64,000 bases of DNA, taken from contig MWSW01000012.1 of the NCBI GenBank assembly GCA_002050165.1, positions 372,001-436,000 on the forward strand, read 5' to 3'. A model generated the notes under the pieces. The model had not been told where the DNA came from. It searched no databases and saw only the letters and a list, made by a program, of their open reading frames with translations. The position numbers were made by a program, and so were the translations under genes. The DNA comes from Candidatus Tepidiaquacellales bacterium OLB4/UTCHB1 (GTDB lineage Bacteria > Bacteroidota > Ignavibacteria > Tepidaquicellales > Tepidaquicellaceae). This document shows positions 1 to 64,000 of this stretch, one piece after another (the stretch's first letter is position 1; every line of letters begins with the position of its first letter).

Positions 1-123
1 GCGGGCGTAATCTTCAAATTCAAAGCCCACCTTTTCACCGAGTTCTGAAAAAGCGGAACTCTTTGATTTTCGGCTAATATTGTAACCCAATTTGCCGAAT
101 ATATTGGAGATAAGTGCCTTCAT
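1..123 (-). CDS. Partial unidentified gene, N-terminus only
   Basis: An open frame starts at ATG 123 and runs off the window edge, giving 41 residues beginning MKALISNIFGKLGYNISRKS. Its start overlaps the stop of the upstream aminotransferase gene by four bases (ATGA), so it is translationally coupled to the polysaccharide operon. The fragment is too short to assign. A basic, amphipathic N-terminus of this kind is common on glycosyltransferases and FkbM-type methyltransferases of such loci, but that is only a guess. Confidence 0.6.
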   Translation of the reverse strand, partial: MKALISNIFGKLGYNISRKSKSSAFSELGEKVGFEFEDYAR

Positions 124-1253
124 TTAAAATTTTTAATTAGATTAATAATTCGTGAAATTTCGTCGTCGGTTAATTCGAAGTAAAATGGTAACCTCAATAA
201 AGTTTCTGAATATCTGTCTGCATTTGGGAGCTCAGCCCCGGAATACTGAAGTTTAAAAAATTCCGACTGGTGCAAGCTCAGGTAATGGAATACTGCGTAA
301 ACTCCATTTTTTTTCAAATATGCTATCAAGCTGTCCCTTTGTTCAGGTTTACTACAAATCATGTAAAACATATGCCCGTTATTTGTGGCATATTCAGGAA
401 TTACCGGAAGTTGTACATTATTTTCAAGTGCCCAATCTGTCAAGCCTTCGAAATAAATATTAAAAATTTCCTTTCTGCGATGTTGGATTCTTTCCAGATT
501 TTCTAACTGAGCCCAAAGATATGCGGCAATTATTTCGGAAGGCAGAAACGAAGAACCGATATCAACCCAGCCGTATTTGTTAACTTCGCCTCTGAAAAAT
601 TCTGCACGGTTAGTTCCTTTTTCCCAGATTATTTCTGAACGATTGATAAAATCTTTCTTATTAATTGCAAGCAAACCACCCTCACCTGAATTAACATTCT
701 TTGTTTCGTGAAAGGAAAATGTCGCAAGATCACCAATACTTCCAAGTGGTTTCCCCTTGTAAAAAGAATCAACAGCATGAGCAGCATCCTCAATTACCAA
801 TAAATTGTGTCTATGAGCAATCTTCATTATTTTATCCATATCACAGGCTACACCGGCGTAATGGACCGGTACAATTGCTTTCGTTTTCGGTGTAACCAAA
901 CTTTCGATTTTATCTTCATCAATTCCGGGATGATCTGCCCTGCTATCGGCAAAAACTATCTTCGCGCCACGCGTTAAAAATGCAACAGCGGTTGAAACAA
1001 AAGTAAATGAGGGGATAATTACTTCATCTCCGTGTTTCATACCCGATAGCATTGCGCTCATTTCAAGCGCATCAGTGCAGGATGTGGTAAGCAGAGCCTT
1101 TTTGAAACCGTAGTTTCCTTCGAAATATTTCTGACATTTTTGTGTGAATATCCCATTACCAGAAATTTTCCCCGAATAAACTGCCTGATACATGTAATGC
1201 ATTTCTTTACCAGTCAGATAGGGCTTATTAAATGGGATGTTATATTCTTTCAT
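120..1253 (-). CDS. wecE: dTDP-4-amino-4,6-dideoxygalactose transaminase (WecE/RffA-like)
   Basis: This is a PLP-dependent sugar aminotransferase of the DegT/DnrJ/EryC1/StrS family. WecE converts dTDP-4-keto-6-deoxyglucose to dTDP-4-amino-4,6-dideoxygalactose in the cytoplasm, using glutamate. The 377 residues match the length of WecE and follow it closely: IPFNKP near the start, PSFTFVSTA at 81-89, VPVHYAGVACDMD at 128-140, and SFHETKN at 180-186 with K185 as the likely PLP lysine. The stretches EKGTNR and YGWVDIGSS are also WecE-like rather than generic for the family. It is the second-last visible gene of the operon and overlaps the next start by four bases. A WecD-like acetyltransferase lies directly upstream, which fits a Fuc4NAc-type sugar. 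Confidence 0.88.
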   Translation of the reverse strand: MKEYNIPFNKPYLTGKEMHYMYQAVYSGKISGNGIFTQKCQKYFEGNYGFKKALLTTSCTDALEMSAMLSGMKHGDEVIIPSFTFVSTAVAFLTRGAKIVFADSRADHPGIDEDKIESLVTPKTKAIVPVHYAGVACDMDKIMKIAHRHNLLVIEDAAHAVDSFYKGKPLGSIGDLATFSFHETKNVNSGEGGLLAINKKDFINRSEIIWEKGTNRAEFFRGEVNKYGWVDIGSSFLPSEIIAAYLWAQLENLERIQHRRKEIFNIYFEGLTDWALENNVQLPVIPEYATNNGHMFYMICSKPEQRDSLIAYLKKNGVYAVFHYLSLHQSEFFKLQYSGAELPNADRYSETLLRLPFYFELTDDEISRIINLIKNFK

Positions 1254-1343
1254 TGAAATCTGGTCCTAAATCTTTTTAAAATGTAGTCGCTTTTATCCGT
1301 GTCTCTTTTCATTTCAATAATCTTAATCAACCCTTTACCACAT

Positions 1344-1481
1344 ATAACGTTCCTCTGATTGGCGATGCGGTGTAATTTTATTACAAAAGTTCAATAGAAT
1401 TCCAAATGTTGAACCTTGCTCAAATGTTTCATAGAAACAATTCAGCCACCATATTGCCAATCCGATGTAATGCGTAGTTAT
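1344..1481. repeat. Imperfect inverted repeat, attC-like
   Basis: Two pairs of complementary arms are nested. The outer pair is ATAAC (1344-1348) with GTTAT (1477-1481). The inner pair is GATTGGC (1357-1363) with GCCAATC (1456-1462). The spacers are 8 and 14 bases and the central loop about 90 bases. The stop codon of the acetyltransferase gene lies inside one outer arm. Two nested arm pairs with AAC/GTT ends are the architecture of integron attC sites, but the spacers are unequal and the core boxes only partly fit the consensus. Confidence 0.4.
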
Positions 1482-2203
1482 TTTTTCCAAATATGATAAA
1501 AGAATTCTACTGTTTCCACTTTGTAGCCACATCTTTCATATAGTCTGCACGCTGGATAATTGTCTCCTTGGGTGACAACTTGTATAGACTTATACCCTTT
1601 GTCTGAAAACCACTTTTCAGCACTTTCCATAAGTATTCTTCCATATCCATTTCCACGAAAGAGATAGTCAACTGCGATTATTCCAATATCTGCTCTATTA
1701 TTTTTTTCTCCTAATGTAACAAAGCCTTTTAAATCGGTTTTTTCTAATAATACGAGAACTTCTTTTGCAATTTTGTGATTTAATGAATTAATCATCCATA
1801 ATGAATACATTTCTTCATATTTCTCTTTACCTATTTTTTTGTCAACATTAAATCTGGAATATATACCACTTTGAATTGCCAGTTCAATCAACTTGTCCTT
1901 AAAAGGTGTGCTTACACTTGAATTAACTGAATGTATTGAATTGTGAAAAATCGAGGCGCTATTTATGTCTTTAACATAGGTGGTCTTTTTGTCTACTAAT
2001 ATCAAATCAAATTTCTTGCTCCCAAAAGCAAATGATGGCAACTCTTTTGATGCAGAATAATAAGTCAGTTTGACATCATTTTCTTCAATTATGTTTTCAA
2101 TAACTCTAATGTCTGGTTCATTCTGGATTATCCCGTTTATTCTACCTACATTAAAATTGAAGAAATTTGAATCCCAGTCTAATTTTTGTAATGTTTGTTT
2201 TAT
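1478..2203 (-). CDS. WecD-like dTDP-fucosamine N-acetyltransferase, no normal start codon
   Basis: A GNAT-fold acetyltransferase resembling WecD/RffC, which N-acetylates dTDP-4-amino-4,6-dideoxygalactose. The C-terminal half carries the acetyl-CoA loop RGNGYG and ends in a typical GNAT strand (LYERCGYKVE). The stretch SGIYSRFNVDKK corresponds to the SRF region of E. coli WecD. The frame stays open upstream to a TAG at 2228-2230 and encodes the family's N-terminal signature LDWDSNFFNFNVGRI. That stretch contains no ATG, GTG or TTG. A ribosome site (AAAGAG) sits six bases before an ATA at 2203, where family members normally start. The first conventional start, TTG at 2041, would remove the N-terminal domain. 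Either an ATA start is used or the gene has lost its start. It looks more AT-rich than its neighbours and lies between attC-like sequences. Confidence 0.65.
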   Translation of the reverse strand: MKQTLQKLDWDSNFFNFNVGRINGIIQNEPDIRVIENIIEENDVKLTYYSASKELPSFAFGSKKFDLILVDKKTTYVKDINSASIFHNSIHSVNSSVSTPFKDKLIELAIQSGIYSRFNVDKKIGKEKYEEMYSLWMINSLNHKIAKEVLVLLEKTDLKGFVTLGEKNNRADIGIIAVDYLFRGNGYGRILMESAEKWFSDKGYKSIQVVTQGDNYPACRLYERCGYKVETVEFFYHIWKK

Positions 2204-2227
2204 TTTTGTCTCTTTATATAATTGTGA

Positions 2228-2339
2228 CTAACGTTAAAATATCATTATGTTATTCTGTCAGTTAAATTTTTCTATATACTTGTAATCTTTGCTTTTTCAT
2301 TCCGACGTTAGCATCGGAAGTTAATCGGAATGCCCGATG
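2228..2339. repeat. Cluster of short inverted repeats upstream of the wecD-like gene
   Basis: CTAACGT at 2228-2234 is exactly complementary to ACGTTAG at 2305-2311, and CATCGG at 2312-2317 to CCGATG at 2334-2339. On the coding strand the sequence AACGTTA occurs here, just before the acetyltransferase, and again just after it near 1345-1351. The gene is therefore bracketed by the same short word, as in an integron cassette. No protein-coding potential is visible between about 2235 and 2437. Confidence 0.35.
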
Positions 2340-2437
2340 GATGTATCGAATTCGTTCAACAACATGATAATTATTTTCAAAAAAATTACTTTACCCTGAG
2401 ACCGGTTTCAATTTCAAAATTTTGAAATATATCGTTA

Positions 2438-3717
2438 TTATTTGAAATTTATAATAGTTGAAAAAAACTTCGATTGAGAATCTTTGCTCATTAACTCAAG
2501 AGCTAAACTTCTGCAATTATCTTTCATTATTTTTAGATGGTTTTCACTTAAATCCAGGATATAACTAAGCCCAATTGCCAAATCTTTGCTATCCCCGCAT
2601 TTCGCACGATATCCGGTCTTTCCTGTAATAACCAAATCAAGCGCAACACCCGTACTAAACGCAACAACAGGAGTGCCACACATCATTGCTTGATTAATCA
2701 TCATTGGACCTGCATCTAGTATTGAAGGTGAGACTAATAAGTCAGCAGCGATTAAGGCGTCCGGTAAATCATTGTGTTTCAAGTAACCTGCAAATGTTTT
2801 TTGAAACGGTAAATTGGAGTAATCGGCGTTGCTTGCAATGCCCGCTATACACAAATGAATTCCGTTAATCTGCTCTTCTGTCATCTGTGAACTCAGATGT
2901 TTTAATGCTTCAGTTAATTCCTTTAAGCCCTTTCTTTTCCCATGGGAAACAGCACCAAAGAAGATAATCTTTTTCTCCGTTGGAAGATTAAATTTTTTCC
3001 GGGCAACTTTTTTATCAGATGGTTGAAAACTTTTGTTGTCAATTATAAGCGGGTTGAAGTGAACTTTATGCGATTTAAATAAATAACTTTGGCTAATTAT
3101 TTGCATAGTTTTTGTAGTCGCTGCAATCAACTCAATATCCGTTTTATCAATGTACTTCTTCTTAAACTGAATATTTTTATAGCTCAGGTCATACAAATCC
3201 ATCGAATTCAATGCGGGGCATAAACCACAGCCGGTTTCATATCTCTTGCAGTCCCACATCCAGTGGCATCCTCCTGTCATTGGTGCAAAATCCATTGGAT
3301 AGAGAAGAATTTTTGCTCCTGTAATTGAATATAGCTCGTAAAGATTCTTGAATGATAAAAAAGCCGGCATAAATAAAACGAGAATAACATCAGGATTAAA
3401 ACCTATTTTCTTAAGAAATCTTGAAGATGAAAAATAAGTTTTCGTTTCATCAAATTCATGTGCAGAGTATTCAAAGTCAGCTATTCGCTTATTAAATAAA
3501 CCGGGAATAATTTTATTTAACTGAGATTTTACCCTCTCTGCAAAGCTTTCAAATAAATTTTGAATCGGGATAATATCCTTATCATTATAATTATCCCGAG
3601 GTTTTACGATAAGTTTAGTATTAAAACCGGATTTCCGGAATAGGTTCAGCAAATCTTTAGCAACTATTCCCGCGCTGATATAAGGATGCGATGCCGATAA
3701 AATCAGAATATTTCCAT
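2438..3717 (-). CDS. Family 4 glycosyltransferase with apparent frameshift near its start
   Basis: A GT-B fold glycosyltransferase of family GT4, probably adding one sugar to the lipid-linked repeat unit at the inner membrane. The continuous frame shows an N-terminal Rossmann part with a cysteine-rich segment (WMWDCKRYETGCGLCP), the acceptor/donor hinge, and the C-terminal nucleotide-sugar site with AADLLVSPSILDAGPMMINQ and GTPVVAFSTG. The frame has no ATG, GTG or TTG before TTG 3652, yet it continues upstream as NILILSASHPYISAGIVAKD, the expected first strand and glycine loop. ATG 3717 lies six bases after the flippase stop but in a frame that stops at once (MEIF). One extra A in the GGAAAT run near 3711 would restore MENILILSASHP. 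The break is therefore a one-base deletion, real or a sequence error. Confidence 0.75.
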
Positions 3718-3723
3718 TTGAAT

Positions 3724-5091
3724 TCAGGCGTTCCAGATACCGACAGCTTTGTGATTAATAATTCTGTAATACTGCACCGGATAAATCCACGCGGTTAACA
3801 TAGCAACTATACAGTTTGCAAGAACAACGCCTTCAATACCTATCATTTCACCTAAGAATATACACAAGGGGATATTTATTATCGCAATTGAAAATGCAAC
3901 GAGCAATTGCAATTTTATCTTCCCAACGCCGTTAAGAAACTGACCAAATATACTTACAAACGTCAACAGTATAACCCAGACTGAAATTAAAATTGAAAGT
4001 GAATAAGAAATGTTCATTTCTGCTCCAATCCATAAATTGTAAACTGTTTTCGAAATAGCAACCATTAAAACGGCTGAGAACGCTAAAGCTCCCCAAATCA
4101 GAATTAATTTATTTATTATCCTCTTTATCCAGTCGTACTCTTTTTTTATCCAGGCTTCTGTAAAAGAACTCCAAAATGGAGTAACAATAATCGTATAACC
4201 CATCATAATCAAGCTGAAATATCTGAAAGCAACATAATACGGTGTTACTTCCTCAGGTCCAAACAAGTGACTAATGATTATACTATTTGTTTGATAAAGC
4301 ATAATTGCAGAAATTCTAATTATAAAAAACTTAATACCGAGATTTAAAATCCCGCGAGCTTTGCTAAAATCAATAGCATTTAACGATGGTTTAAAATCCG
4401 AATATCTGCCACGGAACAACCAAAGGCTTGAAAGCAACAATACAAATAATGGAGAAAGACTCATTACAAAGGAGAGATTCAGCAGAGAACCATCCGTTGA
4501 AAGAGTAAGGAAATAAACTAATGACAAAGATACTATCTTACCTGCAAGGTCAATACCGGTAGAAATTCCGTTCCTCTGATCTGCATTTAGAATTGATTTA
4601 ATTAATTCAGCAACAAATCCGAACGATGTAAATACAAACACAATGAATACAATCAGATTTAATTCACCGGGAGAAATTTCGTTAATTTGAACATTTAATA
4701 CAGTGTTCCAATTTATAAACTCATTAACAATAATAAACACAATCAGCAGCGAAATAATTATCAAAGTCAATATTGCATAAGCTGTACTTACGTAAATTTT
4801 TGCTGCTTTAATTTCACCTTTGGCAAGAGATTCGGCAAATTTATTCCTTAATCCGTTTCCTAATCCAATATCAAAAAAACCTAACCATCCCAGAAGAGAA
4901 CTAATCGTAATCCAAATCCCGTACCTCGTAGGCGAAAGATAATGAATGGTTAATGGGACGAGTGCCAGCCCTATCAATATGCTGCACGTATTCGTAAAAA
5001 AAATAGTATAAATATTCTTTTTTGCTTTGATTGACCTTTCGTGGCCATTCCGCAAGCTTACGAGATTTTTTATTGCCTGAAGTGTAATCAA
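3724..5091 (-). CDS. Wzx-type polysaccharide flippase
   Basis: An integral membrane protein of the polysaccharide-transporter (MVF/MOP) superfamily, expected to flip undecaprenyl-linked repeat units across the inner membrane. It is 455 residues long with about 12-14 hydrophobic segments. The first follows a basic N-terminus (SIKAKKNIYTIFFTNTCSIL), and the usual SPTRYGIWITISSLLGWLGFFDIGLGNGLRNKFAE motif region lies at about residues 50-90. The start is taken as TTG 5091, six bases after the oxidoreductase stop. No ATG occurs before the first membrane segment. The glycosyltransferase begins directly after it. No Wzy polymerase is recognisable in the visible part of the locus. Confidence 0.85.
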   Translation of the reverse strand: MITLQAIKNLVSLRNGHERSIKAKKNIYTIFFTNTCSILIGLALVPLTIHYLSPTRYGIWITISSLLGWLGFFDIGLGNGLRNKFAESLAKGEIKAAKIYVSTAYAILTLIIISLLIVFIIVNEFINWNTVLNVQINEISPGELNLIVFIVFVFTSFGFVAELIKSILNADQRNGISTGIDLAGKIVSLSLVYFLTLSTDGSLLNLSFVMSLSPLFVLLLSSLWLFRGRYSDFKPSLNAIDFSKARGILNLGIKFFIIRISAIMLYQTNSIIISHLFGPEEVTPYYVAFRYFSLIMMGYTIIVTPFWSSFTEAWIKKEYDWIKRIINKLILIWGALAFSAVLMVAISKTVYNLWIGAEMNISYSLSILISVWVILLTFVSIFGQFLNGVGKIKLQLLVAFSIAIINIPLCIFLGEMIGIEGVVLANCIVAMLTAWIYPVQYYRIINHKAVGIWNA

Positions 5092-5097
5092 ATGATG

Positions 5098-7203
5098 TTA
5101 GTTAACTGATAACGTTATCTCAGAAGTTTGTACCAAATCCCAGAGTTGAATCGGTAGCCTGTTTTCCGCGATTGAATCTGCAACAATCTTGATTTCTTCC
5201 AAATGTCCCTTTTCAATTTTAGGTGTAGAATACGGTTTACACGGAATACCGGAATATTCAATATGCCTGTAATCGTTCATAACCATACTTTTCCCGTCAA
5301 AGTGAACTTCCATGTATTCTTTCGATAGATCCTTGCTACCGTTTGAGAAATAATGTATGTTGCAAACCGATCCGTCTTCATATCTTAAAAGAATTGATTT
5401 ATTATCTGCTGATGTATAATTCTCGGTTACCGGATTGATGCTTTCGTAACCAATCGTTAGAACCTTCGACTCTGTCAGGAAATTCATCAGGTCCACTATA
5501 TGGCACGCTTCGCCTATAATTCGTCCACCATCCTCGTGAATCCAACTATCTTTAGGAACGTAACCGGCATTCATACGATAGGTAATAAATAACGGATCAA
5601 TTCTTTTCATTGTCTCTTCTTTAATTCTCAGCGCATATTCCGAATAACGCCTGTTGTATCCGACAGTTATAAAAGGTAACCTCGATTCTTTGTTAAAAAA
5701 TATTCTCTTTAAAACCTCCAATTGATCTGTGGTCGTGCACAAAGGTTTTTCGATAAAGATATTTTTATTTGCAAGCAATGCTTTATGAGCATATTCGAAA
5801 TGCAAACCGTGACGGTTGCAAATTAAAATCAGATCAACGTACGGATCATTCAGAATTTTTTCATAATCCGAAGTGTAAATCTTTATGCCAAAAGTTTCGG
5901 AAACGCTTTTTGCCCGTTGTCCTGATCTGCTCGCAACGGCGTAAAGGTTATATTTGTCTTTTAATTTCTTTATGTTCGGAATGTGCATATTTTGTGCAAA
6001 GCTGCCTGTTCCCACCATCGCAACATTTATCAGAGATGACTTTACGTTCGAACTTATGTTAATCTTTTTGTTTTCATATTTGCTGTCCTTATTGTACTCC
6101 AAAATTACCAGCAATTCTTTCTTCTCGCCTGAACTTAAACTTTCGTAAGCGCTTTCAACCTCAGTAATCTTAAACAGTTTATAGTTTACCGGTTTGAGAT
6201 TTAATTTGCCTGTAGCAACAAGCCGGCAGTATTCTTCCATATTTCTGTTTTCAGTCCATCTGACATATGGATACGGATAGTCAATATTTTTTTCCTCGTA
6301 AGATTTATCGTATCGTCCCGGTCCGTAGGAGGATGAAATCATGAAATCAATTTCTTTTGTATAAATATCTTCTCTCTTCAAATCCATACCAGATACTCCA
6401 ACGAGAACCAATTTCCCTTTTTTCCTTATCATATTAAACGCCAGTGAGAGGGGCTCGCTGCTGTCTGTAGCAGCAGTAAAAAGAACTGCATCGCAACCGT
6501 GTCCACCGGTTAAATTGTTGACAACCCTGACAGCATCCTGTGTGGTAGAATTTAGAGTGTAATCTGCGCCGGAGCTTTTTGCGATTTCCAGGCGATTGTC
6601 ATCAATATCAATTGCGATTACTTTTACCCCCGATAATTTTAACAATTGTACCGTAAGGATACCAATCAGTCCGGTTCCGAAAACCACACCGTATTCACCA
6701 AGTGATAAATTAGATCTTCTCACACCGTGCAGTGCAATTCCGCCGATTGCAACAGTGGAGACCTCCGCCATGTCGGAGTCAATTGGAATTTTTATAACTA
6801 AATTTTCGGGGACAACCACAAATTCTGCATGGTATGCAAATCCCCCGCCTGCGGCAGCAACTTTTTCACCTACTGCAAATTTCGTTACACCTTTACCGAT
6901 TGCAATAACTTCACCGGAAACTGAATAACCGGTTGGCATCCCACCGTCAGTTACAGATTTTATTTCATTATAGATTTTCTGTAATCCGTTGGTTTTAATT
7001 TTATTCAGGTATTTTGTAACCTTCTCCGGCTGCCGGATTGCGGTTTTTAAAATGCTTGTCTTACTACCTTTTATGCTTGATATTTCTGTACCGGGACTGA
7101 CTGCTGAATAATATACCCTGATTAATACTGTGCCGTCTTCTACTGCAGGCAACGGTACTTCCTCGGGTAAAACTTTACCTTTTCGAATTATTGCCTGAAT
7201 CAT
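5098..7203 (-). CDS. Bi-domain oxidoreductase: medium-chain dehydrogenase fused to Gfo/Idh/MocA
   Basis: A 701-residue fusion. Residues 1-370 are a zinc-type alcohol-dehydrogenase-like (MDR) protein, with GTGLIGILTVQLLKLSG as the nucleotide-binding glycine motif. Residues 385-701 are a Gfo/Idh/MocA protein beginning VAMVGTGSFAQNMHIPNI, with the EKPL motif (FIEKPLCTT) and a substrate-side segment GGRIIGEACHIVDLMNFL. Both halves should bind NAD(P). Fusions of this kind are known from exopolysaccharide loci, but I know of no established reaction. Oxidation-reduction of a sugar nucleotide or lipid-linked sugar is the natural inference. It overlaps the upstream toroid gene by four bases (ATGA), and the flippase follows after six. 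Confidence 0.85.
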   Translation of the reverse strand: MIQAIIRKGKVLPEEVPLPAVEDGTVLIRVYYSAVSPGTEISSIKGSKTSILKTAIRQPEKVTKYLNKIKTNGLQKIYNEIKSVTDGGMPTGYSVSGEVIAIGKGVTKFAVGEKVAAAGGGFAYHAEFVVVPENLVIKIPIDSDMAEVSTVAIGGIALHGVRRSNLSLGEYGVVFGTGLIGILTVQLLKLSGVKVIAIDIDDNRLEIAKSSGADYTLNSTTQDAVRVVNNLTGGHGCDAVLFTAATDSSEPLSLAFNMIRKKGKLVLVGVSGMDLKREDIYTKEIDFMISSSYGPGRYDKSYEEKNIDYPYPYVRWTENRNMEEYCRLVATGKLNLKPVNYKLFKITEVESAYESLSSGEKKELLVILEYNKDSKYENKKINISSNVKSSLINVAMVGTGSFAQNMHIPNIKKLKDKYNLYAVASRSGQRAKSVSETFGIKIYTSDYEKILNDPYVDLILICNRHGLHFEYAHKALLANKNIFIEKPLCTTTDQLEVLKRIFFNKESRLPFITVGYNRRYSEYALRIKEETMKRIDPLFITYRMNAGYVPKDSWIHEDGGRIIGEACHIVDLMNFLTESKVLTIGYESINPVTENYTSADNKSILLRYEDGSVCNIHYFSNGSKDLSKEYMEVHFDGKSMVMNDYRHIEYSGIPCKPYSTPKIEKGHLEEIKIVADSIAENRLPIQLWDLVQTSEITLSVN

Positions 7204-8441
7204 GAATGGGTTTCTTCAGTTAAATTATATAACAATAAATTGATTGCATAAAACATCCACGCCTGTCCCCACCTTAAATAGGGAATTCGGATATTCATTA
7301 AAAATCCCGGAAACTTATTTCTGGAAGCTGCGAAACTTCCGTCTTTATTTTGCATATTTGACAGGACCCATTCTGCTATTGTAACAGCAAGATTGAGACT
7401 GTTTTCGTTCTCATGTAATCTATGCATTTCAGTATTCAATATTATTGCTTCAGCGCAGGCGTGTATATCCAGCGGAAATGTTGAATACGGGTACATCTTA
7501 GGGATTTTTCCAATTTGCGAATCCTGAAAGAAATTGGACAGATAGTAATTGTAATACTTTTCAGCCGATGATATTATACGGTCATCTGCCGCAACTTTTC
7601 CAATGCTTGTTAACATCCTGATCTCAAAGCCTACGTGGTAGTGATCATTTTTATTAGGTTGAGTATCGTTCTGATCGTCACCCCAGTAATTTAAGGAACC
7701 GTCATTCAACTGTTGCGATATAGCGAAATTCGCTGCCTTCAAGCCGGTACTTACAAACTCTCTGTTATTTAAAATCGTTCCGACTCTCACCAGAAATTCC
7801 GCACCGAAAAGATTAGCATTGTGAACCTGAAAATTATCCAACGGAGTATAGCTGAAACAAATTGTATTTTCGTCTATTCTGGTTTGATTTAAACCGTTAA
7901 GTATGAATTCACAAATACCCTCTGCTACTTTTAAATATTTTTCTTCACCTGATAATTCAAACAACTTTACGAAGAAATCTCCCACAACACTCGATACCAC
8001 AACTGAAGGGGTTCCTTCGGGAATAAAAATCCTTGATTGCCAATCAAACGGGTAACCCCATGAAATACCGGGGTATTTCAAGTCTTTGTTCTTCATCAAC
8101 CATTCCGCAAGTTCATGTATTCGCGATTTGTCGCTTTTTTCTTTTGTCCGTTTATATCTGTATAAATAACCCAATCCTAATAATCCTACACCTTTTGCAT
8201 TTACAGTTTTCTTGACACCAAAGATTTTACGAGTTAATGCCGGGGCAAAAAGATTAGCCGCATTAAAGAGCCGGGAGACAGAACGGCTTACAATGAAATT
8301 GTGAGAATAAACTATCTTTCTGAAACGAGGTGCTTGGCTATATAGGTCAAATGGATCGAAACCGCTAATACCGTTTTCTTGAAGCCAGCGGTGGAGGTTG
8401 TTCTCTGAATTGATTGTCAGTTTTGTTATTTTGTCTGACAA
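7200..8441 (-). CDS. Predicted alpha/alpha-toroid protein of polysaccharide locus
   Basis: 413 residues with no signal peptide or membrane segment. Repeated helical hairpins with aromatic and glycine turns (LLGLGYLYRYKRT, GISWGYPFDWQSR, GSLNYWGDDQNDTQPN, DGSFAASRNKFPGF, IPYLRWGQAWMFYAI) indicate a six-hairpin (alpha/alpha) toroid, as in unsaturated-glycuronyl hydrolases and epimerases. The gene is translationally coupled to the bi-domain oxidoreductase, and the two probably act on the same substrate. A carbohydrate-active role (lyase, hydrolase or epimerase) is an inference from fold and context. I could not identify catalytic residues with certainty. Confidence 0.6.
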   Translation of the reverse strand: MSDKITKLTINSENNLHRWLQENGISGFDPFDLYSQAPRFRKIVYSHNFIVSRSVSRLFNAANLFAPALTRKIFGVKKTVNAKGVGLLGLGYLYRYKRTKEKSDKSRIHELAEWLMKNKDLKYPGISWGYPFDWQSRIFIPEGTPSVVVSSVVGDFFVKLFELSGEEKYLKVAEGICEFILNGLNQTRIDENTICFSYTPLDNFQVHNANLFGAEFLVRVGTILNNREFVSTGLKAANFAISQQLNDGSLNYWGDDQNDTQPNKNDHYHVGFEIRMLTSIGKVAADDRIISSAEKYYNYYLSNFFQDSQIGKIPKMYPYSTFPLDIHACAEAIILNTEMHRLHENENSLNLAVTIAEWVLSNMQNKDGSFAASRNKFPGFLMNIRIPYLRWGQAWMFYAINLLLYNLTEETHS

Positions 8442-8564
8442 TTAACTTTAGTGGATATCCGGGTTTTCATACTTACGAATAAATTGAAATTGGATTATTC
8501 AAAATTTCTGTTTCAATTAAAAAATAATCCGCTGTAAAACTTTCCACCTGTTAAAATTTCAACT

Positions 8565-10823
8565 TTAAGCGTTCGCCTTCTGTTCAGGTTTGGAATAATA
8601 ATAATAATAATTGTAATAGTAACCATAGGAACCCTTAACATTGAAGTCGTTGAGCACGCAACCGAGGAAATTACGGGGGTTTATATTATTGACGGTGTTT
8701 GCAGATTTCATGACAACATCAATCGGAGTTTTCTGGGCTTTGGCAACTAATATTCCGCCGTCTGTAACAGCGAACAGAATCTCCGAATCGGTAACTGAAA
8801 TCAACGGAGGCGAATCAATCACAATCATATCGAATTTATTTTCAAGCAACTCGAGAAACTTTTTCATCTGCACCGATCCGAGCAATTCAGATGGATTAGG
8901 CGGTATTGTACCTGCCGTTATAAATTTAAGGTTCTCGTTTTGTGAATCGCGGATAATATCTTCTAACTCTACATTTGAGAACAGATAATCGCTTAACCCA
9001 GGGAACCGGTCTGCGGCGAACACATTGTGAAGCCGCGGCTTTCTTAGGTCGCAATCAAGTAAAAGTACTTTCTTGTTATCAATTGCGAAACTGCTTGCGA
9101 GGTTGCTTGAGACGAAAGTTTTTCCTTCACCCGGAATTGAGCTCGTAACAAGGATGGACTTCAACGGTTTCTCTTCGAGCTTAGAGAACTGTACCCTCGT
9201 CCTGAGAGCTTTAAATGATTCCGCAGCGGTTGATGTTGATTTGTTCAAAACTACCAGTTCATCCGGACTTCCACCTTTGAATTCTTTTAGGGTATCAATT
9301 GACGGGATCCACGCGAGAATGGTTACACCTTTTTTCTCGATTTCTTCCGGATTTTTAATTGACCGGTCAAGATAATTCCTGCCGAACGCATATCCGAAAC
9401 CCAACCCTAATCCTATCAGGACACCTGCTAATAATACAATTGTTTTTTTTGGTTTAGATGGCTGAGACGGTACACGCGCCGGGTCAGTAATCAGCACGTT
9501 ACCTATTCTCGCATTCTGGTTTATTAATGCTTCCTGATATTTCTCTTCAAGTAGCAGGTAAAGCTTTTCGGACGATAACCGCTGCCTTTCAATCTTTGCC
9601 AGCTCAAGCGCCTGAGATGGAAGCAGGCTGAACTCTCTTTCGTATTTACCGAGCATCCCTGAAATAATGTTCAGTCTCGACTTGCTTTCACTTCTCTGAA
9701 CTCCGGCAAGAAGTAGTTCCTGAATTAATTCCCTTCTCTCTTCCGGTGTCTGAACGTAAAGCGCTTCTTCCAGTTTCATAACTTTCTCGTTCAAAGAGTT
9801 CCTAAGCGGTTGCAACCGTTGTTCGTAATCACCAATGATTTTATCCCGTACTGCCTGAGTTTGTGTGTTACTAAGCTCAATACTCTTTTGCAGTTCCAGT
9901 TCCGAAATTTTAGCCTGAAGGTCTGTTACATATTTTCCGCTCAGCTCTCCTTCTAAAAACGTTACCAGCTGAGGATCAATTTTCTTTATTTCTGCGGAAA
10001 GTTCGTTGTATTTCGTCTGATTGCCGGTAATTTCAACTTGTGCATAGCCCTTGGCTTTATCGAGTTCGGAAATGCTGTTAACAAGTTGTTCGGATTGGAC
10101 ATCAAGATTTATCAACCCCGACCGCTTTTGGAAATCTTCAAGGGATGCTTCAGCATTGTTGAGGTCCCTCATCTTCCTGTCCTTCTCCTTAACCAAAAAC
10201 GATATAGTATTCGTAAGGTCTTTCCGACTGAGCTCAAGGCTGTACTCTGAGTATGCTCTCGCATAGAGATTTGAAATTATGGTTGCTTCAATCGGTGACG
10301 GTGATTCAGCAACGAGCGTTACAACGTCCAGCCCTCGCTTTTGATCTATCGCAACAATATCTGAAAGAAGTTTTGCCATACTTTCCACTGTCCGAAAACC
10401 CTGGGAGATATTTTCGGGATCGGAATATAAATAATAGAGCGCGGATTTATCTTCGATCGTCTGTAAAGTATCGAGTATAAACTTTGCCGCTTTTTGCCTG
10501 ATTGGATAAGTTTGCATCAGATCAATCTCATTTGCAATGAATCTGTCCGCCTGTTGCCCGCCAAAATCAGTAAAAATTGAACTCGATAAAATACTTTCCT
10601 GAGGTTTGTTAATTTTTATTGATGTGGTCGTGCTGTAGTAATTCGTTGCTGTTAAGATGTATACAATTGTTACACACATTGCGGCAGCGAATATCAACGC
10701 TATTGCTACCCAGTGCATCCGCAGGATAACGAGGTAATCTCTTAGAGTATCCCTTCCCGAGTCTTCAGTTCCGTTGTTTAGCTGGTACTGGTTAATGAAA
10801 TTTCCGGTTGGGTTGTTTTCCAA
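8565..10823 (-). CDS. Wzc-like chain-length regulator / bacterial tyrosine kinase
   Basis: 752 residues. A Wzz domain lies at about 25-130 with a first membrane helix near 38-58. A long coiled-coil periplasmic region (about 195-420) ends in the GNVR-type PSQPSKPKK segment, followed by the second membrane helix near 458-478. The C-terminal cytoplasmic BY-kinase has Walker A SSIPGEGKT near 558-566, Walker A' LLLDCDLRKPRLH, and Walker B MIVIDSPPL. The last 25 residues are a tyrosine cluster ending in SKPEQKANA, the usual autophosphorylation tail. The protein should couple phosphorylation to polymerisation and export of the polysaccharide together with the Wza-like lipid-side partner encoded one base upstream. 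Five consecutive TAT codons make the tail a trinucleotide repeat. Confidence 0.93.
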   Translation of the reverse strand: MENNPTGNFINQYQLNNGTEDSGRDTLRDYLVILRMHWVAIALIFAAAMCVTIVYILTATNYYSTTTSIKINKPQESILSSSIFTDFGGQQADRFIANEIDLMQTYPIRQKAAKFILDTLQTIEDKSALYYLYSDPENISQGFRTVESMAKLLSDIVAIDQKRGLDVVTLVAESPSPIEATIISNLYARAYSEYSLELSRKDLTNTISFLVKEKDRKMRDLNNAEASLEDFQKRSGLINLDVQSEQLVNSISELDKAKGYAQVEITGNQTKYNELSAEIKKIDPQLVTFLEGELSGKYVTDLQAKISELELQKSIELSNTQTQAVRDKIIGDYEQRLQPLRNSLNEKVMKLEEALYVQTPEERRELIQELLLAGVQRSESKSRLNIISGMLGKYEREFSLLPSQALELAKIERQRLSSEKLYLLLEEKYQEALINQNARIGNVLITDPARVPSQPSKPKKTIVLLAGVLIGLGLGFGYAFGRNYLDRSIKNPEEIEKKGVTILAWIPSIDTLKEFKGGSPDELVVLNKSTSTAAESFKALRTRVQFSKLEEKPLKSILVTSSIPGEGKTFVSSNLASSFAIDNKKVLLLDCDLRKPRLHNVFAADRFPGLSDYLFSNVELEDIIRDSQNENLKFITAGTIPPNPSELLGSVQMKKFLELLENKFDMIVIDSPPLISVTDSEILFAVTDGGILVAKAQKTPIDVVMKSANTVNNINPRNFLGCVLNDFNVKGSYGYYYNYYYYYSKPEQKANA

Positions 10824-10824
10824 A

Positions 10825-11466
10825 TTATTTATTGTTTTGAATAGTTGCTATGAGGTTTGCAAGGGCAATTAACGGAGTTAATATGACAAGAACGTCTTTT
10901 GTGTAATCCCAAAAAGTTTTGTCCGGTTTTATTTGCATAACTACAATATCTCCCGGTTGCATCTGCGGATTTATATTTGAATAGCTGCCGCTTTTTTCTT
11001 TATCGAAAAGATCCTCATAATTAAATATTTTAACATTTGAGACATTTAACTCCCCTTCCTTATTTTCCGGTCTGATTAACTTAATATTTCTGTACAGTTC
11101 CTCATCTACAGGATTTCCGGCAAGCGAAAGGAAATCAATTAAAGTTGTTCCTTTCGGCACGAGATACTTTCCGGGATTTTTTATCCCGCCCATTATTATT
11201 ACCTCGATATTTACCTTGTCCGGATCGGCGTAATTGTAATAATTTACACCGGTTTTCTTTACATCAATTTCTCCGATCCTGACCCCGTCTTCAGGTTGCG
11301 CCTTTAAAATACCGGCTGAGAGAAAAAAGCAAGAAATTATCAGGTAAACTATTTTCAGTGATATATTCCGTTTATATGTATTTCTCACGTTGTAATATGG
11401 TAAGTTCAGAAATATTGGACATAAAATAAAGGTTAAACTTAATGTCGTTTTATTGAAAGTTCGCAA
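10825..11466 (-). CDS. Wza-like polysaccharide export protein with SLBB domain
   Basis: 213 residues read from TTG 11466. GTG 11388 gives a more typical signal peptide (basic RNTYKRN, hydrophobic LKIVYLIISCFFLSAG, cut near LKAQ) and may be the true start. The mature part has one SLBB-like segment (VNIEVIIMGGIKNPGKYLVPKGTTLIDFLSLAG) and the phrase MQPGDIVVMQIKP typical of periplasmic export proteins. A C-terminal hydrophobic stretch (VLVILTPLIALANLIATI) may span a membrane. It is much shorter than E. coli Wza, and no lipobox cysteine is visible. It is the first gene of the operon, one base from the kinase. Confidence 0.82.
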   Translation of the reverse strand: MRTFNKTTLSLTFILCPIFLNLPYYNVRNTYKRNISLKIVYLIISCFFLSAGILKAQPEDGVRIGEIDVKKTGVNYYNYADPDKVNIEVIIMGGIKNPGKYLVPKGTTLIDFLSLAGNPVDEELYRNIKLIRPENKEGELNVSNVKIFNYEDLFDKEKSGSYSNINPQMQPGDIVVMQIKPDKTFWDYTKDVLVILTPLIALANLIATIQNNK

Positions 11467-11631
11467 CTTAAAATAACTGGATTTATTTTATCCGGAAAAT
11501 TTACTTTCACTCACGGCTCCGCCAATTGACTCCCATTTCCGGTGCCATTGGCATTAATCAATACTTCGGACTTTTTATAAATTCAGTTCGCTTTCCGGGA
11601 AAATATGATTAATAACTTTTCCCGGGTTTTA

Positions 11632-12162
11632 TCATTCCCACAGCAACAGTAATTCAGATTTACTTTTATTTTTACTGAACTCTCCGAACTCAATACTATT
11701 GAAAATTACATATCGGATTTTTCTCTTTATGAGATTCTCCGCTTTTGTAATCAACTTGTTCAGGTACTGCCGGTCAATATTTTCACAAACTATTACGAGA
11801 TCAATTAACGCGCTGTTTATCCCCCTTGCAAAATCACCGGTTACATAGACTTTATCGAGGTTCCCAAGTTTCGACAACACTCTTTCAATTATCTGATCAA
11901 GACCGGTATATTTCATCAGAATTGAATTTATATCGTTAAACAGGGGATGTTTAGTATTAGCTTTGTAATATTTTTTGTTCTTGAATTTCCTTGAATGAAG
12001 GAGTCCGGCCTCTTCAAAGCGATTGAGCTCTACCCGTATCGCATTGGTGGATTCCGAAAATTCGCTTTCGAGGTTCCTCAGGTACCCTGTTGTGTCGGAA
12101 TTGAGGAAAAATTTCATTAAAAGCTTAATCCTGGTTTTGGATGTAATGATTGTATCAAGCAT
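11632..12162 (-). CDS. Winged-helix DNA-binding protein fused to nucleotidyltransferase-fold domain
   Basis: 176 residues. Residues 1-70 form a winged helix-turn-helix of the ArsR/MarR type (TTGYLRNLESEFSESTNAIRVELNRFEEAGLL, wing KKYYKANTKHP). Residues 95-170 resemble a minimal (MNT) nucleotidyltransferase fold: VYVTGDFARGIN followed by LIDLVIV in place of the usual GSxARG and DxDLLV. One of the paired aspartates is replaced (SALIDLV), so catalysis is doubtful. It stands 165 bases upstream of the polysaccharide export gene in the same direction, so it may be a regulator of that locus. Target and ligand are unknown. Confidence 0.7.
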   Translation of the reverse strand: MLDTIITSKTRIKLLMKFFLNSDTTGYLRNLESEFSESTNAIRVELNRFEEAGLLHSRKFKNKKYYKANTKHPLFNDINSILMKYTGLDQIIERVLSKLGNLDKVYVTGDFARGINSALIDLVIVCENIDRQYLNKLITKAENLIKRKIRYVIFNSIEFGEFSKNKSKSELLLLWE

Positions 12163-12388
12163 AATAAAGCTATATACATTAAGGATATCCTGGAGATTTA
12201 CAGCGGATATTTGCCTCCTGAATGTGTAACAAAATTACTCATTTTTAATACATAAATGCAACTTAATTTTTTATGAATTCTTAAAAAAAATTCATTAAAC
12301 GGAGCAGGGTCAATTGCAAAAATTGCAGAAATTTCTCTAATTGAAAAATATATACTCATTCGTACAGGCTTTGAGATCGTGTTTTCTG

Positions 12389-12426
12389 AAAAAAAATAAC
12401 CCCCACAGATTGTATCTGTGAGGGTT
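12389..12426 (-). terminator. Rho-independent terminator after tRNA-Lys
   Basis: Arms at 12398-12410 and 12414-12426 pair over 13 bases with a three-base loop and one mismatch. On the minus strand the hairpin is followed by a run of T (complement of the A run at 12389-12396). It begins eight bases after the tRNA 3' end. Confidence 0.85.
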
Positions 12427-12433
12427 TTGTTAG

Positions 12434-12505
12434 TGAGGCCGGATGGTTTCGAACCATCGACCCTCTGCTTAAAAGGCAGATGCTCTACCACTGAGCTACG
12501 GCCCC
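12434..12505 (-). tRNA. tRNA-Lys (anticodon TTT)
   Basis: On the minus strand the sequence begins GGGGCCGTAGCTCAGTGG and folds into a full cloverleaf. The acceptor stem GGGGCCG pairs with CGGCCTC (one G-U), the D arm is AGCTC..GAGC, the anticodon stem is TCTGC..GCAGA around CTTTTAA (anticodon TTT), and the T arm is GATGG-TTCGAAA-CCATC. The discriminator is A and CCA is not encoded. A terminator follows directly. Confidence 0.95.
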
Positions 12506-12538
12506 TACCAAACTATTTTTTTAAATCATGACGGTAAT

Positions 12539-12949
12539 TTATTTCTCCTTACCACTAAACTTTATTCTGTTCTTAGCCCGTTCATAAGATAACCTCGCCC
12601 GGTCTTTATCAATTCCCTTATCGTCGGATTTCATTCTTTCTATTGCGCGTTCAAGCGATTTCTTTGCCCGTTCGATATCTATCTCATCAGTAACTTCAAT
12701 TGATTCGGCAATTATGCTCGCCTTATTGTTGCTCACCTCAAGAATCCCGCTACTGATCGAATACAATTTCTCGTTCCCGTTTTCATCAACGATTTTCACT
12801 TTTCCAATCGTAAGTGAAGATACAAACGGAGCGTGATTATATAAGACCTGAAATCCACCGTTCGTTCCAGGTGCGGATACCGATTTCACCTTGCCTTGAT
12901 ATACAAAACTTACAGGACTCACTATTTCAAGGTCTATCAATTTGTCCAC
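12539..12949 (-). CDS. atpC: F1 ATP synthase epsilon subunit
   Basis: 136 residues of the F1 epsilon chain, which links the gamma rotor to the c-ring and restrains ATP hydrolysis. The N-terminal beta-sandwich shows the family phrases LEIVSPVSFVYQGKVKSVSAPGTNGGFQVLYNHAPFVSSL and GILEVSNNKASIIAE. The C-terminal helical hairpin (about 88-136) contains ERAKKSLERAIERM and SYERAKNRIKF. It follows atpD after one base. Other ATP synthase genes are not in this window, which is the split atpDC arrangement seen in Chlorobi and some Bacteroidetes. Confidence 0.95.
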   Translation of the reverse strand: MDKLIDLEIVSPVSFVYQGKVKSVSAPGTNGGFQVLYNHAPFVSSLTIGKVKIVDENGNEKLYSISSGILEVSNNKASIIAESIEVTDEIDIERAKKSLERAIERMKSDDKGIDKDRARLSYERAKNRIKFSGKEK

Positions 12950-12950
12950 T

Positions 12951-14369
<1,419 letters not shown>

Positions 14370-14542
14370 TTAATATAATAATTATGAAATGTTTTTAATA
14401 GAAACACAAAAATAATAAATATGTACATCAGTTCAAATGGGAAAATGGGGATAATTTATTCAATCCTCCATAAGTAACTAACAGTAATAGTTATGTCCAT
14501 CATAAAAGCGAAAATATTCCTCAACTTAAATTTATTGAACCG

Positions 14543-17077
14543 TTAAGGTTTCTGAATTGTAAAATTTCTGTTGTTGTATGTGAAAGCCCGGTCAGTTGCA
14601 TCAATAATCCCGTCACCATTAAGGTCACCCGGATGACGACTGACGGAATTCCGCAAATTCCAGAGGATTGACCTGTCAATTGTGTTAATGACTCCGTCTT
14701 TATTTACATCACCCGATGGTATCGCCCACAAGCCTGAAACGTTAATTAGCGCACTACCATACGCCGATGTATCTGATGCGGTAAAATCGAACGAATAACT
14801 TCTTCCGTTTGTGAAATTGTCCGCTACCCTGCTCCACGTCTGCAATGTATTACGGTGGTCTATCACAATGAAATAGTTCGTATCAGGTGCGTTAAAAAAG
14901 ATAAATTCCGTTGTGTGTGTAATAGAATCTAACACACCAATTGCAGTATCAACAAAATTATAAGGAGGTAATCCATTCGCAAGGTACGCCGTAACCGTAT
15001 CGCGCAGATTGAGTTTCCCTGTTACAGTATTGTACAACGCTTCGGGAATCATAGTAACGTTTAGAAGGATTGCAGGTGTCTCAATGTACCCAATTGCAAA
15101 CTCACTGAATCCCTGAAGCGATGAAGCGACCAGCGTGTCACCGTTTCGTTGGGTATTTATGGCTCTCCATTTCCCGGTTTGGTCGCTACGTTTTACTATG
15201 TATAGTTCGTCTTTGTTGTAATAAACGTTAAGACCGGTTATAGGTATTTTTAAATCATATGTTGAAGTTGAGGAATAATCGTCACCACTGTAAGTAATAT
15301 GCCAGTATATTCCGGAAATATCCTGCGGAGTAAATATTGAACCGTTCGGTGAAGTTGCCGTAAAGTTAGAATCGAATTGGGTATTTAACGGTGTGGTATC
15401 AGATTTGAAAATAACAAGTTCACCTCCTGTGGGTCCGTCGTAAATCATTTCGGGATATACTTCACTTCGTCTTTTCCCGGAGATGTTACTTTTCTTAAGC
15501 GGTTCATTCGGTTGATATTTTAAATCAGACAATTCGAACCCTTCGGATGAAATAAATCTCCTTTGAACGGAGTTCACAGAATTTCGCATCGCTTCGAGGG
15601 AAATAAATTCAACCTGCACTTTTTCAGTTGTAAAAGTCCCATAGGTACCGGGTCCGGAAACGTTAAACGATGCAAACCCGGGCGCATCGAACACTGACAT
15701 ATTGTCAATGTAACAGTTATTGCCGAAATCTGACGTTCCCACAAATGCAATAATCACCTCGTCGAAACCTGAATACTCTGACAGGTCAACCGTCTCATGC
15801 CTCCACTCACGAGCTGTCCCGTTAGGTACCCAGGAGGAAGATTTCTTGGGTAATGTTGCAAGCGATGGCGAGGATAAATAGCTTTTGTTATAATAATCAT
15901 GCATACCGAAATCAAATGTTAAACCACCATTGGTCGAAACGGCAATTTGCAACCTGTCATTTTCAGCAGTAAGATACGAACGATATGAAACCCAAAATGA
16001 GATTACAGGATTTGAGAGCTGTGAGAAATCAAATATCACACTGCGCATAAACCCGATGTTACCGGCGCTTGTGTTGTAGAAATTCGCCCTCAGCATCGTA
16101 TCATTTGCAGACCCATTCGGATTTACACCTGTGCTAAGGCTCCAGATTGCGGCACCGGAGTTCACGTAACCGGATGAGTTTTGAAATGTGTTCAAAAAGG
16201 GAAATTCTGATACCGGCGTTTGAAGGTAAATCCTTGCGGTTAGTGTATCGTTATATTCGTTTGAATCGGAAGCGAAAGTTGAAAATATTTTTATATCATA
16301 GATTTTATCAGTCGGAGAGCTGATTGCAAATCCGCCCGAAAATGTTACTATTGCCGAATCACCGGGTAAGATATCGCCGGCTGTGATAACCGGTCCGACG
16401 GGACTTCCGCCGTCCAGAGTGTAATAAACGTTTACGTTGTTAATCGTATCCGATCCGAAATTTTTCACGTACGCAGTAACATTTGTACCGGTTTTATTGA
16501 GTTGCATACCGTTGAAAATATTCGATGATGATACCCCTGCGTCATTGGGCGGTGTAAGCTGGACTGAAACACTGTCGAGCCAGATACCGTTTCCGTCAGT
16601 GTTGGTATGCCTGAATGCAATAAATATTTCCTGCCCTTCGTAATTACCGAGAGGAACTTCAAACTTAGTCCAGTTTCGGTGTGAAATAACAGAAGTATTG
16701 ATGTCCGTCAGTACTTCAACAAACGAGCCGATACTGCTATCGGTTACTGACACACGCACCTGAAGGTTATCCGGCGGATACGGTGTCGGAAATTGTCTCA
16801 GCAACCAAAACGATAACCTGTAATTCCCGCTTAAATTAATCTTTGGTGAAATAAGCCAGTCTTCACCGTTGGACATTTGGTATTCCATGAACGCACTCGC
16901 AATGCCCGACTTTGCCCTTAAAGTTGACCTCTGCCAAACCGCTGAGCCCAGCACGTTTTCAATTCTCCAACCGGTGGGGGGGAAAGTTTCGGATTCGAAG
17001 CTCTCTTCAAGTATCTGCGCATTAAGTAATCCTGAAAGGGCAATTAAAATAAGAAAAGTGAGAGAGGCTATTTTCAT
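14543..17077 (-). CDS. Large secreted protein: choice-of-anchor J, CARDB-like and dockerin-like domains
   Basis: 844 residues with a signal peptide (MKIASLTFLILIALSGLLNAQ). A first jelly-roll (choice-of-anchor J/MAM-like) domain covers about 22-180, starting SFESETFPPTGW. A CARDB-like adhesion domain at about 185-280 has TNVTAYVKNFGSD. A second jelly-roll at about 290-470 has WRHETVDLSEYSGFDEVIIAF. The C-terminal 60 residues form a dockerin-type pair of calcium loops (GDVNKDGVINTIDRS and GDLNGDGIIDATDRA). The centre is clearly paralogous to the protein encoded at 25761-28418, but this one ends in the dockerin instead of a T9SS sorting domain. It is probably surface-exposed or extracellular; function unknown. 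Confidence 0.85.
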   Translation of the reverse strand: MKIASLTFLILIALSGLLNAQILEESFESETFPPTGWRIENVLGSAVWQRSTLRAKSGIASAFMEYQMSNGEDWLISPKINLSGNYRLSFWLLRQFPTPYPPDNLQVRVSVTDSSIGSFVEVLTDINTSVISHRNWTKFEVPLGNYEGQEIFIAFRHTNTDGNGIWLDSVSVQLTPPNDAGVSSSNIFNGMQLNKTGTNVTAYVKNFGSDTINNVNVYYTLDGGSPVGPVITAGDILPGDSAIVTFSGGFAISSPTDKIYDIKIFSTFASDSNEYNDTLTARIYLQTPVSEFPFLNTFQNSSGYVNSGAAIWSLSTGVNPNGSANDTMLRANFYNTSAGNIGFMRSVIFDFSQLSNPVISFWVSYRSYLTAENDRLQIAVSTNGGLTFDFGMHDYYNKSYLSSPSLATLPKKSSSWVPNGTAREWRHETVDLSEYSGFDEVIIAFVGTSDFGNNCYIDNMSVFDAPGFASFNVSGPGTYGTFTTEKVQVEFISLEAMRNSVNSVQRRFISSEGFELSDLKYQPNEPLKKSNISGKRRSEVYPEMIYDGPTGGELVIFKSDTTPLNTQFDSNFTATSPNGSIFTPQDISGIYWHITYSGDDYSSTSTYDLKIPITGLNVYYNKDELYIVKRSDQTGKWRAINTQRNGDTLVASSLQGFSEFAIGYIETPAILLNVTMIPEALYNTVTGKLNLRDTVTAYLANGLPPYNFVDTAIGVLDSITHTTEFIFFNAPDTNYFIVIDHRNTLQTWSRVADNFTNGRSYSFDFTASDTSAYGSALINVSGLWAIPSGDVNKDGVINTIDRSILWNLRNSVSRHPGDLNGDGIIDATDRAFTYNNRNFTIQKP

Positions 17078-17218
17078 ATATGATTACGAATGTTATCCAG
17101 GCTCAAATTTGGACAATTTTACAGTTAAATGAAATTCCACTAAAAATACAAACCCGCTTTATATTTGCGCAATTTTAAAGGGACGAGACAGTGCAACCGT
17201 TCTTTCCGGATGGTCAAT

Positions 17219-17947
17219 TTAATCCGGAAGTTGCGCGCGTTTCAGTTCAACAGGGACTGCGTTATTCTTCCTGACCCTGATATTAATCATCTCCACAAAT
17301 ACCGAGAATGCCATCGCGAAATATATGTACCCTTTCGGTATATGCTGATCCAATCCTTCGATTATCAGAGTGAATCCTATCAGCAACAGGAAACTCAAAG
17401 CGAGAATTTTTACCGTTGGGTGTTTATGTACAAAGTCGCTGACGGATTTTGCCGTAAACATCATAAAGACGACTGCAATCACAACTGCAGTAATCATTAC
17501 CCAAAGTATATTGGTCATACCAACAGCGGTAATCACGGAATCAAGCGAAAACACAATATCGAGCAGAATAATTTGAATGATGACCGAAGCGAACGAAGTC
17601 GTTGCACTATTATTTTTTTTCTTCTCTTCGTGACCCTCAAGTTTATCGTGAATTTCAAACGTACTTTTAGCCAGCAGGAATAACCCGCCGGCAATCAGAA
17701 TAATATCCCGACCGGATATTTCATTTTCAAAAACTTCGAACAGTGGTTCGGTAAGCTTCATTATCATCGTAATAGAAAACAGCAGTAATACGCGGGTAAT
17801 CATAGCCAGAGCAAGTCCGATAATTCGTGCACGTTGCTGAACATTTTCCGGCAGTTTCCCGGCAAGAATTGAGATGAATATTATATTGTCTATTCCGAGT
17901 ACAATCTCAAGTACAGTAAGTGTCAAAAGAGCAACAACAATTTCCAT
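17219..17947 (-). CDS. TerC-family integral membrane protein
   Basis: 242 residues, about seven membrane helices. The N-terminus LLTLTVLEIVLGIDNIIFISILAGKLP is the TerC signature with the conserved LGIDN acidic site in helix 1. It recurs in the second half as IILLDIVFSLDSVITAVG. The family is linked to metal-ion (manganese) efflux or metal loading of secreted proteins; the substrate here is unknown. The gene is monocistronic and diverges from fabD across 177 bases. Confidence 0.88.
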   Translation of the reverse strand: MEIVVALLTLTVLEIVLGIDNIIFISILAGKLPENVQQRARIIGLALAMITRVLLLFSITMIMKLTEPLFEVFENEISGRDIILIAGGLFLLAKSTFEIHDKLEGHEEKKKNNSATTSFASVIIQIILLDIVFSLDSVITAVGMTNILWVMITAVVIAVVFMMFTAKSVSDFVHKHPTVKILALSFLLLIGFTLIIEGLDQHIPKGYIYFAMAFSVFVEMINIRVRKNNAVPVELKRAQLPD

Positions 17948-18124
17948 TGGGTAAATTTAATTTTTTGCTCAAAATAATAAATCAAATCAGCTATTTCAAA
18001 TCGTAAAGAAACTGTTTGACTTTTTCCGCAATAACAAAATTTATCAGAACTACTCCCGATTTCTTAAATTGAATCAGAGATCAGTAATTGGTATCTTAAC
18101 ACACAACCTAATAACTTTCCTGAT

Positions 18125-19054
18125 ATGAGTAAAACCGCCTTCGTATTCCCGGGACAGGGATCTCAAACTGTTGGAATGGGAAAAGACCTTTTTGAAAATT
18201 CTGAAATTGCGCGAAAGATTTACGGATTAGCCGATGAATATACAGGTATGCATTTGAGCAGATTTACCTTCGATGGACCGGCTGAAATTCTGAAACAAAC
18301 TCACATCACACAACCTGCACTTTTTGTACATTCATACATATTGTTTACCTTACTTGGCGATACCATTAAAGCAGATTATACCGCAGGACACTCACTCGGA
18401 GAATACACGGCTTTCACGTATGCAGGTTCATTTAATTTTGAAAACGGACTGAAACTTGTCCATAAGCGGGGTGAATTAATGCGCGATATCGGTCAAAAAC
18501 AAAAAGGTACAATGGCTGCGCTGATCGGACTTACGCAACAACAGGTAACTGAAATTTGTGAATCTGCAAGCGGTAAACTGATAGTTCAACCGGCGAATTT
18601 CAATTGTCCCGGTCAGATTGTAATTTCGGGTGATGTAGAGGCGGTTCACAGCGCTATTGAAATTGCTAAGTCGGAACCGTACAATTGCAGGTTAGCCAAA
18701 GTGCTGGAAGTCAGCGGAGCGTTCCATTCGGAGCTAATGAGACCCGCAGCAGATGAACTTCGGGTTGAACTCGATAAATCACCGATTGCAAATTCCAATA
18801 TCCCGGTTTTCTCAAATGTTGAAGCAGAGCCGGTTACTGATAATGAAATAATCGAGCAGTTGCTTTTCAGACAACTTTATTCCCCGGTGAGGTGGGAGTC
18901 GCTTATAAGAAATATGATTAATGATGGAGTTACCGAATTTTATGAAATAGGTGCCGGGAAAGTTCTCACCGGACTCATAAAAAAAATTAACACTGAAGTT
19001 AAACTTTACAATATTTCAAACTTTGATGAACTCAACAAATTTTTAAACCGCTAA
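18125..19054 (+). CDS. fabD: Malonyl-CoA:ACP transacylase
   Basis: 309 residues, the usual length. FabD moves malonyl from CoA to acyl carrier protein to start fatty-acid elongation in the cytoplasm. The nucleophile elbow GHSLGE places the catalytic serine at S90, with H201 in VSGAFHS as its partner. FPGQGSQ at 8-14 and the C-terminal EIGAGKVLTGLIKKI are also diagnostic. fabG begins one base after the stop, so the two form an operon. fabH, acpP and fabF are not adjacent. Confidence 0.96.
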   Translation: MSKTAFVFPGQGSQTVGMGKDLFENSEIARKIYGLADEYTGMHLSRFTFDGPAEILKQTHITQPALFVHSYILFTLLGDTIKADYTAGHSLGEYTAFTYAGSFNFENGLKLVHKRGELMRDIGQKQKGTMAALIGLTQQQVTEICESASGKLIVQPANFNCPGQIVISGDVEAVHSAIEIAKSEPYNCRLAKVLEVSGAFHSELMRPAADELRVELDKSPIANSNIPVFSNVEAEPVTDNEIIEQLLFRQLYSPVRWESLIRNMINDGVTEFYEIGAGKVLTGLIKKINTEVKLYNISNFDELNKFLNR

Positions 19055-19055
19055 T

Positions 19056-19778
19056 ATGAACTTTGAAAATAAAATAATACTTGTAACAGGTGGTTCAAGG
19101 GGTATTGGCAGGGCAATAGCTGAATCGTTCAATCAACATGGAGCAACTGTAATTGTTACTTATAAAAATTCCATCAACGAGGCAGAATTCGATACGGCAA
19201 ATATTCGACATCACAAATGCGACGTTTCCCAGATTGGGGAAGTCACAAAATTAATAGACGGAATAATTGGTGAATTCGGGAAGATTGATGTCGTTGTTAA
19301 TAATGCAGGTATTACGCGCGACGGACTTTTAATGCGAATGAGCGAGGAGGATTGGGATGCCGTGATTGATACAAATCTTAAGGGCGTTTTCAATGTTACA
19401 AAAGCAGTTTCAAGGCAAATGATGAGCAAGAGATATGGAAGAATTATCAATATCACTTCAGTTGTTGGGTTAATTGGAAATGCAGGGCAGTCGAATTATG
19501 TTGCATCCAAAGCTGGTGTAATAGGTTTTACAAAATCAGTTGCAAAGGAGCTTGCATCGCGTAATATCACCGTGAATGCTGTTGCACCGGGGTTCATTGA
19601 AACTGAAATGACCGGTTCACTGAGCGATGAGATTAAACAAAATTATCTGAATTCAATCCCGTTAAAACGGTTCGCTAAACCTGAGGAAGTTGCAAATCTC
19701 GTTATGTTCCTTGCGTCCGACAGCGCAGGATATATAACAGGACAGGTGATTTCGGTTGACGGCGGACTTGCAATGTAA
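19056..19778 (+). CDS. fabG: 3-oxoacyl-ACP reductase
   Basis: 240 residues of the short-chain dehydrogenase fold. It reduces beta-ketoacyl-ACP with NADPH in fatty-acid elongation. TGGSRGIG at 11-18 binds the cofactor, NNAG is at 82-85, and the catalytic triad is S135, Y148 and K152 (SNYVASK). The C-terminus AGYITGQVISVDGG is typical of FabG rather than of other short-chain dehydrogenases. It is directly downstream of fabD. Confidence 0.95.
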   Translation: MNFENKIILVTGGSRGIGRAIAESFNQHGATVIVTYKNSINEAEFDTANIRHHKCDVSQIGEVTKLIDGIIGEFGKIDVVVNNAGITRDGLLMRMSEEDWDAVIDTNLKGVFNVTKAVSRQMMSKRYGRIINITSVVGLIGNAGQSNYVASKAGVIGFTKSVAKELASRNITVNAVAPGFIETEMTGSLSDEIKQNYLNSIPLKRFAKPEEVANLVMFLASDSAGYITGQVISVDGGLAM

Positions 19779-19793
19779 ACTAAGTATCAAACT

Positions 19794-20144
19794 ATGAAAA
19801 TTTTCTCAGCCGTAATAATTGCCGTAATCCTGACCGGATGCTCGAGTGAACAGGTTTCATTCGACGGAAAGGTATATACTCATCAAACGGACTCAAATTC
19901 GCAGGTTGTCGGATTCGATGACGGTAAAATTTATTTCACCTGGGATGACGACCTCGGGAAAGAGTCGTTTACCACCGGTTACAGGATTGAACAAATGGAC
20001 GATTCTACATTTAAAATTATTCTCGATAATCCGAATCCGTATATGCAAGGTGTGGAATGGGTAATTATATCCAAAGACGGCGAATCGTTTTATTCTAAAG
20101 ATTCGGGTAAAAAATACAGCCTGAAAAAGCAGGATGGGCAATAA
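19794..20144 (+). CDS. Small predicted lipoprotein
   Basis: 116 residues with a lipoprotein signal (MKIFSAVIIAVILTGC, lipobox LTGC, lipidated C16). The mature part is acidic and beta-rich, rich in aromatic and aspartate residues (KIYFTWDDDLGKESF), and resembles small single-domain beta proteins. I do not recognise the family. It lies 15 bases after fabG and overlaps the next gene by 11 bases, so it is part of the fabDG operon. Confidence 0.75.
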   Translation: MKIFSAVIIAVILTGCSSEQVSFDGKVYTHQTDSNSQVVGFDDGKIYFTWDDDLGKESFTTGYRIEQMDDSTFKIILDNPNPYMQGVEWVIISKDGESFYSKDSGKKYSLKKQDGQ

Positions 20145-20838
20145 AAAGGTTATCTGGCTAACCGGAGCATCTACCGGTATCGGCCTCGCAATCGCCAAAA
20201 CTACAATATCGAAAGGTTACTTTGTTTATGCAACCTCAAGACGGGCAGATGTAATCGAAGGTGAACTGATGGTTTGTAACGGAAAATATTCCGCATTGAA
20301 CTGTGACGTAACTGAACCCGAATCGGTAAATGAAACGTACAGAACAATAATTTCAAATTCCGGAAAAGTTGACGTGCTCATTAATAACGCAGGTGTTACG
20401 GCGTTTAAGTCTTTTACCGATACTGATTTGAATGACTATAATAGAATTATGGATACGAACTCGAGAGGAACTTTCCTTTGTTCAAAAGCCGTAATTGACG
20501 GAATGAAACAGAGAAAATCCGGAATGATAATCAATATACTCTCAATTGCGGCAATTTCAAGTTTGACGGAAAGCTCGGTTTACTCAGCTTCAAAATCCGC
20601 AATTTTGACGTATAGCAACGTTCTTCGGGAAGAAGTGAGGAAAGACAGGATTAAAATTTGTAATATCCTTCCAGGCGCTACTAATACTGAAATGTGGGCT
20701 GAAGAGGTAAGGGAGAAATTTCATGATAAAATGATGAACTCTGAAAGTATTTCTGATGTAGTAAATTATGTTTTAGATGCACCGGATGATATTGCAATTG
20801 AAGAGATAATTGTAAAACCGGTCGAAGGAAATATTTAG
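20134..20838 (+). CDS. Short-chain dehydrogenase/reductase
   Basis: 234 residues of the classical SDR family. TGASTGIG at 10-17 binds NAD(P), NNAG is at 84-87, and the catalytic residues are S137, Y150 and K154 (YSASK). The C-terminus is short and lacks the FabG-type ending, so it is not a second fabG. The closest general type is the YdfG/sepiapterin-reductase-like group acting on small carbonyl compounds. The substrate is unknown. The start overlaps the lipoprotein gene by 11 bases. Confidence 0.85.
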   Translation: MGNKKVIWLTGASTGIGLAIAKTTISKGYFVYATSRRADVIEGELMVCNGKYSALNCDVTEPESVNETYRTIISNSGKVDVLINNAGVTAFKSFTDTDLNDYNRIMDTNSRGTFLCSKAVIDGMKQRKSGMIINILSIAAISSLTESSVYSASKSAILTYSNVLREEVRKDRIKICNILPGATNTEMWAEEVREKFHDKMMNSESISDVVNYVLDAPDDIAIEEIIVKPVEGNI

Positions 20839-20973
20839 TTCTTTGATAGAAATAGTTATGTAAACATTTGTTTACCGAATAAACTCAAGTTTGATAAATC
20901 GGGGGAATCTGAGTGAAAAAAGTTTAGCACGCTATTTGCATTCAGATATAAATAAATAATTAAAGCAATCGCC

Positions 20974-21372
20974 ATGTCCGAAGTCAGATGTCCAAAATGT
21001 AAATCATTTGTGTACGTGCAACTTGAGTACTGCGATAAATGCGGCGCCAAGATTTTTGATTTCGAGCTCGATACCGAAGCTGATCAAAAATTTGATATGC
21101 ACTACGACAACTACATGAACACAACTCACGAGCTACCTGCGATTTTCAAGTTTTTTCAGGTAGTCGGGATCCTGATGCTGTTAGGTGGTGTAGGATTCAT
21201 TGTTTATGTGGTGTATTACAAAAACCTGATGATCAGTGCCCCCGTTGAGATATCAATTGTGATAGCTTCAGGTCTTGTATTATTAACACTGATTCACATT
21301 TACAAGCACGTCAGCAGGAAAAACATCAGGGATATACTTCCGAGAGAAACCCCTGCAGATTATTACCCATAA
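20974..21372 (+). CDS. Zinc-ribbon membrane protein
   Basis: 132 residues. A short N-terminal zinc ribbon uses C6, C9, C20 and C23 (CPKC...CDKC). Two hydrophobic segments follow at about 57-80 and 88-108. The remainder is charged. Such small ribbon-plus-helix proteins are widespread and uncharacterised. The last 47 bases overlap the 3' end of hisC on the other strand. Confidence 0.75.
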   Translation: MSEVRCPKCKSFVYVQLEYCDKCGAKIFDFELDTEADQKFDMHYDNYMNTTHELPAIFKFFQVVGILMLLGGVGFIVYVVYYKNLMISAPVEISIVIASGLVLLTLIHIYKHVSRKNIRDILPRETPADYYP

Positions 21373-22438
21373 ATGAATTTTCCTCAGGAGTCCCGATAGT
21401 AATTCTCAGGCAATCCGGAAGACCGAAAGGTTTCAACGGACGGATAATTACTCCGTTTCGCAACAGGTATTCAGTTAATTTGTTAACTTCGCCTTCCGAG
21501 TTCATTCGTATCATTACAAAATTAGCGTACGAGGGAATGTAGTTTAACTTCAGTTCACCGTATATGCTGGTAACATATTCGTAACCTTCGCTATTCATAC
21601 GAACGGAACGATTTACAAAATCTTCATCATCTAACGAAGCAATTGCACCTTCCTGTGCCAATATACCCGGCTCAAACGGGAGCTTGACTTTCATTATAGT
21701 TTCAGCAATTTCCGGCGATGATATCGAATACCCTATTCTAATTCCGGCAATACCGTAAATCTTAGAGAATGTCCGCAATATGACAACGTTATCAAATTCA
21801 GACAGAAATTTAACGGCAGATTCGTAATTACCTCTTCCCCGCGCATACTCGTAATACGCCTCATCAATTATAATCATGACCTCCCTTGGAACTGATTGCA
21901 GAAATTCCTCAAGTTCATCCCCGTTCACAATTGTACCGGTGGGATTATTCGGGTTACATATATAAATTATTTTCGTTTTATCGTTAACCGCGTTGGAAAT
22001 AGCTTTCAGATTAAATCTAAATTCACCGGGATACATCGGGATCTCGATGAACTTTTGTTCGCGTCCCCTTGCCAGTACCTGAAAGCCGATAAAAGTTTTC
22101 TCTGAACTGATTACCTCATCACCCGGCACAAGAAAAGCTCTGAGCAAAACAGCTAAAATCCCTTCGCTGCCATTTCCTATGGCGATATTTTCAGGCGATA
22201 AACTGTCAATTAACGATATTTTTTCCCTCAAACGAATTGCCGAAATATCGGGATATCTGTGCAATTGAGCCAGGGTATTTTTCATTGCTTCGACTGCTTT
22301 AGGTGAGGGACCGAGGGAGTTCTCGTTTGATGCAAGTTTGTAAATCCTTTCAAGCGAAAACTTTCGTTTAATTTCATCAATGCTCATCCCCGGAACGTAC
22401 GGTTTCAGGTTTTCAATGTAGTCGGAAACTTTTATCAT
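21326..22438 (-). CDS. hisC: Histidinol-phosphate aminotransferase
   Basis: 370 residues of aminotransferase fold I, subgroup II. HisC converts imidazole-acetol phosphate plus glutamate to histidinol phosphate. LASNENSLGPSP at 35-46 (substrate arm), NPNNPTG at 162-168, IDEAYYEY and the PLP-lysine motif TFSKIYGIAGIRIGY (K226) are all present. No other his genes are nearby. HisC-type enzymes may also transaminate aromatic amino acids, so the exact substrate is inferred. The 3' end overlaps the convergent zinc-ribbon gene. Confidence 0.9.
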   Translation of the reverse strand: MIKVSDYIENLKPYVPGMSIDEIKRKFSLERIYKLASNENSLGPSPKAVEAMKNTLAQLHRYPDISAIRLREKISLIDSLSPENIAIGNGSEGILAVLLRAFLVPGDEVISSEKTFIGFQVLARGREQKFIEIPMYPGEFRFNLKAISNAVNDKTKIIYICNPNNPTGTIVNGDELEEFLQSVPREVMIIIDEAYYEYARGRGNYESAVKFLSEFDNVVILRTFSKIYGIAGIRIGYSISSPEIAETIMKVKLPFEPGILAQEGAIASLDDEDFVNRSVRMNSEGYEYVTSIYGELKLNYIPSYANFVMIRMNSEGEVNKLTEYLLRNGVIIRPLKPFGLPDCLRITIGTPEENSFMGNNLQGFLSEVYP

Positions 22439-22560
22439 TTTTTTCTTCCAATTTATTGAACTGTTTCGGTGAATTAAATGGAGAAAATATTTTTATTTAC
22501 ATTAAAACTTTTAGCGTTATTTAATGAATTAATTTTTTTATATTGGGCGGACAATAAGCA

Positions 22561-22567
22561 AAGGAGG
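22561..22567 (+). promoter_or_regulatory. Strong Shine-Dalgarno of the histone-like gene
   Basis: AAGGAGG ends five bases before ATG 22573. Nearly all other genes in the window, including lepA, pstB, phoU and paaA, have no recognisable Shine-Dalgarno sequence, so this near-perfect one points to high expression. Confidence 0.75.
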
Positions 22568-22572
22568 TAAAA

Positions 22573-22755
22573 ATGGAAAAATTTCAGGAAATCGGCAACA
22601 TTTTAGATTCAATGAAACCCGACCTTGAAAAATTCTACGAAAAAGGGCAAAATGCTGCCGGTACACGGATTAGAAAGGAACTAAACAATATCAGAAAAAT
22701 CTGCGCTGATCTTCGAAAAGAAATTCAGGATATAAAAACCAGCAGAAAATCTTAA
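22573..22755 (+). CDS. Histone H1-like (Hc1-type) DNA-binding protein
   Basis: 60 residues, lysine- and arginine-rich with regularly spaced aromatic and acidic positions. The phrases KFYEKGQNAAGTRIRKELNN and ICADLRKEIQDIK match the Hc1 family (chlamydial-type histone H1 homologues), common as short proteins in Bacteroidetes and Chlorobi. It should bind and compact DNA as a nucleoid protein. It is a single-gene transcript with a very strong ribosome-binding site and a hairpin terminator. Confidence 0.85.
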   Translation: MEKFQEIGNILDSMKPDLEKFYEKGQNAAGTRIRKELNNIRKICADLRKEIQDIKTSRKS

Positions 22756-22775
22756 TTCCTTTCGGTTTTTTCAAT

Positions 22776-22826
22776 AAAAAAGTGGGTTACTGAAATGTCT
22801 GTATAAATTTTGTAATCCACTTTTTT
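22776..22826 (+). terminator. Hairpin terminator after the histone-like gene
   Basis: Arms 22776-22790 and 22812-22826 pair over 15 bases with one G-U, ending in six T. The 21-base loop is long. It isolates the histone-like gene from lepA, which starts 34 bases further on. Confidence 0.65.
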
Positions 22827-22859
22827 GTTATTAATCGGTATCTTATTTTTTTATACTTA

Positions 22860-24662
22860 ATGACCCCAAATTCCAACATCAGAAATTTTTGTATTATCGC
22901 CCACATAGACCACGGTAAATCCACATTAGCAGACAGGTTACTTGAATATACCAAGACCGTTGAATCAAGGGTTATGACAAAGCAAATCCTTGACAGCATG
23001 GATCTTGAGCAGGAAAGAGGTATTACGATTAAACTGCACGCAATTCAAATGAATTACAGGGCAAAAGACGGTAATGAATACATACTGAACCTAATTGACA
23101 CTCCGGGTCACGTTGATTTCTCGTACGAGGTTTCGCGTTCTTTAGCAGCGTGCGAAGGTGCATTGCTCGTTGTTGATTCAACACAGGGAATTGAGGCACA
23201 AACAATCAGCAATCTGTATCTGGCGATCGAAAATGGTTTGGAAATAATACCCGTTTTAAACAAAATTGACCTTCCGAGTGCTATGATAGATGAAGTTACC
23301 TCACAGGTGCTCGAACTCATAGGTGGCGAAAAGGATCAGATTATCCCTGCAAGCGCGAAGACTGGAGTCGGTACCGAGGAAATTCTCGAAGCAATAGTAA
23401 AAAAAATCCCACCGGCACCGGTTAACACTGATAAACCGCTCCGCGCTATGATTTTCGATTCATCGTTCGATAACTATCGTGGTGTGGTGGTTCAGATCAG
23501 AGTTGTTGAAGGCGAATTAAATGAAGGCGATAAAATAGAATTCTTTTCGAACAATAAAAGGTTCATTGCTGAAGAGGTCGGTGTATTGAAAATGCAAAGA
23601 TTGAGAACGAAATCCCTAAGATCCGGAAATGTCGGCTATCTTATTGCGGGCATTAAAGATGTAAACGATTCACGTGTTGGTGATACCATCTTCAACGCAA
23701 ATAACCGGATTACTGAACCGCTCCCAGGCTACAAAGAGGTAAAACCGATGGTGTTTAGCGGAATTTACCCTGCTCAGAGCGAAGACTTTGAAAATCTCAG
23801 GGAATCCCTCTCAAAGCTCAAGTTAAACGATGCCGCACTTTCATTTACTCCGGAAAGTTCGGTTGCGCTCGGGTTTGGATTCAGATGCGGATTCCTGGGT
23901 ATGCTCCACATGGAGATTGTACAGGAACGCCTTGAACGCGAATATGACCTTAATATTGTTACTACCGTTCCAAACGTTGAATATAAAGTTTACCTTTCCG
24001 ACGGCGGCTTAGTTATAGTTGATAACCCGTCCGATATGCCCGAACCCGCGAGAATTCTCCGGATTGAAGAACCGTATATTAAAGCGCAGATAATCACACC
24101 GACGGAATATATCGGTAATATTATGAAGCTGGCGCAGGAACGACGGGGAAACTACATTACAACACAATATATTGACACTAAACGGGTTGACCTGCAGTTT
24201 GAATTTCCATTAAGTGAAATTATCTTCGATTTCTATGATAAACTTAAATCAACTTCGCGGGGGTATGCTTCATTTGACTACGATTTTGTCGATTACCGTG
24301 AATCAAAACTGGTTAAGCTCGACATATTGTTAAACGGCGATCCGGTTGATGCGCTCTCATCAATAGTTCACAAGGACAACGCTCACGATTGGGGAAAGAA
24401 ACTGTGTTCAAAGCTAAGGCAACTTATTCCCCGACAAATGTTCGAAGTGGCAATTCAGGCGGCGATAGGGTCTAAGATAATTTCGCGCGAAACCATCAGT
24501 GCAATCAGAAAAAACGTTACCGCTAAATGTTATGGCGGTGATATTACACGAAAACGAAAGTTGCTTGAAAAGCAAAAGGAGGGGAAAAAGCGGATGAAAC
24601 AAGTTGGCGCGGTGGAAATTCCTCAGGAGGCTTTCCTCGCAGTTTTATCAATTGAAAAGTAA
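22860..24662 (+). CDS. lepA: Elongation factor 4 (back-translocating GTPase)
   Basis: 600 residues, the standard LepA length. EF4 is a ribosome-associated GTPase involved in back-translocation and ribosome assembly under stress. The G1 motif AHIDHGKST at 14-22, the ERGITIK switch, DTPGHVDF and NKIDLPSA are present. The LepA-specific C-terminus ([26 protein letters not shown]) distinguishes it from EF-G. It forms an operon with lepB, as in many bacteria. Confidence 0.98.
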
Positions 24663-24672
24663 ATAAGAAAAT

Positions 24673-25629
24673 TTGTCTAAAGAAAAAAAAGATTCAACGG
24701 GTACAAACACACTCGATAATTTGAAGAAAAAAATAAATCCCGAAAAGTCGGGTTCCGGTAAGGACAAAAAGAAATCAAAAATCAGGGAATACGCTGACGC
24801 TTTAATCTATGCAGCAATTGTTGCGTTTTTAATCAAAGTTTTCCTCTTTGAAGCGTACCGGATCCCAACCGGTTCGATGGAAAACACTTTGCTGGTTGGC
24901 GATTTCCTGCTGGTTACAAAGTTCACCTATGGCGCTACCACACCGAGGAATATCCCGTTTACCAATATTAGAATTCCATATTTTAAGTTACCAGGATTTA
25001 AAGACCCTGAACGGGGCGACGTAATAGTTTTTGATTTTCCGGGTAATCGAGATGAACTGGAATCGGAAGAAGTTATTAATTACATCAAGAGATGCGTAGG
25101 TCTTCCCGGGGATACGATTTACATTACCCAAAAAACTCTTCACGTAAATGGTAAAATTTTCCCAAATCCGCCGTACGCGAATATAATCGGCAACCCGTTA
25201 CCCGAAAATATGCCGAATCCGAGAATCTTCCCGAAAAATTCCAAATGGAACGAAGATAACTACGGACCAATCCGGGTACCAAAAGCAGGTGATAAGATTA
25301 TAATTACACCTGAAAACTTTACCTCATGGGAATACTTCGTTATGAAAGAAGGGAACAAAATTGAACTAACTTCAGATAACCGGGTTACGGTAAATGGCGA
25401 ACCGCTGCCGAATAACGAATACACTGTTCAAAGAGATTACCTTTTCATGATGGGAGATAACCGGGGGAATTCGCTTGATAGCCGTTTCTGGGGGTTCATG
25501 CCGGTTGAGAATGTTGTAGGTGAAGCCCTCGCAATTTACTGGTCGTGGGATCCAGCTATTCCGTTTTACGATATTTTCCGGCTCATCGGCTCGGTCAGAT
25601 GGGACCGTGTAGGGAAACTTATCAATTAA
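24673..25629 (+). CDS. lepB: Signal peptidase I
   Basis: 318 residues read from TTG 24673, ten bases after the lepA stop. No upstream alternative exists. A charged cytoplasmic N-terminus (1-40) precedes one membrane helix (about 43-60). The periplasmic catalytic domain has the serine in PTGSMENTL (S68) and the lysine in YIKRCVGLPGD (K139), and the GDNRGNSLDSRFWG box near the C-terminus. It removes signal peptides from Sec- and Tat-exported proteins. Confidence 0.96.
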   Translation: MSKEKKDSTGTNTLDNLKKKINPEKSGSGKDKKKSKIREYADALIYAAIVAFLIKVFLFEAYRIPTGSMENTLLVGDFLLVTKFTYGATTPRNIPFTNIRIPYFKLPGFKDPERGDVIVFDFPGNRDELESEEVINYIKRCVGLPGDTIYITQKTLHVNGKIFPNPPYANIIGNPLPENMPNPRIFPKNSKWNEDNYGPIRVPKAGDKIIITPENFTSWEYFVMKEGNKIELTSDNRVTVNGEPLPNNEYTVQRDYLFMMGDNRGNSLDSRFWGFMPVENVVGEALAIYWSWDPAIPFYDIFRLIGSVRWDRVGKLIN

Positions 25630-25647
25630 CCAGCTTTTCAACATAAA

Positions 25648-25679
25648 AAAAAACTCCGGCAACTTGACCGGAGTTTTTT
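25648..25679 (+). terminator. Rho-independent terminator after lepB
   Basis: Twelve-base arms at 25648-25659 and 25668-25679 (core ACTCCGG/CCGGAGT), an eight-base loop, and a terminal run of six T. Confidence 0.9.
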
Positions 25680-25760
25680 CTTTACGCTCGAATGTGTCAT
25701 GTGATTTTCAATCTCATCGGGCGGTCAATCAACATTCCGGCAATGACATTCAACTAATTT

Positions 25761-28418
25761 TTACTTAACCAATAGCATCCTCTTCGTCAGTACGGTGTTT
25801 TTAGTAACCAACCTATAGAAATATGCCCCGGTCGAAAGGCTCGATGCATCGAAGCTGTATGTGTAATATCCCGGCGCTAAGTTCTCATTCACAATTGTTG
25901 ATACTTCCCTGCCCGCTATATCAAAAACGTTTAGTTTAACCATCCCTTCAACCGGAACCTGAAAGTCAATTTGTGTAACCGGGTTAAACGGGTTAGGGTA
26001 ATTCTGCAACAGCGCAAATACTTCCGGTGCACCAATCTCTACATTTATCACCGGCATGTTATCATCGCTCACGTTTCCATCGGTATCGTAACAAATCAAT
26101 CTATAATCATAAACTCCGACTGCAAGTCCCTTATCGGTAAAAGTGTAATTTCTCGGCGTTGTAACGTTACCTGCACCGGGTATGTTACCTATTGCCGACC
26201 AATCTTTTGAACCAGTGAGTTTCCGCTGAATTTCAAATCTGTCGTTGCCGGCTTCCCATTCGGTTTTCCAGTTCAGTTTAACATTATTTTTCTCCGGAAC
26301 AGCAGTAAATTCAACTATTGAAACCGGCAGCGTTCCGTCTTCCGAACCGATTGTAAACTGGCTGAACCCCTGAAGACCGCTCGCAATCAAACGTACAGGC
26401 AATCCAAGTTCATACTCGGTTATCGTGGACACGCAAACCCAATCAGCATTCTGGTCGGCGCGTTTCAGGATGTATAATCTGTCCGGATCTACAATTCCAA
26501 GCTGTGTCGAGATATCAATAATAACATCATAAGTCGCAGTTGAAACGTAATCATTCCCGGTGAATGCAATTTCCCAATACCGGTTTGCGACTACATCCGG
26601 AGTAAATATAGCTCCGGAAAAAGTTGTAGAGGTAAGGTTAGTTGCAAAAGTGTTATTAATCGGATTTTCATCAACCCGTGATAGCACAAGCACTCCTTCG
26701 GATGCGTCGGGGCTAATTCCGAAATTACCATCCCGCTTACCGTGATTTTTATTTATCGGGGTTCCGCGACGTTGTTCTTTGTAATATGTAAGCGGGGTCA
26801 CATTTATCATCGGGAAAGTAATAGTTTCCAATAAAGCATCAGGTTGAGATATGGTATTACCACCTAATCCCGGTCTGAGCGCGGTAAAGTTAATCTTTGC
26901 GCCGTCAGATTCGAGGTTACCATAAGTCCCTGCAGCGTTTACGGATATAAATGACAAATGGTCAGCATCGGTAATTTTAACATTATCAATCCATGCATTG
27001 TTGCCGACTCCGGAAATCGCACTAAATGAAACAACAATCTTTTCTCCAGCATACGGCGTCAGATTTACAATCTCGTGCCTCCAATGATTTGCTGCCCCGG
27101 GTATAAATTCCGGATCCTGCGACGGTACTGTTCCGAGCGAGGGAATGGACGTCCAACCTTTGTCAAATATCGCAGGATTATAACTAATTCCCCCGTTGGT
27201 GGAAATTAACACCTGAACCATATCATTACCGGGAGATGTACTTTTAGTAGTGTAGGCAACATAAAACGAAAGCACCGGGTTTGTCATACCGGTTAAATCT
27301 ATTAAGGGTGACCTGAGCAGTTGCGTACCGTTGTTCCCGAAGAATGCGGATTTAAGCGATGTGTCAGATGGTGCGCCTGACGGGTCAGTTGCAATATGAG
27401 TGCTCCAAAGGGATGCAGTACCGCTCGTTGTCCAAAGTGCCGGTGTTCTCCAGGATTCGAAAAATGGAAATGACGTTACCGGATCTGTTAATACTACAGA
27501 AACAGTCGTACCGTTATTTAAACTGTCATCGTCATTCAGGATTTGTGAATAGACAGTGAGGTTACCGATTGCATCTTCGTTTGAAGAAAGTTGGTTAGCA
27601 CCGTTAAATATTACCGAAACTGAATCGCCCGGAGATAAGGCTTGAACGACTGTTACCGGTCCGACAGGCGGTAGCGAATCGAATTGCATATAAACATCTA
27701 TATTGTTTACCGATTCATCACCGAGATTCTTCAGGTACACGGTTACATCTGAACCATTCCTGTCCAGAATCTGACCGTTCACCGGAGATGAAAATGAAGT
27801 AACAGCAACATCTCTGAACGGGTGTAACGGAATAACCGGAGGCTCGATAAGTGTTCCCGAAGCCATGTACTCATACCAGGGGTCTGTTGGAATATACGAC
27901 ATAATAATCGTACTCACTCCCGGAGGTGAAGTTTTCCATTCAAGGTCGAGATTCCCTGACGGGTTTGTAATTCCCGTTACGTAAAATCTGCCGAGTTTGT
28001 GCAGATTATGAGTTGTATCAATCTTTGCAACACGTGAGTTAAACTGATTTTGCGTGGAAAATGCCAGACCTGACACATTTACAACGATAACGTTCTGAGA
28101 TAAGGTATCGGTAGCAATATTGTAGTCGTAAGCATGAGTCCGCGTTCCGTTGGAATTTATGAAATATGTGGATTCTTCAACGTAACCGAAAGTTTCAGCA
28201 GTGAAGTTAGAGTCATTGAAAAAGAACACAATATCAGCGTCTCCAAAATAAAGTGGTTGCGCCGGGTCGGTCGCTCGAAAAAATATATCAAAGAAAACTG
28301 TATCGCCGCTTACCGAATTGTTTCCGATTGATGCTTCGTACGGGACTTGCGACATTGAATTACCTGCTGATAAAAGCACGGTAATTATATATGCTAAAAT
28401 TAATTTTATCGGTTTCAT
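25761..28418 (-). CDS. Large T9SS-exported protein with cohesin-like, CARDB-like and jelly-roll domains
   Basis: Read from ATG 28418, because this gives a clean signal peptide (MKPIKLILAYIITVLLSAGNSMSQ); an upstream start at 28460 would add 14 residues. The mature N-terminus (about 25-195) has a cohesin-like beta pattern (VSGDTVFFDIFFRATDP, FGDADIVFFFNDSNF). Next come a CARDB-like domain, a choice-of-anchor J jelly-roll with WRHEIVNLTPYAGEKIVVSF, a region ending GLQGFSQFTIG, and the T9SS type A sorting domain (LLQNYPNPFNPVTQIDFQVP through the last residues TKRMLLVK). It should be exported by type IX secretion and attached to or released from the surface. The central domains are paralogous to the protein at 14543-17077. 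Confidence 0.88.
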   Translation of the reverse strand: MKPIKLILAYIITVLLSAGNSMSQVPYEASIGNNSVSGDTVFFDIFFRATDPAQPLYFGDADIVFFFNDSNFTAETFGYVEESTYFINSNGTRTHAYDYNIATDTLSQNVIVVNVSGLAFSTQNQFNSRVAKIDTTHNLHKLGRFYVTGITNPSGNLDLEWKTSPPGVSTIIMSYIPTDPWYEYMASGTLIEPPVIPLHPFRDVAVTSFSSPVNGQILDRNGSDVTVYLKNLGDESVNNIDVYMQFDSLPPVGPVTVVQALSPGDSVSVIFNGANQLSSNEDAIGNLTVYSQILNDDDSLNNGTTVSVVLTDPVTSFPFFESWRTPALWTTSGTASLWSTHIATDPSGAPSDTSLKSAFFGNNGTQLLRSPLIDLTGMTNPVLSFYVAYTTKSTSPGNDMVQVLISTNGGISYNPAIFDKGWTSIPSLGTVPSQDPEFIPGAANHWRHEIVNLTPYAGEKIVVSFSAISGVGNNAWIDNVKITDADHLSFISVNAAGTYGNLESDGAKINFTALRPGLGGNTISQPDALLETITFPMINVTPLTYYKEQRRGTPINKNHGKRDGNFGISPDASEGVLVLSRVDENPINNTFATNLTSTTFSGAIFTPDVVANRYWEIAFTGNDYVSTATYDVIIDISTQLGIVDPDRLYILKRADQNADWVCVSTITEYELGLPVRLIASGLQGFSQFTIGSEDGTLPVSIVEFTAVPEKNNVKLNWKTEWEAGNDRFEIQRKLTGSKDWSAIGNIPGAGNVTTPRNYTFTDKGLAVGVYDYRLICYDTDGNVSDDNMPVINVEIGAPEVFALLQNYPNPFNPVTQIDFQVPVEGMVKLNVFDIAGREVSTIVNENLAPGYYTYSFDASSLSTGAYFYRLVTKNTVLTKRMLLVK

Positions 28419-28661
28419 TTTATTTTGGTTTAGGGATTTATCAAATTGAAACACATTCAAAAGGATTTCCCCATATAGCTGTTTATCTCAACCGCTGCAC
28501 AATTATAATCATTTTAAGCACTCAGGAAAAACCAGAAAAAATATCGCCATTTTCGTATTTCCATGTTATTCGTCTCACACGGCTTTATATGGTTATAACC
28601 TCTTGAAGCGTTTCATTAAATTAAAGAACAAACTTCCAGGCACCCGGTAATCATTACGGTT

Positions 28662-28754
28662 TTACAATAAATCTGTTCCTGTTATTCCAGATAATGCCCC
28701 GTCCTCTACACCTATTATTCCATCACCTGATACATCAATACGCTCAGTGCACAG
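28662..28754 (-). pseudogene. Dockerin-like remnant
   Basis: In a 389-base gap, one minus-strand frame reads IDVSGDGIIGVEDGALSG and then a stop. This is the calcium-loop pattern of dockerin-type repeats (D-x-S-G-D-G-x-I-x-x-x-D). The frame is open for only about 30 codons and has no start. It looks like the decayed end of a secreted-protein gene. The rest of 28461-28850 shows nothing I can support. Confidence 0.35.
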
Positions 28755-28850
28755 TTAATTGCTATGGTATGTATTTTTAAGACCTGAAATGTAAGGTGAA
28801 TTTCAATCCGGGTGGTTAATAGCTGATTGTCCATAATGGAAATGTAAACG

Positions 28851-29336
28851 TTACTGTACAGGTTTGAACTGTTCAAATGCCTGTTTGCAATCGTCGCAAT
28901 AATGAATTGCTCTGCAAAGCGTAGGACCAAACGGAGTTTGAAGGCGGGTGTTTGTGCTGTTACAAATCGGGCACTCGACATTGGTAATTAGTTCAGGTTG
29001 AAACTTTCCGTTATTCAGTCTCGGGAGGGCGAACCGGGATTCTTTCAAAATCTTCCGCCCACTTTCAGTAATCATATCGGACGTCCACCTTTTTTCAAAG
29101 GTAACATCCACAATTACATTTTCAACTCCTAATTCTTCAACTTTGCGCCGTATTTCATCCCGCAAATAGTTGATTGCCGGACACCCTGCGAAGGTCGGTG
29201 TCATCTTTATTTTCACTTCTGAATCACTGACATCGACAGAGACAATTACGCCGAGATCAATCACTGACAACCGGGGGATTTCCGGGTCCATCACCTCGCA
29301 GAGCTTTTTCAATATTTGTTCCTTTGTAACGTTCAA
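28851..29336 (-). CDS. paaD: 1,2-phenylacetyl-CoA epoxidase subunit PaaD
   Basis: About 161 residues from TTG 29336, which lies one base after the paaC stop; the open frame extends further into paaC but family members start near here (NVTKEQILKKL). It has an N-terminal MIP18-type domain (DPEIPRLSVIDLGVI, FAGCPAINYLRDEI) and a C-terminal zinc ribbon with CPIC and CDDC plus another cysteine between them. PaaD is thought to help assemble or supply iron-sulfur clusters for the epoxidase. It is last in the paaABCD operon. Confidence 0.9.
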   Translation of the reverse strand: MNVTKEQILKKLCEVMDPEIPRLSVIDLGVIVSVDVSDSEVKIKMTPTFAGCPAINYLRDEIRRKVEELGVENVIVDVTFEKRWTSDMITESGRKILKESRFALPRLNNGKFQPELITNVECPICNSTNTRLQTPFGPTLCRAIHYCDDCKQAFEQFKPVQ

Positions 29337-29337
29337 T

Positions 29338-30108
29338 TTACCATTCCGCGTCGGGATCAATTTTAAATACTTCCGACATTTCATCGAGCAACGGTTTAAG
29401 ATAATCGGTATGTATTCCTTTTCTACCGCCAAACGCCGGTTGAATATTGTTCAGGTCAGGCAGTATGAGCCCCGCAGATTCGATTAGTGGAACGACTTTT
29501 TCAATCCAACTCTGTCGAAGCAATTCCTCACCCGAATAAATCCCCGAATCACTGAGCAAGTTCTCACCGCTTAAAGTTTCAAACATTCCGAGCGCAAGCG
29601 GCAAACATTCGTCCAGCGCAGACTGCATAAGCCGGTAGCTCTCTTCATCCGCCTGGCTGAGTTGCTTTATCCAGGTATCAGCGTGAAGAACGTGATATAT
29701 CATTTCACCTTTGAACTTTCTAACCGCCGATGCAAGCGGTTCGTAACTGGATCCGGAAAGCATCCCGTACCGGATAAACATTGCATGGTCAAAAAGAAAA
29801 TGCCTCATGAGCGAAAAATTATACTCGCCAATAGGATATTCTACAAAATGACAACACCTGAACAAATTTTCGTCACGTGCGAATGCGTTTGTATCGGGTT
29901 CAGGTTCACCGAGTTCGTGAAGCATTTCAAAAAAATTCTGTGCATGCCCGATTTTATCCTGAGCCATGGACGAGAATGCAATATCTTCTTCAAGAATCGG
30001 TCCCAAACCGGTCCACTCGGAATTACGGTGTCCGAGGATCAACTCGTCATCGGCTAACAGGTACAATAATTCTTTCAGCGCTTTGGTTTGTTCCTTGTTG
30101 AATTGCAT
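29338..30108 (-). CDS. paaC: 1,2-phenylacetyl-CoA epoxidase subunit PaaC
   Basis: 256 residues of the ferritin-like, structural (non-catalytic) alpha-type subunit that pairs with PaaA. The helical bundle motifs are visible: LADDELILGHRNSEWTGLGP near the start, SMAQDKIGHAQNFF in the second helix and YHVLHADTWIKQLSQA in the third. It starts one base after paaB ends and is followed by paaD after one base, showing a tightly packed operon. Confidence 0.93.
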   Translation of the reverse strand: MQFNKEQTKALKELLYLLADDELILGHRNSEWTGLGPILEEDIAFSSMAQDKIGHAQNFFEMLHELGEPEPDTNAFARDENLFRCCHFVEYPIGEYNFSLMRHFLFDHAMFIRYGMLSGSSYEPLASAVRKFKGEMIYHVLHADTWIKQLSQADEESYRLMQSALDECLPLALGMFETLSGENLLSDSGIYSGEELLRQSWIEKVVPLIESAGLILPDLNNIQPAFGGRKGIHTDYLKPLLDEMSEVFKIDPDAEW

Positions 30109-30109
30109 A

Positions 30110-30481
30110 TTACTTTTTACTTTTTTTAAATCTGTTTATTCTGTCCATAACCTTGTATCCACCGGCTTCCCTGTAAATTTTCTCGTCATTTCGTTCAAAC
30201 ATAATTTCATCTCCCGGTGCAGTAAATACATCCGCAGTTTTTACAACCCAAAGGCTGACAATTTTCGTCCTACGGCCAAATTGTTCTTTAGCGAGTATAT
30301 AAGCCATTTCCGGGTTTGGAGCGTGCAACGAGCCAACGTGCGAATGGTGTTGACCTTTTTTCACCTGTACAAATACTTCGAAAGTTTGCCAGTGATCGAG
30401 CGGTTTAAGGTCAATAACGGGTTCCTTATTTTTTTCGATTTCAAGGCGGGTTATCCGCGGGTCAAGTGATCTGATTTTCAT
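30110..30481 (-). CDS. paaB: 1,2-phenylacetyl-CoA epoxidase subunit PaaB
   Basis: 123 residues. The conserved PaaB core is evident: WQTFEVFVQVKKGQHHSHVGSLHAPNPEMAYILAKEQFGRR. PaaB bridges the PaaAC heterodimers of the epoxidase. The C-terminus is lysine-rich (INRFKKSKK). The gene is between paaA (51 bases upstream) and paaC (one base downstream). Confidence 0.94.
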   Translation of the reverse strand: MKIRSLDPRITRLEIEKNKEPVIDLKPLDHWQTFEVFVQVKKGQHHSHVGSLHAPNPEMAYILAKEQFGRRTKIVSLWVVKTADVFTAPGDEIMFERNDEKIYREAGGYKVMDRINRFKKSKK

Positions 30482-30532
30482 AATTAAATATAAGGCAGAT
30501 ATTGATACTGCCCGTAAACCTGATTTAAGAGT

Positions 30533-31513
30533 TTAGCTGAGTGGAACAACGTATTGTTCGGAATTGCGAAGTAAAGCCCGCCTTACCCATGCGCCCTTTT
30601 CTTCAGCTTTCTTTCTGACTGCAAGACGCTCTTTATTGCACGGTCCGTCTCCGTTTATAACACGTTTAAATTCTTCCCAGTCGGGTTCAGTGTATTCCCA
30701 TTTACACGTTTGTTCATTTTTTCTCAATGCGGGATCAGGGATTGTCAGACCAAGGTCGCGGATTTTCGGTACGTACATATCGAGAAATTTCTGCCGCATT
30801 TCGTCGTTCGATGCCATCTTCAACTTCCATTTCATCATTGTTTCGGTATGAACGGAGATTTTATCAGAAGGACCAAAGAAGTGCATAATCGGTTTCCACC
30901 ATCTGTTCAGCGCACCCTGAACCATCTCTCTCTGCGTCCTGGTACCGGTTGCAAGGAAAACTACATTGTCGTGACCATATTTCAGGTGAAACGATTCTTC
31001 CTGGCAGATTCGTTCGAGCGCTCTGCAATATGGTCCGTAAGAGCCCTTCGAATTTGCCACCTGATTAATAATTGCGCCTGCATCAATCAGCCATGCAATG
31101 ATTGCGGTATCAGCCCACGTTTCTGCTGGATAGTTAAACACGTTAGAATATTTGGATTTCCCGTTAATCAAATCGTTTATCATCATCTCCCGCGGTTTAC
31201 CGAGAGTTTCAGCCGCACTATAAAGTAATTGTGCATGTCCGACTTCATCCTGCACTTTCGCCATCAGTGCGAGTTTCCGCCTGAACCCCGGCGCCCTCGT
31301 GATCCACGTTCCCTCCGGAAGTGCGCCGATTATCTCCGAATGAGCGTGCTGTTCTATCATCCTGATAAGTTGCTTCCTGTATTCGACCGGCATCCAGTCG
31401 GTTGGTTCAACCTTATCTCCTGCCGATATTCTCGTCTCAAATTCTTTAAGCTTTACGCTATCTTCAATTTCGCCCGAACCGTTTTCCTCGAAAATGTATC
31501 CGCCACCGTACAT
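30533..31513 (-). CDS. paaA: 1,2-phenylacetyl-CoA epoxidase catalytic subunit PaaA
   Basis: 326 residues. PaaA is the catalytic di-iron ferritin-like subunit that adds one oxygen atom to phenylacetyl-CoA, giving the ring epoxide. The helical iron-binding region shows [36 protein letters not shown] and [18 protein letters not shown] with the E..H ligand patterns. It is first of four genes (A, B, C, D). The PaaE reductase and the downstream PaaG, Z and K enzymes are not in the window. No PaaX/PaaR regulator is adjacent. Confidence 0.95.
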
Positions 31514-31778
31514 ATTATTTTTTAATTTTTGATTTATATAGTTAACCCGTTAAATGGTAAAATAATTTCTATAAGTTAGTTGTTTGGATATAAAATTTAC
31601 ATGATAAATTTACCGGAAATTCTAACCACTTAAAATCGTAAGTGAAATTTATTATTGATTGCATATTCACAAACTACTGCAACTAAATTAAGCTGTTTGA
31701 ATTATTTTTCGGAAGGTTTGAGATGGGACATAAAATCGTAACAGAATCCAGAATAAAACATGCGGGTTTTTTTTTATT

Positions 31779-32537
31779 ATGGAATTAAATATATTTATGA
31801 AAACAAAAACAAAAATGAAAAGAATATTCAGCAACCTGATACTCATCGGGCGACCTGCATCAGGGAAATCCGAAATAATTGATTTCATACACAAGACTTC
31901 GAATTTTAACCGGGATCAACAATTGCATCTCGGAAAGAGAATCCATATACTCGACGATTTTCCCATGCTTTGGGCTTGGTTCGAAGAAGATTATTTTATT
32001 GAACACGTCTTCGGGAAAGAGAGGTTACATTCGACAAGTGAAGGCTATTTCAAGGAAAAGTACATGTGGAATTTGCTGCTGAGACGAGTTTCTCTCGAAC
32101 ATACAAAAATAGTGAAAGATAGTGCAGACGAATTCGCTGACCAATCAATTATTATCGAGTTTGCGCGTGGCACCGAACACGGGGGTTACAAAGAAGCATT
32201 CGAACACCTGTCCGATGAAATTTTATCTGACGCAGTCGTGCTCTATGTTAAAGTACCATACGAGGAATCACTCCGGAAAAACCGTAAACGAAGGAATCCG
32301 GATAAACCACATAGCATTCTGGAACACAGCTTAGATGATAAAGTGCTTGAAACTCTCTACAAGGAATGCGATTGGGAAGAATTTTCATCCGGTGATAAGG
32401 AATATTTATATGTGAGGCAGCACAAAATTCCGTATGTGGTTTTCGATAATATGCCATCGAAGACAGATTCAGCAGATGACCTTGCACCTGAATTAAACAG
32501 GTTACTAAACGACCTTTGGGCTATATACAACAGATAA
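31779..32537 (+). CDS. Uncharacterised P-loop NTPase or kinase-like protein
   Basis: 252 residues. Walker A GRPASGKSE at 24-32 follows a hydrophobic strand (FSNLILI), so it is a P-loop protein of the adenylate-kinase/AAA_33 type. Further motifs are HILDDFPMLWAWFEEDYFIEHVFG, a strand SIIIEFARGTEHGGYKEAFEHL and a basic segment KNRKRRNPDKPHS that could be a lid. No transmembrane segment. I do not recognise the family. An ATG seven codons in (MKTKTKMKR) is an alternative start. It is a single gene with its own terminator; 265 bases upstream (31514-31778) show no gene. Confidence 0.75.
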   Translation: MELNIFMKTKTKMKRIFSNLILIGRPASGKSEIIDFIHKTSNFNRDQQLHLGKRIHILDDFPMLWAWFEEDYFIEHVFGKERLHSTSEGYFKEKYMWNLLLRRVSLEHTKIVKDSADEFADQSIIIEFARGTEHGGYKEAFEHLSDEILSDAVVLYVKVPYEESLRKNRKRRNPDKPHSILEHSLDDKVLETLYKECDWEEFSSGDKEYLYVRQHKIPYVVFDNMPSKTDSADDLAPELNRLLNDLWAIYNR

Positions 32538-32569
32538 AAAGAAGGGTGGTATTTCTCCACCCTTTTAAT
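32536..32569. terminator. Bidirectional terminator between convergent genes
   Basis: AAGGGTGG (32542-32549) pairs with CCACCCTT (32557-32564) around a seven-base loop. A T-rich tract follows on the plus strand and an A run precedes, so the hairpin can serve both the P-loop gene and the EF-G gene. Confidence 0.85.
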
Positions 32570-32571
32570 TT

Positions 32572-34677
32572 TTACTCCTCTGATTTATTCTTCTCGTAAT
32601 TATCAATTATCTTTACCTCGATTTCTTTAGGTACTTCTTCATAGTGCGAGAACTTCCGTTTGTAAGTACCCCTTCCCTGAGTAAGCGAGCGGAGTTTGGA
32701 AGAATAACCTTCCATTTCAGAGAGCGGCATTTGCGCTTTGATAAGCTGCAAATGTCCTTCAGATTCCATCCCCATAATTCTTCCGCGCCGTGAGGATACA
32801 TCGCCCGAAACTGCACCCATGAACTCTTCAGGGAAAACGACTTCAACATTGTAAATCGGTTCAAGCAAGACAGGACTTGCATCTTTGAAACCTTTTTTAA
32901 ATGCCTGCGATCCGGCAATTTTAAACGAAATTTCATCTGAGTCAACGTTGTGGAAAGTCCCGTCAAATAATGTAACCTTTACGTCAACTACTTTAGAACC
33001 AACCAGAATTCCCTTTTCCATAATCTCTACAATACCTTTTTCAACTGCGGGGATAAAACGACCGGGTACTACACCGCCAACTATCGCATTGACAAATTCA
33101 AATCCGTTCCCCCTTTCGAGTGGCTCAATTTTAATATGAACGTGACCGTATTGTCCCCTTCCACCGGATTGCTTTTTGTGTTTATACTCTGAATCATTTA
33201 CAGTTGACCTGATTGTTTCCCGATATGGGATTCTGGGCTCAGTAACGTCAACCTCAAGCCCGTATTTATTGTGCATTCTCTGAACAATCGTTTGAAGGTG
33301 AATTTCACCTTGACCGCTGATGATTGTTTGGTTCGTCTGGGTATCGAAATTTGAACTAAAAGATGGGTCTTCCTCGTGGAAGGAATGTAGCGCAACTGAG
33401 AGCTTATCTTCATCGCCCTTATTTTTTGCAGAAATCGCCATGCTGATATTCGGATCGGGAAATAAAATACCTTTGACAACTACCGGAAGATTCTTTGATG
33501 AAAGTGTGTTGTTGGTATGTGTATGTTTTAACTTCACGACAGAAGCAATGTCGCCGCAAATAACTTCCGGGATTTCCTTCCTGTCTTTCCCCTGCATCGT
33601 GTATAGCTGAGACAACCTCTCGTTCATACCGTTGTTCCCGTTCACGAGATCCAATCCCTGCCTGACCGAACCTGAGTACACCCTGAAAAACGAAAGCTCA
33701 CCAATGTTCTTTTCCGATACTGTTTTAAAAATAAACATCACCGGTTCACCTTTCGGATCGTGCTTGATTTCAATCAAATCTTCTGTACCCGGCTTAAATC
33801 CGGATTCGGTGTCTGAATCAAGCAGGCTTTCACAATATTCCGCAATGAATTCAAGCAATCCCCTGATACCGACATTTGAGGAAGCGCTCGTACAAAACAA
33901 TGGAAATATTTCCCGCTTCGACAAACCAATCTTAAGTCCGCGATCGAGATCTTCATCACTTAACGTTCCCTGATCAAAATATTTTGTCATTAATTCTTCG
34001 TCCTCTTCAGCAATGGTTTCAATAAACGCCTGATGATATTCATCTGCTTTTGCTTTCAGGTTATCCGGAATGTCTTCAATTGTATAATTCCCTTTTCCGT
34101 CTTTCGAGTATTTCAGGAGTTTCATCTTCATCACGTCAATCACTTCGCTGAACCCTCCGCCGGAGTTAACCGGAAACTGGATTACAGTTACTCGGTTACC
34201 GAAACCCTCTTTCAACTGGCTTACAACATTTTCGAAGTCAATGTTTTCGTGGTCAGTTTTATTAACGACAAAAATAATATCATTTTTATAGTAATCCGTG
34301 TATCTGAACGAAATTTCAGTTCCAACTTCCCTGCCCTTCGATGCATCAACGACTACCAGCGATGTGTCGGTAACCCTGAGCGATGAAACAACTTCGCCTA
34401 TGAAGTCCATAAAACCGGGCGTATCGAGAATATTCAGTTTTAGCTTCTCGCCTTTATTGTTTTGGATAATTGTATTGAGAAGTGAGGAATTGATTGACAT
34501 TTGTTTTTCTATCTCGTCTTTATGATAGTCGCTTACCGTATTCCCTTCTTCAATTGATCCCATTCTGTTAATTGCACCGGTTGAAAACAGAATTGCTTCC
34601 GCAAGCAAAGTTTTCCCGGTACCGCTATGCCCTATGAGAGAAATGTTCCTGATTTGTGATGTAGTGTACTCTGGCAT
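32572..34677 (-). CDS. EF-G-like translation GTPase (EF-G2 type)
   Basis: 701 residues with all EF-G domains. The GTPase G1 is GHSGTGKT at 16-23 rather than the AHIDAGKT of the main EF-G; DTPGFMDFIGEV and NKTDHEN follow. Domain IV has GGRGQYGHVHIKIEPL and domain V has GRIMGMESEGHLQLIKAQMPLSEM. Divergent G1 and G3 motifs place it in the EF-G2/EF-G-like group, found beside a canonical fusA in many bacteria, so fusA proper is probably elsewhere. Its role (ribosome recycling, or translocation under some conditions) is not known for this lineage. Confidence 0.88.
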   Translation of the reverse strand: MPEYTTSQIRNISLIGHSGTGKTLLAEAILFSTGAINRMGSIEEGNTVSDYHKDEIEKQMSINSSLLNTIIQNNKGEKLKLNILDTPGFMDFIGEVVSSLRVTDTSLVVVDASKGREVGTEISFRYTDYYKNDIIFVVNKTDHENIDFENVVSQLKEGFGNRVTVIQFPVNSGGGFSEVIDVMKMKLLKYSKDGKGNYTIEDIPDNLKAKADEYHQAFIETIAEEDEELMTKYFDQGTLSDEDLDRGLKIGLSKREIFPLFCTSASSNVGIRGLLEFIAEYCESLLDSDTESGFKPGTEDLIEIKHDPKGEPVMFIFKTVSEKNIGELSFFRVYSGSVRQGLDLVNGNNGMNERLSQLYTMQGKDRKEIPEVICGDIASVVKLKHTHTNNTLSSKNLPVVVKGILFPDPNISMAISAKNKGDEDKLSVALHSFHEEDPSFSSNFDTQTNQTIISGQGEIHLQTIVQRMHNKYGLEVDVTEPRIPYRETIRSTVNDSEYKHKKQSGGRGQYGHVHIKIEPLERGNGFEFVNAIVGGVVPGRFIPAVEKGIVEIMEKGILVGSKVVDVKVTLFDGTFHNVDSDEISFKIAGSQAFKKGFKDASPVLLEPIYNVEVVFPEEFMGAVSGDVSSRRGRIMGMESEGHLQLIKAQMPLSEMEGYSSKLRSLTQGRGTYKRKFSHYEEVPKEIEVKIIDNYEKNKSEE

Positions 34678-34859
34678 TTACATTACTCCTGAATTTTAAT
34701 TAGTAGAAAACGTCAAGATAATATTCAATTTTCACACTAAAAAGTTAAATATCGGATTCCATTTACTTATCAGATCGAATTTTGCGGATTCTGTATCAAA
34801 ATTTTCGCCTTCGGGAGATTTTGACTTCAATACCGAAATAAAACTCGTTAAATTTCAGA

Positions 34860-35414
34860 ATGAATGAAAATTATTTTCCAATCACAACATACGGGATGCC
34901 TATTCTGAGGCAGGTAACGTACAAAGTAACTGAAATTGATTCAAAGTTGATTGAGAATGTACAGCGGATGTTTCTGACAATGCTCAATGCTGACGGTATC
35001 GGGCTTGCTGCTCCGCAGGTAAATCTGGATCATTCGTTTGCAGTGATTGACATAAGCATGATCGAAGAATTCCAAGAGATAAAACCATTCACCATGATAA
35101 ACCCGGTTATAATTTCGAAGGAAGGAAGCATAATTCTTGAAGAGGGTTGTTTGAGCATCCCCGGCATCAGAGCGGAAATCGAGAGGCCGGAAAAGATTTT
35201 TGTGAAATATACTGACCTTAGCGAAAGAGATGTTGAACTCGAAGCGGACAACTTACTTGCGAGGGTTATACAGCATGAAATTGATCACCTGAACGGAAAA
35301 TTATTTACAGATTACCTTACGATAGATCAAAAAAGACAACTTAAAGATTCGCTCGATGAGATTAAAAACGGCAAGGTAACTACACACTATCCATTACTCA
35401 TCCATTCCAGATGA
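34860..35414 (+). CDS. def: Peptide deformylase
   Basis: 184 residues, typical length. It removes the formyl group from nascent proteins. The three active-site motifs are intact: GIGLAAPQ at 46-53, EGCLS at 95-99 with metal ligand C97, and QHEIDHLNG with H139, E140 and H143. It overlaps fmt by four bases (ATGA), the usual def-fmt arrangement. Confidence 0.97.
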   Translation: MNENYFPITTYGMPILRQVTYKVTEIDSKLIENVQRMFLTMLNADGIGLAAPQVNLDHSFAVIDISMIEEFQEIKPFTMINPVIISKEGSIILEEGCLSIPGIRAEIERPEKIFVKYTDLSERDVELEADNLLARVIQHEIDHLNGKLFTDYLTIDQKRQLKDSLDEIKNGKVTTHYPLLIHSR

Positions 35415-36334
35415 ATATAGTATATATGGGAACGCCGGAGTTCGCAATCCCAACTCTGGAAGCAATTTACCATTCGCACCACAAAATCTCAGCAGTAGTT
35501 ACTGTACCTGACAGGCAACGGGGCAGGGGACAAAAGTTATGCACGTCACCGGTGAAAGACTTTGCAATTGCCCGCGGAATTACGGTACTTCAGCCCGAAC
35601 GCCTAAAATCAAACGAATTCACCAACCGGATTACAGAGATTTCACCGGATTTAATCGTAGTGGTCGCTTTCAGGATTTTGCCCGAACGAATCATCAGCAT
35701 ACCGAGGTATGGCGCAATAAATCTTCACGCATCGCTTCTGCCTAAATACCGTGGTGCAGCGCCAATTAATCGCGCAATTATGAACGGCGAAACAGAAACC
35801 GGTGTTACTACATTTTTTCTCGACAAAAATGTTGATACAGGGAATATCATTTTACAGGAGAAAATTCAAATTTGTGATGACGATAATGCGACTACGCTGC
35901 ACGACAAATTAAAATTGCTCGGTGCTGAAGTTGTATTAAGAACGCTCGAATTAATTGAAAGCGGCAACTACACACTACAGAAACAGCGTGACGTAAGCGC
36001 AACAATGGCGCCGAAAATTTTCAAAGAAGATTGCAGGATTGACTGGAGTCAAAATGCCATATCCATTCACAACAAAATCAGAGGGCTTTCACTATACCCC
36101 GCTGCTTGGACAACCTTCAACGGGAAAACCATTAAGATTTTTTCTTCAAAGATAACCGCGCTTCCCTCTCCCTCTGAATCGGGAAAGATTGTGATTAATG
36201 ATAAAAAACTTTTTGTGCACACAATTGATTTGTTAATCGAGGTGACTGAGCTACAGCTTGAAGGGAAATCCAAAGTTACCGCTCACGACTTTATAAACGG
36301 CTTGCGCGAAAAATCAAATTTATTCTTCCGCTAA
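35411..36334 (+). CDS. fmt: Methionyl-tRNA formyltransferase
   Basis: 307 residues. It transfers a formyl group from 10-formyl-tetrahydrofolate to initiator Met-tRNA. The N-terminal domain has MGTPEFA and the catalytic set N104, H106 and D142 (GAINLHASLLPKYRGAAPIN; LDKNVDTGNII). The C-terminal domain (about 205-307) is complete (IDWSQNAISIHNKIRGLSLYPAAWT). It is coupled to def. Confidence 0.97.
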   Translation: MNIVYMGTPEFAIPTLEAIYHSHHKISAVVTVPDRQRGRGQKLCTSPVKDFAIARGITVLQPERLKSNEFTNRITEISPDLIVVVAFRILPERIISIPRYGAINLHASLLPKYRGAAPINRAIMNGETETGVTTFFLDKNVDTGNIILQEKIQICDDDNATTLHDKLKLLGAEVVLRTLELIESGNYTLQKQRDVSATMAPKIFKEDCRIDWSQNAISIHNKIRGLSLYPAAWTTFNGKTIKIFSSKITALPSPSESGKIVINDKKLFVHTIDLLIEVTELQLEGKSKVTAHDFINGLREKSNLFFR

Positions 36335-36505
36335 ATTGTCTGAAGTGATTTTACTTTTTCTCAACAAAAATCGGGAATTCCAAAAGAACTGTTACGCACC
36401 TTCGCATAAAGTTCAGGGTTAAATTACTTTACAACGGCAAATACTAAATCGGTAATAGGCACAAGTTGAGTGGAGAGAAAGTTACTAACAGTAAGCGGTG
36501 ATAAA

Positions 36506-37849
36506 TTACTTTTTACCGCTCCCATACCTTTTTTCCGAATTTTTTTCAGAACGGATTTTTCGTAAAATTTCAAGTTTACGCTTCAGTTCAGATTCAAATC
36601 CGTTTACGGTCGGAATATAAAACTCTTTATCTTTCAATTCAGGTGGTAGAAAAGACTGACCGGAAAAATGATTTTCAAAATCATGGTCGTACTGATAATC
36701 TCTTCCGTAGTAAAGGTCTTTCATCAGTTTCGTAGGCGCATTTCTCAGGTGCAGAGGGACATCGGGAACCGGATTATTTTTAACTTCATCCAAAGCATTT
36801 TTAATTGCCATATAGGAAGCGTTACTTTTCGGGGCAAGGGCTAGATAAACAGCAGCCTGCGAAAGTACAATTGACGCTTCGGGCATTCCGATAAAGTTCA
36901 CCGCATGAAAAGCATTGCACGCAACGTTTAAAGCCTGTGGGTCAGCGTTACCTATATCTTCACTTGCGAGCACAATCATCCTTCGGGCGATGAATTTCGG
37001 GTCTTCGCCGCCGTCAATCATTCTCGCCATCCAGTAAACTGCAGCGTCCGGGTCGCTCCCGCGCATACTTTTTATAAAGGCTGAAATAACGTTGTAATGC
37101 TCTTCACGGTTCTTATCGTACTTTATATAATTGACCTGAAACGATTGTTTGAGCAATTCATTTGACAATTCAGCTTTATTCTCCTTTGCGCCAAGTTTCA
37201 CTGCAAGTTCAAACCCGTTCAGCATTTTCCGTGCGTCTGAACCCGATATTTCAAACAGGAAATTTTTGTCCTCAATTTCAATCTCAAACTGCGATAAAAA
37301 TAAATCTTCACTGATGGCGTTATTCAATATTTTTTCAAGGTTGCCCTTGCTCAAGGGTTCAAGCACGAACACACGACTCCGGGAAAGCAACGGCGAAATT
37401 ATTTCAAATGACGGATTTTCTGTTGTAGCTCCAATTAAAATTATCCAACCCTTCTCAGTTGCGTTGAGAAGCGAATCCTGCTGCGCTTTATTAAACCGGT
37501 GTATTTCATCAATGAACAGGATAGTTTTAACTAAGGATGTTTCCAGACGGTGCTTTGCTTCAGCAATAGCATCCCTAACATCTTTGACGCCGGAGCTAAT
37601 TGCGGAAAGTTGAATCATAGTGGAGTTTGTTTCTGCAGCTATTAATCCAGCAAGAGTGGTTTTTCCGGTACCCGGGGGACCCCATAAGATCATATTGTAT
37701 ATTTCACCGGATTTAATGAGCGCGCTTAAAGGTTTGCCCTCGCCGAGCAAATGTTCCTGACCTGCGAATTTTTCGATGGATTTTGGGCGCATTCTTTCAG
37801 CAAGCGGAATTAACAAGCTGTCAGGATTTTCTTCGAAAAGTGATTTCAC
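36506..37849 (-). CDS. rarA: Replication-associated recombination protein RarA (MgsA)
   Basis: 447 residues of the clamp-loader-like AAA+ family acting at stalled replication forks. The N-terminus LAERMRPKSIEKFAGQEHLLG is characteristic. Walker A GPPGTGKT is at 57-64, Walker B ILFIDEIHRF, and GATTENPSFEI is the sensor region. The C-terminal MgsA tetramerisation part (SMRGSDPDAAVYWMARMIDGGEDPKFIARRM) is complete. It is divergent from the clpB-like gene, 96 bases apart. Confidence 0.96.
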   Translation of the reverse strand: MKSLFEENPDSLLIPLAERMRPKSIEKFAGQEHLLGEGKPLSALIKSGEIYNMILWGPPGTGKTTLAGLIAAETNSTMIQLSAISSGVKDVRDAIAEAKHRLETSLVKTILFIDEIHRFNKAQQDSLLNATEKGWIILIGATTENPSFEIISPLLSRSRVFVLEPLSKGNLEKILNNAISEDLFLSQFEIEIEDKNFLFEISGSDARKMLNGFELAVKLGAKENKAELSNELLKQSFQVNYIKYDKNREEHYNVISAFIKSMRGSDPDAAVYWMARMIDGGEDPKFIARRMIVLASEDIGNADPQALNVACNAFHAVNFIGMPEASIVLSQAAVYLALAPKSNASYMAIKNALDEVKNNPVPDVPLHLRNAPTKLMKDLYYGRDYQYDHDFENHFSGQSFLPPELKDKEFYIPTVNGFESELKRKLEILRKIRSEKNSEKRYGSGKK

Positions 37850-37945
37850 CGAAATTAACTTATAAAATATATTTGCTTTATCCTACTCTATTTTATTTTC
37901 CATAGAATAAACTTTGTACATTACATATTTTTGGTAAAATTCACT

Positions 37946-39289
37946 ATGGCAGACAAAACCGTTAACCCAACAAAAAAAAGGCTTGAAGAGATTGAAAAGG
38001 AACTGGCAGACCTCCAATCGTTGAAAAAAGAATTGGTAGCGCACTGGAACCTCGAGAAGGATTTAATTAAAACTATCAGGGCTTCAAAAGAAGAAATAGA
38101 AGACCTGAAGGCTGAAGCTGAGCAACTTGAACGTCATGGAGATTTGACAAAAGTAGCAGAGATTAGATACGGAAAAATCCCCGGTCTTGAAAAGCAAATC
38201 AGCGACAAGACGGAGGAGCTTTCAAAAGTCCAAAGCGATAAGAAAATGCTGAAAGAAGAGGTTGATTCAGAGGATATCGCGGAGATAGTTTCACGCTGGA
38301 CAGGAATTCCCGTTTCGAAAATGCTTGAAGGCGAACGTCAGAAACTATTGAATATGGAAAAGAACCTTGAGCAGAGAGTAGTTGGACAGGATGATGCTGT
38401 AACAGCAGTTTCGAATGCAATAAGGAGATCCCGTGCGGGCTTGCAGGACGAAAGCAGACCAATCGGATCATTCATTTTCCTCGGGACAACCGGGGTTGGT
38501 AAAACTGAACTGGCAAGAGCGCTTGCTGAGTTTCTTTTCGACGATGAAAAAGCTATTGTCAGAATTGACATGAGCGAGTATATGGAGAAATTTGCTGTAT
38601 CGAGGTTAATCGGCGCGCCACCCGGATATGTTGGTTATGAAGAGGGAGGGCAATTAACTGAAGCCGTCAGAAGAAAACCTTACTGCGTTGTGTTGCTCGA
38701 TGAAATAGAAAAAGCACATCCCGATGTATTCAATATCCTTCTGCAAGTACTTGACGAAGGTAGGTTAACCGATTCGAAAGGCAAAACCGTAAACTTCAAG
38801 AACACGATTATTATTATGACATCAAATATCGGTTCTCATCTGATTCAGGAAAAAATGGACATTTTAACTGACGTTAACCGAGATGAGGTAATGGGCGAAC
38901 TGAAGGTTAAACTTTTCGATCTGCTGAAATCATCTATTCGCCCGGAATTCCTTAACCGAATTGACGAAATAATTTTATTTAAACCGCTCACTCAAAAAGA
39001 AATCAGGTTGATTGTTGACCTTCAGCTGACAAACCTCTTCCGACGATTGGAGCATAACCAAATTACAATGACTGTTGACAATGAAGTAAAGGATTGGCTG
39101 GGGAAATTGGGATTTGATGTGGCTTTCGGTGCCAGACCTCTGAAGAGGATCGTTCAGAAACATCTGATAAACAAACTATCGGAGAAAATACTAGCTGCGG
39201 AAATTCTACCCGGTGATAAGATAAATGCCGTTCTCAATGTTAATGGGGAAATTGATTTCGTTAAAGTCGGCACCAAATCCCCGTCATAA
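37946..39289 (+). CDS. ClpB-like AAA+ protein with second ATPase domain only
   Basis: 447 residues from ATG 37946 (TTG 37931 would add five). The sequence aligns with the C-terminal half of ClpB. Residues 9-105 are the distal part of the coiled-coil middle domain ([21 protein letters not shown]). Residues 106-447 are the NBD2 module with Walker A GTTGVGKT (180-187; usual GPTGVGKT), pore loop GYVGYEEGG (227-235), Walker [10 protein letters not shown], arginine-finger region RPEFLNRID and sensor 2 GARP (395-398). The N-domain and NBD1 are missing. The bases up to rarA show no remnant of them, so this is a clean shortened gene. All catalytic motifs look intact, so a single-ring unfoldase is possible. 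The SerK-like gene begins two bases after the stop. Confidence 0.88.
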
Positions 39290-39291
39290 TA

Positions 39292-40128
39292 ATGATTAAT
39301 TACACCAAAAGTTTTTTCAATCTCAGAATACTAAAACTGAGCGAAATACTCCTTCACGAAGCTACCGAAAGCAACCGACTCAGAAATATTTATTCCAGAA
39401 TTGCAAGGTCAAGATTTCTGATGAATCCCGTTATCGTTGGTAAATATGGTGAAGAATATGTACTCATTGACGGTGCAAACAGAGCCGGCTCATTAAAAGA
39501 AATCGGTTGCAAGTTGATCTTAGCACAGATTATAAATTATAAGAGCCCCGATGTAAAATTGCTAACATGGGATCACCTGATTTACAATTTTGATTTGCAC
39601 ATGTTGGATAGGTTTGCAATCAGACATAACCTCAAATATGAATTAATCGAGGGTGTGATATCAAAACCAATTGTTGAAAATAAAGATGACAATATATTTG
39701 CAACCGAAATCGAATCGGGAAAGACATTATCGATTGAATTACCGTACGAGTTCTTTGATAAAATCAAAGCAATTACCAATCTGACCAAATTATATTTTCA
39801 CAAATTCAATTTCGACAGGTCTGAGTCCGAAATAAGCATTTCAGAGTTGAGAAAATATTCCCGAAGGAACGGCGTACTCATTAAGTTTCCGGCATTCAGT
39901 AAACAACAAATTATGAGGATTGCTCGCAGCAGTCATCATCTGCCGGCGGGTATTTCGCGGCACATTGTAGTCAACAGGGTTCTGCATGTGAAGTATGATA
40001 TTGAAAAATTAAAAAGCGCATCGGGGATTGAGACGAAACAAAAGGAGCTTGAAGATTTATTGTTGAAGAAAATTGACTCGAACAAAGTCAGACAGTACAC
40101 CGAATCAGTAATAGTTTTCGACGAGTAG
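39292..40128 (+). CDS. ParB-fold protein resembling free-serine kinases (SerK/SbnI)
   Basis: 278 residues. The N-terminal ParB/sulfiredoxin-like domain (10-90) has LRILKLSEILLHEATESNRL, NPVIV and YVLIDGANRAGSLKEIG. It follows archaeal SerK and staphylococcal SbnI, which phosphorylate free L-serine, in order: a glutamate after the first strand (E23, matching the catalytic SerK/SbnI glutamate), DGxxR (D60-R64, here DGANR), and a late S/T-R-H motif (SRH at 222-224) before a final valine-rich strand and an acidic helix. No DNA-binding HTH follows, so it is not a chromosome-partitioning ParB. O-phosphoserine formation is an inference. It lies two bases after the clpB-like gene and overlaps the next start. 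Confidence 0.65.
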   Translation: MINYTKSFFNLRILKLSEILLHEATESNRLRNIYSRIARSRFLMNPVIVGKYGEEYVLIDGANRAGSLKEIGCKLILAQIINYKSPDVKLLTWDHLIYNFDLHMLDRFAIRHNLKYELIEGVISKPIVENKDDNIFATEIESGKTLSIELPYEFFDKIKAITNLTKLYFHKFNFDRSESEISISELRKYSRRNGVLIKFPAFSKQQIMRIARSSHHLPAGISRHIVVNRVLHVKYDIEKLKSASGIETKQKELEDLLLKKIDSNKVRQYTESVIVFDE

Positions 40129-41354
40129 TGAAACTTGAAAATTTCATAGCGAGACGTTACCTCTTCTCTAAAAGGAAGATTAACTTTATAACAATTATTA
40201 CGGGTATTTCCGTGATTGGTGTTACGATTGGCGTAGCAGCAATGATAATTGTTCTATCGGTCTTCAATGGGTTCAATCAAAAAGTTACATCAATTTTGGT
40301 TAATTTTGATCCACACCTAAGAATTGAATCCGCTAATGGAGAGTTGTTAACCGACTATCATTCAATTCAACAGAAGCTCGATAAAGCAGGTTACAGCAGG
40401 TCATCGCCGTTTACTTTAACCAAAGGGATGGTCAGTAGCGAACAACTCAACAAGGTTCTGTACGTAAAAGGTGTGGATGCGCAAACTGTTGATAAAGTTT
40501 CGGGTATTAAGGATGTAGTTGTACTTGGTGAATTCGATTTAAAAAACACAGGTGAGGTCGGTGGGATTGTCATCGGGAGACCGATTGCAGGCGAGTTACG
40601 GGCATTAACCGGTGATACTATTACCTTGCTAAGTCCAGTCGGTCTTGAACATTCGCTGACACAATTCGTAAAACCTGTTACCAAAAGATTCGTTGTGCGG
40701 GGAATTTTCGATTCCGATAACAAGGAATATGATTCGAAATACGCTTATATATCGCTTGAAAACGCTGCCGAATTGTTCGAACTTGGCGATGGTGTGCAAG
40801 GAGTCGAAATTCGACTTAACGATATAAACGAGTCAGACGATGCAAAGGAAAAGCTTAAAGAAATTTTCGGTAACAACTTCAAGATCATGACATGGTACGA
40901 TTTGCACAAAGATTTCTATTCAATCCTTAAAATTGAAAGATTGGTCGCATTTATAATTTTAAGTATAATAATTCTTGTTGCATCCTTTAATATTCTCGCG
41001 TCGTTAACTATGACGGTAATCGAGAAGAAGCGGGATATCGGTGTTCTCAAATCAATGGGTGCAACTGACAAAACCATTACGAAAATTTTTCTAACCGAAG
41101 GCGTAGCTGTCGGATTAATCGGAATGATTGCCGGCAGTATCATAGGGCTTGCAGTTACTCTTGCACAAAAATATTTTGAATTTTACAGAATTGATTCATC
41201 GGTTTATAAATTCGACGCGTTACCGGTTGAGTTGAGGTACACGGATTTTATCTTTGTACCTCTTGCAGCTTTTGTACTATGTTTCCTTGCTTCACTTTAC
41301 CCTTCAAGGAAAGCAGCAAAGCAAAATCCGGTTGAGTCTATAAGATGGGAATAA
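40128..41354 (+). CDS. Lipoprotein-releasing ABC transporter permease (LolC/LolE family)
   Basis: 408 residues starting at GTG 40128, which shares one base with the preceding stop (TAGTG). The N-terminus ENFIARRYLFSKRKINFITIITGISVIGVTIGVAAMIIVLSVFNG contains the first membrane helix. A periplasmic MacB-type domain spans about 50-260. Three C-terminal helices follow, with the FtsX-type loop EKKRDIGVLKSMGATDKTI. With the ATPase encoded next it should extract outer-membrane-bound lipoproteins from the inner membrane. A single permease gene (as in LolF-type systems) suggests a homodimer. Confidence 0.92.
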   Translation: MKLENFIARRYLFSKRKINFITIITGISVIGVTIGVAAMIIVLSVFNGFNQKVTSILVNFDPHLRIESANGELLTDYHSIQQKLDKAGYSRSSPFTLTKGMVSSEQLNKVLYVKGVDAQTVDKVSGIKDVVVLGEFDLKNTGEVGGIVIGRPIAGELRALTGDTITLLSPVGLEHSLTQFVKPVTKRFVVRGIFDSDNKEYDSKYAYISLENAAELFELGDGVQGVEIRLNDINESDDAKEKLKEIFGNNFKIMTWYDLHKDFYSILKIERLVAFIILSIIILVASFNILASLTMTVIEKKRDIGVLKSMGATDKTITKIFLTEGVAVGLIGMIAGSIIGLAVTLAQKYFEFYRIDSSVYKFDALPVELRYTDFIFVPLAAFVLCFLASLYPSRKAAKQNPVESIRWE

Positions 41355-42034
41355 TGTCAGAAAAAGAAATCTTAATACAGGCTACCGGAATAAAAAAATC
41401 TTACAACACAAGTAAGACAAATAAACTTGAGGTATTGAGGGGTATTGACCTGAAAGTATATAAAGGTGAAATTGTTGCAATTGTCGGGAAATCCGGAACA
41501 GGTAAAAGTACTCTACTGCATATATTAGGAACATTGGACAAGCCGGACGAAGGCAAATTACTTTTCAGGGATAAGGATATATTCGAAGGAACTGAACGGG
41601 AAATTGCATCGTTCAGAAATACAAAAATCGGTTTCATATTTCAGTTTCACCATCTGCTGCCGGAATTTACCTCGCTCGAAAATGTTATGATTGCTATGAT
41701 GATAAACGGAAAATCCGACAGGGATAAAGCGCTTGAATTAATGAAAGAAGTGGGCGTTGAATCACGTGCAAATCATAAACCATCACAAATTTCAGGTGGG
41801 GAGGCGCAACGTGTTGCTATAGCCAGAGCTTTGGTTAATTCACCCGAACTCGTTCTTGCTGATGAACCAACGGGTAATCTCGATACAGCGAACGCAAATG
41901 CGGTAATCGAATTGATTTTCCAACTACGGAATAAATTCAACATGGCGTTCGTAATTGTTACGCACAATGAAGAGTTCGCATCTAAGTGCGATCGCGTGAT
42001 TAAAATGTCAGACGGATACATTACATCATATTAG
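41354..42034 (+). CDS. lolD: Lipoprotein-releasing ABC transporter ATPase
   Basis: ABC ATPase of the LolD/MacB group. ATG 41354 overlaps the permease stop as TAATG and is preferred; ATG 41345 would add three residues. It has Walker A GKSGTGKST, the Q-loop in FQFHHLLPEFTSLENVM, signature ISGGEAQR, Walker B LVLADEPTGNLD and the H-loop VTHNEE. EFTSLENVM is characteristic of LolD. It energises the LolC/E-type permease. Confidence 0.93.
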   Translation: MSEKEILIQATGIKKSYNTSKTNKLEVLRGIDLKVYKGEIVAIVGKSGTGKSTLLHILGTLDKPDEGKLLFRDKDIFEGTEREIASFRNTKIGFIFQFHHLLPEFTSLENVMIAMMINGKSDRDKALELMKEVGVESRANHKPSQISGGEAQRVAIARALVNSPELVLADEPTGNLDTANANAVIELIFQLRNKFNMAFVIVTHNEEFASKCDRVIKMSDGYITSY

Positions 42035-42101
42035 TATGCGTGAAAATCTGCAGTGTAATAATCCGGTGAAGGTTAAATTTGAAATTATCTTTTCGCAATA
42101 A

Positions 42102-42866
42102 ATGTCAGAAATTAAAATCAGGGTAACGGATTTAAATTTTTTTTATGAATTTGGAAAAGTTCAGGCGCTGAAATCAATTAACCTTGATATACCGAACAAC
42201 TCAATAACCTCTCTTATCGGACCATCGGGATGCGGGAAGTCAACTTTTTTGAGAACACTCAACAGGATGAACGATTTGATTGAGGGGGTAAAAATTGATG
42301 GGAAAATTTTAATTGATGACACCGATATATACGACAAGCATACCGACGTTGTGTCTCTAAGGCGACGGGTAGGGATGGTGTTTCAAAAATCAAATCCATT
42401 TCCGAAATCAATTTTTGATAACGTTGCATACGGACCGTCAATAAACGGGATAAAGCGTAAATCACAGCTCGAAGAGATTGTAACCGAAGCGCTCAAACGT
42501 GCTGCTATCTGGGACGAAGTAAAAGACAGGCTGAATGATTCCGCTCTAAGTTTATCCGGAGGTCAGCAACAGAGAGTGTGCATCGCGCGGTCGCTCGCAG
42601 TAAACCCTGAAGTACTACTCCTTGACGAACCGGCAAGCGCGCTTGATCCGATTTCTACCACAAAGATTGAGGAATTAATCTTTGAATTAAAAAATAAATT
42701 TTGTATAGTTATAGTAACGCACAATATGCAACAGGCAGCCAGAGTAAGCGATAAATGCGCATTCTTCCTTAATGGCGAGATAGTTGAATACGACAGTACA
42801 AGAAAAATTTTCACCGACCCGAAAGATATCCGGACTCAGAATTATATTACCGGAAGGTTCGGTTAA
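42102..42866 (+). CDS. pstB: Phosphate ABC transporter ATPase PstB
   Basis: 254 residues. Walker [10 protein letters not shown] at 40-48, the PstB-specific [38 protein letters not shown], signature LSGGQQQR, Walker [13 protein letters not shown] and [13 protein letters not shown] are all there. It would drive high-affinity phosphate import. The PstS, PstC and PstA partners are not adjacent: LolD is 67 bases upstream and phoU 23 bases downstream. Confidence 0.95.
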
Positions 42867-42889
42867 TTTAAATAAAAAACAAATACACC

Positions 42890-43576
42890 ATGTATCATTA
42901 TCTGGAAGAAGAATTAGACCAGCTCAGAACAAGAATCATTAAAATGGGTAGTCTGGTCGAGGAGCAAATTGAATTTGCCTTCAGGGCGCTGTTTGAAGGT
43001 AATTTGGAACTCGCCAAGTTAGTTGTTGAACGAGATGATAAAGTGGACAAATTCGATATTAAAATTGACAAACACTGTCAGCGTATATTTGCGCTTACAC
43101 AACCGGTGGCAATTGATCTCAGGTTAATAATGTCAGCTTTAAAAATTAACAACGACCTCGAAAGGATGGGCGATATTGCGGTAAATATTGCCGAACGAGT
43201 TCCACCTCTTATGAATTACCGAGACTTGCTCGTAAAAATGAAATTGGATGAAATGACCGCTATCGTACAAAAAATCGTTAAAGGAAGTATCGATTCGTTT
43301 ATCAACAATGATCCGGAAAACGCTCTCGAAATAATTAAAATGGATTCAGTTGTTGACAATATGGATATTGAAATTTTCCAAATGCTGGTGGATGAAATGA
43401 AGCAAAACAACGACTACATTGAACCATGCTCGCACGCTATTACACTACTTAGGAATATCGAACGATTGGCAGACCACGCAGTAAATATTGCCGAAGATGT
43501 CTTCTTCCTTACCGACGCAAAGATTGTTAAACATAAGAAAGAATTTCACCGGACTCAGGACGAGGGCAACTTTTAA
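42890..43576 (+). CDS. phoU: Phosphate signalling regulator PhoU
   Basis: 228 residues in two three-helix repeats. Each carries the metal-binding E/DxxxD signature: LARDDKVDKFDIKI-like ERDDKVDKFD and NNDLERMGDIAVNIAER in the first, KMDSVVDNMDIEI and NIERLADHAVNIAED in the second. PhoU damps the phosphate regulon through PstB and the PhoR kinase. It is 23 bases downstream of pstB. Confidence 0.95.
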   Translation: MYHYLEEELDQLRTRIIKMGSLVEEQIEFAFRALFEGNLELAKLVVERDDKVDKFDIKIDKHCQRIFALTQPVAIDLRLIMSALKINNDLERMGDIAVNIAERVPPLMNYRDLLVKMKLDEMTAIVQKIVKGSIDSFINNDPENALEIIKMDSVVDNMDIEIFQMLVDEMKQNNDYIEPCSHAITLLRNIERLADHAVNIAEDVFFLTDAKIVKHKKEFHRTQDEGNF

Positions 43577-43612
43577 TTTTTCAAATTAATCTTGAAAGTT
43601 ACTTCCATTAGA

Positions 43613-45481
43613 ATGCTTCCGGTGAGAATAACATTCCTCTATTCTATAATACTACTCCTTGCTTCAGTCTCTGTAACTTTTGCACAGGCAGATGATTCAC
43701 TAAATAGCAACCAGCCATTTGCTTCTAATGTAGTAAAGAATGTTTCGTATCTCAACGATACAACAAGTTCGTTCAACTACATGCGTTATATATGGAGCGA
43801 CAAGCGAACTATTTCAGAAGTAATGAACCAGAGGAAAGGATATTTTGTAAGCCAATTTTACAGCAACGGCGGTCGGGATGCAATTATGAACAACGATTTA
43901 CCACCTCAGTCTATCGGCGTATTCCGCGACGGGATTCAATTAAACGATCCGGTAATAGGAGGAATTGACCCCGAAGTGTTTTCAATTAATGAAGTAAATG
44001 CAATTGAAGAAATTTCTGCTTCGAGATCTTTACTTTACGGAATAAATTCATTCGGAAGATCCTTCAATGTAATTACGAAAGATTATTTCACTCCCCTCCC
44101 TTTTTCACAGCTCAGATTTTCACAAGACAGGGGGAACTCTCTTTTCGCTGATGTATTCTATTCTCAAGCGCTTTCGAAAAATTTCGGATTTCAAATCGGT
44201 GTCACAAATCAAAATTTTGATGGCAGATTTATCAATTCGGCGTTTTCAACATGGAAGTCCCGAACGAGGATTTCCTTTTATCCGAATAACAATCTTAATA
44301 TCAAGGGGAACTTCTATTACAACTATCTGAAACGTGGCTTAAATGGCGGTGTTGAACCCGGATCCGATAATATTGATTCAATGCTCTCGGGTGATGCTGA
44401 AGTGCGAAACGATTTTAATTCAGAGGAAAGCGAGCTCATTTCATTCGATTCGAAAATAGTTGCGAGATTATTTAAAAATCCACAATCTTTGACGAAAGTG
44501 AATTTATATTCACAAAATATTCTCCGTGGATATTCATTTAAAACATCGGCATCGCAAACAAACACTTTCCATAACTTTTACCACTCAGTCATCGGTGGGT
44601 TGAACATCTTACAGAATATTTTCCTGGAACATAATGAACGCTTCAGTTCTGATATTATAGTTGGATGTGAGCTTAAACTAAGTAAAACTGATTTCGGAAC
44701 TACCGAAAGTTCTCTCAATATTTATTCTATTAAAACCGGATATGAGCTAAAGTATAATCCGGTTACACTTGCGGGGATTTACAGATTTGACCGTGCAAAC
44801 GATTTTAATTTTTCAAGTTTCTCAATTGAGGGCAAAGCATCACTATTTAACAGTTCAGAATTCGGGATGAACATCAGCACGGGAATCAGAAAAAACGGAT
44901 TTAGCCGAATTTCATCAACTCGGGATGGATTAATAATATCATCGCCGGGATTTTATACGTTTGAAGGTGGGATTGATTTAAGATACAGACAGCTCTCATT
45001 TGAGTTTTATACGAACAAGAACCACGATAACTTGAAATTGTGGGACGAAAACAGTTTCAGCGCTTTATTCTCTTATTCACCCAAATGGATGACATTTGAA
45101 TTCATTTACCAACACAGTAAAGCTGAAATATATCCGGAAAATTACGTTAAAGGGTGCTTGTTTTATAAAGGGATTTTGTTTAACGGGAATCTGAAACTTC
45201 AAACCGGATTTAATTACTACTACTATAACATTGAGAAAATTTTTGAATACGATTACGAAACCGGTAATTTTCTAGCGACAGACAAAGAATTTCCGCGGAA
45301 GAATCAATTCAATGTAGATTTCTTCGTAGGTGCAAGAATTGGAAGCGCAAACGTAAACCTGACGATTGCCAACATATTTAATTCGCTCTTGTACAATGCT
45401 TACATTTATCCGTTGGACAACCGGGGCGGGTTTTTAAATTCAATTTCCAGATTTACTATCGTGTGGGATTTCCTGAATTAA
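43613..45481 (+). CDS. Outer-membrane beta-barrel with TonB-receptor-type plug domain
   Basis: About 622 residues from ATG 43613 (a TTG seven codons upstream is possible). A signal peptide (FLYSIILLLASVSVTFAQ) precedes a plug-like domain at about 40-165 (ISEVMNQRKGYFVSQFYSNGGRD, IGVFRDGIQLNDPVIGGIDPEVFSINEVNAIEEI). The rest is alternating aromatic strands ending IVWDFLN, as in a barrel. No carboxypeptidase-like extension, TonB box or iron-siderophore context is visible. A small TonB-dependent transporter or a plugged porin is possible; the substrate is unknown. The last 42 bases overlap the convergent GT9 gene. Confidence 0.75.
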   Translation: MLPVRITFLYSIILLLASVSVTFAQADDSLNSNQPFASNVVKNVSYLNDTTSSFNYMRYIWSDKRTISEVMNQRKGYFVSQFYSNGGRDAIMNNDLPPQSIGVFRDGIQLNDPVIGGIDPEVFSINEVNAIEEISASRSLLYGINSFGRSFNVITKDYFTPLPFSQLRFSQDRGNSLFADVFYSQALSKNFGFQIGVTNQNFDGRFINSAFSTWKSRTRISFYPNNNLNIKGNFYYNYLKRGLNGGVEPGSDNIDSMLSGDAEVRNDFNSEESELISFDSKIVARLFKNPQSLTKVNLYSQNILRGYSFKTSASQTNTFHNFYHSVIGGLNILQNIFLEHNERFSSDIIVGCELKLSKTDFGTTESSLNIYSIKTGYELKYNPVTLAGIYRFDRANDFNFSSFSIEGKASLFNSSEFGMNISTGIRKNGFSRISSTRDGLIISSPGFYTFEGGIDLRYRQLSFEFYTNKNHDNLKLWDENSFSALFSYSPKWMTFEFIYQHSKAEIYPENYVKGCLFYKGILFNGNLKLQTGFNYYYYNIEKIFEYDYETGNFLATDKEFPRKNQFNVDFFVGARIGSANVNLTIANIFNSLLYNAYIYPLDNRGGFLNSISRFTIVWDFLN

Positions 45482-46522
45482 CTCATCGCACGCCTCAAAT
45501 ACCTTCTCCACTGTTATATTCTTTATGCACTTCCACTTATCGTTACCCTGCCAGATACAGGATGCGGGTGAAGGAGAATTATAAAAACACGGGCTACAAT
45601 CGAGATCTTCACGAACAATACGGTGATTCGTCTTCCACGGGTATAGTTCCCTGCTATTAGTATAAGCGAATATTGCAACGGTAGGTATTTCAAAAGCTGC
45701 TGCGGAATGCATAAACGCCGTATCGTTCGATACGAACAAATCACAAAAAGTCTGGCGAAGGAGAGAATCCATATAATTTTCAGTTGAAACTAAAATTGCA
45801 TTTTCTCCAAGCGAACTTTTAATCTCACGGTTAAGTTCAAATTCGTTACCGAAGATGAAAATAAACCCGTTGTGAACATTGATAAGTTTATTACAAAGCT
45901 CGATAAACTTTTCCTTATCCCATCGCTTGTGAATATGATTTTTTAAAGTTGATGATCCCGGATGAATTCCTACAATTAATTTATCTGAAACTTTCAGAGA
46001 GTTTAACCAATCCCGGGTTTTCGCTAATGCGGTTTTATCAAGTGAAATTTCAAGTTTACCTACTTCATTGTCATTTACCTCAACAAGCTCCCGTATTGCC
46101 CCAATATTCTGAAGGACATTATGCTTGTTACGTATTTCAGGGATGAGGTTGGTATTCAAAAATTCAAATCTGTGAAAACCTGATTTAATGTATGAGAACG
46201 CAATTCGTTTTTTTGCGCCTGTAAGAAATCCAAGAATATTATACTCTGCCCTGTTTGTGGGATAAATATTTACTGAAACATCAAAATTATTTTTTCTGAG
46301 TTTCAGAATCTCCTTAAAAGAAGACAATTTGGACTGATTCAGGAAATCAATAAAGTGAATGTAATTTATATAAGGTGAGTTACCGAACATTTCTGCTACT
46401 GACCTGAACATCACCAATAAATGTATTTCGCTATCGGGATATTTTTCCCGGAGAATTTTCAGTGAAGGTGTAAACATCAGGGCATCGCCATTACCGGGCA
46501 GGGCATTAATCAGGATTTTCAT
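45440..46522 (-). CDS. Family 9 glycosyltransferase (ADP-heptose:LPS heptosyltransferase type)
   Basis: 360 residues, GT-B fold. The start LINALPGNGDALMFTPSLKILREKYPDSEIHLLV is the GT9 signature. The C-terminal half has GIHPGSSTLKNHIHKRW, the donor-site DLFVSNDTAFMHSAAAFEIPTVAIF and a cysteine pair in DCSPCFYNSPSPASC. It should add a heptose or a similar sugar to LPS or another glycoconjugate on the cytoplasmic side. Its start shares one base with the stop of the upstream GT-C gene (TAATG). Confidence 0.88.
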   Translation of the reverse strand: MKILINALPGNGDALMFTPSLKILREKYPDSEIHLLVMFRSVAEMFGNSPYINYIHFIDFLNQSKLSSFKEILKLRKNNFDVSVNIYPTNRAEYNILGFLTGAKKRIAFSYIKSGFHRFEFLNTNLIPEIRNKHNVLQNIGAIRELVEVNDNEVGKLEISLDKTALAKTRDWLNSLKVSDKLIVGIHPGSSTLKNHIHKRWDKEKFIELCNKLINVHNGFIFIFGNEFELNREIKSSLGENAILVSTENYMDSLLRQTFCDLFVSNDTAFMHSAAAFEIPTVAIFAYTNSRELYPWKTNHRIVREDLDCSPCFYNSPSPASCIWQGNDKWKCIKNITVEKVFEACDELIQEIPHDSKSGN

Positions 46523-48558
46523 TACTGTTGAATTAATCCGGGCGAATATTCTTTTATCTTGCTCAGTCGTTGATTTGCTTTGACTGTATCGCCTTCTTCC
46601 ATATACATTGAATAGAGATAATAATGCCCGAGTGTAAGGAAATCGTTAAGTTCAGTTGAAGTTGAGAATCTAAGTTTTGCCGCCTCTTTATCACCCTGTC
46701 TCAATTTCACTTCACCAAGGAAAAGGTGTGGCAACCCGAAATCAGTAGGACCTAACCTTATGGCTTCCTCAAACTCTCTTATAGCTTCACTATATTTCGA
46801 TTGATCTTTCATCAGGTTCAATCCTCCGGTAAAGTGATTGATAAAAGATTTATCATAATTTGGATTTTCAGGTAAGCTCCTGTAACTTTGTATTTGCTTA
46901 TCGCTTTTCCTTTTATAAACGAAATCTGTAAACTTCATCGCAGGAATTGAAATCACGTCAGGATAATAATCTTTAAGAAAATCGTGAATGGTAAACAATG
47001 CCCTCTCTGCGTAAGCGCTTGGTTTAATCCCTGTTGAAAAATATATGTAATCCGGCTTACGGGACAGAACGTAACCCGCGTTGTAATTTCTTTCTTTCCA
47101 GCCTATATAACCCTTGGAAATCTCCGGTATCTGTTCAGGTTTATGAGCAATTACCTCATCTGTAAGTCCAAGCATATCAATTACAGAAACGTTATATCCG
47201 GCATAAAATGAAACTGCCCCTATTGTAGTTGCTGCAATAGTAAGCTTTCTACCTTCCTGTTGCGATTTCTGGTTAAACCATGTACCTGCTAACTTCATTT
47301 TTTCTACCAAACCATTTTCAAGATTGGTAACACGCTCTATATTATCCTTCTCATTCTGATAATTATAAAATGTAATTAAAATGCTAATTGCAACTATGGC
47401 GAAAATTGCGCCGGTAGGCGAAGATTTAAATATATCGCTTCGGAATTTCTTATATAACTCTGCCAGAATTTTCCCGAACCCGATAAAAATCAAGGGAGCA
47501 ACCGGAATAAAAAATCTGTAAAGTTGGAGAACGTCGCCACCGATGTAAACGATATAAATAGTAAACATCGTATAAACCAACAGCAACAACGATATATGGA
47601 ATCTGTAGTATTTTATTTTCATTAAAAAAAATGGTAGAACGAAAATGACACCGAACAATAGGTACGATTTGAAAAAATTCCAGACGTATTCAATTCCCGT
47701 TTGAAAGTATACCATCGAAAATCCTGTTTTGGCGTAGTATGTATTCGGGAACGGGTAACCGTAATATGAGATACGAAACAGAAAATAAAGCGCAAGCGGC
47801 ACGACAAAGATCCCAAACATTAAAATATTTTCTTTAGAAAATATTTTGCTTACAACTGCTTTCGTCCCTTCACTTTTATACGTAATATAATTGTATCCTA
47901 TGAAATGCATTAATATCAAACCAAAAAGATACAAACCTTCCGGCCGCGTCAATGATGCCAATAACAAAAAGATGCTTATTTTTATATCCAGTTTTCCGCT
48001 TTTTGCTGTTTTGAAATAATAATACACAGTAGCGAGAAACAATGCGGTAAACATTGTGGATTCCATTCCGCTTACAGCCCAATAATTAAATGCACCAAGA
48101 AATGTTAAAAATAAAACCGGAAGCAAATTCAAGACAAGCTTATCACGTTCATTGATTTTGCTATTTAATCGCTTTGACTTTTCGGCACTTTCAACCGGAA
48201 TTAACGATGAAATTAAATATGTTATAATGAGAATGACCACTCCGAACAATACGCTCAAATATTGCGCAGTGTTAATAATATTAAGTTTTAAAAATGAAAA
48301 GATGCTCAGTAATAACAACCAAAGAAAATTTGTATAACCTTCAACTCTCTCGCCTTCATTGAAAACAAGTCCGTGACCGCTAACAAAATTCTCTACGTAT
48401 CTGAACGTAATGAACGCATCATCTTGAACGAACCGGGTATTGAAGCACAAATAAATAAAAATGACACAAAGCAACCCGATTATAATATAAGCAGGATTTA
48501 AAGCAGGATTAGATTTTTCAACAACGGGTACCGATACCTTTTTTTTGTGTTTTGACAT
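46522..48558 (-). CDS. GT-C membrane glycosyltransferase (AftB-like) with C-terminal TPRs
   Basis: 678 residues. About ten membrane helices lie in 20-450. The first periplasmic loop carries the paired aspartates of GT-C enzymes (FVQDDAFITFRY, D46-D47) and VFNEGERVEGYTNFLW, a stretch seen in mycobacterial AftB-like arabinofuranosyltransferases. A soluble region follows, and the last 90 residues form TPR-like repeats (KYSEAIREFEEAIRLGP). The enzyme probably uses a polyprenyl-phosphate sugar donor on the periplasmic face. Donor and acceptor are unknown. Confidence 0.8.
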   Translation of the reverse strand: MSKHKKKVSVPVVEKSNPALNPAYIIIGLLCVIFIYLCFNTRFVQDDAFITFRYVENFVSGHGLVFNEGERVEGYTNFLWLLLLSIFSFLKLNIINTAQYLSVLFGVVILIITYLISSLIPVESAEKSKRLNSKINERDKLVLNLLPVLFLTFLGAFNYWAVSGMESTMFTALFLATVYYYFKTAKSGKLDIKISIFLLLASLTRPEGLYLFGLILMHFIGYNYITYKSEGTKAVVSKIFSKENILMFGIFVVPLALYFLFRISYYGYPFPNTYYAKTGFSMVYFQTGIEYVWNFFKSYLLFGVIFVLPFFLMKIKYYRFHISLLLLVYTMFTIYIVYIGGDVLQLYRFFIPVAPLIFIGFGKILAELYKKFRSDIFKSSPTGAIFAIVAISILITFYNYQNEKDNIERVTNLENGLVEKMKLAGTWFNQKSQQEGRKLTIAATTIGAVSFYAGYNVSVIDMLGLTDEVIAHKPEQIPEISKGYIGWKERNYNAGYVLSRKPDYIYFSTGIKPSAYAERALFTIHDFLKDYYPDVISIPAMKFTDFVYKRKSDKQIQSYRSLPENPNYDKSFINHFTGGLNLMKDQSKYSEAIREFEEAIRLGPTDFGLPHLFLGEVKLRQGDKEAAKLRFSTSTELNDFLTLGHYYLYSMYMEEGDTVKANQRLSKIKEYSPGLIQQ

Positions 48559-48572
48559 GCTTTGTATTTTAT

Positions 48573-51221
48573 TTAATTTTCATCTGATTCAAGTCGGGAT
48601 TTTAAATCTTCAATCTTAGCAGTAATATTCGGCTCCCCGGGTTCTACGAGTAACATCCGGTTTAAAACATCAATTGCTTTTCCATATTGCGATGATGTCT
48701 CATACAAATCCACAAGTATTCTATACGGGCTATAAAATCCTTTAGAGTTCAATGGATTTCGATTTATCTCCGCCAGTGCATCACTTTCAATTTCGGGCAA
48801 ATATAAATTGAACATTCCGGTTTCACCGATTTTATAATAAGTCATGGCCATATCGTACTTGACCCTGTAATCAACCGGTATCATTGATTCGGATATATTT
48901 GAACTCATCTCACGTAACGTTTCATTCGCTTTTTCGAAAGTTTCAGGATTCATTGCGTAATGCTTTGAGAGTTTGATGTATAAAGTCCGGTATGTCTCAA
49001 TCATTCTCACTTGATCTTCTGTGAAAAATATATTCCTATCGTTTAACCCTCTGAAAGAAAATCCTCGTGCTGAATGAGTATAAAATTTATCTGTAAGATT
49101 AAAAAGACACTCATTCATGACCAGTTCATTTATCGCAATATTTGACTTTGAACCTACTTTGAACGGTACAACACGGTATGCCATGCCTTCGAGCAATAAG
49201 TAATCTTCGAGACCTATAAAGTTATTTGAAGTTAATGTAATGCAAAAGTAAACCGGCCTTTCCCAGTTATTCGCTTTTAAAATATCGAGAACTATCAAAT
49301 CGGATGAGTTTACAGCAGTTATCATTTGTCCGTTATACTGCTGGCTGATTGTGGCCGGCATTTCAAAATTTATTTCACCGGGTTTCATTGACAAAGTATC
49401 CGGATAGGCTGACATCGGAACGCTAATCTTAATCGGCTTTGATTCAGGCCATTGGAGCGGACGAAGTTCTGTAAGCTGCGCATCTGAATAAGTCATCGGA
49501 ACCGGTAACGAACCAAATGGTTTTTCGTTTTTCAATTGAAGATTATACCATGGCATTTGCGCAAGTGATAGATTAACTACCCTGACATCCTGACGAATCC
49601 CGTAAGCAGTTTGTAATGCCCAGAGTGTGAATGTATCGTTATCACCATTCGTGAAAAGGATAGCATCTTTTTCTAAACTCTGGAGTATGTTGTACGCATA
49701 ATCAAAAGGGACATAATTGTCAGACCTGTCGAGATAATGATAATTGGCACGCACCATGTTCAAAGGTGAAAATAAAAGACAAATTAAAAGTATAGTTACA
49801 GTTAACGGAATCGGTGATGTACGGTTTTTGAAATATTGAGATATCTGTTCGATGATACCCGCAACACCAAAGCCGATCCACAGCGAAAATACAAGGAAAG
49901 CACCTACGTAAAAGTAATCCCTCTCCCTCGGTTGCGGATCCTGTTGATTCTGGTACAGGGCGGTAATTATTCCCATCAGCAAAAACATAATCAGAAAAAC
50001 AATCGCCAGTCGCCAGTCTCTTCTGAAGTGATAAAAACACCCGAGCATACCAAGAAGGAACGGGATTGCCCATAGTTTTGAAATATCCACACCGGCTCCC
50101 TGGTCGTATCCTGCTCTACCTATGAAGTTCCAGAACAGATACCTGTTGAACATTTCGTTTATTTGATATTTCCACAAAAACTCTGAATCTGAAGAGTAAT
50201 TCTCCCAAGTCCGCCAATGCATAGCTTCAGTGGAATATCTACGAGGGAGAAACAGCGGCTGATTACCATATTGCTCACGACTTAAATACGAAACAAGAGA
50301 GTTGAAATCTTCCGGCGAGTTTTCATTGATGCTGAGATTATCAACCTGCGCCCTCAGTATCACCATGGTATATGTTGAATATCCGGTAATAATCAGGAAA
50401 ATTGAGATCAGTGCAAGGTTGGCTATTTTACGATTCGAATTTGAAGTATAATAAATTCCTGCTATTAATAATGAAAGTATAACAATTCCAATCCAAAGGT
50501 TGAGGTTTAAAATCTGTGGTAACCCGATTACTAAAACCGGATAGACAATAAGGAACATAGCGGTTGAAAGTATTACTGCCAGTACTAAACCTTTCAGCGA
50601 ATATTCGTATCTCCTGAAATAGAACATCAAACCGGCTATGAAAATAATCTGAACTACGAGCAAATGAATACCGATTGAAATACCTGCAATATAAGCGACG
50701 AGCATGAGATATCTATCGCTGCCTGATTCATCCGCTGATTCCCACCAACGCATCAGGAAATACACTGCAAGAGCAATTAAAAAAGTCCCAAGACCATAGA
50801 CTTCTGATTCGAGCGCATTGAACCAGAACGTACTGCTGAATGCAAGTGAAAGAGCGCCAATAAAAGAGGAACCACATACGATCAGCAAATCAGAAATTGA
50901 ATTTACGTTTTCCTTCCAGTTTGTAATTATTTTCGTACTTATGAGATAAACTAAGGCAACCGTTCCCGCACTTGAAAAAGCTGACAGATAATTCATTCTC
51001 AAGCCGTAATCAGTTGATAACGGAAGCAAAGTAAAAATCTTACCTATCAATATAAAGAACGGAGCCCCTGGTGGATGCGGGTTTCCAAGCGATACTGCCG
51101 ATGCGACAAATTCACCACAATCCCAAAGTGAGAATGTAGGTTGAACGGTAATTACATAAACAGAAACCGAAATTAAAAATGCAAAAATTGAAAAAATCTT
51201 ATTCGTTGTCCGGAATTGCAT
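48573..51221 (-). CDS. DUF2723 (TMEM260-type) membrane glycosyltransferase
   Basis: 882 residues. The DUF2723 signature follows the first helix: TVQPTFSLWDCGEF (W33, D34, E37) and GNPHPPGAPFFILIGKIFTLLP. About 12 helices reach to near residue 480. A large soluble domain and C-terminal TPR-like helices (YGKAIDVLNRMLLVEPGEP) follow. The family includes TMEM260, a protein O-mannosyltransferase, so a periplasmic protein or lipid glycosyltransferase is likely. It is first in a three-gene operon with the AftB-like and GT9 genes. Confidence 0.85.
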   Translation of the reverse strand: MQFRTTNKIFSIFAFLISVSVYVITVQPTFSLWDCGEFVASAVSLGNPHPPGAPFFILIGKIFTLLPLSTDYGLRMNYLSAFSSAGTVALVYLISTKIITNWKENVNSISDLLIVCGSSFIGALSLAFSSTFWFNALESEVYGLGTFLIALAVYFLMRWWESADESGSDRYLMLVAYIAGISIGIHLLVVQIIFIAGLMFYFRRYEYSLKGLVLAVILSTAMFLIVYPVLVIGLPQILNLNLWIGIVILSLLIAGIYYTSNSNRKIANLALISIFLIITGYSTYTMVILRAQVDNLSINENSPEDFNSLVSYLSREQYGNQPLFLPRRYSTEAMHWRTWENYSSDSEFLWKYQINEMFNRYLFWNFIGRAGYDQGAGVDISKLWAIPFLLGMLGCFYHFRRDWRLAIVFLIMFLLMGIITALYQNQQDPQPRERDYFYVGAFLVFSLWIGFGVAGIIEQISQYFKNRTSPIPLTVTILLICLLFSPLNMVRANYHYLDRSDNYVPFDYAYNILQSLEKDAILFTNGDNDTFTLWALQTAYGIRQDVRVVNLSLAQMPWYNLQLKNEKPFGSLPVPMTYSDAQLTELRPLQWPESKPIKISVPMSAYPDTLSMKPGEINFEMPATISQQYNGQMITAVNSSDLIVLDILKANNWERPVYFCITLTSNNFIGLEDYLLLEGMAYRVVPFKVGSKSNIAINELVMNECLFNLTDKFYTHSARGFSFRGLNDRNIFFTEDQVRMIETYRTLYIKLSKHYAMNPETFEKANETLREMSSNISESMIPVDYRVKYDMAMTYYKIGETGMFNLYLPEIESDALAEINRNPLNSKGFYSPYRILVDLYETSSQYGKAIDVLNRMLLVEPGEPNITAKIEDLKSRLESDEN

Positions 51222-51238
51222 ATATATATTTAATTAAA

Positions 51239-51269
51239 AAAAGCTATTACAAACTGTAATAGCTTTTTA
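51239..51269 (-). terminator. Terminator after clpP
   Basis: Arms 51239-51252 and 51256-51269 are perfectly complementary over 14 bases with a three-base loop, and A/T-rich flanks give a T tract on the minus strand. It separates clpP from the DUF2723 operon. Confidence 0.88.
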
Positions 51270-51290
51270 AATATTACACAAATTTCAACA

Positions 51291-51959
51291 TTAATCTTTC
51301 TTTGGTTTATCCCTGTAAACAAGGATAGAGTCAATCAGTCCGTAATCTTTAGCTTCTTCAGGTGTCATAAAGTTATCGCGTTCAGCATCGGTTTGAATTT
51401 TTTCAATTGTTTTCCCGGAATGTTCTGATATTATCTGATAAAGCGTACTTCTGGTTTTCTCCATTTCCCTCGCCTGAATTAAGATATCCGTTGTTTGCCC
51501 CTGTATTCCACCAGACCAAGGTTGGTGCATTAAAATTTTTGAATGAGGAAGTGCGATACGTTTACCTTTCGCACCACCGGTGAGCAATAATTGTCCCATT
51601 GAAGCAGCCAACCCGACACAGGTTGTAGATACATCCGGACGAACGTATTGCATGGTATCATAAATTCCCAAGCCGGCAGTTACACTGCCGCCCGGTGAGT
51701 TAATGTACAGCATAATGTCTTTATCCGGATCTTCGGATTCAAGAAACAGTAACTGCGCAACTATCAAAGAAGCAATTTCATCGTAAATCGGATTACCAAG
51801 GAACACTATTCGCTCCTTCAATAATCTTGAGTATATATCGTAGCTTCTTTCACCTCTCGAGGTTTGTTCAACCACTATCGGGATGAGCTGATTATTTAAC
51901 CGATCAAGCCCATTGTTTATTAACTGTGAATTTTTTCCAATTATGTCTGTATAATGCAT
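51291..51959 (-). CDS. clpP: ATP-dependent Clp protease proteolytic subunit
   Basis: 222 residues. The catalytic triad is S120 (VGLAASMGQ), H145 (MHQPWSG) and D195 (ERDNF). [11 protein letters not shown], the oxyanion region, is at 87-96. The N-terminal [16 protein letters not shown] contains the hydrophobic contact segment. It is co-transcribed with tig, six bases upstream. clpX, which usually follows, is absent: a terminator and an unrelated operon come next. Confidence 0.98.
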
Positions 51960-51965
51960 GAGTAA

Positions 51966-53246
51966 TTAAATTTGAGTTTCTGTTTTCTGTGTTTCAATTT
52001 TTTTTGTTTCTTCGGTTACGTTTGCATTTGAAACAACAAAATCTATGACTTTCTCTGTTAACAGGTTTTCAGTCAAGGATGGATTTTTCATGTATGTTTC
52101 GAGCAATTTGTCAGGCGGGATATTAAACCGTTCAAAATTTAATTTCACCATCTCAGCGAAGTCATCTTCGGTAAGTTTTAAATCCTCCAGTTCAATAATC
52201 TTCTCCCGTATCATATACCACGATGCCTGCTCGTGTGCAATTGGTCGCGATGAATTTTTCATCTGCTCTTTTTCTTCAGGTGTAAGTTTCCGCTTCAGAC
52301 GTTCTTCATAATTTTTGTACATCCCATCAATAATATTTTCAATGTAAAATTCGGGAATTGGTATGGGATTGCTATCAATCAGTTTCTTTATGGTTGCAGC
52401 TGAGAGTTGCTTTTTTGATTCGTTTTCATAATAATTTTCAAGCGATTTCCGGATTGTCTCCCTGAACTCCTGCTCAGTTTTTACATCGTCCTTTCCGCTA
52501 AGCTTTTTAAAAAGTTCTTCATTCAATTCGGGTGGTATCACTTTCTCAACCCTCTTAATTGTCACTTTTGTCTTCACCGGCACACCTTCAGAATTTTTCA
52601 TATCAATAATCCTTTCTTCGCCCTCTCTAATTCCCCGTAACGCGGATTTTATTTCGGGGAGAAGATCAGGGTTATTCAAATAAACGTGTACATCTTTTTC
52701 CGACTGGCCGATTATCAGTTCGCCATTTTCATCAAGGTTGTTAACATCCATCGTGAGCCGGTACTCATCATCTAATGCTTCACCGTCAAGCTCGAATGAT
52801 GAATTTTGATATAAATGAAGCTTTACTTCTGAATCAACGAACTCTTCGTCAACTTCGTAATTTATTTTAGTCAACTCGATCCCTTTGTAATTTTTCAGCT
52901 CAACATCGGGTCTGACCTCGAAATTAATTTTGAATTTGAGATTATCTTTGGGTTGATATTCAATAAAATCAAGTGAGCCGGCAGTAACTATATCAATTTT
53001 ATTTTTTAAAACGTAATCCCTGAACACTTTGTTGGCAATATCTTCGACTGCAAGATGTTCAATACTATCGCCAAAATTTTTTCTGATGAGATTAAGCGGG
53101 ACTTTGCCTTTTCGAAAGCCAGGTAAAGTTAGCTTCTTCCTTTGTTCAGCAATTGCCTCGTCAAAATATGGTTGTAATTCTTCATAGCTCAATGTAGCTT
53201 CAAATTCCCTCTTACAATTATCAAGTTCTTTAAGAGATTCTTCCAC
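51966..53246 (-). CDS. tig: Trigger factor
   Basis: 426 residues, a ribosome-bound chaperone and peptidyl-prolyl isomerase. The ribosome-docking loop GFRKGKVP is at 43-50. The central FKBP-type domain (about 155-240) is divergent (EYRLTMDVNNLDENGELIIGQSEKD), and the C-terminal helical cradle includes NPIPIPEFYIENIIDG. In Bacteroidetes-type trigger factors the FKBP part is often degenerate, so isomerase activity is uncertain. Confidence 0.95.
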   Translation of the reverse strand: MEESLKELDNCKREFEATLSYEELQPYFDEAIAEQRKKLTLPGFRKGKVPLNLIRKNFGDSIEHLAVEDIANKVFRDYVLKNKIDIVTAGSLDFIEYQPKDNLKFKINFEVRPDVELKNYKGIELTKINYEVDEEFVDSEVKLHLYQNSSFELDGEALDDEYRLTMDVNNLDENGELIIGQSEKDVHVYLNNPDLLPEIKSALRGIREGEERIIDMKNSEGVPVKTKVTIKRVEKVIPPELNEELFKKLSGKDDVKTEQEFRETIRKSLENYYENESKKQLSAATIKKLIDSNPIPIPEFYIENIIDGMYKNYEERLKRKLTPEEKEQMKNSSRPIAHEQASWYMIREKIIELEDLKLTEDDFAEMVKLNFERFNIPPDKLLETYMKNPSLTENLLTEKVIDFVVSNANVTEETKKIETQKTETQI

Positions 53247-53352
53247 TTGTATCGTTAAATTAATAAAGCTAATAAACTACTGATTGAACGGTGAATTTAC
53301 AATGTAATTAACCGGTCGGATTTATCAAAAACTGTAATTTCATTTACTCTTG

Positions 53353-53796
53353 ATGACAAATCTTACATATTTGTTAACAGATTTCAGCAGATTGCTTTTT
53401 ATTAAAAAGTCAAATATTCCCCGAGCCGGTCTTGGACTTTATACTTCAAAAAAAATTCTAAAGGGGGAAATAATTGCCGAATACCAAGGGAAAATATATT
53501 CGTGGGATAAATGCCTCGAAAGGGCATATGATGAAGATAAGGAAGGATATGTTTTTTATATTGACAAAGAGCATTGCATTGATGCGTACGATTATCCGGA
53601 AAGTCTCGCAAGATATGCAAATGACGCCGAAGGATATTACAGGGTAAAAGGAATTAAAAACAACAGTGAGTATATTACAAAAAATGGTAGCGTGTTTATT
53701 GTTGCAACCTGCGATATTAATTCGTATTCGGAAATTTTTACTCCTTACGGGGAACAATACTGGGAAGATTTCGAGCCTGATGATGATATGGATTAA
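53353..53796 (+). CDS. SET-domain protein (lysine methyltransferase-like)
   Basis: 147 residues, essentially only a SET domain. IPRAGLGLYTSKKILKGEIIAEYQG at 22-46 forms the SAM-binding start, ARYANDAEG at 86-94 stands at the usual RxxNHS position, and the catalytic-tyrosine segment SEIFTPYGEQYW is at 126-137 (Y132). The start is ATG 53353; a TTG directly before it is not needed. No pre-SET or post-SET cysteines are present. The substrate is unknown; protein or small-molecule methylation are both possible. The zinc-protein gene follows after 27 bases. Confidence 0.85.
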   Translation: MTNLTYLLTDFSRLLFIKKSNIPRAGLGLYTSKKILKGEIIAEYQGKIYSWDKCLERAYDEDKEGYVFYIDKEHCIDAYDYPESLARYANDAEGYYRVKGIKNNSEYITKNGSVFIVATCDINSYSEIFTPYGEQYWEDFEPDDDMD

Positions 53797-53823
53797 TACC
53801 TATCTTTCACTTAGTATCAACTG

Positions 53824-54057
53824 ATGAAATCCAAGAATGAGGAAACTTCCGTTTGTCCGGTTTGCAATTCATTGGTAGAGCTTGTGTTTGTTCACGGTCA
53901 TTACCAGTGTCCGTGTTGCAGGCAGATTATCTATTCTTGCTGTGAAGGAATTGAATCAGCGAGAAAAAATGAGGATGAAATTAATGTTGAATCTGAAAAA
54001 ATTTCAAACAAAAGCATTCAACTGAAATTAAATTTTGGCAAGTCGGAAGAATTTTAA
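53824..54057 (+). CDS. Small zinc-binding protein
   Basis: 77 residues. C11 and C14 (CPVC), C29, C31 and C32 (YQCPCC) and a further pair C39-C40 (SCC) suggest one zinc ribbon with extra cysteines. The tail is charged with no hydrophobic segment. It resembles small zinc-ribbon proteins seen in Bacteroidetes. It may share a transcript with the SET-domain gene. Confidence 0.7.
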   Translation: MKSKNEETSVCPVCNSLVELVFVHGHYQCPCCRQIIYSCCEGIESARKNEDEINVESEKISNKSIQLKLNFGKSEEF

Positions 54058-54099
54058 ACTGCACTTAATAAAATTCAGCAATTGATTAAATTACCATAA

Positions 54100-54171
54100 G
54101 CCCTCGTGGTGTAATGGATAGCACAATAGATTTCGGCTCTATTAGTCAGGGTTCGAGTCCTTGCGAGGGTA
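54100..54171 (+). tRNA. tRNA-Arg (anticodon TCG)
   Basis: The acceptor stem GCCCTCG pairs with CGAGGGT (first pair G-U). The anticodon stem ATAGA/TCTAT encloses TTTCGGC, giving anticodon TCG (reads CGA). The T arm is CAGGG-TTCGAGT-CCTTG with one mismatch at the base. The discriminator is A and CCA is not encoded. Confidence 0.93.
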
Positions 54172-54173
54172 CT

Positions 54174-54205
54174 AAAAGTCCGGGCAGTAGTCCGGATTTT
54201 TGTTT
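54174..54205 (+). terminator. Terminator after tRNA-Arg
   Basis: TCCGG (54179-54183) pairs with CCGGA (54192-54196), and the stem extends through a G-U pair and A-T pairs into a T tract. It lies three bases after the tRNA. Confidence 0.75.
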
Positions 54206-54333
54206 TTATCCGATACTAAAACTTTATTGATTAAATTCAAATCGCTTATTTTAAGTATCAATTACAGTATCCGGCGGATTTAAAAATACTTCGTACGGAA
54301 ATTGCGGTTATTTAATAAACTTTGTAAAATGAA

Positions 54334-56856
54334 TTAAAGTAGATTCACGGCATCAACATCAATGGTAAGTTGTAATTTTGACGGGAAGTTTTTCTCCGCA
54401 TACGAACGGATACCGCGTAGTACGGAGTTGATAGCACTTCCTCCGGGGTCCTTTTTCTTACTGCATTTCATCAGCAAATGGTACCGGTGTTTATCTTTCA
54501 ACTTTGAGAATAGAGGTTGATTTGGAGGAAGTACATCAGCAATTTTATTTTTATCCAGCTTGGCAATCAGGTTAAAAATTTCTTTTGTTTTAGATTCGGT
54601 TAAATTGCGATCGTCGGATTTCAACTCAATAAGCACCAATCTGCTGAACGGTGGGTAATGAAGTTCTTCCCTGTTTGTGAGTTCTCGTTGAAAGAATGAA
54701 TTGTAATCGTGTTCCTTTACATTTTTGAAAACATGATAATCACCGTGATTGGTTTGAATCACAACTTCACCCCTTTTCAGACTTCTACCGCTTCGCCCTG
54801 CAACCTGAGTTAAGATTTGAAATGTTCTCTCGGTTGCCCTGAAATCCGGATTAAGCAAACCTATATCTGCATTTACCACACCAACCAACGTAACGTTCGG
54901 GAAATCGAGACCCTTTGAAATCATTTGTGTTCCAACGAGTATATCAATTTTCCCGTCATAAAAATCCTGAAGTATTCTTTTAAAATTCCGTTTCGAACTG
55001 ACTGCATCAGAGTCCATCCTTTCTACAACTGCTTTAGGGAAAAGTAATGCAATTTCCTCTTCAACGCGTTCCGTACCTGCACCTTTGGGTATAAGCCTTT
55101 CTGAACCGCACTGTGAACACAAACCGGTATAGTTTCTATGAAATCCGCAAAAATGACACTTCAAACTTTGAAATGATTTGTGATATGTGAGGGAGACACT
55201 GCACCTTGGACACATTTCAACATTCCGGCAATTTATACATTCAGTGTACGAATGAAATCCGCGACGGTTCTGGAGTAGAATTATGCTTTCCTTCCTGTCA
55301 AGCCTTGTGTCAATTTCCAGAATTAATTCTTTGGAAAGAAATTTTAACCTAACTTTATCAATGAAATCAAAGAAATCAAATTTTACTTTATTCGACTGAC
55401 TGTTTACATACTCTTCAAAGGATTCCTTATCCTTTCGTGCAAGGTCAATTATTTTTATTTCCGGTTGTTTAATATCTTCAGGTCGTTTCGTAAGTTGAAG
55501 CAACTTATATTTCCCTGATAAAGCGTTGTAATAAGATTCAATTGACGGTGTAGCAGAACCAAGAACCACAGGGCAGTTAAAAATTTTTGCTTTTACAATT
55601 GCTGCATCACGCGCATTATATCGCGGAGAATTTTCCTGTTTGTAAGATGCGTCGTGTTCTTCGTCAACAATAATTATCCCGAGATTTTCAAACGGTGCAA
55701 AAAGAGCCGATCGGGCGCCAATGATGATTTTAACATTTCCGTTTCGAATTGAATCAAATGTATCAAGCTTTTCCCCGTCCGACAACCTGCTATGTATGAC
55801 ACCAACTCTGTTGTTGAACCTATTCCCAAACCGGTTTATGAGTTGAGGGGTGAGTGATATTTCCGGAACTAAAACAATCGCAGTTTTACCGACAGACAAT
55901 ACCTTCTCTATTATGTTAAGGTAAACTTCAGTCTTTCCACTACCGGTTACACCGTGTAATAGAAAAGCTCCGAACTCCTGCGATTCAATTGCTTTAACAA
56001 CTTCATTAAATGCCTCTTCCTGTTCAGTGTTCATTTTGATGTTCGATTGATTCTCCCTGAACCCGACTTGGTTTATGCGATAATACCGATCTTCTTTTAC
56101 ATTGATTAAATTTTTTAACACAAGCGAATCAAGTGATGGAGAAGTTATCCCCGTTAAATCTATCAGATCTTTCTTTGATATCTTGTCAACATCGCACATC
56201 AACCTGAGCACATTTTGCTGCTTTTGTGATCGTACCTTTCGTTCACGGATGACTGTGTCAATATCTTCTATTGCAAAATTCCGTGAATAAAATTTTATTA
56301 ACTTTGCCCTCGTCGGCTTTTTGTAAAGCAAATGCTTTTGAACGATTCCTGCTCCGATTAAATTGTTAAGCAATGAATCAACGGAATCCGTTCTAAGCTT
56401 TTTGAGAATTTGTTGTTTAGAAAGGTAAGGATCACCTGAGCGTTCAAACTCCTCAATTATCTCCACGTAAATTTCGTTTTCATGTTTGAATTTATCGAAA
56501 CGACTTATGTAATCATCGCTCAGCCGATAATAGTTTTCGCTCCTGATATTGGTATTACGTGGAATTGAGAGGAACAGACATTCCCCTAAAGTTGAAAGGT
56601 AATATTCAGACATCCATTCTCCGAATGAAAACATTTTTTCAGTTACCACCGGTTCTTCATCAAGCACCGACTGGATTGGTTTTATTTTTTCGATAACGGA
56701 TATCTTAGATACTGAAACTATAATTGCTGTTGTAACCTTCCGCCCGAAATTTACAACCACACGCTTTCCGGAGGATACGTCACCGATAAGATATTCTGGG
56801 ATTGAGTAAGTGAATAGTTTATTTATTGGTAGATTGAGCGCTACTTTCGCGTACAT
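54334..56856 (-). CDS. priA: Primosomal protein N' (replication restart helicase PriA)
   Basis: 840 residues. PriA recognises stalled forks and reloads the replicative helicase. The N-terminal 3'-binding domain begins YAKVALNLPINKLFTYSIP. The superfamily 2 helicase has Walker A HGVTGSGKTEVY and DEEHDASYKQ. Four CxxC pairs form the zinc sites (CINCRNVEMCPRC, KCHFCG, LCSQCG). The C-terminal helicase lobe has GTQMISKGLDFPNVTLVGVVNAD. The start overlaps the upstream membrane-protein gene by 38 bases, so it is the last gene of a six-gene operon. Confidence 0.96.
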   Translation of the reverse strand: MYAKVALNLPINKLFTYSIPEYLIGDVSSGKRVVVNFGRKVTTAIIVSVSKISVIEKIKPIQSVLDEEPVVTEKMFSFGEWMSEYYLSTLGECLFLSIPRNTNIRSENYYRLSDDYISRFDKFKHENEIYVEIIEEFERSGDPYLSKQQILKKLRTDSVDSLLNNLIGAGIVQKHLLYKKPTRAKLIKFYSRNFAIEDIDTVIRERKVRSQKQQNVLRLMCDVDKISKKDLIDLTGITSPSLDSLVLKNLINVKEDRYYRINQVGFRENQSNIKMNTEQEEAFNEVVKAIESQEFGAFLLHGVTGSGKTEVYLNIIEKVLSVGKTAIVLVPEISLTPQLINRFGNRFNNRVGVIHSRLSDGEKLDTFDSIRNGNVKIIIGARSALFAPFENLGIIIVDEEHDASYKQENSPRYNARDAAIVKAKIFNCPVVLGSATPSIESYYNALSGKYKLLQLTKRPEDIKQPEIKIIDLARKDKESFEEYVNSQSNKVKFDFFDFIDKVRLKFLSKELILEIDTRLDRKESIILLQNRRGFHSYTECINCRNVEMCPRCSVSLTYHKSFQSLKCHFCGFHRNYTGLCSQCGSERLIPKGAGTERVEEEIALLFPKAVVERMDSDAVSSKRNFKRILQDFYDGKIDILVGTQMISKGLDFPNVTLVGVVNADIGLLNPDFRATERTFQILTQVAGRSGRSLKRGEVVIQTNHGDYHVFKNVKEHDYNSFFQRELTNREELHYPPFSRLVLIELKSDDRNLTESKTKEIFNLIAKLDKNKIADVLPPNQPLFSKLKDKHRYHLLMKCSKKKDPGGSAINSVLRGIRSYAEKNFPSKLQLTIDVDAVNLL

Positions 56857-57316
56857 TGCTTAAACCTCCGGTTGATGAAAATATTCGTCTTGCGATAAAG
56901 TAATTTATCAGGACAAGATTTGAACCTGCAAAAATAAAAATGACAGCTATAACCGGATTTACAGAAAATCCACCATAGTTTAATTCAACCGAACGACGAA
57001 ACCAGAGGTATTGTTCGTTTACAAACATATATTCAACAAGCACAAATCCGATGTAAAAGATCAGACTCAAAAAAAAATATTTCCCGATATTATATTTCTT
57101 TAAAATTATGTTCGATAATACCAGCAATACAAGCGACGATACGGGAATCGCAATAGTGTAATAACTTTTTATTGATTCGAATTTAGCCAGGATATAAACT
57201 GACTCATTGTGACTGCGCAACAATGAAACCATTGCATAGGTCATGTAAACAAATACAGCTCCGCAAATGAGAAAATATACCTGATAAAGAAAAATATATT
57301 TATACTTTTTAATCAT
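56819..57316 (-). CDS. Uncharacterised four-helix membrane protein
   Basis: 165 residues with four hydrophobic segments at about 8-32, 50-68, 76-95 and 118-145. It has a charged loop with LWFRRSVELNYGG. No family is recognisable. It starts inside the last codons of the preceding 85-residue protein gene (four-base overlap) and ends 38 bases inside priA, so it is translated with its neighbours. Confidence 0.65.
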   Translation of the reverse strand: MIKKYKYIFLYQVYFLICGAVFVYMTYAMVSLLRSHNESVYILAKFESIKSYYTIAIPVSSLVLLVLSNIILKKYNIGKYFFLSLIFYIGFVLVEYMFVNEQYLWFRRSVELNYGGFSVNPVIAVIFIFAGSNLVLINYFIARRIFSSTGGLSNVRESSAQSTNK

Positions 57317-57570
57317 GAGACAGAGAATAAAATAACCATAGCTATACCCAAAAAAATCATGAGTAGTGCGATGAGAAATATCAAAATCCGCGATGCAAGT
57401 TTTCTTCTAACCTCAGGAGACAACCCCTTTTCCAGAGGCAAAATAAATTTCTTGTAATAATCAGGGTTGTTTTTCTTGTATTCATCTGCAATCTGTTTGA
57501 AATACATTGGGCTAAGCGCTTTGTACTCCTTGAGTTTTTTAATATCGGGTAAACCACTAAAATCAATCAT
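57313..57570 (-). CDS. Small single-helix membrane protein
   Basis: 85 residues. A soluble, lysine- and tyrosine-rich N-terminus (GLPDIKKLKEYKALSPMYFKQIADEYKK) leads to one C-terminal transmembrane helix (ILIFLIALLMIFLGIAMVILF). Family unknown. The frame overlaps the next gene by four bases and follows the symporter after 11. Confidence 0.65.
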   Translation of the reverse strand: MIDFSGLPDIKKLKEYKALSPMYFKQIADEYKKNNPDYYKKFILPLEKGLSPEVRRKLASRILIFLIALLMIFLGIAMVILFSVS

Positions 57571-57581
57571 ACCGAATTAAA

Positions 57582-59096
57582 TTATTTTAATGTTGAATTA
57601 CTTTCCGGACTTCTTCCGAATATCTCAGTAACAAAAGATACCAGGAATACAATTATTACACCAAACATTGTAAACCATGTTAGATTAAGTTCAGGTATTA
57701 AACCAAACTTCGGCAACAGGAATAACAAGACAAGAATTACAATTGAAACTGAATAAGAAACTGCTGCATCCACAGCTCTTGCATCTTTGTTAAACATCCC
57801 GAGCAAAAATACTCCGAGCAATCCACCGTAAATCATGGATTGAATTTTTAAGGCGTAATCAACTGCAGGATTTGTTTCGCTTTGAAACAGCATACCTGTT
57901 GAAATAATCACTATCGCCCAGAATAAGGTCGCTAATTTCGAGTACTTCAATTTAGTTTCTTCAGAATTCCCCGAGAATTTATCTCCAAATAAATCAAGGA
58001 TGGTTGCTGAGGACAACGCATTAAAGGTTGAAGACAAAGTTGACATAGATGCGGCGAGAAGTCCGGATACTACTATTCCCACTACTCCGACAGGTAACTG
58101 TTCAATTATGAACTTTGGAAATATTTCATCTGGTTTTGTGAGAGCATGATTCTGGACGAACATTTCCTTGAACGGCAACCCTTCGTAGAATGCATAAAGC
58201 ATAACCCCTATGATAAGAAAAATTGCAAATTGCAGGAATACAATAAGTCCGCTGAAAATTATTGCCATTTGAGATGATCGTTTATCTTTACAAGTTAGAA
58301 GACGTTGCACAATCATCTGATCCGTACCGTGCGAAGCCATTGAAAGGAATGCGCCACCGATAATTCCGCCTATGATTCCGATACCACCGGTGAAAAATTC
58401 TGTCAGCGATAATTTTTCCTGTATAGCAAAGTTTATAACCTGAAACTTATCATCGGGTTCAGCAAATCTCACCACATCAGCCCAACCGTTCGGCAACATA
58501 TCAATTATGATATAAATTGCAAAAAGCGCCCCCAGAAAGTAAATTAACATCTGCACCACATCCGTCCAGATGACTGCTTTAATTCCACCGATGTATGAAT
58601 AAATAACAGTGATAATTCCAACGATCAGAATACACTCGAAGTAGCCGAGTCCGGTAATTAACTTTATCGGAATTGCTGTCGTAAATAACCTTACACCATC
58701 GGCGAAAATGCGCAAAAAAATAAAGGTTGATGAAGTATATTTTCTCATCGGATCGCCAAAACGATTTCCGATGAACTGATACGCGGTTTCAATTTGTCCC
58801 TTATAATACCTGGGGATAAACACAAACGCAATTACAATTCTCCCAATTATAAATCCAATAGCGAGTTGGAGGAAATTCATATTGGAGATGTATGCAACTC
58901 CAGGGATACTGATAAAAGTTAGCGTACTTGTTTCAGTAGCTACAATTGAAAAGCAGGCAGCCCACCACGGTATTGACTTATTCCCGAGGAAGTAATCTTT
59001 TACTCCGGATTGCTTTCCTGCCATATATATTCCGAAAATCGCTACACCAAGCAGGTATAAAACGATAATTATCGCATCAACATTTGAAATATTCAT
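57582..59096 (-). CDS. Sodium:solute symporter (SSS family)
   Basis: 504 residues, about 13 helices. Characteristic segments are KDYFLGNKSIPWWAACFSIVATETSTLTFISIPG, YSYIGGIKAVIWTDVVQMLIYF, the signature region GAFLSMASHGTDQMIVQRLL, and GLLAASMSTLSSTFNALSS. The sequence is closest in form to sugar- and carboxylate-type SSS transporters; the substrate cannot be told. It is in a run with a GT-C gene and a metallo-hydrolase. Confidence 0.9.
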   Translation of the reverse strand: MNISNVDAIIIVLYLLGVAIFGIYMAGKQSGVKDYFLGNKSIPWWAACFSIVATETSTLTFISIPGVAYISNMNFLQLAIGFIIGRIVIAFVFIPRYYKGQIETAYQFIGNRFGDPMRKYTSSTFIFLRIFADGVRLFTTAIPIKLITGLGYFECILIVGIITVIYSYIGGIKAVIWTDVVQMLIYFLGALFAIYIIIDMLPNGWADVVRFAEPDDKFQVINFAIQEKLSLTEFFTGGIGIIGGIIGGAFLSMASHGTDQMIVQRLLTCKDKRSSQMAIIFSGLIVFLQFAIFLIIGVMLYAFYEGLPFKEMFVQNHALTKPDEIFPKFIIEQLPVGVVGIVVSGLLAASMSTLSSTFNALSSATILDLFGDKFSGNSEETKLKYSKLATLFWAIVIISTGMLFQSETNPAVDYALKIQSMIYGGLLGVFLLGMFNKDARAVDAAVSYSVSIVILVLLFLLPKFGLIPELNLTWFTMFGVIIVFLVSFVTEIFGRSPESNSTLK

Positions 59097-59102
59097 GTAG
59101 AT

Positions 59103-60770
59103 TTATTGAATTCCGAGATCACGTTTCATGTCTTCGGGCAATTGTTCACCCAGTTTAATAAGTTTAAGAGCATACTCGCGGGATCGCTCTTTATCGCCAA
59201 GCCGAAAATACATAGCCGACATATATCTCATTGCCTGCGAATCAAACGGATTCATCTCCAGCGTTTTCAAAAGTAACTTTTCAGCTTCAGGATAATTTTC
59301 ACGCTTTAAGTTTATAAGTGCGAGATTCAGGTATGCTTTACTGTTCGATGGATTAATCTCAATCTCCCGGTTAATAAAACTTTCCGCTTTCGCAAAATCA
59401 CCGCGTTCAATATAAATATATCCGAGATTATTATTGATGAACTTTTCGTTAGATGAGATGTTATATGCCTGAAGGAAATACTGCTCGGCGGTTGTAAGGT
59501 CTCCCACAGAGACGTAATAGTTACCCATACCCGAATTTGCAAGATGTGAATCGGGACTTGAAGTTACCGCCTCTGTCCAGAAGCTTAACCTGTCCGAGAA
59601 TACGTGAATATATTTCAAAGTATAAATGCAGAAAATGACTACAATAGCTGAGAGCACATACTCGACTTTTAAACTTCCAATAGATTTTCCGGAGATATAT
59701 TTCATTTGTGACATGATAAGTACAAGACCCGGAAACGCAGCATATAAACGATGATCCTGATTGAACCCGTCAGGATTAACTGCCAGTCCAGGTAAAAGGA
59801 ACAACAGATACCAGCATAAACCGAATATGAAAATCTTATTGTTACGCATTTGATTTTTATAAATGAAATAAATCGTTATACTCCAGAATATAATACCCGG
59901 AATTAACGATGTATCTTTAATCATGGGTAGCACAGTTATATCGAAAGGGTAAATCAATTTTCCGGGAAGTAGAACAAGCAACGGAAGATTAGAAATTATT
60001 GACGAAATGATATTTTCAGGAGCGGTTGCATCGCTCTGCGCAACTACACCACTTCTTACAAAATAGTATAAAACGATAATCGAAACCATCGGTACTAGGA
60101 TTGTAACAATTGCCTTACTTTTTCTTCGTGCATCTTTCTTAAATAGAAAATACCAAAGTATAACTGCTGGAATTAGTGATATTACAAGTTCTTTTGTGAA
60201 TACAAGTACGGAAAAAAGTATCAACGATAAAACTAAATCCGTCATCTTTTCTTCCTGAAAATATCTAATCGTGAAAAAAATACCTGAGAGTAAAAGCAAT
60301 CCTGTCATCGAATCGTTCATTCCGGGAATCCACGCAACAGCCATGCTGAACATGGGATGAACTGCAAGCAGCAAAGCGGAAAATAATGATAGTTTGTCGG
60401 GTAAATTAAACTGCTTCATTACCAAGAATAAAAATATGCACGCTAAATAATGAATCAGGATTTGTACAATATGAAATAAGACGAGCGAATCAGTTCCGCC
60501 GATTGATGCAATTAAAACCAACAGGAAATTAAATGCAGGCCTGTAGTAAATATCTGCAAAGTTTCCAGAAGAAAACAGCGTATTTCTGAAGGATTCTCCA
60601 ATCGCTGATGTATTGGTAATATTTTCTAAAAGAAGGTTTTGATCATCGAGGTGAGTGTATCCGAAATGGATTGATTGGAAATATACTACAGCAATTGCAA
60701 CGAGTATAATCAGGAAAAAGTATTTTCGGGAAACTCCAAGCGTTTTTAATTTTCCCTTTTTGATTTTCAT
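59103..60770 (-). CDS. GT-C-type membrane protein with C-terminal TPRs (TMTC-like)
   Basis: 555 residues. About nine to eleven helices occupy 15-395. The first loop carries an Asp pair (YTHLDDQN, D42-D43), typical of GT-C glycosyltransferases, and VAWIPGMNDSMTGLLLL lies in the next loop region. Residues 415-550 are four TPR units (YYVSVGDLTTAEQYFLQAYN, YIERGDFAKAESFINREIEI). This layout matches eukaryotic TMTC O-mannosyltransferases. Donor and target are unknown. It is four bases downstream of the metallo-hydrolase. Confidence 0.8.
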   Translation of the reverse strand: MKIKKGKLKTLGVSRKYFFLIILVAIAVVYFQSIHFGYTHLDDQNLLLENITNTSAIGESFRNTLFSSGNFADIYYRPAFNFLLVLIASIGGTDSLVLFHIVQILIHYLACIFLFLVMKQFNLPDKLSLFSALLLAVHPMFSMAVAWIPGMNDSMTGLLLLSGIFFTIRYFQEEKMTDLVLSLILFSVLVFTKELVISLIPAVILWYFLFKKDARRKSKAIVTILVPMVSIIVLYYFVRSGVVAQSDATAPENIISSIISNLPLLVLLPGKLIYPFDITVLPMIKDTSLIPGIIFWSITIYFIYKNQMRNNKIFIFGLCWYLLFLLPGLAVNPDGFNQDHRLYAAFPGLVLIMSQMKYISGKSIGSLKVEYVLSAIVVIFCIYTLKYIHVFSDRLSFWTEAVTSSPDSHLANSGMGNYYVSVGDLTTAEQYFLQAYNISSNEKFINNNLGYIYIERGDFAKAESFINREIEINPSNSKAYLNLALINLKRENYPEAEKLLLKTLEMNPFDSQAMRYMSAMYFRLGDKERSREYALKLIKLGEQLPEDMKRDLGIQ

Positions 60771-60774
60771 GCAA

Positions 60775-61623
60775 TCAATCGAAAGATGATTTCCCTGTTA
60801 TGAAATATCCTTTTTCGTTTTTCCCTACCTTTACAAGCGTATTGTACGGATCGTGTTCAAAAAATAAATCCCAGCTTTCAACTGCAGCTAATTCGAGAGT
60901 TTTTCGTTTCTCCTCGAGCGTCGTTAATGGAAACAAGTCATAACCCATGATGAACGGGAGCGGTATATGACCGGCAGTCGGGATGAGGTCTGCGAGGTAT
61001 AGTAGTGTCCTGTTTCCATCAGCAACCTTGACGAGTTGCATATCTTTCGTGTGTCCGTTACATGGAATCAGTGAAATCACATCATCAAATTTTGTCTCGC
61101 CTTTTATAAGGTTAAGTACCTTAGAGTCCATCAACGGTTGATAATTTTCCTTAAAGAAACTTGCTTTATCCCGTTCACTTGGATTCATTGCCCATTCATA
61201 ATGTCCTTTTTGCACATGATAGACAGCATTGGGAAATGAAAGTGTCAAACGGTCTGATTCATCGAAGCACGTATTACCGCCAGCGTGGTCAAAATGTAGA
61301 TGTGTCAGAATAACGTCCGTAACATCCTCAGGTCTGATATTTAAAAGCGCAAGCGAGTTTTCAAGAGTGTATTTTGAGAAATCAACATCATATATCTTGT
61401 TTAACTTTTCGGAAAGTTTATATCCCAATCCGGTATCAATTAGAATAATGCGGCTTTTACTTTTTAGCAACAATGCGCGTGTACACATTTCAATTCTGTT
61501 CTGGTCGTCTGCAGGATTGGTTTTTGTCCACAAATTTTTAGGAACAACACCGAACATTGCCCCGCCGTCAAGTTTGAATAAACCGGTCTGTACCGGATAA
61601 ATTTCATAATCACCTATCTTCAT
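60775..61623 (-). CDS. MBL-fold metallo-hydrolase
   Basis: 282 residues. The metal motif is THLHFDHAGG with H108, H110, D112 and H113. A later histidine (CNGHTKDMQL) and an aspartate (LLYLADLIPT) complete the binuclear site. The C-terminal ligand is FEHDP. The arrangement resembles quorum-quenching lactonase and parathion-hydrolase-like members. It is first in the operon reading to priA. Confidence 0.88.
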   Translation of the reverse strand: MKIGDYEIYPVQTGLFKLDGGAMFGVVPKNLWTKTNPADDQNRIEMCTRALLLKSKSRIILIDTGLGYKLSEKLNKIYDVDFSKYTLENSLALLNIRPEDVTDVILTHLHFDHAGGNTCFDESDRLTLSFPNAVYHVQKGHYEWAMNPSERDKASFFKENYQPLMDSKVLNLIKGETKFDDVISLIPCNGHTKDMQLVKVADGNRTLLYLADLIPTAGHIPLPFIMGYDLFPLTTLEEKRKTLELAAVESWDLFFEHDPYNTLVKVGKNEKGYFITGKSSFD

Positions 61624-61691
61624 GTGTAATTTTTTCCGTATAACTTAACAATTATGAATAATAATTTACATGTAATATAAATCAAACCGCT

Positions 61692-62771
61692 ATGAAATAC
61701 CTTTTATTTTCAATATTATTTTTATCGGCAACAGTCGGGGACATATTTGCTCAAAATGCATCGGATTATTTCCCGACACAGTTAGATTACAACTGGTTTT
61801 TTGAGATTAAAATGCTTGATTCACTTAACAATCCGGTTTCGGGCAGCTCAAGGTTCAGGCGCGATACATATACCGGTGAAGAAACTTTCATAGGGAGGCT
61901 TGCAAAGGTTGTACACGAACACGACTACCTCAGCAACCCGATAGAGCCGGGAGTGGTAACGGATACTGCACGATTTAGTTTAGAGGGGAGCAATGCGTAT
62001 GAATACATCAGTTTTACCGGTTCATTAGATACATTACCGTTCATCGGTAAACTCGGAATTACCAACTTCCTTAAATCACTGAACAACTGGTATTCAGTTT
62101 ACCGATTTAGCTCGAATGTTAACGTGGAATACACGCTCTTCTCAAAAGATACAACAATAACAATTGACACACTTACACTTCCGATAAGATTTTCGTATAA
62201 AGCTAAAAGACTAAATGATGAACAGGTAAACACTGTTGTCGGAGTTTACAATGCGAAGAAATTTTTGCTTTACAACACGATTTCATATTTGCTAATTATA
62301 AACCCGTTACCGCCAATAGAAATACCGATAGTTAAGCAATATGACACAACCTGGTTTGCAGAGAACATTTGGTTAATCAAGCGCTCAGTACCAAGCACAA
62401 TTGTGGATCTTAGTAAACTTGGTATTCCGGTATCATTTTTCATCCCGGGATATTTGCTCGAGGTAACCAACTCGAGTCAGGTAAAGACAATTTCAAATGA
62501 AATTCCAGATGGGTTATGGTTACGGCAAAATTATCCGAACCCGTTCAATCCGGTTACTGTTATTAATTTTTCCGTACCGGAATCAGGCAATGTGAAACTT
62601 ACACTTTACGACATGAATGGTAGGGAAATAGCGAAGTTAATAAACGGTGATTTCCGGATTGGTGAGTATAGTTATACTCTTGACGCGTCAGGATTAACCA
62701 GCGGAGTTTACGTTTATAAACTTGAAACGAACGGATTTGCGCTCTCAAAGTATATGGTACTTTTAAAATAA
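61692..62771 (+). CDS. T9SS-exported protein of unknown function
   Basis: 359 residues. A signal peptide (MKYLLFSILFLSATVGDIFAQ) precedes a beta-rich domain of about 240 residues starting NASDYFPTQLDYNWFFEIK. The end is a type A sorting domain: WLRQNYPNPFNPVTVINFSVP, TLYDMNGREIAKLI, ASGLTSGVYVYKLE and the final KYMVLLK. The passenger domain resembles secreted lipoprotein-like beta proteins but has no clear match. A single gene between two convergent or divergent neighbours. Confidence 0.85.
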   Translation: MKYLLFSILFLSATVGDIFAQNASDYFPTQLDYNWFFEIKMLDSLNNPVSGSSRFRRDTYTGEETFIGRLAKVVHEHDYLSNPIEPGVVTDTARFSLEGSNAYEYISFTGSLDTLPFIGKLGITNFLKSLNNWYSVYRFSSNVNVEYTLFSKDTTITIDTLTLPIRFSYKAKRLNDEQVNTVVGVYNAKKFLLYNTISYLLIINPLPPIEIPIVKQYDTTWFAENIWLIKRSVPSTIVDLSKLGIPVSFFIPGYLLEVTNSSQVKTISNEIPDGLWLRQNYPNPFNPVTVINFSVPESGNVKLTLYDMNGREIAKLINGDFRIGEYSYTLDASGLTSGVYVYKLETNGFALSKYMVLLK

Positions 62772-62794
62772 AATTTGTCTGTAGTATAAAATAG

Positions 62795-62828
62795 AAAATC
62801 TCTTTCATCTTGCGGTGAAAGAGATTTT
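62795..62828. terminator. Bidirectional terminator between convergent genes
   Basis: Thirteen-base perfect arms (62795-62807 and 62816-62828) with A and T ends on both sides, placed between the T9SS cargo gene and the outer-membrane barrel gene. Confidence 0.88.
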
Positions 62829-62850
62829 TCCGTTATACGATTAATTTACT

Positions 62851-63570
62851 TTACAGACCAAATCTTACACCAGTAAAGAATCCGTAATTAAGCGTGCTGA
62901 TAGATTTTGCAATATCGGAGCTACCGAGATTATTTAAACCACCATATTGAAGTTTCGTCCCTAGAATTACGCTGGTAAACGGTGCGACAAGATAATCGGC
63001 GGTTAAAGTTCCGTTTAAACCCAGATCAAAGTTTTTATAACCAAGCCCGACTTTTTCATCCGTAGAAATTAAAAACCCAAGGTACGGACCACCGTTAAAG
63101 GTAACGCCTAACTTTTCGGTTATCATCCCACCGAAGTTGAAATTTAGCGGTATGTTGAGATACTGGTTACTTATATCAACAGTAGTATCAGTTGAACCGG
63201 CTAAAACCGGTGCATTTACTTTGAAATTTTTTCCGGCGAAATCAAGCCCGGATGAAAATTTAACTACATCAAATAAATCCAGATAAAAAATTGCCGCGCC
63301 GTTAAATCCTGCTTTTGAATCTGAAGACACATTGCTAACGCCGGGTTGTGATTTAATATCGGCATTGGTTATACCAACTCCCAACTGTAGGTCAATATAG
63401 AAATCAATTACTTTGCCTGCCTTCTGATCATGTTCGCGTTTAGCTAATGATAAATTTCTGTCAAGGTAATCCTGCTTATAATTTTTATTGCCCGTACCGT
63501 CACCTGCCATTAACGAACCACAAGTTAAAAAAAATATTATTACGAAATGTAATATTTTTGTTCTGTCCAT
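62851..63570 (-). CDS. Outer-membrane beta-barrel protein
   Basis: 239 residues. A signal peptide (ILHFVIIFFLTCGSLMAG) and short linker precede eight or so alternating strands (FYIDLQLGVGITNADIK, FKVNAPVLAGSTDTTVDIS, FGGMITEKLGVTFNGGPYLGFLIS). The C-terminal LNYGFFTGVRFGL is a beta-signal-like end. It fits the general outer-membrane beta-barrel (OmpX/PorT-like) class. Function unknown. It lies ten bases downstream of the ABC-F gene. Confidence 0.8.
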   Translation of the reverse strand: MDRTKILHFVIIFFLTCGSLMAGDGTGNKNYKQDYLDRNLSLAKREHDQKAGKVIDFYIDLQLGVGITNADIKSQPGVSNVSSDSKAGFNGAAIFYLDLFDVVKFSSGLDFAGKNFKVNAPVLAGSTDTTVDISNQYLNIPLNFNFGGMITEKLGVTFNGGPYLGFLISTDEKVGLGYKNFDLGLNGTLTADYLVAPFTSVILGTKLQYGGLNNLGSSDIAKSISTLNYGFFTGVRFGL

Positions 63571-63579
63571 TTTGATTAT

Positions 63580-64000
63580 TTAATTTATGTTTAAAATTTC
63601 TTCAAGTTCGGTTAATCTGATACTTGCCTGTTCCCATTTTACAAGCAACAAGTCAATTTCATTCGCAACCGAATCAAGTTCAATAGAATATTGCTTCATT
63701 AATTCCGGTTCTTTATAAATATCAGGTTCTGAAAGTAGCATTTCAAGTTCATTTTTTCTATGTTCAAAAGCTTCAAGTTTTTTCTCCAGTTCACCTATCT
63801 CTTTTTTAACAGGAAGGATTTTTCTTTTTGTCTCACGTTTCTCGTTGTATCCGTAAGTTACATTTTTCTTCAGTTTAACAGTTTGTGATTGCTCCTGCCG
63901 GATTGCTGAAATTGAAACGGACTCAATGTAGTCCGAACAATTCCCTATGAACACGCGTATATTTTTATTTTTCACTTCGATCACTTTATCTACTATTCCA
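63580..64000 (-). CDS. ABC-F family ATPase, C-terminal part
   Basis: The frame is open to the window edge. The visible 140 residues are the end of an ABC-F (Uup/EttA-type) protein: GIVDKVIEVKNKNIRVFIGNCSDYIE is the characteristic strand after the second H-loop. It is followed by a linker (EKRETKRKILPVKKEIGELEKKLEAFEHRKNELE) that forms the C-terminal coiled coil of Uup-like members. The GTG at 63984 is internal, not the start. These proteins act on the ribosome. Confidence 0.85.
   Translation of the reverse strand, partial: GIVDKVIEVKNKNIRVFIGNCSDYIESVSISAIRQEQSQTVKLKKNVTYGYNEKRETKRKILPVKKEIGELEKKLEAFEHRKNELEMLLSEPDIYKEPELMKQYSIELDSVANEIDLLLVKWEQASIRLTELEEILNIN

Follow-up and report, generated by a model that had tools for sequence, protein, structure and literature searches.

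The locus and its genes

The window analysed here is a stretch of 64,000 nucleotides from an Ignavibacteria genome, and coordinates without a contig or locus name refer to it. An open reading frame on its plus strand, at 39292-40128, starts with ATG, ends with TAG and encodes a protein of 278 aa, and the antisense strand of this frame is rich in stops. The features of the locus are as follows.

37931..39289, plus strand: short ClpB-like protein, 452 aa, with AAA_2 and D2-small domains only; upstream, with a 2-nt gap to the putative kinase gene
39292..40128, plus strand: putative free L-serine kinase of the SbnI/SerK family, 278 aa (from homology, fold and alignments)
39355..39360, plus strand: H22-E23, with the putative catalytic Glu (SbnI E20, SerK E30); invariant in relatives that cover both residues (from alignments)
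39469..39483, plus strand: D60-G-A-N-R64, putative nucleotide/Mg loop (SbnI D58-GVHR, SerK D69-GHHR), with N63 in place of the His of both
39955..39963, plus strand: S222-R223-H224, late motif (SerK T223-R-H, SbnI T201-R-F; from alignments)
40090..40125, plus strand: conserved C-terminal tail, R267-x-Y-x-E271...FDE278 (from alignments)
40128..41354, plus strand: FtsX/MacB-type (LolC/E-like) ABC permease; downstream, its start codon overlapping the stop codon of the putative kinase gene by one base
41345..42034, plus strand: LolD-like ABC ATPase, after the permease

Given the 2-nt gap on one side and the one-base overlap on the other, the putative kinase gene is probably part of an operon, and the ClpB-like gene, which adjoins it in many loci of the same family, is probably its operon partner. 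The permease gene lies 3' of it in most readable loci of the same family and order. The putative kinase gene itself is found in 27 of the 28 other genomes of the same family and in most of the next family. Scans of its surroundings for promoters and terminators stayed at chance level. The original prediction called the genome Bacteroidetes-like, which is nearly right, in that close relatives are named either Ignavibacteria (or Ignavibacteriae) or Bacteroidetes.

The ClpB-like protein (37931-39289) comprises the second AAA module and a D2-small domain alone, lacking NBD1, and reading frames with equal size and start adjoin the putative kinase gene in many genomes of the family. The genome also encodes a Clp ATPase of 847 aa elsewhere, at G000:C12.

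Sequence and fold

Profile comparison and structure prediction, both named in the original prediction as checks on a SerK/SbnI-like candidate, place the protein with these two enzymes rather than with ordinary ParB N-domains. The NCBIfam model for SbnI (NF033589) matches residues 10-275 at 1.7e-20, with 73.5 bits against a curated cut-off of 350 bits, and that for SerK (NF053625) matches at 7.7e-11, with 41.6 bits against a curated cut-off of 380 bits. When PDB sequences are searched with the window protein, SbnI ranks first and SerK second. With a 75-row profile, the SbnI structures are found at 2e-33 and SerK at 6e-14, nearly the whole chain being matched, and ParB appears at only 0.02-0.04. 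Both NCBIfam models match all 75 of the 75 members tested. On these comparisons, the protein is neither an SbnI nor an archaeal SerK equivalog, yet it belongs with them.

The AlphaFold2 model of the window protein has a pLDDT of 89.0 and a pTM of 0.85. Foldseek matches this model to SbnI at 1e-17 and to SerK at 4e-14, the SbnI and SerK structures together ranging from 1e-17 to 3e-13 over 237-266 columns, with TMq (by query length) of 0.64-0.71. ParB, Noc, PadC and sulfiredoxin (Srx) match the N-terminal subdomain alone, over ~80 columns with TMq ~0.25. The predicted fold is that of SbnI and SerK, and not that of ParB.

An ordinary ParB was considered and rejected, since Pfam matches to ParB_N, HTH_ParB and the dimerisation domain are lacking and both fold and profile favour SbnI and SerK. 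The Pfam scan of the protein found no domain and hence no HTH model, in agreement with the earlier statement that it has no DNA-binding HTH. The real ParB of this genome carries ParB_N, HTH and dimerisation domains and adjoins parA; this canonical parA-parB pair sits on contig C1, apart from the putative kinase gene, which had correctly been described as not beside parA. A staphyloferrin B (sbn) context is also absent, the neighbours being the ClpB-like gene and the Lol-type ABC genes.

Residues of the putative active site

E23, D60-G-A-N-R64 and S222-R-H224, the motifs on which the original prediction was built, are found where it placed them and align with SbnI and SerK; the active site was compared through sequence alignment together with fold alignment. 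In the combined alignment, E23 corresponds to SbnI E20 and SerK E30, D60 to D58 and D69, R64 to R62 and R73, and W93 to W89 and W102, respectively, whereas S222-R223-H224 corresponds to T201-R202-F203 of SbnI and T223-R224-H225 of SerK. In the family alignment, which comprises the window protein and 80 relatives, H22, E23, P46, D60, G61, A62 and R64 are conserved in every row that covers them. H224 and R229 are present in 81 of 81 rows, position 223 is R in 78 rows and K in 3, and the rows displayed have S or T at position 222. Judged from these alignments, the three motifs are not chance matches. The kinase activity of SbnI reportedly requires E20 and D58 (Verstraete 2018, as cited in PMC9641203), and E30A and E30Q mutants of SerK with phosphoserine and AMP are among the PDB entries.

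The DGANR core does differ from the DGHHR and DGVHR of the known enzymes, as had been pointed out, and such a difference is the rule in the bacterial family: position 63 is N in 66, T in 13 and H in 1 of the 80 covering rows, the window protein included. Because the replacement of the SerK and SbnI His by N63 is family-wide, it is no argument against activity. Part of the C-terminal tail, with RxYxE, is common to SbnI alone, the tail is not in the SerK match, and all 80 relatives stop exactly at its end.

A bacterial family

A scan of GTDB genomes that started from an alignment recovered at least 111 relatives, unlike a single-sequence scan of GTDB genome contigs, which found none. The relatives come from Ignavibacteria, Kapaibacterium, Chloroflexota, Armatimonadota, ANGP1, Latescibacterota, Eisenbacteria, Patescibacteria and proteobacterial bins. 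When SerK is separated off in a tree, SbnI groups among the bacterial members at the end of a long branch, the deep order not being settled. The Ignavibacteria group of the window forms a single well-supported clade, whose branch is likewise long (1.6 changes per site). The profile libraries used hold no model that names the broad bacterial group, and no description of it was found in the literature searched.

Gene neighbourhoods of the relatives

Half of the distant loci (23 of 46) adjoin an enzyme that uses activated serine. A CysK/CysM/CBS-type PLP gene lies on the same strand within 5 kb in 13 of the 46, and genes for a MoaD-like sulfur carrier, a JAMM peptidase and a cystathionine synthase/lyase often accompany it. 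TrpB2 (TIGR01415/PRK12391) lies within 5 kb in a further 10, five of which also have SerB. The chance of 23 of 46 is ~1e-15 on the generous assumption of 20 such genes per 3-Mb genome; with ancestry allowed for, six arrangements in some fifteen lineages give ~3e-4, the lineage counts being our own estimate. TrpB2 enzymes are cited as O-phosphoserine-dependent tryptophan synthases (Busch 2014, cited in PMC11917138), and two of the best PDB matches of a betaproteobacterial TrpB2 neighbour are chains that bear the name tryptophan synthase beta chain 2. PDB searches with the neighbouring CysM-type enzymes return Mycobacterium CysM among many matches, not as the first, and do not separate O-phosphoserine from O-acetylserine. 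The common denominator of CysM/CBS, TrpB2 and SerB can be phosphoserine, and the gene neighbourhoods of the relatives independently point to O-phosphoserine. No locus in the window's own clade has a neighbour that uses O-phosphoserine.

At three loci (L084 8079-9824, L100 3693-5399 and L105 7955-9598), a MoaD/SAMP-like sulfur carrier is fused to a cystathionine beta-synthase-type enzyme. The fusion has the putative kinase gene and a gene of CysM type as direct neighbours and a JAMM peptidase close by, and these loci look like a CysO/CysM/Mec-type cysteine pathway. In Patescibacteria (L074 6717-11656), the relative is flanked by a cysteine synthase, a putative L-cysteine desulfidase (our reading, unmatched in NCBIfam) and what is likely a cysteinyl-tRNA synthetase; this locus suggests cysteine metabolism in a small genome.

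Relation to serine acetyltransferase

True serine acetyltransferase (CysE) occurs in four of 59 genomes of relatives, none of the 42 with a homolog of the putative kinase and four of the 17 without. Sampled across the phylum, 144 of 247 genomes have CysE: none of the nine with the putative kinase versus 144 of the 238 without (p = 3e-4 before correction for ancestry). The distant genomes divide by neighbourhood: CysE is found in none of the 12 with a cysteine-type neighbourhood but in 7 of the 8 with a TrpB2 neighbourhood (Fisher p = 1e-4), as expected if the kinase serves to make cysteine in the former and tryptophan in the latter. Given that the genomes are metagenome bins, single absences of CysE are weak, and the association is partly due to shared ancestry. 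The CysE matches obtained in the window's family were rejected as hexapeptide-repeat matches, at most ~50 bits, whereas true or near-true CysE scores 158-252 bits.

Serine and cysteine metabolism in the window's genome

CysE was not found in the window's genome, which has two PLP fold-II (PF00291) genes only. One encodes a CBS-type enzyme of 452 aa (TIGR01137, 479 bits against a cut-off of 510) and is directly followed by a cystathionine gamma-lyase/synthase-type (CGL) gene, ~38 kb to the left of the window on the same contig. The other encodes a 348-aa protein of a different kind (L146 7444-8487, G000:C17) with only weak similarity to the family. Matches to TrpB and to threonine synthase are both lacking in this genome, which is therefore probably auxotrophic for several amino acids.

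A SerB-SerA fusion is encoded in a single 653-aa frame (G000:C16:211167-212861, minus strand), and SerA-matching frames of ~630-653 aa occur in many relatives. Together with a SerC-like gene in the same genome, the fusion means that phosphoserine can also arise from 3-phosphoglycerate.

Proposed function and alternatives

From profiles, fold and neighbourhoods, all of which support the original assignment as a SerK/SbnI-like candidate, serine kinase activity is predicted, and we consider it likely that the protein is a free-serine kinase that gives O-phosphoserine (OPS), here chiefly for cysteine. The protein would combine a nucleotide-binding N-domain of ParB/Srx type with the C-terminal domain of SerK and SbnI. 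D60 and the DGANR loop of the ParB-like subdomain would hold the phosphates of a Mg-nucleotide, serine would sit in the cleft to the C-domain, and E23, by analogy with SbnI and SerK, may act as the base that deprotonates the serine hydroxyl. The terminal nucleotide phosphate would then pass to the hydroxyl of free L-serine to yield O-phospho-L-serine; S222-R223-H224 is placed where SerK has T-R-H.

In this CysE-less Ignavibacteria lineage, OPS would mainly serve as the activated serine for cysteine by way of the CBS-type PLP enzyme and CGL. The kinase may also bring imported or recycled serine into the phosphoserine pool, as was proposed for SerK in Thermococcus (PMC5120207), and OPS could return serine to 3-phosphoglycerate with SerC and SerA reversed. 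In the relatives, OPS would go to cysteine synthases of the CysM/CBS type or to TrpB2 tryptophan synthases.

Several points stand against the kinase reading. Its weakest point is that the divergent clade of the window, on its long branch, lacks a phosphoserine enzyme next to the gene, the neighbours being the ClpB-like gene and the Lol-type transporter. A62 and N63 replace the two His of the SerK DGHHR. Given that OPS is already an intermediate of SerA, SerC and SerB in this genome, the kinase is not strictly needed for OPS, and the CBS-type enzyme may use serine instead.

Three alternatives are possible, yet they explain less than a serine kinase does. The first, which we regard as improbable, is a kinase of the same fold that acts on another small substrate, such as homoserine, threonine or an Ignavibacteria-specific metabolite. 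The long branch of the Ignavibacteria clade and its lack of OPS-enzyme neighbours would suit such a kinase, as would the CGS-type enzymes, with relatives that use activated homoserine, near six distant members; however, SerK rejects threonine and homoserine (PMC5120207), the co-located PLP enzymes (CysM/CBS and TrpB2) act on serine or its derivatives and are not threonine synthases, and the residues equivalent to those of SerK are invariant. Slightly less probable still is a DNA-binding regulator that is not an enzyme, of the sort proposed for EdeB and for a second role of SbnI, the neighbourhoods then reflecting regulation of amino-acid genes. SbnI is annotated in NCBIfam as a bifunctional regulator/OPS synthase, and EdeB, a 256-aa SbnI-like protein of the ParB family, shifted the ede promoter in EMSA (PMC9641203). 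The window protein, however, has no Pfam HTH, whereas the canonical ParB of the genome has one; conservation across phyla extends to the catalytic residues and to the entire SerK/SbnI C-domain, and regulation would leave unexplained both the CysM/CBS, TrpB2 and SerB neighbours and the swap with CysE. A non-catalytic nucleotide binder of the ParB-CTPase fold is very unlikely: a 2025 survey describes varied nucleotide binding in the fold and an archaeal SerK-like protein that binds CTP (PMC12704722), and H71/H72 of SerK are replaced here, but none of the relatives examined departs from the Glu and Asp required by SbnI, and the C-domain specific to SerK and SbnI, which ParB switches lack, is kept to the last residue.

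Beyond the window, we give about an even chance to the wider proposal that a broad bacterial family of free-serine kinases replaces CysE and supplies OPS for cysteine or tryptophan, depending on the lineage. On this proposal, the product would serve cysteine (CysM/CBS) in Ignavibacteria, Armatimonadota, Patescibacteria, the candidate phylum ANGP1 (Terrabacteria group) and part of the Chloroflexota, and tryptophan (TrpB2) in other Chloroflexota and in betaproteobacteria.

The paper on SerK reported no clear-cut homologs in bacteria (PMC5120207). If the proposal holds, the CBS-type enzyme of the window's lineage would be O-phosphoserine-dependent, and the bacterial family would include SbnI as a specialised offshoot. 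A widespread family would explain serine activation in many CysE-less bacteria and would offer a possible source of phosphoserine for TrpB2, and "ParB-like" annotations in these genomes may mask a metabolic enzyme. To our knowledge, free-serine kinases have been characterised solely in a few archaea and in the siderophore synthesis of staphylococci.

Comparison with known systems

The ParB/Noc N-domain (CTPase fold) and sulfiredoxin share with the window protein the nucleotide-binding N-terminal subdomain of ~80 residues. The window protein differs from them in its other C-domain, in having no HTH or dimerisation domain, and in a sequence match of only E 0.02-0.7. EdeB, from the edeine cluster of Brevibacillus brevis, is likewise SbnI-like, and the peptide of its cluster contains 2,3-diaminopropionate (PMC9641203); in contrast to the window protein, it has been studied as a transcription activator, in a paper that describes no kinase activity for it (PMC9641203), and stands in a secondary-metabolite rather than a housekeeping context.

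SbnI of Staphylococcus (NF033589; PDB 5uje, 5ujd and 6nr6) is the OPS synthase of staphyloferrin B biosynthesis. The window gene lies outside any siderophore cluster and its product is 22-25% identical to SbnI, with DGANR for DGVHR and SRH for TRF, but the two share homology over the whole length, the fold and the RxYxE tail, and E20 and D58 are kept as E23 and D60. SerK of Thermococcus and Pyrococcus (NF053625; PDB 5x0b, 5x0k and 1vk1) is an ADP-dependent free serine kinase for cysteine synthesis. Identity to SerK is ~17%, A62-N63 stand for its H71-H72, and the window protein is bacterial and has the extra SbnI-like tail. Both have the two-domain fold, the equivalents of E30, D69, R73, W102 and T-R-H are present in the window protein, and the role proposed for it, the provision of OPS for cysteine, would match that of SerK.
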